Source of the DNA: Alligator mississippiensis
Lineage: Eukaryota; Chordata; Crocodylia; Alligatoridae
DNA length: 64,000 nucleotides
Direction: 5' to 3'
NCBI RefSeq assembly: GCF_030867095.1
Contig: NC_081835.1
Span: 20,530,501 to 20,594,500 of the forward strand
Below, piece by piece: positions 1 through 64,000 of the stretch (position 1 is the first letter of the stretch; every line of letters starts with the position of its first letter). The translations under genes and the position numbers were made by a program. The notes beneath the pieces are model-generated. The model ran no database searches, had not been told where the DNA came from, and was given only the letters and a program-made list of their open reading frames with translations.

Positions 1-690
1 CCTGGATCTTACAGCTGCACCTCCAGAAATGTGATATACCTCATCCAATGCACCAAATGCCCTGATGGAAAATACGCAGGAGAGACCAAACAACAACTGC
101 ACACCAGAATGAACGCACACCGGAAAGCTATCAGAGACAGGAATACCCAATTACCTGTGAGGGCACATTCTCACAAGAAAACCACTCTCTCTCCAATCTC
201 TCAGTCCTGATCCTCAAAGGAAACTTACACAACACTTCCCAAAGACGAGCCTATGAACTCCACTTCATCAACCTCCTGGATGCTAAAAATCATGGACTAA
301 ATATAGACATTGGATTTATGACACATTGTAACCTGCCCGAGATCTGACTTCCCAGGTACCTCTCCACTATTCATCCCCCTTCTCTACCCATCACCCAGCC
401 TCTCTCTCCCATTGACTCCTCAGTCTACATCTTCACTGACTGCCTGTCTTGCATGCAGACCAGCCCAGCCTCTGGCATCTTTACTTTTCATTCCATCCAG
501 GAGAAGCACACACCAACTGCTGACATTTTCTTAGCCTGAGGAAGAGTTTTTGAACCTGAAAGCTTGCTTAATAATTGTTTTCCAACTATTTAAGTTGGTC
601 TAATAAAAGATATCAGATTCACCCAAAGAACCTTGTCTGACTATGTCCTTAGACCAACATGGCTACAAGCTACACCCCTGTGTTTAGAGA
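1..690 (+). mobile_element. Penelope-like retroelement fragment: GIY-YIG endonuclease and 3' tail
   Basis: The first 200 bases encode, in one frame, a piece with NVIYLIQCTKC, KYAGETKQQL and RMNAHR. This is the pattern of the GIY-YIG endonuclease that follows the reverse transcriptase in Penelope-like elements. A non-coding stretch then leads to a 3' tail (540..685) containing TTGGTCTAATAAAAGATATC and ending near GGCTACAAGCTACACCCC. The same order recurs on the - strand at 10758..13801. The copy is cut by the window start and is old and non-functional. Confidence 0.8.
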
Positions 691-1641
691 GGAAATTTAA
701 GTGGCATCATAGGAACTTTGATCATCTTGTGGACATGGTATGAGAACTGCCTTCTTAAACTTTGTTTGGGGCAATTACAAACTATACAGTTTGGCTCCAG
801 CAAGTAGTTTAAAGAACTTTTCCCAAGCTTGGTGTTCTGGTTTCATTTCAGTTCTCCCCTTACCACAGTGCTTACATGCAAAGAAACAGAACTTCCTCAA
901 AGGAAAGCCCCAGCATAAAAAACAAAACACAAAACTCAAATAATATTTTAAAGCAATCCTTTCATATCCTCTACCATGAAATACAGAAGCTTAACTGGAT
1001 TTTTTTTCTCTTTTTAAACTAAACGTCCACATTTGCATATGTACTCATCCATCCTCTATCCACATGCTTCCCAAATAACATGAAAAAACTATTATTTAAA
1101 GAACACTGTCAAGTAATCTGATATGACATGAAGCCAAACCAAACCAACAAATGTTAACCTTGGCTCCCTAGAGTTACTGAATTGGAGTTTTGGATCTAGC
1201 ATCTGAATGTCCCAGAGGCACCAGTTCTGGGGGAGATTTGGGTCTAAAAATGTCAAGGTAAGTTTAGAACTGGATCCTGGTCAGATGAATGAGCCGAGAT
1301 AAAAATGTGGCTTGGAGCCATCTCATGTCTGACCAGCCTTCAGACAGTTACGATTTGCTGAAGTTCTCTGTATTCTAGTAGCCCAATCATGTTCCTTTTT
1401 AAACCAATGTAAAGGCTACTACTAGGCCAAAATATACCACTTCTGAATACCATGGATATCACTGAAGTTACATCTTGAAAGACTATGACCTGATACATTC
1501 CCTGTGATAAGCATCAGGACCTTTGTATTAATCTTATTTCTGTACTCAGAAACCTCTGTTTTTATTGAGATTTTTAAATAGTATCTTTAAGGATTTATTG
1601 CTGATGATGTCATTAGCTTCTCTTACCATCCTGCTTTCCAG
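690..1641. other. DNASE1L3 intron, no recognised feature
   Basis: AT-rich unique-looking sequence between the Penelope-like fragment and the first DNASE1L3 exon in the window. I see no exon-like open frame with conserved residues and no clear repeat. Confidence 0.5.
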
Positions 1642-1799
1642 AACTTTATCTTCATGGGGGACTTCAATGCTGGCTGTGGCTATGTTGCAAAAAAACACTG
1701 GAAGGACATCAGGCTGAAAACTCAATCTGAATTTGTGTGGTTAATTGGCGACAACAATGACACAACAGTTAAAGGGAGCACAAGATGCCCATATGACAG
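1642..1799 (+). CDS. DNASE1L3: DNASE1L3 exon with the GDFNA active-site motif
   Basis: The acceptor is ctttccag and the donor is AG|GTAATA. The exon opens in phase 0 with NFIFMGDFNAGCGYV and ends after two bases of the Arg codon in CPYDR. The Asp and Asn of GDFNA are catalytic in DNase I. Residues WLIGDNNDTTVKGST closely follow the mammalian WLIGDQEDTTVKKST. Confidence 0.92.
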
Positions 1800-4700
1800 G
1801 TAATAATAGTTCACTTGAGACGTGTTCCCTGCTCAAAAAACCCCTAAAGGGATTATACAGAATGCTGGCAATGCCTTTCAAATACTGCGTGTTATGGCTT
1901 CAAAGGTTACGCGGAGCTCAGTTGGAGTGGGCGATAAGAATCCTTTTAATCATAAGTACAAAGAAATGTGCAGGTCTCATTGGTGAGCAGTTTCCCAGAG
2001 AACCAGCATTAGAAGCACCCGTACACTGAGATGAACAACAGGCAATTATATAGCAGTTTTCATCTTCAAAGAGCTTTAACAAACATTAACTAAGTGAAAG
2101 GCACCCCTGCAAAGACAACCTGATCAATAATGAGTGGTTTTCAGGGTCTACAATTACAATAAGCTCCTTATTTTGGCTACTGCTCTTATCTTTTCAAATG
2201 ACAAATGCAAAAATCAGGTTTTGCTTTAAGGCTAAGATTCCTAGTGCTCCAGATGACAAGCCATGCTCCTATGATAAACATAATGGTTTATGGACAATAA
2301 ACATCCTGCTCATTAGCAAATACAGCCTTAAAAACTCTTAACTCTTTTGATTTCCTTTATCAAGGGGGGGACTTTAGGGGATTCAGATACCTGAGGTCCT
2401 GTGATATATGCATTGAAACTACTGCTTTGGATTGCTACATTATTATAGCTTGTTTAAATACAAATCTTTCAATACTGGGCTCCAAGGTTTTGGCCCTCAG
2501 AGCATTTAGGTACCCAATGAAATCATCAGAAATTTGCTGTCTAAATCTGTCTGAGGATCCAAGACCAAAGAACTAATTAGGGACCCTATGATTGCTTCCC
2601 TTTTAAGTGCTGGGCTTTTGCTGTGATTTAAATCCAAAATCACAGTAGCTGATGCAACCACAAATGACACTATGAGCAGAGTATTTCCAGCTAGATTGGG
2701 GAACTTGGAATTGCCCAGTTATTCTTTTGACAGTAGCCTCCATCCAGAGCTGAGCTGGAGCAACTCCACTGTGCCCTGAGAGCCAGGCAACGGGTCTGGG
2801 GTTGCTGCATGTAGTAGCTGTCTACCTGGTATCACCCAGCTAATAGTAAATAGACTGACACAGCTTGGGGCTAAAACATGAACAACACGTGCAGGCTGTG
2901 CCCATGGGTGTTACAAACCAAGCATCCCAGAGACAACCAGCAACCTTCCTAAAATTTCTCTGTGCTCTTTTCTCACCTTACATAAAAAGAAACAGCAAAT
3001 GGCCCATCCCAAATAAGCAACACCTCAGCATGCTATACAAGGCTCCTGATTCACAGAGCATTTTGTCATATGCCAGTGGCCCTTCTCCCACCTCCACCCC
3101 CTGGGGCACAAAAAAGGAAAACTCATTTGGTTACATGATGTTCCTCCTCTAGCATGGCACATAGGGAATTGGGCCAATGTCAGTTGAGTGAGGCTCTTGG
3201 CAGGATCATCCCACTTGGAGGATAATATTCAGATGCACAGATTTGCTGTACGTGGATGCGCAGCTCTGAGGAGAGGGAGACAACTGACTCGGGAGCCCCT
3301 CTGTAAGCAGACTGTATCACATTTGCTGCATTGTTTATTTTTTCTTCTGTCCCATTAAAGAGAAATGTGCGGGGACCCTGTCAAATGGGAGATTGAGGAC
3401 TGAGTGTTTAGGTGCACAAAGCTCCCCCCCTCCTCTACACACACAGAGCAATGAGAAAAGAATGCGTTTTCTCACCTCAGACACCAAATGGGACAACAGT
3501 TTGGAGTAGGCTATTCTCCCTGCTGATTCCTTAATACTGCTCTCTAGCCTCAGTACTCGCATTCGTCTTGCAGAGGAGGCAATTTGTCTATCCTCCATAT
3601 GTCAGCATCCACGGTGTCTTCCCATCACTCTGGATTAGGTTCTGACAAATCCCTGAACCTTGTTTCCAAGAGATCAGCAACAAGCAGAGAGAGCCAGTGA
3701 AGCTCTGCAAAGGCTCAAAATCCAATTTGGCTCTAAATAAAGCCCTGTGTTTGCAAGCAACCTGTGGCACTAGAACGCAGCACTCCTGTCTGTTTGCTCA
3801 GACAGCTCGAGCTGGGTCATCACCTTTGCCAATACAGTCAGAGCTACATTTCCTGGTTCATTCACAGCAGCAGGAATCCCACAGCCAACAGAACCGTGAA
3901 AGAAACTTTCTCTTGACCATGCAACCCTCATGACAACTGCAGTGAATGGTGGTGCAATGACATATCCATTATAGGACCAGCCTTGTTATAGAACAACCCA
4001 AACTCCCAGTGACTTGGGCATTGTCCATACTGGGGATTTGTGCGGCTGGCCACCAGATATGGTGTAGCTCCACACTACACACATGTTAAGACCCTCGTAT
4101 AAGTCAGACAGAGATCTTTGCCCGTCTTCTTTGGGGCAGCATTGGTGTCACTGCACCAGTGCCTGGCCACCAGTGTCTGGAGCAGGGGAAAAACTATAGT
4201 GAAGGCCTTCAATATTTGTGGGTGTTCAATAAATAGATCATATCTTACATGTTTATCAGTCATTCAAATGCAGCTTCTGTTAACAGACTGAGCTCTCCTG
4301 GGAGAAAGGGGACACTGGTTTTAGAGTCTAATAAATGGCATAGTTTTGAGCAGTCAGGAACCTGGCTAAGGCTTTAATTTGAGGAAGAGCAGCAGATTCT
4401 GCAAAGGACATGAGCCCCAGTCCTCCCATAGGAATGGGGAATCAGAGCCTTTGTATGTAAAGTTTGGGTTCGTTCTTCCTTTGCCTTCTGATTTGTGAGT
4501 CTTTATGGCATACTTAGGACACATTTCTAGGCTTTCCTCCACAACCCGAGGGCTAAGAATGATACTTTAACGAAAGCTGCAATTCCCCGATGATTGATCA
4601 CTATGTCTCGGGTGCTGGAGTTTTTGTAAGAACACCACAGCTGGTGAGGCTCACAGCAATATCCTGAGGAATGGCAACTCTGCCCAGTGCTTAGTGTGGG

Positions 4701-6202
4701 GAGGAGATCCACTTAGCTCCGTTTCCCGCATGAATGCAACATTACCAAATAATACACATCTAGGGATTCCCTGAAGATCTATGCAGGACACTGGGACTGA
4801 GAACGTGCAGCAGAGAAGTTGTTAACGGTGAGAGTGTTGTTTCCGTTTACTCCATCGCCCTGGTTACATGTTGCTAAGCAGACACCCAAAGATAGATATC
4901 TAGGAAGGTGTGGTTGGCATGGACACATCTAAATGGTTCTCTGCTTTCTTTAGAATCGTGATCACTGGAAAGCAGCTCATCAACGCTGTTGTCCCAAGCT
5001 CTGCACATATCTTTGATTTCCAGAATGCTTTTAATCTGACTGAAGAACAGGTATGTGATCCTTCCAGGTTTTGCATTAACAGACCACCTCTGCAGCACTG
5101 AATAACGAACTGGTCTGGTCAAAGACCATTTCTGATGGCTGGATGGTATGCATTGAATACATTGGTTCCTTCTCCATGCACACAATGCCAAAATGTTTTC
5201 ATGTGCAGCTGGTTCACTGAGAGGACCATCAGCTTCAGCAGGTGTGTGACTGTTTTGTCTCTTAGAAGTAGTAAACACTGGAGAAAGGGAGAGAGGAATT
5301 TTCAAAATGGTGAGGTCAAATGATCACACTCCCGCCAGACTTTCAGCCTAGAGTCACTCAGCACAAGTCCATTCATAGCATCAGATGAAGTGGGCTGTTG
5401 CACATGAAAACTAGCATATCTCTGAACAAGCGAGTCTCTAAGGTGCCACCCTGCCCTGCCTTCTGCCAGGGGTGGTTCCAGAGGTGGGGTGGCACAGTTT
5501 CACCTGCTTTGGCTGCACTGCACACGTGAGCTGTCAGCATGAGATTTGGCCAGGGCTCCTGCTTTTATGCAGCTCTGGAGTGCAGAGGGGAGGGGGAAGA
5601 AAGGGAAGGGTGAACAATAGTAGTGTTCAATCCCTGAGCTCCAGAGGCATGGAAAAACAAGGGCTCCGGCCAGACCCTGCCCTGATCAGCTGGAGCCTGC
5701 GCTGACAGGGCAGTGAACATGCACAGCACAGCCAACAGGGAGCGCGGCTGCACCCCCTTTGCCACATTCCTGGATCCGCTACTGCCTTCTGCCCCACTTC
5801 AGACTAAACAAACTACTTCTCTCAGCATGAGAGGAACAATAGCATTCATATTGCTCTTGCTGTACAATACTTTATGTATAAAATTGATTTCACCTTCTTC
5901 CTGAACACTCATAAGACTTATACATTGACTTCACCCACCATTGAAATGTAACCACCTCTAGAGCCAAGTCTGGAAAGTGCACAGTCATATCACATAACTA
6001 CATAGGGCAAGAGTGGTATCCAACAATGCAGCTGTATTGTATACTACATACTATGACTACTTTTTTTCTTTCAACTTCCCAGGCTCTCGCAGTGAGTGAC
6101 CACTTTCCAATAGAGTTTGAGCTGAAAATGAGCAGAAGTTCCCCAAGATCTTTTGCGCCCAAGAAAAGAGCAGCAAGGAAGAAACACCACTTTTCATCAT
6201 AA
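1642..6202 (+). CDS. DNASE1L3: Deoxyribonuclease gamma (DNase I-like 3), last three coding exons (partial gene)
   Basis: DNASE1L3 is a secreted, Ca/Mg-dependent endonuclease of the DNase I family that digests chromatin in extracellular vesicles and apoptotic debris. Three + strand exons, 1642..1799, 4954..5050 and 6083..6202, read in one frame across GT-AG introns and give the C-terminal 124 or so residues. Active-site motifs are visible: MGDFNAGC in the first exon (the Asp and Asn of the family's GDFNA) and SDHFPIEF in the last (the catalytic Asp-His pair). Two cysteines, in NAGC and STRCPYDR, match the conserved disulfide pair. The protein ends in a basic tail (PKKRAARKKHHFSS), as in mammalian DNASE1L3, where the tail is needed for vesicle-coated DNA. 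The first five or so coding exons must lie before base 1. The gene is tail to tail with FLNB, as in human. Confidence 0.93.
1800..4953. other. DNASE1L3 intron, about 3.15 kb
   Basis: Bounded by a GTAATA donor and a TTTAG acceptor. Mixed-composition sequence; open frames on both strands are short and show no conserved motifs. No repeat family recognised. Confidence 0.6.
4954..5050 (+). CDS. DNASE1L3: DNASE1L3 penultimate coding exon
   Basis: The acceptor is ctttctttag and the donor is CAG|GTATGT. One base completes the Arg codon from the previous exon, followed by 32 codons (IVITGKQLINAVVPSS ... FNLTEEQ). Length and phase match the homologous exon, and the HIFDFQNAFNLTEE segment aligns with the mammalian VFDFQKAYKLTEE. 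Confidence 0.92.
5051..6082. other. DNASE1L3 last intron, with an interspersed-repeat tail near 5375..5455
   Basis: Intron from GTATGT to the CCCAG acceptor. Around 5380..5450 the sequence has the pattern GCATCAGATGAAGTGGGCTG followed by GTCTCTAAGGTGCCAC, a tail shared by many copies of an interspersed repeat in reptile genomes. I cannot name the family with certainty. Confidence 0.45.
6083..6202 (+). CDS. DNASE1L3: DNASE1L3 terminal coding exon with SDHFP motif and basic tail
   Basis: The acceptor is caacttcccag. The exon codes for 39 residues plus TAA. It begins ALAVSDHFPIEFEL, with the catalytic Asp-His pair, and ends in a Lys/Arg-rich tail. The tail is shorter than, and not obviously alignable with, the human one (which ends KKTKSKRS), but keeps a similar charge. 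An AATAAA lies about 225 bases after the stop. Confidence 0.92.
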   Translation, partial: ALAVSDHFPIEFELKMSRSSPRSFAPKKRAARKKHHFSS

Positions 6203-6450
6203 GTGCATTGGATCTTCTTAATATTAGAATCTTCTTAATATTTCTCGTGAAAAAGCAACAAAAATCTAACATGCACAACAGAGCTAACTTTTTTTTAACT
6301 CTGCTTAAATGTTTTCTTCCCAAATACAGTATTTACTGAACAACTTCTATATCATTTGTTTAAACACGAAAGCTAGGAAGTTGAATGAAATCTTTGGGTT
6401 TTTATAACTATTTTAAGCTAAGTAAAAATAAATGAACTAAAATCAGCAGT
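6203..6450 (+). other. DNASE1L3: Probable DNASE1L3 3' UTR with poly(A) signal
   Basis: AT-rich sequence following the DNASE1L3 stop. A canonical AATAAA at 6427..6432 is the first on this strand after the stop and gives a short 3' UTR of about 250 bases. The cleavage site is not seen directly. Confidence 0.55.
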
Positions 6451-6562
6451 GCTAGATTCCAGTCAAGCTGAATGCAACCTTAGTGAGGTATTGTAAAATT
6501 AAATGCTTGCATATGACTCTATATGTAAACTTGTTGACTGAGAAGTCTATGCTTAAATATTC

Positions 6563-6870
6563 CAGATCCGTGTTTCTCAAACTGTGGTACATGCATCCCT
6601 GGAGGCAAATGTCTAGAGGTATGCAAGAGGAAAGGATGAGAAAGCATAACAAAGAAAAGGGGAAATATAAATGGGGAAAAAGAAGAAAAAAGAAAAATTA
6701 AGAACAGCTTTAAATCTCTCTTGGGTTGTTGAAGAGGCTACATTGTGGTTGTAGGGGCATACAAGGTTACTTTTTTATTATCCATAGTATGGTTTCAGAG
6801 GGGTGCACAACAGAATGACAAACTGAAAGGGGGACATGACGCCAAACGTGTTTGAGAACCTCTGTTCTGG
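6563..6870 (+). mobile_element. hAT-type non-autonomous DNA element (MITE)
   Basis: The ends carry inverted sequences: GTGTTTCTCAAACTGTGG near 6569 on the left, and the complement of GTTTGAGAACCTCTG near 6848 on the right. The GGTTCTCAAACTGTGGT terminus is typical of widespread hAT MITEs in amniotes. The interior is purine-rich (6625..6700) and has no coding capacity. Flanks resemble an imperfect 8-base target duplication. Confidence 0.6.
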
Positions 6871-9474
6871 AGCTTTGATTTCTGGAAGCCATTTAAGTAA
6901 CAAGAAATTTAAGTGTCAAATTCTACTTAGTGCTTGGAGGGCAGCATTCTCTTGTTCTGCACTTGCGGACAGCTGCTCAGCTGGTGTGAATTTTCATAGC
7001 TGTACTGACTTCAGTGGAGCAAGAACAATTTACCCCATCTGAGGTTCTGCCCTGCAGCTCTGACTCAGCCATCACTCAACATATGAAGTAAAAATGAATC
7101 GGTCTCCAAACACGTTGGGCTTACCAACAAACAACTTCAAGGTAAACAGATTATTCCAACTTTTCTCTGAGTCTAATCTGCATATAAAATTAACTTTTCC
7201 AAACAGGAGATTTTACCACAACTTCAACTCTCCCATGAAACATGAACTTTTACAATCTTCTCTCTGCTGCCTGATGCGAAAGCTTGCAATTAAAGAATTT
7301 TTTTTGCAAAAATCTTGGTGGTCTAATAAAAGAGATCACCTCTATCACAAGTCCTGCTTGCTTCATTTTATTATCTTTTAGCTGAACTTTTTTTTTTAGA
7401 CGAAGAACTTCTCTTTGTGAATGCTTTCCCATTTATTCCATGCATCCATTCCTATTTCTTGGATACATATAACTCTGATTAGTGACAGTGAAAGTTATTT
7501 ATAAATTAAAGCTATCCTAGATATCTAAGCTTTTAAGCAAGATACCTAGTCCCCTGAAAGACTGACTTATTCTGGACAAGTTCCAGAGATCAGGATAATT
7601 AGTGCTGACATTAGTAAAAACAACATGAATGATATTTTGGAGACCTCGGAAGGAGCAGGGTTAAAATCTGTCCGTGACAGTACAGTGATAGCTGTCACAT
7701 TTCTGCTTAATTAAGACTTATCAAAGGCTCTCCACACTTGTGGTGTTCTGCATAGAAGCGGAAGTCATTTTCTCCCACAGAATTACAGAAATGACATCTT
7801 AAAAATCTATTTCCCTTTTCTTCATGAAAGTAGCCAGGAAGTAACAATGCCCCGTTTGTTCTCACTCCACCATAAGCCAATCACTCTTCCTGTGGCTTAC
7901 ATTCATCTTTCCTTCCACGCGCCTCAGGTGTGACTGCAGATCAGGAGAGGTCTCCTGTGGACTTTCCTAATAAAGCAACATTGTCATTTCAAATACAGCC
8001 TAGTAATTTCAAAACCCTTTGATTGCTTCTAGCTTTTACAAAGTTTATTTGCATTTTTCCCCGAAAACCTTTGTAGCAGCAAATTCCATAACAGGTCATT
8101 TTAAAATTGCAACGGATAATTTTGTTTAATGCTACAAAGATCCTTGCCCTCAAGCAAGCTTTGTATAAAAACGTTATGCCTGACACAATGAAGTAAAGAA
8201 TATGAGAAGGAAGGACAAGGCAAACAAGATGCTCGGTTTAAAAGGATAAGAAATATGCGTCTGTGCAGAAGCTTATTCCACAAGGAAAATGGATTTGAAG
8301 ATAGAAAATAACTTTATAATGGATAAAGTTAGTGGGAAAAGAGATGTTCTGCAGGAATTTTTTTTAAAATGACAGATAAGGCAGAGGACCCACACAGTGG
8401 ATTTGTTCTACCCATGCTACATCTGGAAGCAGATAAAGCATTCACGTTGGCTGTGCGCCAGCAAACAGGTGTACCATAGATATCAATACATGCCCAGCAC
8501 AGAACTAAAGAGGCTGCATTCCTCATACGTCACTTTAAGCCTGGTGATATCTTTTATTGGACTAACTGTATAGTTGTGAGGGACATAGATGCTTGTTCAG
8601 CCCAGCTGTACATTTGGTCTGATAAGTCACCCACAAAATTCCTTGACTATCATTTTTTCCTGGATCATCATGGCTATAACAACAGCCCACTCTACTATTT
8701 TAAGACTAAATCAATCATACAGACATGCTCCTAATTTCATCATCTTGCCTGGTTATAGTGCACTAAAGACAAAGCCAAGCCAAATACAAAGCAAATATCC
8801 ACACTGTGAGTTTTAAGAAATGCTACCAGCTATATTTTATTTACAAAGCAACCACTATTTCCAGGCTTCACGTGTCTTAATATGCACTGCCTGTCTTTTC
8901 GGCAACTATCGGAAAGTAACGTACAAAGAAATGAGGATCGCTTTGATAACAAAAATGGGCAGATTTTTTAAGGTACTCACAAAAATGTCACAGTATTTTA
9001 CTGAAATGTCTTGTATGTTTAATCTTCAGCTGTAGCCCTGATCTTAAATATGAAAAAATACAACTGAAGTAATTATTTTGGCCCCAGACACACAGTTACC
9101 TTAAATCACTCTTTAGATGCAGTAATCCAGAGGATCAGACATCTAACAATTATATGGGAAAAATTGTGCTTATGCACGTACCTCATGGTGGGATGGTGCA
9201 ATAGATAGATACAATATACGGCATGGAGGTGCAATAAGATTCATGCTCCCTGGAGCATGATCAGGAGATGGCATTCAAGCCTGATAATCTCCTGATAGTT
9301 GGTTCATAAAGAGTAAAGAATGTAACGCACAAAAACTGATACAAGATCCCCCAGGGACTCTAGCCGGACCTATGTTCTGAGCACCTACCAGTGTTTAATT
9401 GTGCATGGTGTACACAGTGGAGAGCTAAAAGATGTGACTAAATGTACACGGGCCACCTCTGATTGAAGGGACTA
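6871..9474. other. Intergenic stretch with two possible short Penelope-type tail relics
   Basis: No gene recognised. GGTCTAATAAAAGAGATCACC near 7320 and GATATCTTTTATTGGACTAAC near 8550 resemble the 3' tail of the Penelope-like copies elsewhere in the window, but are too short to place firmly. The rest is unremarkable AT-rich sequence. A small palindrome lies at 9241..9260. Confidence 0.4.
9241..9295. repeat. Palindrome and adjacent small inverted repeat
   Basis: TCATGCTCC and GGAGCATGA meet around a 2-base centre (9241..9260). Directly after it, ATCAGGAGAT (9260..9269) pairs with ATCTCCTGAT (9286..9295). Two consecutive hairpins could form. Origin unknown; possibly the core of a degraded foldback element. 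Confidence 0.6.
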
Positions 9475-9910
9475 TGCATGAGTGTGGGAGTCAGGCAAAC
9501 TAGATTCTAGTCCCAGTTATGCCACAATGTAGCGGTATGGCCTTAGGTAAATCCCACCAGTGATGGCCTTAGGGTTGTTGGGGTCCTCAGCAGGAGAGTC
9601 ATTTGGGGCCCCTTAGAGGCTTAATTTTAATGACCTATGTATCGTGGATCTTTTTAATATTCTTTGGGGGAATTTGATAAATAGTCAAGTGTTAAAATGC
9701 AAATAGAACCACTTCCTTGCAAAAACTTCAGCCCACCAAAAATTTGTTGCAAAATTTCGGGGGCTCCTAAAGTGTGGGGTCCTGGGTGGTTGCCCAGTTT
9801 ACCCTCCACTAAGGCCACTACTGGTCCCGTATACCCCTCTGTGTACAAAGTTACCCCATGTGTAACAGGCTTACTCATCTTTGTGGAGCATTTTGTGATT
9901 TACAGCTGAG
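9475..9910 (+). mobile_element. MIR-like SINE split by a hAT MITE
   Basis: The left part (about 9475..9557) reads GGAGTCAGGCAAACTAGATT, then TAGTCCCAGTTATGCCAC and GGCCTTAGGTAAAT, the core of an MIR/CORE-SINE. The right part resumes after 9823 with CCTCTGTGTACAAAGTTACC and CCATGTGTAACAGG, matching the later MIR segment. The hAT element at 9558..9823 sits between the halves, so the SINE is older. Confidence 0.65.
9558..9823 (+). mobile_element. hAT-type MITE inserted in the MIR-like SINE
   Basis: Inverted termini: CAGTGATGGCCTTAGGG at the left, and at the right the complement of CTAAGGCCACTACTG. Flanks ATCCCAC and GTCCCGT agree at five of seven positions, consistent with a decayed 8-base hAT target duplication. 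About 266 bases and non-coding. Confidence 0.65.
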
Positions 9911-10543
9911 CAAGTGCTACGTCAATACAGACAGTGTTTTGGTTTTAGAGATTCTCTGCTAATTTCTAAACTTTGACTTCTATCATTGATGTATCTGCCT
10001 CTGTATTTGTTTAAATTTTCAGACGAGTTATCTATAGCAAAAAGTTATTTTAAACAATTCAGAGTCTGCATAATCTCAAAAGCTATCACTTTACTCTTCT
10101 ACTTCCCTTCCCGCCATCCCACAGCTATCAATGTCCCTCTACCCTCCTTCCCCACGACACACACAAACTGGAGGTGCAAGAGCAGCACCAAAAAGAAACC
10201 TCATAAACAAAAGCCTAATCTAAATCCCACTGGCATCAATAGGAATCAAGACGAATATGGAACCTTCAGGCTCAGGTTTTCTATCACCACATGCACACTC
10301 AAAAGTAGAGGTGTGATCACAGTGGCTCTGTTGTGACACTGAATGCCAGAGCTAAAGACAATGGCAAAAAAAATTAAAAGCAGAAAGTCACCAACAGTGT
10401 TTTCAACAAGGAACTCCTTCACATTTCAGTTTCTCAGGCAGGTGAGAGAGATAAAGCAAACACTTATGCATTTTGCAGAGTAAGGATGTGATTGCTCACA
10501 TGGCTACATTTAAATATATACATAAGTGCTTTGTTGAATCAAG

Positions 10544-10750
10544 GTTGTAGGTTTTAGCCGTGTTGGTCTAAGGACATAGGCAGACAAGGTTCCTTGGGTG
10601 AATTTGATATCTTTTATTAGACCAACCCAAGTAGTTGGAGAATAGTTATTAAGCAAGTTTTCGGGTTCAAAAACCCTTTGTCAGGCTAAGGCAGTTTCAG
10701 CAGTTGGTGTGTGCTCTTCCTGGATGGAATGAAATCAAGGCAGGCAAGTT
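10544..10750 (-). mobile_element. Penelope-like retroelement, short 3' tail copy
   Basis: Starts GTTGTAGGTTTTAGCCGTGT, the complement of the 3' end of the copy at 1..690. It includes TTTTATTAGACCAACCCAAG and CTTCCTGGATGGAATGAAAT. Only the tail remains. It abuts a longer copy of a related subfamily. Confidence 0.75.
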
Positions 10751-10974
10751 TTTTTTTTTGAGCAGATGCGGTATCTTTTATTAGACCAACCAAGTAGCCA
10801 GAAAAAAGTTCTTAGCAAGCTTTTGGGCACAAACACCCTTCTTCAGACATAGGGAGTCTCTGCTGTACTGAGACTCCAAGGAATGAGAGAACCTGAAATT
10901 GTGGCAGGATGTCAGTGAGAATGTAAATAGGTAGAAATGTTGGCGATGCGTAGGGAGTGCACGCGGCTGCATGT

Positions 10975-11775
10975 GAACCCCCCAAGATTGGCCGTGCCCC
11001 CCCGACCCCGAGAGAAGTGCCAGCAGCAGTGATCAGCCATTGGGAAAAAAGGGGGGGCTAATGGGACTCAGCCCCTTCAAACGCCAGGGCAACCCGGCCA
11101 CAGGCTGCTGCAGCAGGGGAGAGGGGTGCTTCAGGCTCACAGCCAGCCCAACACAGCAGGCAGGTAGGTAAGCTTTCTTTCTTTAGTTTCTGGGTTTGGG
11201 GTGGGAGGGGGAAGAGATCAAGACACCCACAGTGCAGGAGGGAGCGGGGCAGGGCCGAATCATTCACCCCTGCCCCTGCTGTACTGTGGGGGTTGTCCAA
11301 TGACAAGGAATGTGACCCCGGTCGGGCCGGGTCATGAGGCAGGGGAGCCCGGCGGCTCCCACCACTGCACTCACTGCAGGGGAGCGGCAGCACATTCCCC
11401 CAACCCCTTGGCTCCAATGCGCTGTGGCCCTGGATGAGCCACTGGGCTCTGATTGCCCCATGACCTGGCCTGGTCAGAGCCCAGTTCCCGGTGAATGGAG
11501 CCCCGGCCAGGCCAAGTCATGGGACCAGGGAGCCAAGGGGGCACATGACCCCACTCCCCCCTCCACGATATTTGCACAGGGCAAGGGTGGGCTGCAGCTG
11601 CAAGGCAAGCTGGGCTCTGCCTGCTCCGCACCTTTGGAAGCAGTGTGGCAGTGCCATGTGCCTTGCTGCCCAGCCTGCCCAGCGGTGGGATACGCACGGA
11701 AGCATGCCGCTTCCTCTCCACCCCGAACCCCTCGGTTGGCGATCAGCCACTGGTGCCCCCCAGTATTAGGAAGCA
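10975..11775. repeat. GC-rich block inserted in the Penelope-like copy
   Basis: About 800 bases rich in CCCCTG and GGCCAG patterns, much more GC-rich than its surroundings. Similar phrases near both edges (GTGATCAGCCATTGGG at 11030 and CGATCAGCCACTGG at 11738) suggest an internal direct repeat or composite structure. Open frames on both strands here are composition artefacts. Family not recognised. Confidence 0.45.
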
Positions 11776-12119
11776 CCAGTCACCCATGGGTAGAAATTAG
11801 AAAGACAAAAGGTAAAACAGGGAAGGGGAGGGGGAGAAAAAGCAGGGGGGGAAAGGCAAAAGGGAGACAGTCCAGTGATAGTAATACAAGGTAAAAAAGA
11901 AGCTGTCTATGAAAAAGGAGATAGTTGAAAATTAGGAAGACAAAGGGCAGAAAAATAGGGGAGGGGAGGGGAGAGGAGAATGTAAGAGGTCAGATTTGGC
12001 AGGTACCCGGTAAATCAGATGTCAGGCAGGTTATAATGTGCCATAAACCCTATGTCAATATTGAGTCCATGTTTTAGTATCCAGTAGATTTCTGAAACGA
12101 CTAGCTACTTGCCCATCAA

Positions 12120-12957
12120 GATAGATGAATTTCAGGGAGTGTTTACACGCCCTCTCCCTTGCTCTCCATTCACCCTTCGGAGTTGGCCACGTAAAGACTC
12201 CCTCCGCTGCCACCACCTCCTCCTCCAGCCTTTGGTGCAGGGGCTTCTTCCCCCCACCCACCTACACCTCAGTGGGGCTTCCCCCCAGATCCCCTCCCCT
12301 CTCCCCTCCTTTCCTCCCTGCTGCCTCCCCCTCCCTGCCGGCTTTTGTTGGGGCCAGACAGTGGGGGGCACCGCCACCATGACCCCCCATCCCCTCCCCG
12401 CTTCTTTCCCTTCCTTCATTCCCTGCCACCCAGCCCCAACACCCCCCGCCTTCACCTCCCCCCACCCTGTGCCCAACCAGGCCAGCCTCCCTTCCTGCCT
12501 GCTACCTCCCTTCCTGCTGGCTGTTGTCTGGGCTCCTACCTCACTCCCCTTCCTCCCCATTGCCCGGCCCCGACAACAGCTGCCACTGTGACCCCTCCCT
12601 TTGCCTCCTCCTGTCCTGCTCCCCTCCCCTCCACTGTGACCCCCCCGCTTTTGCCTCCCTCCCTGCCTGCCACCTCCCCCTCCCTGCCAGCTGTTCTCAG
12701 GAGTGGTGGGAACGGGCAGCGGGGCAGGGTGCCACCTCCATGACCCCACCCTTTGCCCTCAGGCAGGGAAGCATTGGGAAGCCCTGCTGCTCGGGAGGCC
12801 AGGTGTGTTCACCGCCGCCACAAACTTTCCCAGCAGCAGCTTGAACTTGGGCCCACGCAGCCAATCACCACTTGCCCTCTTGGTGGCACATGCGCAGATA
12901 GCCAAAAGCATTAAAGATAGACAGACACACAGACAGACTAAGCCTTTTATATATAGA
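12120..12957 (-). mobile_element. C-rich insertion with a Helitron-like end and degenerate tandem units
   Basis: On the - strand the block starts TCTATATATAAAAGGC, followed by GTCTGTCTGTGTGTCTGTC, which resembles the 5' end of vertebrate Helitron-type elements. The interior is C-rich and shows at least three imperfect units of CTCCCCCTCCCTGCC followed by a CACCGCCACCATGACCCC-like stretch (near 12310, 12500 and 12670). I cannot find a clear CTRR 3' end, so Helitron is only a candidate. The long open frames here are not genes. Confidence 0.4.
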
Positions 12958-13801
12958 AAGTTCATAGGCTCATCTACAAAAGGTATTTTGTAAGTTCCCT
13001 TTGAGGGTTAGAACTGAGATCAGAGAGGGAGTGATTGTCCTGCGAGAAGTGGGCACCAACAGGTAGTTGGGTATTGCTGTCTTTGATTGGTTTTTGGGTG
13101 TGCGTTCATTCTGGTGCGCAGTTGTTGTTTGGTTTCTCCTGCATATTTTCCATCAGGGCATTTGGTGCACTGGATGAGATACAGCATATTTCTGGAGCTG
13201 CAGGTGTAAGATCCAGGAATGGTGATGGTTCTGTTGTGGGGTGTAGTAATTGTGGGGGTGGTGGATATATGTTGGCAGGTTTTGCATTTTTTTGTCCTGG
13301 CAGTCTGGATCCATTAGCTGTGGTTTGGGTCATAGGGAGTTTACTTCTGGTGATGAGGTTAGTGAGGTTTGGTGCTTGTTTAAAAGCTAGGATGGGTGGT
13401 TCTGGGAAGATCTCTTTAAGAATGGGGTCTTCTTCTAGCATGGCTTGCAATTGTTTGAAGATTTTCCGTGTAGGTTCCAGGGAAGGATGATATGTCATAA
13501 CTAATGGTGTGCAATTTGTGGGGATTTTCTTTTTGTACTGCAGCAAATCTTCTCATGGTCTCTGGGTGGCTCTTTCAAAAGTGCGATCTCTCTCTTTTGA
13601 GGAGTGTCCTTGTTGGCTGAAGGCCCTTTTGAGATTTGTGAGGTGGCGATTATGGGTATGCTCCTTGCAAATTCGGTGGTATCGGAGAGCTTGGCTGCAA
13701 ATTATAGCTTTCTTGGTGCATTTAGGGTGATCACTGGGTCTGTATAGATATGTATGTTTCATCTGGGGCTTTCTTGTATATGGTGGTTTAAATTTTGCCA
13801 T

Positions 13802-14270
13802 CTCAGATATTGATTGTGGTTTCCAAAAAGGAAAAGCCTTGTTGAATCAAGGCTTTAAATAGTTGCCTCAGTAAGAAAGGATAACTGATGGGCCTGCTGC
13901 TGTTGGTGGGCCATATTGCAAGTTTCTGCAACACTGATACTGCACTGAAATAGTAGAATATATGCTGATTAGCAGCAGTTTGTTTTGCTATTTCCATTAA
14001 TGTGGCATTTACTACATGGGCCAGAAGCACATTCTGACTGCTGCTTTCGCCGTTTACTAAAATGCTGAGAAACAGGAAAGCATAAGATGGACTCACTTCA
14101 AAAAAGTAAAAGAAATCTGAAAATCAGCCTTACAATTTCCCTTCTTCCCAATCCATAGGCAATTGTTACAAGCATTTTCATTCTGTGTTTGCAAATACTC
14201 CATCCTGTTTAGGATATGCCATTTTTCTTTCTTTCTTTCTTTTTTTCCCCACACCACACATCTCTAGGTA
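13802..14270. other. Intergenic, CTTT-rich microsatellite near 14225
   Basis: No gene seen. A short pyrimidine tract with TTTCTTTCTTTCTTTC lies at about 14223..14245. Confidence 0.5.
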
Positions 14271-15991
14271 TATTTAGTTGTGCTTGAGTAATGTGTGTTG
14301 TTAGGGTGTCCCCTTGTGGCATTGTTGCAAATCTCTATTTGGCATTTAGTGAGATAAACTGCAATGACATTTTTAACGATACAGCCTGCTCTGGACAGAT
14401 TGACACCCTAGTGCCTTTTCACTCCAGCAGACATTTCCTCTGTTTCCAGGTGGCAGTAGCACAGCAGGCAACTTGACCACACAAAAGAGGAACATTTTTA
14501 TTGTTAACCTTGAATATCACCTGTAGCTGGCAGGCACATATGTCACACCAGATACTTCTTTGCACGTACTTCAGCCAATTACACTTTATACAGTCAACTA
14601 CACAAACCACAGAGGTTGTCTATTTTGGTGCAGTACACCTGACCTCTAAAGCATCTTTCTGCTCAGTGGCTATAAATGAATTTTGGAACCAAAGACTGAC
14701 AATTTTTTGGCTCTAGCCCTATTTGCTTACTGTCCACAGAGTATTTCACAAGGAAACATACTGTGAGTGACCATTTTAAAAATCTATTCACACATTTGAG
14801 ACCGGAAACAGTCCACAGAAATATGCACTGGCAGGATACAGCAAATGGAGGAGCAGCTGTATGTCATCAGATAAGAATCTGTCTTGGCATGCTGCATAAC
14901 TAGCTGAATAAGAACAACAGAGCACTCACTTTTGTTCATTCAATGAACAATGGAAGAAATCCTCATTACCTTGAAGGAAAACCTCCGGTCAAATCCGGGC
15001 TCCAATGAAGTCAAGGACAAAAATCATAGATTCAGTAGATCCAAGATGTTACCCTGGGCTTCAACCTTTCCTTGTAAATGCTCTGTGAAAAACAATTTTA
15101 ATTCAAGCTTAATTTTGCATTCATTATGCTTTCACCGGGCTGAAAGATATTGCTGCCTGAGTCAGTATTTTGATCACCAACATTTTGAGCCTAGACAGCA
15201 AATAGGTTAGTCTTATGTAGGATGTGAAAATAAGGCTTCAACCTTGTTAACTGAAATGGTCACAGGAGTATTGAAAAATGTCATTCAATGAAAATACATT
15301 TTATGCACATTTCCCCTGTGCTGTTGTGTACCTAAACCACTGCAACGTGCCCATCACCGGGTAGGGGGAGAAAGAGGGAGGACATTTACCTCGAGGCTCG
15401 CACACAGCTTGTAGGGCTGTGTGAGGCTTCAGTCGCTGATTCAATTCGGAGGAGACTCGGCCTGATCTGGCAGCTGAATCTCTGAATCCAAATCGAATCA
15501 GGAATTAATCTCTCCAAATTGAATCAAAAGCCTCCGAATTGATTTGGGAAGACTCAATGATTTGGCCATAGACAGCTTTATATGTTTTTTCTACATACCT
15601 CAAGGTACCAGACACAGCTCATGAATGCTGAGATGGTGGGGTGGATAGAGCATCCCATGGGAGCGCAGGGGGTCCCCTATGTGCTCGGCAGCAGATCTGG
15701 AAGTGGAACAGAAGCACTTCTGGTCCACTTCCAGGTCCACCACAAAGCACGCAGGGGACCTCACCCATTCCCCAGGTTGGCAACTGGTGCCTCCTGGGTC
15801 TGGGGGGACACCCGGGGTCCCCCCAAAGCCGATTGCCAAGCTGGGAGGGCGCAGGGGTGGGGGGGGCCCACCACCAAGCATGCAGGGGGCCATCCCATGC
15901 TCCTGTGGGATGCTCCATCTGCCCCACCATCACAGCGTTCACGAGCCGCGCCTGGTACCTACCTCAAGGTATGTAGAAAAAACATATAAAG

Positions 15992-16838
15992 TAGGGCTGT
16001 GCGAAACAGCACCGTTTCATTTCAACTTCCATTTCGCCATTTTGAAGGGACAATGTTTCATTTCACTGTTTTGAAGCATTGTTTAGTTTTGTTTCATTTA
16101 AACAATTTTGCTTTTTCCTCGCGTTTCAATGCATTTTGACGTTTTGCCCAGAGGCTATAATGGGGAATCATGAAAGTGCCTATAACTTTGACATTTCTTT
16201 CCTGATTTGAATGAAAACATCAGGGATGGTAGCCCCTGCTGAGGCCACGAAGCCTGCCAAGCTTCAAGGAGATAGGTGCAAGGGTTTCTGGGAAACTGCA
16301 CCTCGAAGTGCTGACAAGCAAAACTTGTGTCATGCGTGTGTGTTAAGGTGTAACGGGGTGAAAACAGCAGGCATGGCAGCCCCTGCTGAAGCCATGAAGC
16401 CTGCTGGGTTTCAAGGAGATAGGTGCATAGGTGCTGATGCTGCTGAAAGACACAGCTCAGTAAGCTGACCCCAAGGCCCAGAGAAAGCTCAGTTCAAACA
16501 ATGCTTTTTATGCAGTTTTTCCATCCCTCCCCCAGAGCACCAGGATTGGAAGAGACCTCAGGGAAGGATCAGTCACTGGCCAGCTACACGTGTAAATATT
16601 GGATCAGTCCTTCCCCCTCTCTCCCTAGTTTCTGTTCAGCTGCAAGCAAGCCTGGGTTTCAAAACTCAAAACGTTTCAAAGCTTTTGAAACATTTTGAGT
16701 GCCCTCATTTCGTTTCAAAGCTGTTTCAAAGCCTTTCATTTCATTTCGATTTAGCTATTTCGATTTCGCTGTTTCGAGCTCCAAACGCGTGGAAACAGCT
16801 TCAAAATGAAACACCCACTGAAATCTCACATCACACTA
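15992..16838 (+). mobile_element. hAT-like element with a perfect 8-base target duplication
   Basis: ATATAAAG flanks both sides exactly (15984..15991 and 16839..16846). The left end is TAGGGCTGTGCGAAAC and the complement of the right end is TAGTGTGATGTGAG. The interior is rich in GTTTCA/TGAAAC motifs and contains a direct repeat of about 68 bases (16213..16280 and 16360..16427). No transposase frame is seen. It interrupts the foldback arms of the host element, so it is the younger insertion. Confidence 0.78.
16213..16427 (+). repeat. 68-base direct duplication inside the nested hAT-like element
   Basis: Two copies (16213..16280, 16360..16427) share TAGCCCCTGCTGA/GCAGCCCCTGCTGA and TCAAGGAGATAGGTGCA at a 147-base offset, with about ten differences. 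Confidence 0.7.
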
Positions 16839-17676
16839 ATATAAAGCTGTGTCTATGGTCGAAATGCTGATTCTCCAAATCAGAATTGAATCTTCAGATT
16901 TGGCCGAAACGAATTGGGACAGTGATCTGAACCAGCAAATCAAATCACTGCCCCCTGAACTAGGCCGAATCCGAATCGAATATGGACCGCTTTGCACACT
17001 CCTAAAAGCGTGCACATCAGGTACTAGGAATCCTTTTTCTCCTAGATCTTTGGTGAGGTCTCATCAGGCATGTATCAAGACTGGGTATCCTCTTTCTGCA
17101 GCTTGTATTAACTCCTGAGAGGGAAAGCTACTTCAAGGAGGTGCTAACTTGGCATCAGGGTGCAAAAAAAGCACGGCCTGTCTCTCCATAGGAGCCATGC
17201 AGAGAGCTGCAAACAATGTGGTGGTGCGAGGCCTCCTTTCAGATACCCCTGACCTCCATGCAGATCTCACAGGATCTGCTGGCTTTTACAACAGTCTCCT
17301 GCTTCCACCAGCAGCAGTGTTCGCCAGAAGCAACACTTGCCAGCAGAATTCAGAAGTATTCTGGGAGGAAAATCTTGAGGTATTGCCTGCCCCTCCATGT
17401 TTTTTTCTGGAGAGTCCCAGTGCCTCAGGGATTCTTTATTTAGCTTTTAAATAGATGCAATTAGGCTGCAACGTAAGTCCTATCAAACCACCCCACCCAC
17501 CTAGCAAAAAAAATCCCCCTCAACAGTGCCACAAGGGGACACCCTAACAACACACATTACTCAAACACAACTAAATATGTCTGTCAGTCTCGCTGAACTT
17601 GTGATTTTCATCTGGAGTTCTTCACATGAAACACCGATGTGTTACTGCACACATGCTAATCAAGCTCTGTTTTTAA

Positions 17677-18445
17677 GGCTAGGGACAGAAGTTACACATA
17701 AACCAGTTTAAGTCATCAGAATTTGGTTTAAACCTGTAACAGAACAGAAGCTCAATGTACATAAACAAGTTTCAAAATGGTTGAAACTGGTTTAAAGATA
17801 AAGTTGGTTGAATGTAGTATCAGACTTAACTGATTTGGGTCAAACTGGTTTATGAAACTTCTGTCCCAGACCCCTTCCTGGTTCAGGTTAAATCACTCCC
17901 TCAACATCCCAGCATGCTTTCCAGCCCTGGGCTTGGCTGTGCTGTCTGCTCCAGCAGAGAAGGGTTGGGAGGGGGAGGGGGAAGAGGCAGGGACTGCCCC
18001 CCCTCTCCCCCAGCAAACCCTGGCTGGGGTCTGGGGCTAGGGAGGGGGTTTAAACTTCCCTTCCCTCAAATACAGAGTTGCCCTGCCCTGCTAAAAACTT
18101 ACTGCTGGCTGCAACAAATCCTAGAGTCACCTGGAAGCAGGAAGAGGAAGTGATGAGCAACCCTGCAGAGTCCTGCTGTTGTGATTCTGGACTGCAAATC
18201 CCATAGAGCTTGGGGGCAGCAGGAAGAGGAAGCAAACATACAGCTCATGTTGGTTACGTGCCAGAGAGCCATGCTGTAGTGCCCCCCAGCTTCTGCCCTG
18301 AGCTACTTCAGGCATGGGGCTGCAATTCCTGAATCAAAACTGAATGTCTGTCCAGTTGTTTCTCAGTTTAACCTCTACAACTTAGACTGACCTGCAAAGA
18401 CTGAATCGATTCAGCCTTAGGCTTTTTGACTGTCTGTACTTAGCC
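17677..18445 (+). mobile_element. Harbinger-like MITE, copy 1
   Basis: The element is flanked by TAA on both sides (17674..17676, 18446..18448), the 3-base duplication typical of PIF/Harbinger. Termini are GGCTAGGGACAGAAG and the complement of CTGTACTTAGCC. The interior has repeated TGGTTTAAACC/CAGTTTA motifs, then a GC-rich middle. Copy 2 at 33307..34230 shares the ends and several long internal stretches such as GTAGTATCAGACTTAACTGA. No transposase frame is seen. Confidence 0.75.
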
Positions 18446-18448
18446 TAA

Positions 18449-21413
18449 AAGGTTAATTAAAACAAACCTTTCATTATTATTTATCATAAAACTATTTCTT
18501 TTCTTTCCATACACAGGCTTGGTTTACTTGTTATTAAATAAAAACCACCACCACTGAGGGCTTACACATAAAATATAATTGTAAATGGAGTATTTTCATA
18601 TTCTCAGATGTTAATGCCTGCATTGTATTTTATAGGTCAACAAGAATAGCAATTCAGAAATAGGAATTTACATACTGGCAATGGAACCAGAAACCTCTAT
18701 TTAAGTATGATATAGTGATTAAGAAAAAGGGCATCATTTTGTCAGACAGTTTTTCATACTGAACGCCAGCGCTGTTAATGGGACTGCACGCATGCTTTAA
18801 ATTAATCACATGTGTCAGCATTTGCAGTACTGGGACCTTAAACAGTTAAAGAATGCTAAAGAACTGCCAAATATCTGTTCATATGCCTCCTCTTCTATAT
18901 ACTCTCCCACCCTTTTTTAATGAAGTAATATCAGATAGATTTGCCTTTTCTTTATGTTATAAAAAACCTGAATGTTATCCTCCTAAAATGAATTGAGAGT
19001 TAAGCAAGGTATAAATCCTAGGAAAGTTGATAGACTTGGTGACAGCAATAACTTTGTATAACCCTATACCATTCAAAACACGCAGATGTATGCACAGTTA
19101 TGAATGTGAAACATAAAAGTCTGACAATTCTAAAGTATACCATAAAGACCTGTTCCCAAAGGGTCTTTGTAAAGTATCAACTTAAAACGAATATTTGGCA
19201 AGAAACAGATTTTTTACTCCAACAGAACTATTTTGATAACCTTTCAAAAGAATCCACCTATTGATTATTAATTACAATTGTAGACTTTTAATGACAAATT
19301 GCTTTGGTAGATCAGGCTATTTCCGGTTGGGCTCTGAGGGAGGCCTTGGTATTGACCTGTGGCGCTTCACGGAACGACAGAAAGAATGCTGGGTAGTCAT
19401 TTTCCCTCTTCATGCTGGGGTGCACAGTGCAGGGAAACTTTGGGAGATTCATACATTTCCCTTGAAATAGCAGGCTTCACAGCACATATTAATAAATGTT
19501 TAGTTAAGATGTTTTCATATGTTTGAGTTACCATCATATGGGGAAAGTTAATTTTAAAATAAACATTCACTAATATGAACCAGGAAGTTTGACCTTTCCA
19601 GACAGGCATTTGTACCAGAGAATTTTTTCCAATGGCGCAGACACATCTGGGGTAGGTACAGAATACCATTCACACTACAGAGCTCCGCATAAGAACTTTT
19701 CCAAGCTATTTCTTGCAGAGTATTATTTGCTGTTCTTCCTTCCCCTAATTACTGGACCCCACAGAGATTCCTTAGCTGCTTTTGTGCTTGAGGCACAGTT
19801 TTACTGTTCGTGCTTCAGCTGTATCATTTGAGGGTTAACACAACATGCAGTGGTTTCCTGAGGAAACAAAGATGCAGAGATAGATGAAGACCATCAACGG
19901 TTGGTCTGTAGCAGCAGATTGATTCTTACCGAGTACATAAGTCTATATCACCAATCATCACTTCTAAATCATAAGTCTATATCACCAATAAACAAGGATT
20001 GAAATAACTTGAGGGCTGACTGCCCAAGACAGTGACAAAGTGATCCAGGCCTAGTAAATCTGACTGGGGTGGATATAGAAGGAGTGTAGGCAAGGAAAGG
20101 GCTGAGGATGCCAATTTTATAGCATCAGCATACCCTCCTCCTCCGGTGGCACCCAGAAGGTATAAGGAGCACGAGGAGTATGAGGAGGTGTGGGAAGACC
20201 TAGGTATGGGGCAAGAAATGAGTGGCCTTGTACAATACCCTTGGCTGACTTCAAACATGCTAAGCACAAAACCAGTGTAGAGCTAACGCAACCCAAAGTA
20301 GCCTTCGCTATGACTTGGGCCCTCTCCTCTGTATCATTTTTTGCGCCACCCTGGGAGCTCTCTGGCCCCTCTTCTTGTGCAGGGAAGAGCACAGGATAAG
20401 ATGGCTATATGAAGGCTGGAATCACGAAAGAAGCCGAAGAAAAGGTGAAAAAGGTAAAAGAAATTTCATGAACTGTTGAAAGGCATTGATTTAAAAAAAA
20501 AAAAATGAAGGCTTCTGAGGGAGACTGATTTTAATGACAAAAAAGAGCTGGGCACAAGGCAGAGTAGATTGGCACATTACAGACCAATTAAATCAGAGAT
20601 ATACACCATAAGCTTTTGTAGGTTTACTTCATCAGATGCTGTGTTAAAAAGAGTTAACCATGTTTCATTCCTCAAGTGCTTTCACAAACACAGATATAAC
20701 AGTTAAGTAAATTTCTTTCCAATTTTGAGCTAGTAAGTACCAGAAAGAGATGAAAACTCATGGTTTCAGACTCCCATGTTTACATCCGAGTCATTTAAGG
20801 GTAAAATATGGTGTTGTTTTAGAAGCTACTGATCTTTGGAGACCCCATAATAGTTAGGTTCTCTAGTAATTTATAGCCCTGGAAAGACATTAAAGGAGAC
20901 TTCAAGTGACTACCAAATTGCAGTGAAAGCCTGAGGTTATTAGATACTATATAAAATGACAGAATATTTAGTTTAGAAGTACCATTTTTATACATTTTAC
21001 TACCTACAAATGTATTACGTCTTTCCCTGAATGAGTGTTGTTCGACTCGGTGCCTGTTGTTTAGCTCCACACAAGTAACCTCTAGACTCATTAATTTGTA
21101 GAGTCTTTAAAAAGGACAAATAAAAACAAAGCAGCACAGGAAAACCTATGGTTTCGTATCAAACCAAGAGACAGTTTATCTGGCACATGCAAGTAAGTCC
21201 AAAAAGTGCATTTAAAATAAGTTTGAAAGTTAAATTATGTAGTAAGTAGAGGAGGGTCTGAGTAAGAAACCTTAAAACTTCTTTCCCATAGAATGGGCAA
21301 TTAAAGAGGGAAATCGTTACTGAGTTTGCATAACTTGACTTAAAAACAAACAGCCCTGCTAGGCAACAAGCCCACAGTTCTGCATTACTAATACACACAG
21401 CAAACATCAAAGC
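18449..21413. other. Intergenic stretch downstream of the SPMIP1-like gene
   Basis: AT-rich. A 19-base direct repeat (ATAAGTCTATATCACCAAT) occurs near 19937 and 19970. An A-run lies near 20491..20503. CATAAGCTTTTGTAGGTTTA and TTCATCAGATGC near 20607..20640 resemble the tail of an interspersed repeat. No further gene recognised; I found no clear poly(A) signal for the small gene. Confidence 0.45.
19936..19989 (+). repeat. Short direct repeat
   Basis: ATAAGTCTATATCACCAAT occurs twice with a 14-base spacer. It looks like a small local duplication. Confidence 0.7.
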
Positions 21414-21532
21414 TCACGATAACTTGTCACTTTTTGATGGATGGTGGAAGATTCCATTCTTGATGTAGAAAGTATCCCTTACAATTCTAGACTTGGCATG
21501 CGCTGGAGCCTTGCCTTCTGTAATGACACCTC
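21414..21532 (-). CDS. SPMIP1-like gene, coding exon 2 (terminal)
   Basis: The acceptor is TTATTTTTCAG. Two bases complete the Gly codon, followed by 38 codons and TGA. The sequence contains KAPAHAKSRIVRDTFYIKNG and ends SDKLS. The exon was found by looking for an in-phase continuation of exon 1; its Arg-Asp-Thr-Phe-Tyr block is typical of short axonemal proteins. Confidence 0.7.
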
Positions 21533-23533
21533 CTGAAAAATAAGAGTATGTGATTATCTTAATACATTAAACAGTCTGATAGTCACACTGATGACATAAA
21601 TTTGTCTCTGCATACCAGGCCTAACCCTACATCATAAAGCTGAATATCGTTCACTCTCATGAAACCAGCACCTCAAAATCTGTGCTCAGCACCCGCCTTG
21701 CCTATTTTGTACAGAGCAGGTTACACATTAGTTGATTCCCCCAGCTTGTGACACTCACAATCTGGAATATTAATTAGGTAAAAGTGAGATATGTGCTTCT
21801 GGATATCCTGACTTTTGTGAGCTTCCAGAGAGGTACTTGCTACCTGGGGTTGTTTGTTTTTTTAATGTAGCAGGAAAGCATGGAGAATTCAGCCTGCAGG
21901 AGAAAACACCATACTGCACTGCAGCCCTAGGTAGATTGCCTCCTCCTCCCTTTATTGGCTGGGATCCTAGCCAGGAAGAGGAAGAGGCCCACACCCAGTA
22001 CCCTTTCCTAAAGGCACATTAGTCTTTTTTTGGATCCCAGGCACACCCTGAAATAACTGCTATTTTGCTACATTTTTCAGCAAAATTGAACAACTTATTT
22101 ATTTTTTTTAACTACAGGCAGTCCTCGACTTACAACATTCTGAGTTACAACGTTTCGCACTTACAACTATATAAATTGACACCTTGTTTCAACTTTGATG
22201 TCAGTTTCGACTTTACAACGCTTGATCCAATGTGACACCACGCCAGCAAACAAGTCTGCTTTGTCACCATCTCCCTGCAGAACATCTGTCCAAACTTCCT
22301 TGGACACTTTCTTTAAGAAAGCGGACACGGCTCCACAAAAACCTGCAGCCACAACTCCTGAGAAGACTCCAACCAAGAGCCCTTCAAAAAGTCCAGCAAA
22401 GTCACTTCAAAGAAGTCCTTCCAAATCAATGATCACTATTTACAATATAAATACATTAATGTAGCTATATTACTCATCTATAATTGATTGAGTACAAAAT
22501 TCTGGGGTATTTTTGGAGAAAGTAGGGTATCGGGCCTTGGTTCAGGAACCAATCCCTCATGTATAACATTTTTTCTTGTGAGAAAATTGGTTCTGAGTTG
22601 CAATGTTTCAACTTAAGAAGCGGTTTTCAGGAACCAATTGTGTCGTAAGTCCAAGGACTGCCTGTAAAGACACACGCCCCCCCACCCTCTCCTGCCACTC
22701 CCCCCACAAAAAGCAGGCTAGGCACCGGGCAAATTAAATAGGCCATACGTAATAATTATGCCCTGGCACTATAAACATACACTATTCAACTAAGTTATCC
22801 CGAAGACACCAACAGGCCTGTTCACGAGACCAGAAGTTAAGCCCATGCATTGACACTAGTAAAACTGGAGCCATAGAGATGCACTAATAACTCCAGGGAA
22901 ACAAAGTAAGGGTTAACCCTTTTACTTTTATGGCTGTAATCAGGGGGCACTAAACCAGCAGGGTAGGAAAGAGGAGAAAGAAACTGAACAACATTACTCC
23001 TGGTTGGATTCCCATCCAACACTATTATTCTACAAGCAACTCTCCACCTTACCTAAGCGCCAGCCATACTCCCAGGATGACAGCATTGGATAAGAGAATT
23101 TATCCTCTGGGCTCTTCTGCTTTCTCTCCTGCAGATACAGGTGCCTGCCTTTGCCCTCCCGGGATATGCCCTGGTACAGCAGACGCATTGTTCCTGGGGA
23201 TGCAGGTCTCATCTCTGGAAGAAGGGGCTCCTGAACCCTCTCTTCCTGCTTCCTGGGAAGGCCAACATCCTTTGGCTGCCTCTCTTGATAGCTTATCCCA
23301 TTTTTCTTGAAACCAGTTCCCTCCCCCTGATTCCTGAAGGGACTGGTCCCTTCCTCCTGCTCCCTGGGGGAGAAGATAGTCGGCAGAAAGCATTTCCTCT
23401 TGGGACCACTGCAGGGCTGGAGCCTGGGAAATTTGTGCCCGTATTTGGTGTTCCAGCCGACTCTACTGAATAACTCCTTCTCAATCAACTCCTTCCAGCG
23501 ATCCTGGTCTCGTGTGGTCAGTAGATCCTTCAT
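21414..23533 (-). CDS. SPMIP1/ATP6V1FNB-like protein, two coding exons, 199 residues
   Basis: Exon 1 (23053..23533) and exon 2 (21414..21532) join through a GTAAGG donor and a TTTTTCAG acceptor, closing the frame as Gly. The start MKDLLTTRDQDRWKELIEKE is chosen because it gives a compact conserved-looking N-terminus; the frame stays open 38 codons further upstream. The C-terminal half holds PEMRPASPGTMRLLYQGISR, SPEDKFSYP, SSWEYGWRL and RIVRDTFYIKNGIF. The middle is hydrophilic and Arg/Gln/Glu-rich. There are no membrane segments or signal peptide. From memory this pattern fits sperm microtubule inner protein 1 (ATP6V1FNB), an axonemal A-tubule protein; I could not run a search. It lies between DNASE1L3 and FLNB on the FLNB strand. 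Coding status is strong, the family name moderate. Confidence 0.72.
22115..22664 (+). mobile_element. Tigger-like (pogo group) short element, copy 1
   Basis: TA lies at each flank. Termini are CAGGCAGTCCTCGACTTACA and the complement of GTAAGTCCAAGGACTGCCTG. The interior keeps an open frame (22195..22464) with SVQTSLDTFFKKADTAP followed by a Lys-Ser-Pro tail (TPTKSPSKSPAKSLQRSPSK), which I take as the end of a Tigger transposase; the DDE domain is absent. It lies in the intron of the SPMIP1-like gene. Copy 2 is at 30831..31349. Confidence 0.75.
23053..23533 (-). CDS. SPMIP1-like gene, coding exon 1
   Basis: 481 bases encode 160 codons plus one base. It ends WEYGWRL with donor GTAAGGTG. A long frame without stops, a motif-rich C-terminal third and a clean donor argue against chance. 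The ATG context (GGGATCATGA) is moderate. Confidence 0.72.
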
Positions 23534-23859
23534 GATCCCAGGCAGAGGGCCCTGGCCCTGGAGCAGGAGGCTGGAGTCCGGCTGCAGTGTGTTGTGTTTG
23601 GTACTAGTTATTTCCTGCCTCTGGTGTCCAAGGAAACAGAGGCACAAAGGGGTCAGGGGAGCCTGTGCTCAAGTTACAGACACTTCACAGAGGAAACAGA
23701 GAAGGGTCCACACAAGAGTCTCCCCTGCAGACATGCATCTTCATCTCTCCCAAGCGCACGCACACCCCTCCAGCCTGTTGTTTAAATGCTTCTTTAAATA
23801 CCATTTACAAGTTTATTTTCTACCTATGGAGACCTTTTACCATCTTTAAATTTTCCCCG

Positions 23860-23965
23860 AGCCTGAAGAAGGGAAAAAGCGTGCGTGCCCCAAAGCTTGC
23901 CGAAAAAGATTTTTTTATTTTTTTTTTGCGCGATTTCTGGTTGGTCTCATAACAGGGATCATCTC
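23860..23965 (-). mobile_element. Possible Penelope-type tail relic
   Basis: GAGCCTGAAGAAGGG, CCCAAAGCTTGC and TTGGTCTCATAACAGG occur in the order seen in Penelope-like 3' tails elsewhere in the window. Short and degraded, so only a candidate; the strand is uncertain. Confidence 0.35.
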
Positions 23966-26754
23966 AGCACCAAGAGCTCTGGAGTTTTGCATTTGAAGAA
24001 GCAGGCCATTTAGTGCTTCCCAAAAGCACAAAATCCCTCTGAGAAGAGCTGCAATCTGAAGCCAGCCAACAGGTGGACCTAGTTACCCTGTAACCGGCTG
24101 CCTGTGATTGCAGGACTTGCAAATCTCCATAGCTGCAGCAATAGTCAACTTCCCTCTCCCTTATAACCCAACTTATTTGAAGGGACTGGAGTTTAGGTAT
24201 AGGATAACTCGGAAGATATTAGTAACTTGTACTTTAGGTATGGAAACACAAAGGGAAAGACTCTGGCCCTACTGACCTCACCAGCAAAATTGCCTTTGAT
24301 TTCAACAGTAGTGCCAGCTTTGCCTAAGTGCATACAAGCTCTCAAAGGCTGAGTGAAAAAGCTGATTTCTTTGCTTTTAAATTTGTTCTCAGTTGGAACC
24401 AGTCCAGATGCTCTGAGCAGAAGTCAACTAGGTTTCCCTCCCACCCCCAATTTCCTGGCAAGTACATGATCGGGCCCTTCAAAGCTGCACTGGGTGTTAG
24501 TTGTGTTCTGCTAACAAAATGAGGGCAAGTTTTGACTGATTCTGGTTTTGTCATAGTTTCAAGCAGCTGAAGTACTAGAGCAGGATACATTGGTTACAGT
24601 AACTGCCACAGGCCTGGCTCAGGCCCAAGGGGAAGACCAGTAAAGGAGACATCCTTGACAACCAACTAATATTTTCCTTGTCAAAGACAGTACTACGCAA
24701 CACTCTGGCTATGTCTTTTATTTTTAAAATCGTTTCTGACAAAAGACAACCTGGATACGGAAAGCAGGCTCCAGTAAAACCGTATTGCAAAATTAAGAGC
24801 TCCTGCAACACAGGTCAACAGCGTCAAAAAGAGGAGGGAGAATGGATGGAAAAATAAAACAGTGGAACTCGTGGAGGAGGAACGTTTCTCTTTTTGTATA
24901 TAAAGTATTGCGAGGCAGCAGCCACACGCACAACGAAAAGGAAAATTTGGGCCCCTGGAATTCAGCCACAAATTAAGTTTCAAATTCCAAATCTCCTCCC
25001 CAGTTTCAAGAATTTCATAGTAAACTAGAATTAAAAAGGAGGGGAGTCTTAAATAACAAATTCATGAAACACTGAATTGTGTCTTTTGAAACTGTTTTGC
25101 CTAAAAGCACAGCAGAGAGTATAATACTGCTTTTGTATGCAGCATAAAAGAAACACCCACCACAAATGTTGGACCTTTGCATCTTATAAGAAAACACTTT
25201 ATAGTTAGACCTTTAACCAGCTACCTCCTACAACCAACATGAGACTGTTTCCACATCCATTAGTTCCTATACAATAAAACAAGAGAAAAAAAATGTCCGT
25301 TTGTTTTTGTTGGGCAGTGCTGTCATCAATTTAAAATATACAGCATATGCAGACTCTCCCATAAAAATTGCCTCGTCTCTCCCCAACACGGACCACCAAG
25401 ATCTTGCTTCTGAGGAGGATAATTCAGTAGATGAATAAATGCTTTCACAGTTGCAAAAGGCCAAGATTTTTTAAACTAGCCTTTTGTATATTTTTTCAAA
25501 TGTTTGCAATGGTTGAACTCCCGCAAAGATAAACGTTGAAAGACGGATGTGAATAAAATGTGAAATGCCTTTTAGATTTATAGTCAACAGCACCCAATCA
25601 AGCAGACTTTAAATCCTTGCTTTAAACACTTAAGTTTTGCAGTTCAATCTGTTTTGCCGGCCCAGAAATAGGTGCATCAGTTTTCAGTGAAATTTGCTAA
25701 TTTGAGTCACTTGACTACAAGAGAGACTGCCAGTTTTAATCAGTATAACAAGGTTGATACATACTTAAAGTAACAGCCAGTGTCAAAGGAAACAGTTGTA
25801 CAGCAACAATCATTAGTATTACTTTAAAATGATTATTCATTTTAAGACTCACCTCCGCAATTGACTGTTGGCAGACTTCTATGCCTAAATTGGACTTCAT
25901 TACTTTCTTAAGGGACACAGGGATTACCCGCATATCAAATGTCAAGGTGGGGGTCTGGCTAATTATGTATTTATCACTTACTAGCCTATTCATTTAGAAG
26001 ACTGTATTTGTTCTTTCCCCCTGGTGGTTTAAATTAAGCAAGGGCACTTTGCTTTAATTGGTTTGTCCTGTAAATAAGACTGCTGTACAAGGTAAGGTAC
26101 TGTCTGTACAGTGCTAGTATTACCATTGTTCTGTGAAATGTCCAATGGAATAGCAACCTAAGTACTATTTTTAGCTGTGTTTCATTTTAAATCCATTTTT
26201 CTATCCTTCCAAATTTTAAAGTAGTGGTAAATGGTTTACAAGCAAAGTCTTTAACTCTCAGTAGATAAAGAAGTGTGAAACCCACTGTAGAAGCACATGC
26301 CCCATGCTCGAGTCCATAAAGGATGAGCATATGCCCTGTGCCTACCCACCCCCCTCCAGTTCCCACAGAAGGACAAAGCACAAATCTAGTAGCTCACCAC
26401 CACCACCACCTTCAGTTCCCTTGCAGTGCAAAACCACTGGCAGTGGAGGACTCCGTTAAATGGACAGGGAAAGCAGAGAGCAAGATCCAGACTGACTACA
26501 GTGTCTCAAAAGCCACTCTTCCTGCAGGGTACATAACTACTTTCTTCTTGAGTGTGTGCTAGTAGGGATCCCCTCTACCTGTAGCTAGCAAACATTCAAA
26601 GAGTGGTTTGTACATCCCAGGTGCATCAGGAGGATAAAACTGACATCCCAAAGAGAAGTAGATTAACTGACTAGTACAACTAACTAACCACGCTGCAGAC
26701 TTCTGAGACATTCCAGTACTATGGTGTGGAAGAACAAAACAGGGCAATCTAAGT
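23966..26754. other. Intergenic, no recognised feature
   Basis: AT-rich unique-looking sequence upstream of the SPMIP1-like gene. Open frames are short and lack motifs. A CCACCACCACCACC stretch lies near 26396. Confidence 0.45.
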
Positions 26755-26925
26755 CAGTGATTTTCAATCTGTGGTCCACAGACCCCTGGAGGTCCAAAGA
26801 CTTTTGAAATATGACTATGAGCAATCAAAAGTATGCAAATACTCACACTTACCATCCAAATGGGGTCTGCACCTCCATTCAAAATTTTTTAGGGGTCTGC
26901 AAATGAAAAAAGGTTGAAAGCCACT
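26755..26925 (+). mobile_element. hAT-type MITE (171 bases)
   Basis: Left end CAGTGATTTTCAATCTGTGG; the complement of the right end is CAGTGGCTTTCAACC. Flanks ATCTAAGT and ACCTAGGT match at six of eight positions. The GGTCCACAGACCCCTGG motif is characteristic of this widespread hAT MITE group. Non-coding. Confidence 0.75.
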
Positions 26926-29184
26926 GACCTAGGTGGGTGGAAAGCAGAGATTGATTCAAGGTGGTCCACTAACCGAGTGAAAAGTGCATTGGTTTTAAAT
27001 GTAACAAGTAGCTGAGATCCTTCAAGTAGAGGGTGTAGGCCAGGTCCAGGCTGTTTCAGGTTCTCACACTGAGAATCTATTTCGCTGAGAGCATCTCCTC
27101 CTAGTCCAGGTTCTCCTGCTTAAGTCTACAGGAGTGGTCTCTACCCATGGTACATAGCTTGTTGACAGCCAGTCAGGGGCAGTGACTGGGTCTAGGAAAG
27201 ATGGAATATCTGCTGTGCTACTGCAATATTAAATCCAAAACAGTCAGGAAATGGATCAGAAAATGGCTAATTAGGACATTTTGGACTTCATAAGTAGGTT
27301 AAGCTTGTCAGAGGCAGTATAATGATCATGGCTGCCTCACAGTCGTAGAGACTACCCTAAGAATCAGCAGAAAGAGGGAAAGATGAAGCAACAAGGCCTT
27401 TTTTTGTGGTATGAGAATCATTCCTGAAAAAAGGGAAAGGAAAGGAAGTATGGGAGAAGGAAAAATTAATTTAATTGATTCCTACTTTATCTGCACTATA
27501 GTTGTTCCTCCTCACTGACAAAAGGAGCAAGAAAAATAGAGGGAGCGTGAGGAAAGAGGTACAGGCATGGTCTGGTCAGACATTGCTGCTCACGGAGTTC
27601 AGCAACCAGGGGGCCGTGCTCACACGCTGGCGCTCCTTGCTGCCGAACAAAGGAGAACGCACAGAACGAGCTAGGAGATGGCTGCCTCGCCGCCCCACAA
27701 GAACACGTTGAGGTTTCTGATCATTTCTTGGATTAAGAGGGGGGCTTGTTTAAACAAAAAAACAAACTCGGAAGTAATGACAACGTCCAAGGCCATCACA
27801 GGCTTATCCAATAAGCCATTTGAATTAAATGTTGGTACCCACTGAGATTTGGAAGGCAAGTCCAGCATGTCTCTTCCTGAAGCACGAGCATCCATGTTTC
27901 TCTTGTGCTGTTGATTGTCCAGGAAACCAGGCTGCAGAAATGAATGCAGTAGAGATCATGGGCACCCCGATTAGATGGTGGAGCTTGGGCCCTACTCTGC
28001 CGAGCTTGGTACAATCAGCCAGGAGCAGTCTGAACACCGGGAAGGTGGGGCTGTCACCCTGACCTCTATTATGGGGCAGTTTAGTGGAGAATCGATTCTC
28101 ACATGCCTCCAATCTGGACAGAATGTCCAGAGCATTTTTTTTTAAACGCTTGAATAGCTTACAGAGCAAGGAGAGAGGCTGCTTCCCGTCCTGGAGATAA
28201 AGCCCCTTTTCCAGGCAGGGGTGGCTCTTGGACTAAGAACCAAACACACACAATTCCTGTTAAAATCCTGCATGAAGCAGGGCTTCACTCCAGAGGCTTC
28301 TCTTCAAGCCCAGACATGCGGGAGATTGGGGGAAGGGCCTCCTACAGAGCCTTGAGGAACTGTGCAGGCGGAAAACCCCACAGACAGCCTCCCACAGGAG
28401 GGCAGATCAGCAAAGAAACTTCAGCCAACCTGCTCATTAATAGTGCAGCATTTACTCTAGTCTAAGATGCCTTCAAATTTAAGGTTACCCCCCAATAATT
28501 AGATTCTAGACATGGAAAACTATACATTTGTTATAAATTTTCTGCATCTGGAATCTAATTTTGGGGGGGGTCTCTTAAAAGTTGCCACCCCACCGCTGCA
28601 GCAGGAAGACAGTAGCAGGGAAGCAGACAATGGGAAAAGCAAAACCAAGGGGGCAGGTGGGGAGAAAGCCAAGGCAAGGGAGCAGGCAACCTACCCCATA
28701 TCCGTTGCCCCCCTGGTGACTATCATGCTACCATTTACCTACTCCTCCTGCTGCTTTCCCCTGTGATCCAAGCACAGGTGGAGCCCCAGAGCTGCTCTTG
28801 CCCCACGCTGCAGGAAGGAGCTGTGCTGGGCACCTGGCTTGGCACTCCGTAGACCTCTCCTTCCCAGCCCTGCTCCCTTTCTCCCTCCCCATTTGCTGGG
28901 GGACAGAAGGGGGAGAAGGGAAGGAAGCAGGTCAGGAAAAGAAAAATCAGTGGGGTAATGAGTGGGGTTCCCAGCACAGCTGCTTCCTGCACCAGGGGCA
29001 GGCTGGAGGCCAAAACAGCAGCAGCAGCAGGTACAGACTCCTCCTTCCCTGTCTGGCTCCCTGCCAGTAAGGAAGAGGAGAGAAGAGGCGGGAGGGAATC
29101 TGGACAGGGAGCAGAGCTGCTGCTACTGTCCCTGCCCTAGCTGGGTCGTCTGCACAGCTGTTTCTCACAGCTCCCGGTTGTGAT
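26926..29184. other. Intergenic stretch, including an unassigned open segment and a small inverted repeat
   Basis: No gene recognised. On the - strand, open frames of 114 and 74 codons (27825..28169, 27671..27895) overlap; I could not assign them. Near 28488..28571 CCCCCCAATAATTAGATTC is followed by its near complement GAATCTAATTTTGGGGGG, a possible tiny foldback. 28575..29120 is GC-rich and compositionally biased. Confidence 0.4.
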
Positions 29185-30258
29185 ATGTGACTCTAAGACA
29201 ATGGATTGCTAATTGGCTGAAGGGTCGTACTCAGAGGGTGGTGGTGGACAGGTCATATTCGACCTGGGGGGAAGTGGGCAGCAGAGTCCCCCAGGGCTCG
29301 GTCCTTGGGCCTGCACTGTTCAATTTCTTTATCAGCAATTTGGACGATGGGGTGAAAAACAACCTGTTCAAATTTGCTAATGATACCAAAATTTGGGGTG
29401 AGGTGGGCACGCTAGTAGGAAGGAAAAGACTGCAGAAAGACCTGGATAGGTTGTAAGGGTGGGCTAACAAAAACAGGATGCGTTTCAATACGGACAAGTG
29501 CAGGGTGCTGCACTTGGGCAGTAGTAACCGGCAGCACATTTATAAGATGGGAAACGCCCTTCTTGAGAGCATGGAGGCAGAAAGGGATCTTGGAGTCATC
29601 ATTGACTCCAAGATGAACATGGGCTGACAAAGCGAGGTCATGGTCGGCAGGGCTAACCGGACCCTATCGTGCATCCACAGGTGCATCTCAAGTAGGGCCA
29701 AGGAGGTGATCCTCCCCCCCTATGCAACACTGGTCAGGCCACAGCTGGAGTACTGTGTCCAGTTCTGGGTGCCCCACTTGAAGAGGGATGTGGACAACAT
29801 TGAGAGGGTCCAGAGGAAGGTCACCCGCATGATCCGGGGACAGCAGGGCAGACCCTACAATGAGAGGCTACGGGAGCTGAACCTGTTCAGCCTTCACAAG
29901 AGGAGGCTGAGGGGGGACCTTGTGACCGTCTATAAACTCACTAGGGGGGACCAGAAGGGTTTGGGGAGGACCTTGTTTCCCCTAGCGCCCCCTGGGATAA
30001 CAAGGAATAATGGCCACAAGTTGTTGGAGAGTAGGTTTAGGTTAGACATCCGTAAGAACTACTTCAGCCAGGGCGGCTAGGATCTGGAACCGACTTCCAA
30101 GGGAAGTGGTGCTGGCTCCTACCCTGGGGGTCTTTAAGAAGTGGCTCGATGCCTCCATGGCTGGGGTCACTTGAGCCCAGTTTCCCTCCTGCCCAGGGCA
30201 GGGGGTCAGACTTGAAGATTTACAAGGTCCCTTCCAACCCTACTTCTATGATTCTGAG
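29185..30258 (+). mobile_element. CR1 LINE, 5'-truncated, end of ORF2 and 3' tail
   Basis: Encodes the C-terminal part of a CR1 reverse transcriptase: RVPQGSVLGPALFNFFISNL, then FANDTKIW, and later LVRPQLEYCVQFWVPHLKRD and RVQRKVTRMIRG. The catalytic F/YADD motif reads FAND, so the second essential Asp is lost. In-frame stops occur at about 29454 and 29625, and the frame shifts near 30080. The 3' end shows the CR1 hallmark TTCTATGATTCT. Few stops suggest a moderately young copy. Confidence 0.92.
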
Positions 30259-30295
30259 ACAGTTTTCCCCATGATGAATGGGGAAAAAACATTAT

Positions 30296-30823
30296 AGAAT
30301 CATAGAAAATGAGGGTTGGAAAGGACCTCAAGGAGGTTATCTAGTCCAAACCCCGGCTCAAAGCAGGTCAACTCCCAACTATATCATAAGAGCCACGGCT
30401 TTGTCTACCCAGGTCTTAAAAACGTCCAAGGATGGAGATTCCACCATCTCTCTGGGTAACCTGTTCCAATGTTTTACTGCCCTCCTAGTGAGAAAGTTGT
30501 TCCTAATATCTCACCTAAACTTCCCTTGCTGCAACTTGAGACCATTGCTTCTTGTTCTGTCATCTGTCACCACTGAGAACAGTCCAGCCCCATCCTCTTT
30601 GGAACCCCCCTTCAGGTAGTTGAAGACTGCTATTTAATCAGAAGTCATGTGCCCCAGCCCCCTATATTTGTTGCCCTCCACTGGACTCTCTCGTTTATCC
30701 ACATTCTTCCTGTAGCGGGAGCCCCAAAGCTGGACACAGTACTCCACATGTGGCCTCACCAGTGCCGAATAGAGGGGAATCATCACTTCCCTTGATCTGC
30801 TCCAATGCAATCTCATCTTAGAA
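30296..30823 (-). mobile_element. CR1 LINE 3' fragment, tail to tail with the preceding copy
   Basis: Starts ATAGAATCATAGAAAATGAG, the complement of a CR1 3' end, then GGTTGGAAAGGACCTCAAGG. On the - strand its far end encodes [20 protein letters not shown], the conserved CR1 C-terminal motif. It is truncated by or next to the Tigger-like copy that starts at 30831. Confidence 0.88.
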
Positions 30824-30830
30824 TCGAGTA

Positions 30831-31349
30831 CAGGCAGTCATCGACTTACAACGTTTCAAGTTACGTTTTGCATTTACAATGTTTATAAACTGACACCGTT
30901 TCAACTTTCTGATGTCAGTTTTGAGTTTACAACACTTGATCCGAAGCCACGCCAGCGAACAAGTTTGATGTGTCGCCCATCTCCCTGGAGAATATCTGTC
31001 CAAACTTCCTTGGACACTTCCTTTAAGAAAGCAGACAATACTCCAGAAAAACCTGCAGCCACGACTCCTGAGAAGACTCTAGTTAAGAGCCCTTCAAAAA
31101 GTCTAGCAAAGTCATCTCAAAGAAGTCCTTCCAGATCAATGTGATTGCTACTTACAATATACATTAGCGTAGCTATGTACTAGTCTATAATTGAGTACAA
31201 AATTCTGGGTTATTTCTGGTGAAAATAGGGCATCATATCCCCCATTTATAACATTGTTTCATATGGGAAAATTGGTTCCGAGTTAAATTGAAACATTGCA
31301 AGACCTAGTTTTCAGGAACCAATTGCATCGCAAGTCTGAAGACTGTACC
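30831..31349 (+). mobile_element. Tigger-like short element, copy 2
   Basis: The left end CAGGCAGTCATCGACTTACA is preceded by TA. The interior aligns with copy 1 at 22115..22664, including ATCTGTCCAAACTTCCTTGG and the Lys-Ser-Pro-coding stretch near 31050..31130. The right end (GAAGACTGTACC) is degraded. Both copies share the same internal structure, so the deletion derivative itself was mobilised. Confidence 0.7.
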
Positions 31350-33303
31350 TAGTGAAAGGATGCTTACATTTGCCTCTTGAGAAAGCTCAGGGAGCGATTC
31401 CTCGACCTACCTTCAGCAGTTGCAGGATACCCAATTCAAAGTGGGAAATGTACAAAGAACCCAACTCCTTCCTCCAGGACACAAAAGTGGGTCCTCTGGC
31501 TTGGTGATCTTTAGATCTTCTCTAGCCCTGCTCTGTTGTGGGACTTCTCTGAGCTAACTTGATAAAACACCTTTCTGGGCAAACTCCTTGGAGCTGCATC
31601 TGGTCCATGCCATGGCAGTGCAAGGGTTAATCTGTAAATGCCACCTCATGCAGAGGGCAAGAAAGGTATATAGGAAAAAAATTGCTGCTGCATAGGAAGA
31701 ATAAGTCAGAAGAAACAGGACCAAGTTGTTCTGCTCCTGGAGGTAAAGAAAGTGGTAGCCAAAGGGCAGGGCTGAGCACTGAAACCTCAAACAACAAGGG
31801 ACTCTTTCCCAAGGATAAAGAAGAGAAATTTGCTACAAACGAATTTTTTGCTTGGAATACTGGTCTCAGACACTGGCGGCATTATGATCAGTATATTATG
31901 AATTGCTATGTAAATGTAGGTCCCCTGCTTACAAAATAGGTAAGCAAATCAATACTGGAATCTGAAACATATGCCTTCTCCTCCCCCAAACTCTGTTTTT
32001 CTGCCCTACCCTGTCCCAAGACATTTTGCTGGAAGGTGCTCAAGGGGTCAGTGCTTCTTCAAGAGCAAGGACTCTATTCACAGGCTTATTTTCTCTCTCA
32101 GGGAATTTCTCACCAAACACACATCTGCATCAGAGAACTGCTCTATTACTGAGAGGTTAGCTCCAAACAAGAGTCCTAAAGCTCTAGGTGCCCCCAGAAG
32201 TTAAAAGAAAATTGGTTTCAGAGCAGGTTATTCTATAAGAACCAGCTGAATTCAACAACTTAAGAACTGCTACTCTTCCCCATAAGGCTAAAATTTGTGA
32301 TGAAACATTAATGCCAGATACTCGTGGAAACTGCTCAGCATAGAAGAAGCTGCCTATAAAGCGGTATAAAACTTTCGGAAGAGGAAAGATTCTTTCCATC
32401 TCCTTCCCTCCCCTCAACTCCCCGGTTTCTCCATTTGTCCTCCCAAAGCCAGTAGTATTGTGAAGGACGGTCAGCTGCAAGTGGCATCGGAGGCAAACAG
32501 GCCCATGTAGTCTGGGCAGATGACTGCCAGCTGAGCTTCCATGTTGGTTCTCACTCAGCTGCTTCTGTTCCCTGCTGCAAGCACCTGGGAGAGCAAAAGG
32601 TAAGGAGAAGTTCAGTAGTGCTGAAGGTGTCTTTAATTCCAATTTTTATGAAGATGGGCAGCCAGATAAAAGATAGACAGCTTGGAGTAGCAGCTGGTAA
32701 AAGCTTATGCTTTGAATAAAAGCTTCTTCTTTCCTTGCCAGCTTCAATATACCCTTCCAGGCTGCCTTCAAAAAGAAACAGCTAGCTCTTTTAGGAATCA
32801 CTCAACTTTAATTTATTTCAACTCTGTAAGAAAAAAAAGACACTCCACTCCTTTGTTCTCATCTTTCACACTGCCCCAGCTCAAACTGATGAAGCAGCTT
32901 CTTCCTGCTGAAAGGATTTTGGGGAAGTTAAACACAGTCCTGTTATATCATCTGTCATGTCACAAAAAGTTTAAACTTGCAAAAATCCAAATGGCCATCA
33001 TCTTCCAAGATACACAAAGAGGCAATACCACCACTGTTACTGGAAATCATCATCACATGTTAGTGCTCCCTTCTTGGCTGCACATAGAGTTGGCAATTCA
33101 GACTTGTAAGTAGAAGTGCAAAATTTGACATTTTAATAAATAAAGCTGTAACTTCACAGTGGACTGAAATTTGCTCCTAAAGCCAAGGGAGGAAGAAGCG
33201 ATCTTGCCACCAATGTGACAGGAGTTGCATAAAAATGAAGCTAAATTTAACTGGTATAAATAGCCCATTTGCAAACAAAGTTTAGCAAGTGAGAATAAAG
33301 CAT
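31350..33303. other. Intergenic, no recognised feature
   Basis: Mixed sequence. The 152-codon - strand open frame at 32184..32642 has no motif and no supporting splice or homology signal. No repeat family recognised. Confidence 0.45.
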
Positions 33304-33306
33304 TTA

Positions 33307-34230
33307 GGCTAGGGACAGACCTTAAACATAAACTGGTTTAAGTGATCAGAAACTAGTTTAAACCTATAACACAACAGATGTTCAGTGCACATAAACCAGT
33401 TTGAAAATGGCTAAAACCAGTTTGACACAAGCCAGGTTGAATGTAGTATCAGACTTAACTGATTTGGGTCAAACCGATTTATGCAATGTCTGTCCCAGAC
33501 CCCTTCCCCTTCCTGGTTTAACTTAAACAAGAGTCCCCCCAGCATCCCAGATGCTTTGTAGCACTGGGCAGGGCTCTGTTCCAGAGCTGGGCTGTCCCCT
33601 CCCCTCTGCTCCCTGGCTGCAGCTTTGGCAGAGATAGCAGGCACAGTGATATCTGCCTGGCTTCCTCCTGCCCACCCCCACACACTCTCCTTGCTCAAGC
33701 AGGGATTCCCCCCAAAACAGCACCCACCATAGCAAGCATGTGGTATGCTAGCTAATGCTGAGAGGTGTCTGTGTACAGCTGGCAGGACAAAGGCTGGTAA
33801 GCAACAGGTAGCTGGTAGTGTCCCTTCGTTCCTTCCTTGGAAAAAGTAGTTCAAGTTCTTTGTAAACAAATGAGAGAGGCTTTTGTTTTCTTAATGGGCT
33901 GCTAAACACGGTGTTATATCAACTCTGTGCTGGGCTGGTCAGGAACAGCAAGTGGGGGGAGAGGGGGAGTCCCTCACTAATCAGAGCATCCTGCCAGGGC
34001 CTGGTCACATACCCCCTCAGCTCAGCACTCTGGAAGGGAAGGGAAGGCTGTTCTAGTGCCCCCCCTCCCCCTGGCTTCCAGTCTGAGCCACTGCAGGCGT
34101 GTGTCTGCATTTCTTCAGTCCAGAGGTGATGTCTGTATGGTTACAAACCAGTTCAGCCTAGCCAGGTTAGACTAACCTGAAAAGATTGAATCAATTCAGC
34201 CTCAGGCTTTTTGAATGTCTGTTCCTAGCC
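33307..34230 (+). mobile_element. Harbinger-like MITE, copy 2
   Basis: Flanked by TTA on both sides (33304..33306, 34231..34233). Left end GGCTAGGGACAGACCTT; complement of the right end GGCTAGGAACAGACATT. It shares ends, GTTTAAACC-type motifs and long internal blocks with copy 1 at 17677..18445. The GC-rich middle differs in length. Non-coding. Confidence 0.77.
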
Positions 34231-34233
34231 TTA

Positions 34234-35804
34234 ATGTGACTATATGGTCACATCCAAGCCTATATTGGGCATTCAAAAAGAATTGCTTGTCTTCCCAAAC
34301 AGGACGTTAATCTGTGTTTATACTTTAGCATAAAGCAGTTTTGGTCCAGATGATAAACAAGACCCAGTTTCACTGATGACTCGCATTAAAAACTTCACCT
34401 AGTGAGGACCAAGCTGAGCAGGTAAGGGGTTACAGCAAAGACTCCTGCCAGTGTAGTCTGCAATTTTAGTTTTGGTAGCTCAAGTTGTAGGAGCACTAGA
34501 AGGAAAGTCACTCTTGTTTACTCAACTTGGACAAATGCAAACAGTATTTCCCAGCCCCCACTGAGCAGAGGTTCAAGCTGACCTAGCAGAAAACTAATCA
34601 AACCTAGTTAACCATAAATAGGAAATATTCAGATAAAATGCAAGATGGGAAAGTCCTTGGCAGCAGCAGCAGCTTGCTCACCACTTCTCACGTTTCCTAG
34701 AAACTTGTAGTTGAAGAGTTGTTTGAGAAACATCTGCTAATTGCTATAGCAACGTATTGCCATGCTAAACCTACCGAGACAAAGGTGCAATAAGAAGTTG
34801 GAAACCACTTTCTGTGGCCAACACCAGTCTCTAAAGTTACCAGAGATAAGTCCCTGGACTATCAGCACTGAACCACCTTGAAGAGGGAGGATTATTTTTC
34901 ATGTGCAGTCCTGGCCACGGCTGCTAAGCAAGGTTGCCGGAACCAGATGTGTAGTGTCTGCTAGGAACTAGATTGAAGCCACCAACTCACTTAAAACCTA
35001 CTGAACAGGGTCATATGGGAAGCAATACATCTCACTAGACCCAAGATGCATTGTGGTTTGTGACCTTAGGGTTACAGGCTCCATGTTTTACATGCATCGG
35101 CAAGTCCATCTACCACTTGATTACATAACCGGTTAGCTCATCGTCTGGGCCAAATTCCACATTCACACCATCAGCCTACATGTGTAATTCAAGGGAAGCC
35201 GGTAGCTAGACAAAATGAACTTAAAAGCTAGCAATGTTCAGAACAACCAGCTTAAAGCACAAGTTACAGCTACACAGCACATGACCATTTACACCAAGTT
35301 AATTTCTGCCCAGATGTATCCATAAGCCAGTTTCCTTCTGCATTTATTAAAATGATCCAAGCAGACTGCCTACGGATACCAGCTGACAGTCATGTCAAAG
35401 ACTGGCATTTTAAGAATTATTTCTGCTTTTATTTTAAACATCATGCCCTGCTCCTCCTCTCCCAACTCAGGACCCAGGTGGGTGGGAAAATTTAAACATG
35501 GTCTTAAATTGGTTCTTCAATAGTTTTTTTGTTTGTTTTTTTTAATTGAAAACAAATATGGTGCAGGACCTTAAGCAGAATTGGCTACTGGAAGGATTTG
35601 CCTCACTGAGGCCTAATTTTAAGGAAACAGAAGAATTGGGATGTTTTCCATGTGCAGTTGGAAGTCAGCCAGGAGTCTACATAGGTGAACAATGCTGTAG
35701 CTTTAAGTTGGTTAACATAGTACAAATATGAAGTGACAAAAAAATATCAAGGTGGTTTTTAACATGCATGTTTAATGAAGCCAACATCTGTATTTAATAA
35801 GTTA
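34234..35804. other. Intergenic region downstream of FLNB, no recognised feature
   Basis: AT-rich, with scattered short open frames only. No gene or clear repeat seen. Confidence 0.45.
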
Positions 35805-37481
35805 AGATACAATTTTACAATCCAGCACTTTATTTCCAGTTTATTTAATTTTTGCTTCCTAGTTTACAATGCAGTGAGCATTTCACATTAAGGCACAAAG
35901 CACAGTAAAAACCTATTCCTCAACTTCCCGCAAAAAGACTGTGCTCAAGGATAGTGCACCAATGTACAAATCCTACAAGAGAGAGAGCCATAAGTGGAAG
36001 CCTCTTACTACAGACAGGAGGTAAAGCATCAACAAAATCAGTGAAGCCAGTCTTCCCTAATCATACAAAATTTAAAAAGCCTCATTTGGGGAATCTTACT
36101 AACACCACAGTAGTTGGCGGTAATGCTCAGCTATGCATTTGGAATACATTTTTTTCTATTTTTCTTGGCCTTTTACAAGAAACATGAAAGCTACAACATG
36201 CAGGTGTTCATTCCTTAGTGCTAAGGAAAAAAGGATGAACCTTTTGCTTTTTAGTAGTCTGTCGCATGAGGGGGATTTCAGGATGAGATGTGTGCTATAA
36301 TGAAGTCCTCAGATTGCAAGGTGATCAAAGTGGCTTGCACCTACAACAGTTACTCTGTTGTTTCACAGCAGTACTATTGTTTTAGATGCTCTTCTATAGA
36401 GCTTTTTTTTTTTTTTTTAAGTCATGACTATAGCTTCTCATCACTTGCTTTTTCTTCCCCACACCCAATGTTATTAAAAGCGCACCCTTTGGTCCTTTCC
36501 CATGCGCTGATAACCCTTTAAACTATGAACTGAGACCTCCAAAGACCTCATTATAGCCAGGATTGATGCGGTGATTCTACTTAATCCACCCGACTGGAGT
36601 TTGTGCCTAGAAGCAAAGACTTTTGGGGAGTTTGAGATCCAGTCATGACTGCACGTCACTTTGGCAACCTGTGGAGCAATTGTCTTTAAGAAGTTTCACC
36701 AGAAGCCCAAGCAAATTAAAAACACTGTTACAAGCATCATGGGGGAAAGTTAGCTGTGGAGTTTTACACAGCATTAATGCTGGGGGACTGAAAGCTTCCA
36801 GGAAGTAATTCAGTCAGCTTTAGGTCTGCTGGGAAAAAAAAAACAAAACCAAAAACCAAGCAACTTCCTAAAACGTGAACTTAGGAAAGCATTTATTTTT
36901 TGGTAAAATATTTTAGTTTGAGTAGTAAAGCAACTTATTGCAGCTCTTCATTCTGTTAAGCATTAAAAACGGATCAAGTATACAAAGGCACATATTAAAG
37001 TACCAGTTTTACCTCATTTCTATACAGAAAAAGAATTTGAACTGGGGACAGCCCAAGTCATATTCCATAACTAAATGTAAAGTCTCCAGTCAAAAAACCC
37101 CCCAAAAAACAAAAACTAATCAGTAGTTTAAGATACCCAATTCCATAGACAATTTCCAGTTTTCAAATATCTAGTCTTTAACATCCACAAGGGAAATTAG
37201 TGTCTCGTTATCCACATGATTCTCAAAAATGTTGAGTTACCCATAGACAGCACAGAAAGGTACAATTTAGAAGAATATTAAATAGATTTACATTATATAT
37301 GTATTGATATTTAAAGATAGAGTTGAAATGCTTCTAAAAATAAAACTCTAGAATTTACTTTTGGATGCACTGAAGTGTGAGCTGCATATTGGGATATTGT
37401 AGTTTTGCAATAGGCCTGCACACAGCATTATTCTAAACTGCCATCACAAATGTAATACAAAAAGATTAATGCTAGAAGTGC
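35805..37481 (-). other. FLNB: FLNB 3' UTR
   Basis: Untranslated sequence after the FLNB stop, about 1.65 kb, comparable to the long 3' UTR of mammalian FLNB. It ends at a pair of canonical poly(A) signals. The exact cleavage point (about 35800..35820) is inferred. Confidence 0.7.
35829..35845 (-). promoter_or_regulatory. FLNB: Tandem AATAAA poly(A) signals of FLNB
   Basis: TTTATT on the + strand at 35829..35834 and 35840..35845 reads AATAAA twice on the FLNB strand. A GT/T-rich stretch lies just beyond. Other AATAAA matches exist nearer the stop (for example near 36890), so alternative ends are possible. Confidence 0.6.
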
Positions 37482-37669
37482 TTAGGGAACAGTGACATGG
37501 AATGGACTTCCAGGAATGTGTTCTTCACCCCACTTCACCGCCAGAATGTAGTCACCCTTTTCCTTGACGACATACGTTACGTTGTATTGGTGGTTGCCCA
37601 AATGCTTCACTGATACTTCTTCACATGGTATGGTGGGTCCATGGACACCAACTAACAACATATTCGAAC
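37482..37669 (-). CDS. FLNB: FLNB terminal coding exon: repeat 24, dimerisation domain
   Basis: Acceptor GCACCACAG. Two bases complete Gly, then 61 codons and a stop. Encodes [40 protein letters not shown] and the C-terminus [11 protein letters not shown]. This domain mediates filamin dimerisation. Confidence 0.97.
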
Positions 37670-40600
37670 CTGTGGTGCAATAACATAATGTTACTGGATA
37701 GTAGCGACTGCTCCAGAACAACAGGATCACCAACCAAAGGGGCTTAGTTTGGTTTAGCTGTGTATGAAATCAAGAGTCTCTGAAGCTTGCCTCTGCCATG
37801 TTCAACATACAACAGCTCCTTATTGAAACTTTTGGACCAAACCCAACTATGGTGTCTGATGCATCTCACACCACCAGACAACACAATAAATGTTGGCTCA
37901 ACAAGGGCAGTTTCAATTAGCAATAATCATGCCTCGGATTAACCTCAGTGGCTATGATACTGTCACTGCGCAACTTGTATCCAAGTGATGACAAGATGGT
38001 GGGAGAGCCAGGAGGTTTCATAGATTTTATAGGCATTAAAGTTTCGCTTTAAAAACATATTTCAAGCTGTTATACACACTTGCAACTAAGGCTGTCCTAC
38101 TATTTCCATGGTAAAAGCTTCCTTTCTGGAATCAGGTCACTAATCAGGTTTACGAACGTGCTTAGTGACGCACATTTTCTATACAGTAAAGACCAAGTTT
38201 CACCTGTGCTGCTGTACACATCCTTCACAAGATGCATAAAATGCAACCCACAAAAACAAAACGTAAGCATGCAGCTTTAACAAAAAAAAACAAACAAAAA
38301 AACTTCATATCAATGCTGTAGCCCCGCTCCCTTTGGGGATTCATAGAGTGCCTATCAGACACAAGACCCTGTCTAAACCAACTAATTACCTAATCTGGCC
38401 CCGTTTGGTGGTCACCATGTAGCTGTAATGGATACCTGAATGCTAAAGTTACATTTGTACATTTTGAAACCAAATTATCCCCACAGCTTGTATTCCACAC
38501 TACTCTAAAAAAATTCAAGGTTCATTTCAAGGAGTTTTAACTTCTGTCCAGCTAACAGAAAAGGACTTGTTAGTCTTACCCTCTAGAGAAAGATTTATGA
38601 TTAGCTAGAAATTAATTCTTGGCCGATAAATTGCAAGTCTGCCATTCAGACTCATGCTGGACTCTGAACTGTATTGCAAACATGCAACAGCCTTGAGATG
38701 ACATTCTTGCATCCATACCTGCTTTGCTGCAATCCACAGAAAAAGTGCTTTTTTGACCCACAAAAGCCTTTGAGAGCCCTGCTCCCCTGGAGATCACTTT
38801 GCTGGCATCAGATGAAGATTTGGGAATGGCACTATAGCATGTTTCTGTTGATGACCTTGTCACAGATTCCACCATGATTGAACTAGTTTCGTTTGCGCTG
38901 CCCGAGCTAACCAGTCGCTGGCCTAAAAGAAAAATTGGAAAGTTGCAAGCATCTACTTTGTTAGGGCATGTAGAAGGAAGTTTTGAAAGAGTGAAAAGTT
39001 CTTATATCAACAGTCGCATCAAAAAGACATTTCATTTGCATTGCACCATCAACTTCTAAAAGGTTCCAATTAGGAACAGGAATTCACTGGATTAGTGTGT
39101 GGTCTCTAGTATACCCCAGAATTTAAATTAAGCCAACAGTGAATGAGACTAAATGTGGTGCCCATGTTCTTAAACGGAAAGAAAAAAAACCTTTACTAGG
39201 ATCATGATAAAAACCAAAAGGCAGTGACAGGACAGTCTGAGCACTCATCCCACTCTTCTTTCAGGCTTCTTCCACAGTAGGAGGCAGCCAACTGAAAGCT
39301 CTTAAGTATACAGGTATCTAGCAGTTCTATGCACACTGCAAAAGTGACGGTTCAAGAAAATTAGACTCCTATTCTCTGCAAACTTTATTTTGATTTGCAG
39401 ACTGGGTGCTAGTTATACTTGCAAGCTATTTATAATTATATGATACATAAAGCACTATTATAATAGGAAAAAATAGACTTATTCAGGATATATACACAGC
39501 CTAGGAGCCACCCGTCTGCTGAACTCTATATACTAACTAACATCTGCCATGCACTGTGAAAGCAATAGCAACCCAGTGCTTAAGCAAACACATGATATTT
39601 CAGTTTAAGGGTTAATAGAGTTCAGATTTCATGAAGTTTAGTTGACAGCTTAAGGGAAAGCATTGTTGTGCTCACGTCACTAAATGCCTTTGACTCGAGT
39701 CAACAGAAGAATGGGTGCACATTTGGAGCAACTCACTTGGAAAGCAAAAAGGTGCCCAAGTCTACAGCAGGGTAAAGAATGCGCACTTGTCTCAAGCCGT
39801 GTTGTCTTGAACATGGCAGCTTTACAGATGGGTCAGCCAAATCACTGGCAACATCAGAAATATAATCTTGCCTTCTGCATTAAACTAATTTCAAGCAGAC
39901 AATGCAGGCACACAGTTTTACAGTATTAAATTAACAGCTTTAGAGTAACATTCTATGTAGTGCTCACTTTTCCTCAAGTTATTCTCTTTAGTTAATTGAA
40001 CTCAAGGTATAATTAAATCAATGTGAGCTACCATCAAATATAGGTGTCTTATATAAGAACCATCAACAAAAACAAGTTATACTTTCAGAGCAAGGTCCAG
40101 TAAACAATGTATTTCTAAAAACTACAGTACATTTTACTCCCACCTCCTGTCTCATTTCTAATTCTTTCCCCATTTGCAGTTTGTCATTCAGTGAAGGACA
40201 AGCTATAAAAGTAGGTGCACATGTACTGTCCAAATATTTAACCTGCTTTGGGATAAGATCTCTCATCTAGAACACTAGTAGGAAAAATGCTTCGTCCCTC
40301 ATGGTCAACACTAGATTCCAAAAACAAGATTGATAAGGTAGAAATCTCCACGGCAATCAAGGAAAGCTAGTTAGGAGTACCGACAATACTATAGTTAGTA
40401 ATTTTACCTGTAACTTTGGCCTTGAAAGGGCTGCCCACTATGTGGTTAGGCCCTCCATATTTAATTCCAATAAGATAGTTTCCTGGTGCCATGGGTGTAT
40501 ACATCACTTGGTAACCCTCTGGAGTTTCCTGGCAGTCCATTTTGACTTTTGATGGTCCTTCAATTGTAACAGAGAGGGTACCTGGACCAGCTCTGGTTGT

Positions 40601-43501
40601 GTTTATGAAAAACTCTGACTGTAATCCTGAAAGGCAGTTCAGCACAAAAAACCAATCATTTCTCATGTTCTATTTGAATGCTACAATATTGGTACAATTA
40701 TAAACAGGCATAAACCAGGAATTTATGATACCAAAAGGCAAGCCCAGTCCCATCTTCCAATTGGCATACTGAAGTCTTCTTTCTGAACTTCCAGTTATCT
40801 TGAACATAAAATAGACTAGAGACAGGAGGCAAGGATCCTGGGGCCCAGACACTACTGTCCCTCCAGGTTCACAATGAAAATTAACATTCATTCCAGCTTT
40901 ATACCACCACAAGCAGCACTCTGCCCACTGAATGCATGTTGTTTTCAGAACGACTGCTCCAGACTTTATAATAAGAAGTTGCTGTTGCCACTTCCAATTC
41001 TTCCTTTGCCCATTTTCATGTGAGCAAGAAGCAAGGCAGCTATTTGAGAGCTTCAATGGAAAATAATTTTGGGTTTTTTTTCCTTTACCTAGCCCGTCAG
41101 CATTAGAAGTTTTGTATTTACAATGTTTGCATTCCTACTTGTAGCCTATGCTGAGGTGGCTTTGCTTCAGTGCTAGATAAGCATAACTTTTCTAATCATG
41201 CAGTGAGATTTTAACTGTAAACTTATTAGTGAAAGAGCTAAAGGTGGTTGGGAGGGAGAAGTGGGGCAGGGGGGAAGGAGTTGATGGGATAAGTGAATCA
41301 TACATGATCAGGATAAACATTTGGAAACGGCTCTTACAAAATGGCAGGGTTGTTCAGACAGTCTGCCATAGTGGAAACAAACTTGATTTAATTGTACCTT
41401 GAGTTCAAAATAGTATATAATTTGTGTTAGCGGCAATAGTACAATGCCACTATCAAGGTAATGTAGAAAGCTTTCTTCAAAGAAGGCTTTCAGTCTTTCA
41501 GTAGACTACTGTCACCTTTGTATTTTTCAGTAATTACCATCTTGAAGCAGTTATGGCAGAGCTAACCATAAAAAAAAGTTGTTTAAAACATTCACAGAAA
41601 CAGGAATGTTAAAAAGGCAACTAACAGACTATGAAGAGTGACTAGCGAGTGAAGCTATAGGGACTGCTATAAAAGCTTGGCAATAAATGGTGGAGAAAGT
41701 TTCTAATCCCCATTCTCCTCCAGTAGAAAGCAAACATGGTCAGCTGAACGTCTCTCCCAGCGACTGGCAGAACGCAGAAAGTCCAAGTTTCTGTGAAAAC
41801 CACGAAGCCCATTTTAATCTGGTATGCAGCAACTAGTACTGGATTCTCCTAGAAAGGAGCCCCTGACTACTCCAACCCAATTCAAATATTGGATTACAGA
41901 GCATCTCTCACACATGCCATCAGGAAGACACAGATGGAATCAACCAACCTTCTCCAGGCACTCAGTGTAATTCCTATGTGGGGAAAATGCCTGGATATTA
42001 ATGGCAGACATGTTGAACACCTACAGAACTGTACATTAAATAAAACTTCTTGCTTTCTACAGCAAACAAGTATCACCACCGGTCAGTCAGTGTCTCTTCA
42101 TTCCCGGGAACACTTTTCCTGGGACCTTATCTTCCTTACCTTGAAGTAAAGAATTTACACCCACCAGCAAAAGAATTCATTTTTCTTTCTCTGCTTGCAC
42201 ATCTGAGTGTTACACCACTAACTGTCCCCCAGCATCCCACTGTTCTGCAAAAACCAGCAAATTCCAGGTAAAAGTAACATTTCCTTATTCACATGAAGCA
42301 TGGTATAGGAAGTGATTGCTATATAAAAAAGGGACTAGTGAAGAATTTGCGGTTCATGCCTCCTAGTTAATCAGAAGTACTTCAAAAGCAACATTATTGT
42401 ACAAAAATCCTGCCAGACTTGTTCCTGGAGTTTCCAGGCCAATATGAACAGTTTGGAATAGCCACAGTTTGATAAAGGGCCATTTGATCTCAATTCTCCA
42501 GAGCCAACTGATATATTTCAAATCACAAAAAACACCTTTATGGATGCAGAAAAATCCAACCTGGTCTGTCAGCAGCTAGCATCAAGGTAGGCTGTTTTAT
42601 TTCCATGTGTTGAGCCAACCCACATATATAGCATGACTTTATGCCTCACTGGTAAGATTGCCAAGAACAGCATTAGCAGGCAATTGCTGCTATCTGCATT
42701 ATACTTTTCCAGCAACAAGTTACTGTAGAGAATCCGCAGCAGGGGTAGAGAGAGAGAGAAGGGGGCTAGCAGTAGTGACATCGCTCTGCATATCAAAATG
42801 AAAAACTAGTTTTACTTGGCTACCTACCAGCATATATGGACAGTTTAAACAAGCAACCAAATATAAATCAAAATAGAAAGATACTCCAACATTTGTATTT
42901 GGTTAAGAAGGGTAAGGTAAGAAGCTGAATTCCAAAAAGGTACAGACACCTTTTTCATTTGAACGACTGTTTAAAAGAAACTGACAATATCTGGATAGAT
43001 GGGAAGGCAAGGCAAGAACAGAAACACTGAAATGCCAGACTTTTATTAAAAAGGAATAGTTATGCAAAATTTTATGCAACCACTCTCTATCTTTCCTAAT
43101 ATACTATGCACAAGCTAGGAATGTCAGGTCTCCCTCCAACTCTTTCTACAGTATAAAGGCAGACATTTAAAAATTTTAAGCTTAATGTTAGAAGGCTGCA
43201 CAAATGTGAACGGATGCTTGTAGGTGGTTCTCCACCAAAATAATTTGAGAAGTAGCTTAATGAGACTGGGTGGATGACCAAATCTAAGCAGACAGCCAAT
43301 TGAATATTTGCATTCAGTACAGTTAAGAGAAGTTTCTGGAGACCCAAGTTTTCCTTTTTACAGGCTCATTATCCTACCTATAAACTGGCTAAAGTTAAAG
43401 TTTTGAAGTCTGATGGTTATAGGATGAACTGGCCTAAAAAAGGTTTATTTTATTTATTTTTTTTTACTAACAGGAATAGATGCCTATCCCTAGTGCAGGA
43501 T

Positions 43502-43538
<37 letters not shown>

Positions 43539-46500
43539 AATCAGTGAGTGACTATCCATGTATCCTCTAAAAGACTTGAACAGAGTTTTAAATGCCTTTT
43601 TAAAAGACCCCTTCGTCTTCTCTAGAGTTCTGCATACCTCATGTGTATGAGCTTCACATGTGGGAACGAAGCCAAAGCATTTCCAGAGCTCCGAGGGACC
43701 ACCTAGGTTGAACTGAGCTAAGTTAAATTGGCACAGATCCTTCATGGAGTTGCTAACCTACTCCCATGAATTTGTGCTGCAGTAACCAATTTCCCAAAAC
43801 GTATTAAAATACAATATCTTTGTAGTCTTGCAAATTGCTAGCTGCATCCTCCTACCTCTTGGGTCTTATGACCAGGCCAACAAAGGTAAAACAAGAGACA
43901 CAGTTAGTTTAGCTGCCCAGACAGGGTGGAACAACATTTTAAGGCTTGGGATTAAAACAAATTACAAGATGTAGCTCCCTGAAAGAGCTAGGAGAGAATT
44001 ATTCAGGTAAGCACTATACAAGAAATTAAAAGGTTAAAGAACCTTAGGAGAGAGGGAAAAAAAGTTACCTGTGATGCCACTCTCCAGGCCTGGCCCATAT
44101 GCAGTAACAAGGGCTGGATTGCCTGCTTGTCCGGGCTCCCCAACTCTGACTTTAAAAGGACTACCCACAACATGGCTGCCATTAAATTTCACATCAATCG
44201 AGTGAATACCGTTTTCATGGGGGATGAAGCGAACAGCATATTTGTCTACAACAAAAAAAATTGCGTAATTGATCCAGGAATGATGCCAGTAAGAATATTA
44301 ACACATAAGGATGCATTGCAATGCAAATACAGCTTTATAACATTTCAGTAAGCTTTGGCCCCATGACAGTCCGGTTCAGTTACACTAGTTATTCTTCTTT
44401 TGCATTAAGGTACGACTTCAACATTCCCGGTTAGGACAGCGAGGCTGTTAAGCATAATTTCCCTTATCTCGTTTACTTAGTGAGGGATCTTAACTGCCAG
44501 TTGCAGTGCACTGTACAAACACCCCCCCACACGTGTACATTTCTTCAGTCCTCTACTTCATGCATAAATTGAATTTTGACTTAGCACTTGGATACATGGA
44601 CCCACAAATATATGCCTGAAAATAGAAGAACTAACAGGACTTAAAAGCTCAAAAACTTGGGATCCATTTTACACCTGGAAATGGGAAGCAGAATTCTTTG
44701 ACTAAAATTTACTCTGTTGTGTAACTTTAGACATCGAAAAGTTTACATCTTGGAATTTCACATTTGATAGTCACTTAAATAGCATTTGTTTTATTTTCAC
44801 ATTAACCCCAGAGAGAAACTACTTGGCTTTTCATTGGCACTAGGATTTTACCTGTACTTTGGAAGGGGTCCCACTGAACTGAATTCAGGACCACATTCAA
44901 ATCTCTGGGCATTGTAGATGAGAAATTATATAAACACAAGCAGCTTCTCCAGTGCCAATATTATTAAACATGCCAACACTACCAATTACTCTGTAAATCT
45001 AACATCATGTCTTTCCTGTAGTCATTAAAGATATGAGCCCAACTACTGCATAAGGAAAAACTTAAATCAATTAAGTGGATGTGACACTGAACTTTGAAGA
45101 ACATCTCTATACAGAAATCTATAAAACATTAGCCAATGGACAACAGATTAAAAATAAAGCTTTCTTTAGAGCTATAAGAAGTTATTTGCCCTTTATAAAT
45201 AATCTGTTTCTTTAAATCAGATTCAACTCATTTGTCCAAACCAAATTTTCGAGTAACAGTATGAAATTTATTTTATCACTAAAACGTAGCACTGGTATTC
45301 AATGCGTGTTGAAGACCTGCAGTAAAATCCCTTTCCCTGGAAGCACACTGCCAACTTCATTTTTATATTGCTTGAATTAAATTGATGAGGCAAGAACCCA
45401 CACAACCCTGATTTTAAAGCTCCTTATTGTTACAATGCCAGGAAGTAGGCTCTCTCATCATTTGTCATCAAGTAACTTTTGTATCTTTTTTCAACATAGT
45501 AAATCAGAGCCATTCTGCTAACCAGCTACATTGTTACGCAAAGATAAAGGTCAGCTCGGGTGAATAAGGAAACTGGACTGTTCCTTTGGGTTATCATCGA
45601 TTATGCACTGATATGCGGAAGTTTGTCCTGGTGTTGCAATGCACTGAGGTTTCATTCATACAAGTTCTTACCTGGCTCCAGTTCAGAAACATGACATTCT
45701 TCTACAGCTCCAGAAGGGCTATGGACTTTGGCATCAATCTTGCCCTTCGCTCCATTGAGCCTTATAGCAAAGGATGCTGGCTGATTAACTTTTAATCCAG
45801 ACTCCTGAGAATGCAAGGTTCTGATTACCAAATTTCATTTTCAGTTGAGGCAGACCATTGTTAGACTCCTTACAGACAAAAACAGCTCTTGATTTAAAAA
45901 TAGAGCACTAAGAATCAAAAGGCATAATCAGTCATTTGGCAGTCAAAACAAATACGTACGGCTCACAAGTGTAAGCAAGCTGGTAACGTTTTAAGAACTA
46001 GTAACTGAAACTAATTTATCTAGCGTTTCATAGATGTTAGGGGCCAGAAGGGACCTTACAGATCTCTGGATCCAGCCCCCCTGCACTTGGCAGGAAAGAC
46101 TGCTGCGATCCAATGACCCCAGCAAGGTGGATGTCAAGATGCTTTTTGAAGATCGCCAGGGTGGGTGACTACCTCCTCTGGGGGAGCCTTTTCCAAACCC
46201 TCAGCACTCAACTTGTAAAGAAGTTTTTCCTCATGTCTAGCCCGAAGCAATCTTCAATCAGTTTATGCCCATTGTTTCTTGTCCTCCCCTGGGGGGCCTT
46301 GGTGAACTGATGCTCCCCCAGGCCCGTTAGATAAGGATGTCTTGAGAAGCCCAGTTATGCTTTCTAGAAAAACCTATCCAACAGTTTTCTTTATACTCAT
46401 AACTGTCCTTAGTTTTGTACACCTAGTGTCCTGGTATGAAGTGACCGTTAATCCTTTTCCAAAGGAATCATGCATTGATATACCAAGTGGTATTTCCATT

Positions 46501-49500
46501 CTGTGGTGTGCAAGACAAGATGACTTAAACTATACCTCTATTTTGACTGTTATTTCAAGATTAGTTCAGGAAAGACTCAATCCAGTTATAAAAGTACACG
46601 GTTTTTCTCTTTACATGTACTGCAAGATGCTATATTTAGTGTACCAGTCTTAGATGACAATATTTAAAACATTGAACCGACATTATTCCAGGCCAGACCA
46701 ATGTTAGAAGCCTGAAAGCCAAATCTCAACTATGCATGCTTCATAGTTGTTATAATACAGCAGGAAATGTGTTCATGCAAAGAGCATACTGTACCTGTTC
46801 TTGTTTAGAGATCCTGAAGAGGGGAATAAATGCAACTGAACAGCATTTAAAATACAATTTAAGTTAGGTTGTGTACCCATGAGAAGGCTAATACACCCCG
46901 ATACTGTTCTTTGAACAGCTTGTGCCAAACATTCAGCTTTATCTCCCTCTTCAGGTCTTCATTAATTGACAAGAGCATTCCTGCCAAAAGTCTTTAAATG
47001 AAACACAAGAAAAACATCCATACCAAAGTGACTAATTAACGCCCTTGTAACTCCTTGAATAGCAAATGCTAAAGAACTATTACTAGCACATTAGGTGTCA
47101 GCGTTTTTGCTATGTAAAATGATAATTAAAATTCTGAAGTCTAACCAAAACCTAATTAAACCAAGGAAGAAAGAAGGCTCAAGTCCCTCCCACACCAAAG
47201 ACCCTCTAAATAAAGTGATTCTCAACTGAAGTGCCAGGCCACCAGACCTTTTGAAGGGTGCCTTGAGGTGCGAGATGAGCACAGGCTTAGGCCTGTCCCC
47301 ACTGCAAGGAAGTTAGCACTAATCTATAAACCATTTTTTGAAATTGGGTGGCACTCAGTTCACAAGCATTATGAAAGGCTGCCTCAAGTCCAAAAACATT
47401 GAGAACCACTGCCCTAACTTAACTGGGTAAACAGAGCTATAACATGAACTCCTGGATGCAACAGACACTTGCTGACTACTAGTACAGTGGTATAGCATGT
47501 TAAAGCCTGGGTTCTCAGTCTCGTTTTTAGCTTGCCTGATTTTTTAGGTTTAAGTCAGATCTTTAATGTTATGTGTATTAAAAATACACATAACCACAAA
47601 AAAAATGCATAAGTTGGTAAGTATAACAGATGAGCCCAGAATGACTACAAAGCTGGAATTCACTCTTGGAGATTTGCTGCTGTTTTTGAACGATTTGAGC
47701 TGCAAGTTTGTGGTTTTATGACGTCGGCACATGAATGAATTACTACCTTGAAGTCACTCTGGGGCCCCATCAATTTGCCCACATGAATCCTTAGAACAAC
47801 TCTTAAGTAGAGGCCTGATTAAGTTCATCTGCTCTGTCTTGCCTGTTTAGTCACAGCTTTTAGACATATTTGCCTACAAATCTACTCCCCCACCCCATGA
47901 ACAGAATGGCTAATCACCCATTTATAAGACAGTAAGAGGCTACAAAGGCTCATGAGTAAACCATCTTGGGAATCAGAGATGACTCCATTGCAGAGTCACT
48001 GCTTCCCTTTTAGTGAGATTTCTGGGGATTACCCAAATGTTAGGAACTGAAGCATAAGCATGCACCACTTACACTTGAAACCAACTGTCCAAAGGAGATT
48101 TCTAGCTATATGTTCCTTCAAAACAGGACAGTTCAAGGGTTGCAAGCCATTTCTAGCTACAAATTTCAAAGTAGGGATTATCACCTAATAAATTAAATAG
48201 TAGGACCATTTTAGCCTCTGAGAACAAGGACGAAAATCAGTCAGCCTGTGGTAAATTATGAAGATGTTTCCTTATGTCTCACCTGAAGGCTGGTGACAGT
48301 GAGTCTGCGAGCATCATCTGAAGGAGCGATGACAGGAACGAGGTAGGGGCTTTCTGGAATATGGTCATCATTGAACTTTATGGACACCTCATAGTTACCT
48401 GGAAGAAAACAGGACAGTATTTAAGATGAGCCCCAGAATGTAGCTAAGGAAATTCAGACGCAATTTCAGTAGAATTTAGTTTTGGTACATACCAGGTTCT
48501 TGAACTACGTATGATACGCCACAGGATCCATCTTTATGATCCTCAAATGCAATATCCGCTTTACTCGGACCTTCTACAGCAATAGAGAGTCCTCCAGCTC
48601 CAGCTTCTCTTGTCCATATGCTGAACTCGGCTGTTGAATCATACAAGAGTTCTTATTTGAAAAAAAGTTACATGACAACTTGGAGTACACCGTTCCTACA
48701 CAGTGGCATGGTAGAGTATATGTAGGTATCAGGGAAATATTGCTTACATACAGTATGGGTTAAGATACTGACAGGATGAACAGTAAAGATTCTTCATCAA
48801 GATTAATAAAGGATGTATAAGCATCACAGCTAATTATCAGGAGACCAGCTTTAGTGATGCTCATCACATTTTTCCAGCTGAAGCCCAACCTTAAAGTTTA
48901 TTCTAGCCTAGTGTTTAACACACAGACATTTTTTATTTTTTATTTTTTTTAAGTTCCTTGTTTCCATCTACATTTGTTAAGCTGTGATAGTGACATCCTT
49001 TGGAAACTGTGTGCATTCTTTAGTACAGATTTGCTATATGGGTGATAAACTGAGTAGAACCACTAAAGTTGTGCAAGCATAACCCATTTTTCACCACTGG
49101 CTGCCTGTATTAGGCATTTGTACCAGTGTAGCATGCCTATCCATTTCCCCAGCCTAAAAAGGTCCACAATAAACCTATATTACTCATGGCATGTTTTTGG
49201 AAGACTGAATTTTAAAGCTGAAGATTTAAAATAAAACCAGCCTTGTCCACACATGAAATACAGCTGTGTTATTTTCCTTAGCTTGCATTTCTCAGCTGAA
49301 TACCACAAGAACATAAAACAATGCAGCAACATCACAATTTTAGCTCTAATTGAGCCACTGAACTACACAGGAATTTGAAGAGTCAGTTTCTGCAGTGTCA
49401 GCATTACCCAGCGCATTGTTACAGAGCAACGTACTCAGCGTCTCTGCTCCTGAGAGGGAAGAGAACTCTGGAATTCTTACCTGGGATACCTGCTTCTCCT

Positions 49501-52500
49501 CTCTCAAGTCCTGGACCCCCAGCTCGGACTTTATGAGCTCCTCCTTCACCGAGTGGCCCAACAGTGAACTGGAAGGGACTGCCAGGCACTGGCTGACCTC
49601 TGTATCTGACATCGACAGTGTGGACCCCCATTTCTTGTGGTACGAAGCGGACACAGTATGTGTTTTTATCAACTTCAACTATTTCTGCATTAGAAGTTCT
49701 TCCAGAGGGGCTCATTACCTGGGCTGTCATATCACCACTATCAATTTCTAAACAGAAAGCCAGAGATTAGCAAGTCACTAAAGCAGCCAAGCTGAATATT
49801 AAAAGCAAAATATGAAAGCCAATGGAAGTTCAGTCTCACTCCTCGCTGGATGGGTTTTCAGTTGCCCAAAATGCAAGCAAACCTACTACTGAAGATTTGA
49901 ATAAAACAAAACACACAGATAATACTTGGCATTCAAGTGGGTCTGTGCATCCATGCTCAGTTTTACCAAGGCCATGCAGACCCACATACCAATAATCTAC
50001 TCCTCATCTAGAGAGCTCATGCTGCTATGCAAGCATGACTATCATTTATCAAAACCACCAGTGGTATCAAACTGATATCACTAAGGCCAAAAACAGACAT
50101 TCAATTAAAAAGGCACAATGGGATCAAATCCATGATCACAACAGCTGTGCCATACACCACACATGCATGGCAGGAGACAGAATTGTGGGACTGGGGATCA
50201 GATCCTAGTCGCACCATGTTTTCAGTGCAGGGGGAGCCCAGGATCCTGCACTAACATGTATCAAGCCAGGTGCTTAGTGCTCCTGTGGCCTGGAGCACTG
50301 ATTATCATGGGCTCCACGTTCAATTTATGGGAACCAGCTACAAGAGTTATTACATTTTGTAAAACAGTTTTCTGGGTTATTCCCTGGTTTAGTGTACTGT
50401 TAAATGGAATGAACACATGGCCGGGTTACTACAAGCTAAATAACTAGTTAATCATGGCATATGTGTAATGTCTGCCAGAAGCCCAAGTGATCCCAGTCTC
50501 CCTGACCGGGGTTCAGGATGCACTTCTTCCATCGTTGTTGGCTTACCAGTATAGGAAATACTAAAACTGAACTTTCACATCTGATGTCCTGCCTGACAGC
50601 CTAGACCTAGAGCAGAAAGTTATCTGTGGCCTTGCTTGTTCAGCAGAACAAAAACACTTGGTCTAGAAAAAAAAAGTGGGGAATAAGGCATTATGAACTC
50701 TACTCATGATTGTAGACAGCTCTTTAAAAATGGCTGATCAGGACAGCTGATTTTTGAAGAGTTAAATTTACAAGGCTTCTACAGTTTTAACCAGCAAGTC
50801 ATTTAACAGCATCTAAACAGTTATTCTTTCGGGGCAGGGGGAGAAGCAGGAAATTATTATTCAAATGCTACTGCACTGCAAAAGCCATGCATGATTAATC
50901 AAAGCATATAAGATTCAAAGCAGCATTTTGCAGTATTAATTTTATCAAACCAAGCAATCAATATTGTTGGAACAAGTTTAGAACATTGTTTAACCTAAAC
51001 CATCTAAAATAATGCATTAGTTCACCATAAGAAGAGTTATTTCTTACTTTCAAAATTTAAGTAAACAGTGTTGATACACTTTAAAAACAGGGCTGTGTTA
51101 TGATTAATCATTAATGGCCTTGCAGTCCTTTTCCTGATTAGAGTGAAATTTGTTTGCACAGTTAGCTTTTACTAAAATCTCTGGAAGTATCCTACATTAA
51201 GCTTCTGCTTATTGAACATTTTCTTTTTAACATGGCAACTGTTAAAGGAATTTATGCAAGGCATACCAGGTAGTTAAAAAATGAGCACATTGCCAACCTC
51301 TGACTCCACATGCCCAGTGCTAAAACACACCCTCCATCCTTACAGAACCTGCATTGTACAAATCAAGCTGCTCTGGACCCAAAAGACAAACTGATGGGCA
51401 AATACAGCTCCTGACACCAATTGGTCCATCCATGACAACAGGACACCAAGGTCCTCTCAATTGAGTCTGATGATTATTCTTCAGCTCAGCAAACATAAGA
51501 GTGGAATTTGACTGGTAACAGAAGTGAGAAAGTTTCTCCAGAGATGTAGCCAATTGGAACCAAGCAACTAAGAAAAGGCAATAAGGAAATAAAGTGGGAA
51601 GGGGGGAAGAAAGAGAAAAAAAGACATGAAAGGAGTTAAGGAAGTCAGAATACAGCGGTTTTAAAAAGTTTTTGTAGTAGAAGTGGTAAATTTAAGCAAG
51701 CATGCAGTACTGCTACAGTAACCAAGCCCAACCTTTAAAACACCCAACCTTGTTAGTATAAAATGAGCATTTAAATGCCATTTGCTCAATGAGGAACCTC
51801 ACTGATCATTTTCCCATACCACGTTTTTGCAAATACCAAGGAAGTGATAAAAAGGATGCAAAGATTGGTCACACCTAGTCAGTTTTGACAGTCTACACTA
51901 CCCTCACATTTGCTAGTGGGTAAAGCAAGAACTCAAATTTGTACAGAGCTGCCTCCCAGCTCATTGTATACTGTGCTTGATGGCTTGATTTTACCCATGA
52001 AACTGCTTATTCCTTCATTTGGAAAACATTAACAATATTACTTTTTCATACCTGTAATGTATTTCAGTTGCATCATTAAGATAAGTTGTTTTCACCCCTA
52101 ACAACATGTCCAATAAGTCAACATTTGAGATTAAATTTCTTCCCACTACATTATACCTACTGGGCTTGGACAAAGTGAAGCCCTAACCACAGAAGATGAG
52201 AAAGCCTACACTTAAGTAGGCTCATATAGTGAGTGACCTAGTTTACCTGGTATTTTTAAGTTAAGATCACATATGCTTCCAACAGTTGCTACAGAGGGAG
52301 CCTGTCTTGTACGTGTGATACTCTCTTTCACTCTTCCTTCACCACTTATTTTCACAGTAAATGGACTACCTGTAAGAAGCACAGCAAGTAATTTCTTCTT
52401 GGGTAAATATTTGACAGATTGTAAACCTAAGGGTAGGACTGAAACAAAAGTTTCCTTATACTTTTAGTTAGCATAACATATTTGACATTCAGGAGACATT

Positions 52501-55500
52501 TAGCTGATAGGTAGCCAAAGTAAACATGATAAATGCATATAACCTGCATTGCTAAGTTTTGGCCCTTTACTCCTCATATTGAACAGTAAAGCATCTAAAA
52601 AAAGAGTTCACTTTTCCATATTATATTGGTACCACTTGCTAAAAACCCCATATAGTATTGAAGATATAACAAAATTAATAGTAATGCTTTTTGGATGCTC
52701 TCCAAGAAGGACCACCCTAGTTTTTTTCAGGGACAAAGGGGAAAAAAAGTGCATGCACGCAAACCCTAGTCTTAGGGAGGAAGCTATTACTCTCACATAT
52801 TCAAGTTTCTTTCATCAAGCCCCGCCAAGCTCTGAAGCAGTCTGTAGAAGACTGACTAGCCTCTTAACTGAGCACTGTCTCAAAGTACTGGCTCCATCAG
52901 GATTACATTTTTACTAGTACGCAGCTTGAATTCAAAGGAATTTAATCCAGGGGAGTAAAGTCCCAAGCATATTTTCCCTTTATTTTGCTGCCATTAGGCT
53001 TGAGGAAGAGTCTTGGACATACTGGCCGTGTCCTGGTTGAAGCAGGAATTTGGGCCCGAGTCAAGCCAGGACCCACGTATTAATTACACTCGCCCCCTAT
53101 AGTCTCAGCCAAGATTTTAATCCCCTTATCATCACTGTGACACTAAAGGTTGCAATGGATTAGTCAATGTAACCAGAGATGCAGAGCACTTTTTCCCTTC
53201 AAGGTGTTACTTAATAATGGCCCGTCTCAAAACAGGAAGGTCTAGACGTCCCTCCGATTTATAGCATAGGGAAAGTATGTGACGGGCTCTGTTACGTTCT
53301 CTTACCTGGAATGTGCTCATCTGCAAATTTAGTAGATACTATGTACACACCAGGTACAGTTGGAAAATATGACACTTTGCAGGTTCCATCTTCAAGATCT
53401 TCTGTTTGAATATCTACCTTGCTAGGTCCTTCAACTGCCAATGAGATTCCACCATAACCTGCAATGTATTAGTTAGCTTAGTCCCAGGTACGTTCCAACT
53501 GAGTTTGGAACAAAGCTTCACAGTGAGACAAGATTAAAACATTCAAAACCTTGGAAGCCGATTTTCACAGCAACTGATGCAGCATTTCAGCACAGGATGT
53601 AATAGTCACAAAACTTTAAGGATGGTTCTAGGCACGTGTGACCCAGACACATATGACCCTACTGTGATTACTCTAAGAATGGAGAGATAAATAAGCATTA
53701 AAATGCCATGATGTTGAGTGGAAGTAGTTTCAGGTGTATTTGGATCTTGGGAAGTAACTAGCAGTTTATGGGAAAAAAAAGTCTCAACTTCTAGAGAAGT
53801 TAGCTTTAGAGCTGGCTTCTAGTATACTAGAATGCAGTCTCTTCATACAAAAGGTAAAATTTTTAAATTAATGGTACTAACTATTCAAGCATGCGAGAAT
53901 CTACACCCAATTCACATTTTGCAGTTAAACAACTCAGTGTTTGTTGCTTTAGGACAAGAGTCCCAGTGATCCTGAGGAGGGGAGAAGGGAGGCACCAGAA
54001 TGCTTTTGGTCTAGCTAATCCCAATTATTGCATAAAAATTGTGGGAAATTGAGAACTGAGATATGGCATTGACCAAAACGGTTCATTTTCCTTCTCAGGA
54101 AAATGTTCTGAAGCACCATTACAAAACAGATCCTCCACATGGTACTAACCTGCATCCCTTGTATCTACAATGAAGTCACACATCTCAAACGTGCGTCCTT
54201 CTGTCAAGCCACGTCCCGAAACTCTTGCTCTGCTGGCATCTCCTATCTCAGACTGGACCACCATGATGGTTACAGGGCTGTTTGCCACATGGCTACCATT
54301 CTTCTTAATACTGACAAGGTGTTCTCCTACTTCCCGTGGAATGAATGAGATGCCTGTGGGACAGCATGAGAGTACAAATAAGGCAAGGTGATTAATTGTC
54401 TTAAAGTGTCACAGAGTTACCTGACAGATCAAGCAGCCTTGCAGTTGGAATGTAAATTAGCCTTTATTCTTAAGGACTCTTAGTCACAGGGCCAATGGGG
54501 AGGATTCCATGCATCCAAGAGGATGGATTTACTGGTGGTGCCACCATGCCAATGGTAGTACTTGTGCCTCAACCACAATTTAGCACACCATGTAAATAGT
54601 GAGCCAGAAGGCCAGCCTCCCTGGCCATTCTGTCCCTGGCTGCTGCAGCAGCCAAACAAATGACAACTGACATTTGAGACCTGCATATTTGGTATGGTGG
54701 TAAGTCAGCAGTAACTGGAAAAAGCTATTATTTTGCATGGTATGGGGGAGTAGGTGCAGGGGTGGGGGGGGTGTGGAAAACCCATGTGAAATGCACAGAC
54801 TGCAACATTACCAATGTGGTTATTGGGTAGCCTTTTCAGAAGGCAAGGCTCATCACGACCAGACGGAGCTTTAATACTAGCTGTTAAGAGACTCAGATCT
54901 GTCTCATTAATGTCCAGCAAGAAGTCAGCAGCAGAACCAAGTTTAACTTGGGACCGTCTCCTGTTGTCATCTATGGAAAGAACAGAAAATTCTTGTGAGC
55001 ATGATGTATTACTAGATTTAAAAAACACAACCCCTCCCCCCCCCCCAAAACCAAACCAAAACAAAAACAGGCCAGCAGTCTGCCAGACTAAATGTATTTA
55101 AGCACACAGTTCACCTGGCTTTGTTCTGTTTTATCATTTGAGAGCTCACACTCATTGAGAAGTACTTTCAAACCGGACATAAGTTAGTACAAACTGCCTA
55201 AAATTGACTTAGTCTCTAGATAAGTAACAAGTACAGAAGAACCTCCATCCTATTTGCTTCCTAAATAAGTTACAATATATCTATTTTTTCCCCAAAGAAA
55301 GGATGGAATTCCAGCCTCCTAAGTAGTAACAGAACTTGTATAACTACAAAATAACCAAAGGATTTTTTCTGTTCAGCCTGGCAACGCTTGAAGGAGCCAA
55401 TTAACGTTACATAGTTGTTGTGCAAAGATGCAGAGCTTTAAGCTCAGAGCACCTATATACTCAGCTTCTGAGCAAATGTAGGACCTGGCAGCCTGATCTA

Positions 55501-58500
55501 GAGGCCTCCCTTCATCCTTTTTAACACATTAACCAATGTGGAATTGAAATTCCAGTATGTTTGGTACCAAACACTGAATGAGATCAAGTTACTAGCCTTA
55601 GGTACAGGCTTAGGATCATAAGCAGGTAGGGCTGGAAGGGACCACACAAGATCTAGTCAGGCCTGTTCAGGGAAGGATCATCCCCAACTAAACCATCCCA
55701 GCCAATCATCTGTCCAACCTGCTCCTAAAACTTGCCAAGGATAGAGATTCAACAGCTCCTCTGGGTAGCCTGTTCCAATGCTTGACCACCTTCACAGGTC
55801 TGAAAGATCCTCCTAATTGCCAACCTAAAGCTTCCTACATTGCAGCTGGAGGCCATGGCTCCCAGTCCCATCCCCTACAGCCAGAGAGAAAAATCCATCA
55901 CTGTACTCTCATTGCCCTTCAGGTATTTGATAACATGCTTCAAATCCCCAATCTAGTCTTCTTTAGACCAAATAACCCTAATTCTTTCAGCCTTTCCTCA
56001 TAAACCTTGCTTCCTAGGCTCATATACAGCTTATGGTCTACCAAAACCAACAGGTCCTTCTCTGTAATAGTGCAACCTAGCTGGTCATCCTCAGCCAGCA
56101 TTTGTGCATGCAATTATTCTGCTGGGCGGCATTTTGCTGCAGATGGTCTGTGTCTGCACCCTAGCCCTGCCTTGCAGTGTCTGGAATTCCACCTAACTAG
56201 GTGTCATCCACAAAATTCTCAGTCTGCACTCGATCCAATCATCCAGATAATTAATGATGATACTGAGTAATACCAGAACAAAGAGACCCCTGGGGAACCA
56301 CACTTAGTAGCTCCTCCCAACTAGACAGTGAGCCACTGATGACTACTCACTGAGCACAATGATTCACTCATTATGTAACCATGTCACAGTACTTCCATCT
56401 AATCCATTTCCTTAGTTTGTTAACGAGAACGTTGTGGGAAGATTACACCAAAAGCCTAGCTGAAGTCCCCTGCTCTCCCTGCATCCAACAGAGCCTGTGT
56501 CAACTTATCATAGAAGGAAATCAGGTTGGTCAGGTATGACTTACTCTTGGTAACCCATGCTGGCTGTTCTCCTCTAGGTGCTTTAAAATGGATTCTTTAA
56601 TGACTTGCTCCATGATCTTTCCAGGTATCTTTTTATGCTGACTAGTTTATAATCCCCTGGGGCTCTTTCTTCATTTCCCTTACTTAAAAGATGGGCACTA
56701 TATTAGCCCTTTCTGATCATCCAGGACTCCACCCAACCTCCATGACTTCAAGAGGACAGCTCATGACTCTGAAATTACCTCTACCAATTACTTCAGTACC
56801 CTAGGGTGCATGCCATCCAGCCCATCTACCATACATAAGAAAGCTATTCCCAACGAACTCCAAGAATTTGCTGAACCTATGTCTCTGAACATTGGATTGG
56901 CCTGATGTCTTGAAGCGAAACTCCTTAAGTGGGACTCTCTCTATTGCAATGTTATTGTACTGAAAACCAACCATCTGTAGCTCCTTCTGAGGCAGTTAGG
57001 AATTTGTTACACTGTGTCCTTCATACCTGTGATTTTGGCAGTGAAAGGACTGCCTGGGATATGCTTGTCATTGTATTTGACTATTATGCTGTAATCTCCA
57101 GGTAGGGTGGGCAAGTAAGTAACCGTGCAAGTGCCATCCTTGTTATCAATGCAGCTAATCTCTGCTTTTGAAGGTCCTTCAATGGCCAAGTCCAGTCCAC
57201 CTAGTACAAGAATAATTGTTAATGCCATCACCTGATTCAAGTTTAAACACACTTGGAAGGAGGCTCTCTTTATAGGAAGAGGGATCAGTGGCAGAGATAG
57301 GATGTATTCACCCAATAAGTAATGAAGCTGCAAACTGCAACTTTTACCCTTCCAGAAAAAAAACAAAACCCCCAAAACCATTAGCAATATATTCGGCTAC
57401 AGCCAACTAGAAACCATAGCAGGGCTTCATTTAATCCACTCCATTTGCCTAATGAAAGAAACAGAATTTACTTTAAAAAGACAGTTTGTTACCTAGGGAA
57501 TTAAGTTTCTATACCTGAAGATTCTTTTAGCTAGACATTTCATCTTCACATCACTACCTGAACAAATAATTTCAGACCCCTGTCTTTGCTCTGCTGTATA
57601 GAAGTTATGATCCAGCAAAATAAGGTTTGGCTGGAACAAGTTTACGTATGTTGAGTCTTCAATTTTCCATTACAAAAAAAATTTATCAAATGGTCTACTG
57701 CTTAACTTCAGCAGGCAGGGTAGATATGCATCTTTATAGGCTAATGAAAAAGATGTGTACACACCCCCCCCCCCCCAACTTCAGTATTCACTTTGAGGGA
57801 TGTACTATGTACACGAGGGTTTACTGACTATATCTGTGTGTTTGAACCTAGGCAAGGAAAGAAGTGTCATCTTACCTTCTCCAGCATCTTCTGTGACAAT
57901 AGTAAAAGTTGCTGGTTTATTTGCTACACCATAAATGAGGCCAGGACCATAAGCAGACACATTTCCACTGTTCGGATAGTTCACATAGAACTGTAATGGG
58001 CTCTCTAGGAAGAAAAAGCAAGCACAAAAGAATAATCACATTTTTAGGATTGAAAAGGCCTTCGTTGAACTGCATTAAAATTCTCCAAACAAAACAAAGG
58101 GTTTAAGCCACTGAATAAATCCACAGCTTGACAAGATCCTAACCTTCCTAAGATCATTTGATACCAGTACTTCTGGAGAACCTTATTTTTTATCAGTAAA
58201 TATATATCGGAAAGTCTGCTAGACCACTATAATGGTTTACAAAACAGGGGTGTGTGAAATGGGCCATATTCGATTCGGATTTGGCCTGAATCTGGAACAG
58301 CGATTCGATTAATTGATTCAGATCACTGTCCCAACTCGATTTGGCCGAATCAAAATCTGAAGATTCGATGCCAATTCGGAGAATCAGTGATTTGGGCACA
58401 GATACAGTTTAAAATGTTTTTTCTACATACCTCAAGGTACCAGACGGCTCATGAATGTTGCAATGCTGGGGCGGATTGAGTGTGCCACAGGAGTGCGGGG

Positions 58501-61500
58501 GACACCTCCATGTGTTTAGCGGTGGACCCAGAAGTGGACTGGAAGTACTTCTGGTCTACTTCCAGGTCTACACTCCCTTGGATGCAGACTAGTTTACTTT
58601 TCTGCAAACTCACCTCACATATAATTCTTAAAATTACTCAAAATAATGAATTACAACACTGATCGAATATCGCTTGTTCTAAAGTAGCCGAGTCATGGCA
58701 CTATGGTGCACTCCTTTATAACTTGCAAAACAGCGTAAGACAATACAGTAGCTAGTTCAATTACTAGCTAGTGCTTGAGAATTCAAGCTATAGTAGTTGG
58801 CAGATTTTGAATACTAAAGTTACATACTAAGGCAAGAGTTTCAGGAAGTTTATTAGCCACAGATCAAATGCAAGGTTTTACAGCTGAAACAAACAAACAA
58901 AATAATCAGGAGGCTTATTCATGTTGTCCACAAGCCTCCCATGTGAACTTAAGCAAATCAACATCATTGCACATCAGTTTCCTACCCCTACCCAGAACAG
59001 AAGTATTGCTCAACACTCAGGCTTTCTACTCATCATGCAAAGCCCACAGGATGCAGGCGATACCAAGTATAGATGGCACGAAACTCTCTGTTCAGTTTAA
59101 GTGAGCTGTTGCACAAGTTTAGTCTATAACTCATGATGTTATGTACAAAAGAACAGCTCAATTAATAAAGTGTTAAAAGAAGACTTATTTATAACCCCTT
59201 TTAAATGAGCTGCAAGTTTTGGAATTTTGCATCTTGTTTCCCATGGTTCTGATGAAGTAGGCAGAGTTAGCTTGAACAGAAGTGTGCATAGGGCAACTGA
59301 TACACATCACCCAATTTATGAAACCAGACTAGGAGTTCCAGGATAATAACTGGAGACTTTAGAGGAAGATGCTGATTTAAGGTGGGCAGAGGGGGTGTAA
59401 GGCGGAATTCATACAATCCTGGAGTATGAAAGATGAATGTAGTATAGATGTGGTCTTCTAGTTTTATTGCAACAGGAAAAAGAACTTGCTTTTTTCTTTT
59501 TGTATTAGTTTCAGCAACTGGGTCCTTACCACAGTTTCTAATGTTTATGCTACGACAGTCTTTAGTTTACACATGTACTAAGTACTGCTTTTGTATACCT
59601 CCAAGAACAGTACATTTCACTAAAAACAAAAAGTGTAGCTAGAAAATTATATGTTTCAACTTCACAGTAAATGCCACTAGAGCTGGTTCCCAAAAGCCAA
59701 ATCCATTTTAGGTCTGGCTTGTACTGCGAAACCACACTAAAAGCTCCCCTCCCTCCACTTGCTCTACCACTTCCGTTCCCCTGTGGGATGCTCAGAGCAT
59801 CTATTCAGAAATAAAACTGTACTTGTATGAGCTTCCAGGAAGCCTGAAGAGTAACACTGACAAGTCAACAGCACACTCAGTTGTGCCCAGCCTGTAAGAG
59901 GAGAATGGCACAAACACTTCTACCTGGATCCCACTAAAGCAGTTGCTGTCAGGTACTCACCTGGAATATGGTTTCCCATATATTTTATGTGCATTTCATG
60001 CAGCCCAAACTCAGTAGGAGCATATCTGACTGTTACTGTGCCATCCTTGTTATCCACAATCTCTGGTGTAGCAGTCTTTCCAGAAGGCATATGCACTTCC
60101 CCTAGGAGAGAGAAGGAATTTGCACTAAAAGAAGCTAGAACAGATTCCCACGCACTCCCCACAAAAGAGACAGATTAAAAGGAGCACTAGGTAATATTAC
60201 ATACAAATATTTAAAACAATTAAAAGCGACTTGCCTGCCAGTTCAGGTATAGACTGGTGGGAATATCAAACATTTTCTACCTTAGCTAAATAAATGCAAT
60301 GTAGAGGCAATGTATATGGTGAATAGCCTAATGATCTAGCATAACCAGTTTTGCACATAGAAAGTTTAAAGGGATATACATAATGCACATCTTACTCAAT
60401 TGGCTTTTGCAAAGTGCTTGCCTGCAGCTATTTGGAAAAGGGAGAGAGATTTGAGCATCCTAAAGCAATCTCATTAGATCAACAGCCACAAATCGCAACA
60501 CATTCTGTGCTGAAGAACAAGTGGGCACATTACTGGATTTGGCATCAGCCACGAGGAGTGTAGAGAACCAGTAAAAAGCCTTTTACAGCAATAGTTTGCA
60601 GCAATCTTAGGTGCAGTGTTCCGAGAGCTAGACTGGAAGTCTAGCCGACTTGTTAACTGACGTAGGCAGTCTGTTAAGAAAGCCCGGTACTTTCAGAAGC
60701 ATCAGAAGAGATGCTACATGGCCATCGGTAGATCACGGTCAGCCATCATCTGTGCTGGAGATTTTTCTCAGAGACAAAGTCTGAGAGTTAAGCAAGTATT
60801 CCAGGTACAGTAAGAGCTCTCCTCTAGAGGAACAACTGATATCAGCGTACAGCAATTCTCGGCATCATCTCAGACTTCCTTTTCCCCCATTTAAAAATTT
60901 AATTATGCCTCAAGCGCTTAGTGTTGTTGCCCTTTAGCTTACACCACATGCAGCCATATGTTTCAAGTGCACAATCAGTCAAGAAGAAAAAAAAAGTAGG
61001 TTAATATGTTCAAAGCGACTTTCCCAGCATATATTCTGTAGCCGTAAACGGTGAAGTGTGCTGTGAAAAGCAGGATTCTACTTAGCTTGCTGTAATGGAA
61101 ATGAAGTGTTTACCTGTTATTTCTCCTTTCCTTACAGCAAATGGAATAACCATATCAAAGGGCTTAAATCCCATGCCATTCATGTCACCAACAGGAACGT
61201 AAGCTTCTTCTGTGACCTAAAGAAAAGTCAAGCTTTGTTAGTGTAATAGAACGAAAACAAATCTCTTTTTAAAAAAACAAACAGATCAACATTTAATCTT
61301 TGTATCAAGATGACATGGAATTAGAGTTTGCGATAATTACGGCAGAGCAATTAATCAACTGTTGGATTTTGCTTAACTGGAACAGCTGCCCAGTAAAGCC
61401 ACCCATAACAATTAAGTTAGCATAGATCCAAATGGAAAAAGTAGACATGAACATGGAAGGCACACCAGAAAACGGCAGAAAACATGGAAGACAACGTAGT

Positions 61501-63951
61501 ATGGACAAGACCCAAAAATTGCTGCATCTCAAAGGGTTTAGTTACTCAGGGCCTAGAAGAGAAGGTGATTTGAGCGGCAGAGTGATTATAACGTCAAGCA
61601 GCAAACATGACTGATGAAATACAAGTTTCACGCTGCAGTTTTAGATTCTAGCCACTGCTTGCCATTCTACTGGGAAGGTTTCCAATGTGTACTGCAAGGC
61701 TGAATTACACAAATGGCAGAAGTGCTCTGGTCCTCTTCATGTTTGGAATGTTACAATAATTGGAGGAATCCCTTTAAAGCAGTGACAGGAAACAGATTTG
61801 AATGAAGCACAAAGCCCAAAAACTAGTTGATCAACTGGAAAGCAATGAATAAGTGACCACAGAAGACCAAGACAGATTCAAGCAGTTCCAAGAAGCAGGC
61901 TGTCACATCTGAAATGGAATGTAGGATGAAAAATAAGAAATTGTGTACCCAAGGTTGAAATCCAGGGGGGCATGCGCTTACTGGCTCCTGTGACAATGCT
62001 GCAACTTCATCTGCATCTTTAGCCTGGTTAGTGGCAAACGGAGGTTAATTTGATACCAAGTGCTGAAGGAATTAACACTTTTAGAGACTACATAATGCTT
62101 GACAATATATGAATGGCCCTGTCAGTCCTTTGGTGTCATCTCCCAGGACGTTTTGGGCATTTTTACACATGCTCCAGGAGCTGAGGGGGAGCGTGCTTTA
62201 AATCAGCAAGCCACGTTAAATTAGGAGCACCCGAGCATCACATGCGTCAGGATCCCACATGCCAAAAAATGGTGGCGGGGCACTTTGAACTAAAGCTCAA
62301 AGTGCCCCGCCACCATTTTTCAGCATGGGGATGCCGATCTACTTGACACCAGTGTCTGCTCGAGTGCATTTATCTCCATGTTCCAGGCGACTCTATTAAG
62401 ACTGGATTTCCAGTGCATCAGAGCCAGTTCCCTGCACGTCTATAGGAGCCCCTTGATTCCCCAGAGGAACTAAACAATCCCCAACTAAAGTGACAGCTAC
62501 CGAGTCCACGAATCGGAAGAATATGGTTCTTGCCGCAATGCAGTCTCCCTTCCCACACACATGCCAACAGAATGACCTGAACATTAGTCTCTCCTGCTTG
62601 AGCACACCACAGAAATTCAGACAAAATCAACATTAGGTCACTCCACTTCAGATGGAGTTAAGCCTTTTCTTGCTTTGCCAGTTCATGCCACTGCAAATCC
62701 CTGAAGTGAAGCAGCTCACTGGGATTTTATACTGAGCTAGGGCCTATAAAAACAAAGTGATTGCTGTTTCACTAGTTAATCAAGTAAAACACTCATGGTA
62801 AATACATAATGGCTTAGTAAGTTAGGAAGTGGCAAGTTCGACCGGCCTGGGAATAGGATCATTGACCTCGAGAGGCATTTCCTGTGGAATGCCGAGCAGT
62901 TGCGCAAGGAATCATGTTTCACTTGAAAGAGTCCTCAGGGATGCTAGCAGCAATCTGCCAAGTTAACTAGTATAAATAACCAACGTGCGTCTGGGTTTGA
63001 AGGACAGCACTAGCATATCAAGCCTTGAAATCAAGATTAGCAGGACAATGCCATTTATTGCATCTATAACAACCAGCCACTTTTACCCCTTAGTATCAAA
63101 TCAAATCTACGACTTTCAGCACACTACATGATAGGGCAACTACAGAAAAAAGCAAGTATGCTTGAGGCAGCCTAGGTTGTTAGTACAAGGCTAAAGCCTT
63201 GTTTTTCATAACACTAAGAAGAAACGCTGAGACATGCTGTTTTGCCTTGGAGAAACCACCAGTATTTTGACTAAGTTTGTTCTCCTTTCCAAAGTCATCC
63301 TACACTTAACCTTGTCTTGAGGTTCAGTGTGCTGACAAAACAGTTAGTTTCACAAACATCTTTTGAGGTTGTGTTAACACTGAGCATGAGGCTTAGCTTT
63401 TGAGGGTCTCTCTCCAATGGCTTCTACGAATGAAGGAGAAATGTCAAAGCCTCCATCTTAGTGCATCATATGGAGACCCCTTTAAAAACAGACCTCTAAG
63501 TGACCTTTAGTTGGCAGTTGCACAAAGTATTTATAAAAAGATGATTGGGCAAGTATAGCATGTTCAACAGATTAGGTAACTAGCTGTTCTTAATTAGAAA
63601 AATTATAAATACTGTTTTTGCTTGACAAGTCAGATGGGTAATATGGATACAAAGCAAAAAAAGTACCAAAACCATGGATAGTAACTTTACAAAAATTTCT
63701 TACCATTACAGTAAACGGGCTGTTAGGAATATCCACTCCACCAAAACGGACATAAATCACATAGGTTCCTGGCTTAGCAGCAGTGTAAAAGATATCGTAA
63801 GTCCCATCCTCATTTTCAATAACATCTGCTTCAGCTTCTGTACCATCAGGTGTCAAAACTGTGCAAGTTACTTTCCCCTTCCCTGCAGATTTAGCATCTA
63901 CTACAAAACCAACTTCCTCACCAGTCTTCACGGTGGATGCAATGCCAGGAC
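37482..63951 (-). CDS. FLNB: Filamin B, C-terminal 18 coding exons (partial gene)
   Basis: Filamin B is a large dimeric actin cross-linker of about 2,600 residues: an N-terminal CH-domain actin-binding region and 24 Ig-like filamin repeats of about 96 residues. The 18 - strand exons here encode about 983 residues covering most of repeat 15, hinge 1, repeats 16 to 23, hinge 2 and repeat 24. Repeats show the family pattern G-P-S-K, D-G-x-C/T-x-V-x-Y-x-P-x-x-P-G and H-I-P-G-S-P-F. Repeats 19 to 21 form the main integrin and receptor binding platform and repeat 24 is the dimerisation domain. The end, [11 protein letters not shown], and [16 protein letters not shown] in hinge 2 identify FLNB rather than FLNA or FLNC. 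Every exon junction closes in phase. The rest of the gene lies beyond 64000. Confidence 0.97.
38719..38922 (-). CDS. FLNB: FLNB exon: hinge 2 and start of repeat 24
   Basis: Acceptor CTTTTAG, donor GCAG|GTATGG. Encodes [14 protein letters not shown] and then [20 protein letters not shown] (hinge 2), followed by [20 protein letters not shown] of repeat 24. Hinge 2 gives flexibility near the dimer interface and is a calpain site in the family. Confidence 0.97.
40408..40626 (-). CDS. FLNB: FLNB exon: repeat 23
   Basis: Acceptor CCTTTCAG, donor ACAG|GTAAAA. Encodes [20 protein letters not shown], then [20 protein letters not shown] and [11 protein letters not shown]. Confidence 0.97.
40627..44068. 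other. FLNB intron, about 3.4 kb, with an AAAT microsatellite
   Basis: Largest FLNB intron in the window. Apart from the AAAT tract at 43505..43540 I recognise no exon, repeat or element. Confidence 0.55.
43505..43540 (+). repeat. (AAAT)9 microsatellite
   Basis: Nine uninterrupted AAAT units in an FLNB intron. A T-rich ATTTATTT stretch lies about 50 bases before it. Confidence 0.95.
44069..44245 (-). CDS. FLNB: FLNB exon: end of repeat 22, start of repeat 23
   Basis: Acceptor GTTGTAG, donor ACAG|GTAACT. Encodes [20 protein letters not shown] through [15 protein letters not shown]. Confidence 0.96.
45672..45804 (-). CDS. FLNB: FLNB exon: repeat 22, first half
   Basis: Acceptor CATTCTCAG, donor CCAG|GTAAGA. 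Encodes [20 protein letters not shown] through ECHVSELEP, identical to mammalian FLNB as far as I recall. Confidence 0.96.
46025..46335 (-). mobile_element. CR1 LINE 3' fragment in an FLNB intron
   Basis: Starts TCATAGATGTTAGGGGCCAG, the complement of a CR1 3' end, followed by AAGGGACCTTACAGATC, CTCTGGGGGAGCCTTTTCC and TCCTCATGTCTAGCCC, all typical of CR1 3' UTRs. It lies in the sense orientation of FLNB. No coding remains. Confidence 0.8.
47212..47411 (+). mobile_element. hAT-type MITE in an FLNB intron
   Basis: Left end AAAGTGATTCTCAACTGAAG; complement of the right end CAGTGGTTCTCAATG. Flanks CTCTAAAT and CCCTAACT agree at six of eight bases. About 200 bases, non-coding. Confidence 0.68.
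48283..48398 (-). CDS. FLNB: FLNB exon: end of repeat 21, start of repeat 22
   Basis: Acceptor TCTTCCAG, donor CAG|GTGAGA. Encodes [20 protein letters not shown] through [10 protein letters not shown]. Only 94 bases of intron separate it from the previous exon, by far the shortest intron here. Confidence 0.96.
48493..48630 (-). CDS. FLNB: FLNB exon: repeat 21, integrin-binding strand region
   Basis: Acceptor TTCAACAG, donor CCTG|GTATGT. Encodes [20 protein letters not shown] through [10 protein letters not shown]. The [14 protein letters not shown] stretch forms the C and D strands that bind integrin beta tails. Confidence 0.96.
49481..49747 (-). CDS. FLNB: FLNB exon: repeat 20 and start of repeat 21
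   Basis: Acceptor CTGTTTAG, donor CCAG|GTAAGA. Encodes [16 protein letters not shown], then [20 protein letters not shown] and [19 protein letters not shown]. Repeat 20 masks the integrin site of repeat 21 in the resting state. Confidence 0.96.
49748..52246. other. FLNB intron, about 2.5 kb
   Basis: Sequence before the 123-base cassette in genome order; in transcript order it follows the cassette. No repeat family recognised. The 77-codon - strand frame at 51320..51553 shows no filamin pattern. Confidence 0.5.
52247..52369 (-). CDS. FLNB: FLNB 123-base cassette exon between repeats 19 and 20
   Basis: Acceptor TTCTTACAG, donor CCAG|GTAAAC. Exactly 41 codons in phase 1-1, so it can be skipped without a frame change. 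It encodes [20 protein letters not shown], then [18 protein letters not shown]. This is the segment missing in the mammalian var-1 splice form, whose loss increases binding to integrin beta tails. Confidence 0.95.
53306..53458 (-). CDS. FLNB: FLNB exon: repeat 19
   Basis: Acceptor CATTGCAG, donor CCAG|GTAAGA. Encodes [20 protein letters not shown] through KFADEHIPG. Confidence 0.96.
54150..54353 (-). CDS. FLNB: FLNB exon: end of repeat 18, start of repeat 19
   Basis: Acceptor TCCCACAG, donor GCAG|GTTAGT. Encodes [20 protein letters not shown] through [13 protein letters not shown]. Mammalian FLNB has FEMSDF, so this copy carries Cys in place of that Ser. Confidence 0.96.
54812..54970 (-). 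CDS. FLNB: FLNB exon: repeat 18, first half
   Basis: Acceptor TTTCCATAG, donor ATTG|GTAATG. Encodes [20 protein letters not shown] through [10 protein letters not shown]. Repeat 18 packs against repeat 19 in the folded rod 2 region. Confidence 0.96.
55036..55047 (+). repeat. C-rich tract
   Basis: Short C-run in an FLNB intron followed by an A-rich stretch (AAAACCAAACCAAAAC). Confidence 0.8.
55611..56830 (-). mobile_element. CR1-type LINE 3' portion in an FLNB intron
   Basis: Begins AGGGCTGGAAGGGACCACAC, the complement of a CR1 3' end, then TTGCCAAGGATAGAGATTCA and TCTGGGTAGCCTGTTCCAAT. Further on, TTACTCTTGGTAACCCATGC and TAATCCCCTGGGGCTC match the more 5' CR1 segment seen in sauropsid genomes. 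About 1.2 kb, heavily mutated, in the sense orientation of FLNB. The ORFs at 55782 and 56007 are parts of it, not genes. Confidence 0.82.
57027..57200 (-). CDS. FLNB: FLNB exon: repeat 17
   Basis: Acceptor TGTACTAG, donor ACAG|GTATGA. Encodes [16 protein letters not shown] through [14 protein letters not shown], nearly identical to mammalian FLNB. In FLNA this repeat binds GPIb-alpha. Confidence 0.96.
57764..57776 (+). repeat. Homopolymer C tract
   Basis: Thirteen C in a row in an FLNB intron. Confidence 0.95.
57876..58004 (-). CDS. FLNB: FLNB exon: end of repeat 16, start of repeat 17
   Basis: Acceptor TTCCTAG, donor GAAG|GTAAGA. Encodes [20 protein letters not shown] and then [16 protein letters not shown] of repeat 17. 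Confidence 0.95.
58245..58575 (-). mobile_element. hAT-like foldback element fragment in an FLNB intron
   Basis: The left end CAGGGGTGTGTGAAATGG matches the complement of the right end of the element at 15412..17004. It is followed by shared TTCGATTCGGATTTGGCC and TTTTTTCTACATACCTCAAG blocks. The far side is missing, so the copy is truncated near 58575. It shows that the nested family also landed inside FLNB. Confidence 0.7.
58576..59960. other. FLNB intron remainder, no recognised feature
   Basis: AT-rich unique-looking sequence; no filamin-like frame or named repeat. Confidence 0.5.
59961..60101 (-). CDS. FLNB: FLNB exon: middle of repeat 16
   Basis: Acceptor CTCCTAG, donor CCAG|GTGAGT. 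Encodes [20 protein letters not shown] through YMGNHIP, the central strands of repeat 16 with the DNKDGTVTV core. Confidence 0.95.
61114..61216 (-). CDS. FLNB: FLNB exon: start of repeat 16
   Basis: Acceptor TTCTTTAG, donor ACAG|GTAAAC. Encodes [19 protein letters not shown] and FAVRKGEIT, the opening strands of repeat 16. Confidence 0.95.
61949..62023 (-). CDS. FLNB: FLNB hinge 1 exon (75 bases, phase 0-0)
   Basis: Too small to show as a long open frame. The acceptor is CCACTAACCAG and the donor is TGG|GTACAC. It encodes 25 residues from [14 protein letters not shown] to [10 protein letters not shown]. Human FLNB has ATDGEVTAVEEAP and NACPPGFRPW at this place, so the C-terminal end is conserved and the N-terminal half has diverged with one extra residue. 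Both neighbours are in phase 0, so skipping it would keep the frame; hinge 1 skipping is known in mammalian FLNB and changes flexibility and calpain sensitivity. Confidence 0.88.
62250..62335. repeat. Perfect 24-base intronic hairpin within a longer inverted repeat
   Basis: Arms 62265..62288 and 62297..62320 are perfect complements over 24 bases (AAAAATGGTGGCGGGGCACT ... and its complement) with an 8-base loop. Outside them, GATCCCACATGCC and the complement of GCATGGGGATGC extend the stem with mismatches. It lies in the FLNB intron between the repeat 15 exon and the hinge 1 exon, so it would be transcribed as a strong RNA hairpin. It probably belongs to a palindromic MITE spanning about 62150..62395. 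Confidence 0.8.
62336..63703. other. FLNB intron remainder between repeat 15 and hinge 1 exons
   Basis: No filamin exon seen. Two overlapping open frames on the - strand at 62396..62633 have no recognisable pattern. AT-rich otherwise. Confidence 0.45.
63704..63951 (-). CDS. FLNB: FLNB exon: filamin repeat 15
   Basis: Acceptor TTCCAG, donor ATG|GTAAGAA. It encodes [15 protein letters not shown] through [13 protein letters not shown], most of repeat 15, and ends in phase 0 just before the hinge 1 exon. Confidence 0.95.
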
Positions 63952-64000
63952 CTGGAAGGCAATTTGGATTACAGGAAGTGTTTGGAGTTGCTCCCTCAGT

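Follow-up and report, generated by a model that had tools for sequence, protein, structure and literature searches.

An intact second SPMIP1 gene beside FLNB in the alligator genome, most probably an ancient paralogue of the FLNC-linked copy

The 64,000-nucleotide stretch of Alligator mississippiensis DNA analyzed here (the window) carries a two-exon gene that is the second, FLNB-linked SPMIP1 of the genome, a result that goes beyond the earlier account based on the sequence alone. This intact gene is likely an ancient paralogue of SPMIP1 (ATP6V1FNB) that arose when a block with a filamin and a DNASE1L gene was duplicated, most likely as part of the whole-genome duplications early in vertebrate history, and that would be expressed in cells with motile axonemes and have a B-tubule role.

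Structure and family membership of the window gene

The gene and its neighbors are arranged in the window as follows:

23053..23533, minus strand: exon 1 of the FLNB-linked SPMIP1 paralogue (481 bases; ATG, GT donor, open frame)
21533..23052, minus strand: intron (1520 bases, GT...AG, phase 1)
21414..21532, minus strand: exon 2 (119 bases; acceptor TTTTTCAG, TGA stop)
37482..39001, minus strand: 3′ end of FLNB (frames with the repeat-24 exons and the stop codon), directly upstream on the same strand
1639..6202, plus strand: 3′ part of DNASE1L3 (exon matches at 1639-1800, at 4952-5050 and from 6083), convergent with FLNB

The sequence-only reading had proposed a two-exon gene encoding 199 residues, and its coordinates, its in-phase join, its good splice sites (GT-AG) and its 21533..23052 junction, which is the intron, were all confirmed. 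The spliced coding sequence comprises 600 bases, corresponding to 199 residues and a stop, with the exons in phase. Exon 1, with the donor GTAAGG, encodes the N-terminal block, the linker and the start of the SPMIP1 domain; the phase-1 junction splits the first Gly codon of ...EYGWRLGGVI; and exon 2, the product of which was aligned to the C-terminus of urchin SPMIP1, encodes the conserved end SRIVRDTFYIKNGIF followed by TGA. With its start, stop, both splice sites and 199-codon frame intact, the window copy is confirmed as a real, intact protein-coding gene. When exon 1 was shuffled by single bases, 7 of 20000 shuffles stayed open. A weak point is the poly(A) signal, which is weak, distant and non-canonical: in a search for AATAAA and ATTAAA from the stop codon to position 20001, the sole signal was ATTAAA at 20535, about 0.9 kb downstream. 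Upstream of the window copy, the best match to a ciliary X-box on both strands agreed at 10 of 12 positions and was not above shuffled sequence (140 of 200 shuffles reached 10 or more, counted on one strand); upstream of the second SPMIP1 copy described below, the match was 11 of 12, a score that 19 of 200 shuffled versions of the window copy's upstream region also attained.

Traces of mobile elements were also observed. An insertion inside the intron, at window positions ~22117-22670, has ends that by eye look like inverted copies and holds a lysine/proline-rich frame, with a similar frame occurring again at 30773-31144; we take this insertion to look like the remnant of a Tigger-type DNA transposon. 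At 29628-30080 on the plus strand, a frame resembles by eye the terminal part of a CR1-type LINE reverse transcriptase, and frames at 1-207 (plus) and 13106-13552 (minus) have the look of pieces of a Penelope-like retroelement; none of these three frames had a Pfam match at E 0.01.

An SPMIP1/ATP6V1FNB-like identity had been suggested for the gene, and this was borne out by profile and structure-database searches. The joined protein matched Pfam SPMIP1 (PF22589) at 141.5 bits (E 1.9e-41; gathering cut-off 32.1 bits) over profile positions 19-122 of 122. Since exon 1 alone scored 103.3 bits, joining exon 2 gains 38 bits and extends the match to the final profile position, 122. A search of the Protein Data Bank (PDB) at E up to 1 returned three distinct matching sequences, all named SPMIP1, ATP6V1FNB or ATP6V1F neighbor: 8snb (111 bits, E 6.1e-31, window residues 3-189), 9v10 (66.4 bits, E 2.7e-17) and 8otz (64.3 bits, E 1.2e-16). 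According to the available portions of the structural reports, these derive from sea-urchin, mouse and bovine sperm, respectively (PMC12551952, PMC13066092). The Pfam families FAM183, CFAP90, LLC1 and SPMIP11 gave weak matches to the window protein, all below their own cut-offs; in the accessible text of one study, FAM183A, CFAP90 and SPMIP11 are grouped with SPMIP1 as proteins that carry a common tubulin-binding module, SNYG (PMC10973386). As judged by these matches, the window gene is an additional member of the SPMIP1 family. No SPMIP1 paralogue was named in the titles or abstract openings of the literature found on SPMIP1 (by a word-start match that also picks up SPMIP10 and above), and public genome annotation may already hold the window gene under a locus number.

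Filamin neighborhoods of the two SPMIP1 copies

The placement of the gene between DNASE1L3 and FLNB, as first read from the sequence, was upheld by the best PDB scores of its neighbors. The filamin repeat-24 peptide scored 188.5 bits to Filamin-B, 162.3 bits to Filamin-C and 142.7 bits to Filamin-A, while the first of the three DNase exons scored 85.1 bits to deoxyribonuclease gamma (DNASE1L3) versus at most 53.9 bits to DNASE1, the other two exons being identified by reading the frames. With the FLNB stop codon at 37482-37484 and that of DNASE1L3 at 6200-6202, the SPMIP1-like gene lies ~14 kb past FLNB and ~15 kb from the DNASE1L3 end. That the neighboring filamin is FLNC, which would make the window the ordinary SPMIP1 locus, was rejected on the Filamin-B score of 188.5 bits over 162.3 bits for Filamin-C, and the ATP6V1F exon had no match within the window. 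Genes listed for the human chr3 locus include FLNB, FLNB-AS1, DNASE1L3, ABHD6, RPP14, HTD2, PXK and others in the available text (PMC8385949). SPMIP1 and ATP6V1FNB are absent from the main text of that study, the lists of which are not a gene map, and these lists give weak support to the absence of an FLNB-linked SPMIP1 in human.

A profile search of the genome (2.35 Gb, 195 contigs) scored four candidates, two of which were over the SPMIP1 cut-off: the window copy, which was the best, and C4:2739497-2739739 on a contig here termed C4. There was no third place over the Pfam cut-off genome-wide. When the genome was searched with the whole protein, eight rows were returned: one for C4, two for the exons of the window gene and five others at E 0.148 to 7.97. 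The genes outside the window that bear on its history are:

C4:2739919-2739203, same strand as FLNC: the C4 copy of SPMIP1 (spliced, 173 residues, Pfam SPMIP1 115.7 bits)
C8:28991224-28988226, minus strand: a DNASE1L gene convergent with a filamin that appears FLNA-like by a narrow margin

The C4 copy comes next after ATP6V1F, whose last exon scored 120.4 bits to V-ATPase subunit F, and lies ~4.6 kb past the end of the FLNC match, with FLNC, ATP6V1F and SPMIP1 all on one strand. The filamin at this place scored 190.1 bits to Filamin-C, 158.4 bits to Filamin-B and 146.2 bits to Filamin-A in the PDB. As far as the source texts are available, the sheep interval runs in the order FLNC, ATP6V1F, ATP6V1FNB, KCP and IRF5 (PMC12924876), and a pig interval groups FLNC, KCP, IRF5 and SPMIP1 in a listing order that is not map order (PMC12937405). 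Because the C4 copy follows FLNC and ATP6V1F as in the sheep interval, it represents the ordinary SPMIP1, of which the window gene is a paralogue. The FLNC-ATP6V1F-SPMIP1 synteny is occupied by the C4 copy instead of the window copy; the window gene is paralogous to mammalian SPMIP1 and is not its syntenic orthologue. The C4 copy also has a phase-1 intron, of 195 bases, which lies at the same place and splits the same Gly codon as that of the window copy, a comparison made between the two copies of one genome. The C4 coding sequence is very GC-rich (GC3 of 0.839 versus 0.6 for the window copy) and has a proline-rich linker.

Searched with the final repeat of FLNB, the genome showed three filamin places, namely the window, C4 and a contig termed C8. 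The C8 filamin scored 99.2 bits to Filamin-A, 95.4 bits to Filamin-C and 94.5 bits to Filamin-B, a narrow margin by which it would be classed as FLNA-like. Downstream of it, in convergent orientation, is a DNASE1L gene with 48-52% identity to the three window DNASE1L3 exon peptides; we presume this gene to be DNASE1L1, which in human sits near FLNA. One of its exon matches reads with an in-frame stop, which may reflect a sequence error or the decay of DNASE1L1. The 50 kb downstream of the FLNA-like filamin was searched for a third SPMIP1, and this possibility was rejected, as the conserved blocks of both copies were without a match at E 0.05. In the same 50 kb, the whole C4 protein had many matches (best E 6e-6) and the window protein reached E 0.16, among the matches listed; those of the C4 protein were taken as low complexity, being proline-rich and mostly in the linker among the matches listed, and the background in the 50 kb scans is such that unrelated stretches reach E 0.001 (C4). 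The DNASE1L exons had no match within 50 kb at C4.

Thus, FLNB is accompanied by SPMIP1 and DNASE1L, FLNC by SPMIP1, and the FLNA-like filamin by DNASE1L, a companion pattern as expected from differential loss after block duplication. The FLNB block links the FLNC block through SPMIP1 with the FLNA-like block through DNASE1L, and the paralogous blocks looked for in the case of an ohnologue were found, with SPMIP1 at FLNB and FLNC and a convergent DNASE1L at FLNB and the FLNA-like filamin. Filamins descend from the vertebrate genome duplications, and we infer that the block duplication was probably part of these, as opposed to another old block duplication.

Age of the duplication and competing explanations

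The window protein was identical to urchin SPMIP1 at 71/180 positions (39%), to the C4 protein at 54/171, to mouse SPMIP1 at 50/147 and to bovine SPMIP1 at 48/141. For the C4 protein, the values were 49/157 with urchin, 64/140 with mouse and 64/134 with bovine; urchin agreed with mouse at 54/148 and with bovine at 51/141 (36-37%), and mouse with bovine at 115/141 (the mouse and bovine rows of the alignment being incomplete, with unseen residues entered as X). In the C-terminal block, C4, mouse and bovine have two gaps in common, one of two residues after RI and one of a single residue, neither of which is present in the window and urchin proteins. A tree of five rows (window, C4, mouse, bovine and urchin), in which the program flagged long branches at C4 and the window, grouped C4 with mouse and bovine at a support of 99/98, with a weak fork (74/76) inside this group. 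Clades of window with C4 (p-AU 0.0076) and of window with mouse and bovine (p-AU 0.0080) were both rejected, again on five rows with long branches. The tree, of five rows and without fish, shark or lamprey, sets the duplication earlier than the divergence of the C4 and mammalian copies; together with the shared intron and the same-strand place downstream of a filamin, it argues for a block duplication that predates the separation of the C4 and mammalian lineages. The duplication therefore appears ancient, and a recent one is disfavored.

Several other origins were weighed against this history. A gene-free explanation, in which an open frame and a splice pair arose by chance, has a negligible probability and is already refuted by the Pfam match: the E-value to the curated family is 1.9e-41, and of the 4 candidates in 2.35 Gb the window copy was the better of the 2 over the cut-off. 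With 7/20000 shuffles open and this E-value, the gene is well beyond what chance would give. A retrocopy was ruled out by the intron common to the window and C4 copies. We consider it very unlikely that a copy of the FLNC-linked SPMIP1 arose beside FLNB in the alligator's own line; although the comparison covers one genome and a five-row tree with long branches, such a copy is at odds with the rejection of the window and C4 clade (p-AU 0.0076), with the gaps that C4 has in common with mouse and bovine and that the window copy lacks, and with a window-C4 identity of 54/171 versus 64/140 for C4 and mouse, and it would make the same-strand place downstream of a filamin a coincidence.

Two further explanations accept an old paralogue and concern its present state. 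The gene, known from its sequence, could be a young pseudogene that has lost its expression or function and has yet to gather frame damage, a reading in keeping with the distant, non-canonical poly(A) signal and a ciliary promoter motif that is not above chance; this is improbable given the intact start, stop, splice sites and 199-codon frame, and given an identity to urchin that is highest in the structure-modeled C-terminal segment and lowest in the linker. Unlikely, as a variant of our favored explanation with which its odds overlap, is a functional paralogue working outside sperm (e.g., in multiciliated airway or oviduct doublets) while the FLNC-linked copy serves sperm. Duplicates often split tissues, which counts for such a role. 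ATP6V1FNB is also reported in airway doublets in the accessible text of one study (PMC10973386); set against this are the best match of the window protein, which is to urchin sperm SPMIP1, and the naming of mouse SPMIP1 as sperm-specific in the available part of another (PMC13066092).

Proposed role and comparison with known SPMIP1 proteins

Under the explanation we favor, SPMIP1 would have been copied together with a filamin in a block also carrying DNASE1L, most likely during the early vertebrate whole-genome duplications. The window gene would then be expressed in motile-axoneme cells, most likely spermatids, where the N-terminal block and the C-terminal SNYG-type segment of its product would bind the B-tubule inner wall of doublet microtubules and stiffen the B-tubule, as urchin SPMIP1 is placed to do. 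The window protein may share this B-tubule work with the FLNC-linked copy or may have kept an older form of it. In proteins with the SNYG module, SPMIP1 among them, the motif and a helix contact tubulin according to the text available (PMC10973386), and by analogy we infer that the window protein would bind the B-tubule inner wall like other members of this group. It is likely to act inside the B-tubule of motile axonemes, probably those of sperm, as a microtubule inner protein. On tissue, the literature as far as available is in disagreement, with mouse SPMIP1 described as sperm-specific (PMC13066092) and ATP6V1FNB shown in airway doublets (PMC10973386); in the latter account, ATP6V1FNB alone of its group was not markedly co-regulated with ciliary genes.

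SPMIP1, here taken as the urchin chain, is placed in the B-tubule lumen at B07-B10, with 188 residues, modeled segments 2-35, 104-187 and 147-187, and a table figure of 48, which we take as a 48-nm repeat, in the accessible text (PMC11834534); chain 8snb was equated with UniProt A0A7M7GIN5 of that report by its length of 188. Identity to urchin over residues 3-35 was 12/33 for the window, 8/33 for C4, and 12/29 for both mouse and bovine; over residues 104-187 it was 44/84, 36/80, 33/81 and 35/81, respectively; and over the linker it was 14/62, 4/43, 8/37 and 3/30. By these alignments, the window copy is nearest to urchin in the C-terminal segment and not in the N-terminal one, and its overall edge is a small difference (39% versus 36-37% for mouse and bovine). 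There is about an even chance that this hidden FLNB-linked ohnologue kept an ancestral, urchin-like C-terminal microtubule-binding end, that mammals, having lost this gene, depend on the derived FLNC-linked copy, that mammalian SPMIP1 is not a simple one-to-one counterpart of the urchin protein, and that sperm doublets of the alligator lineage may carry two B-tubule forms. The composition of sperm doublets varies between animal groups, and if true, this would be a concrete case of the loss of one ohnologue of a microtubule inner protein, its absence in mammals being probable, as well as a warning against treating urchin and mammalian SPMIP1 as plain orthologues.

When compared with known systems, the window protein is like urchin SPMIP1 (8snb) in that its residues 3-189 match, the end SRIV[RK]D[TS]F..NGIF is shared and the modeled segments align gap-free; it is unlike it in the linker, where 14/62 positions are identical with six gaps, and in extending 10 residues past NGIF. 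SPMIP1 linked to FLNC and ATP6V1F belongs to the same family, and its C4 representative has the same phase-1 intron place and the same-strand position downstream of a filamin. In contrast, the SPMIP1 proteins of mouse, bovine and C4 have a shorter C-terminal block, with the two-residue gap after RI and the one-residue gap, are 32-34% identical to the window protein and are encoded at a different locus.
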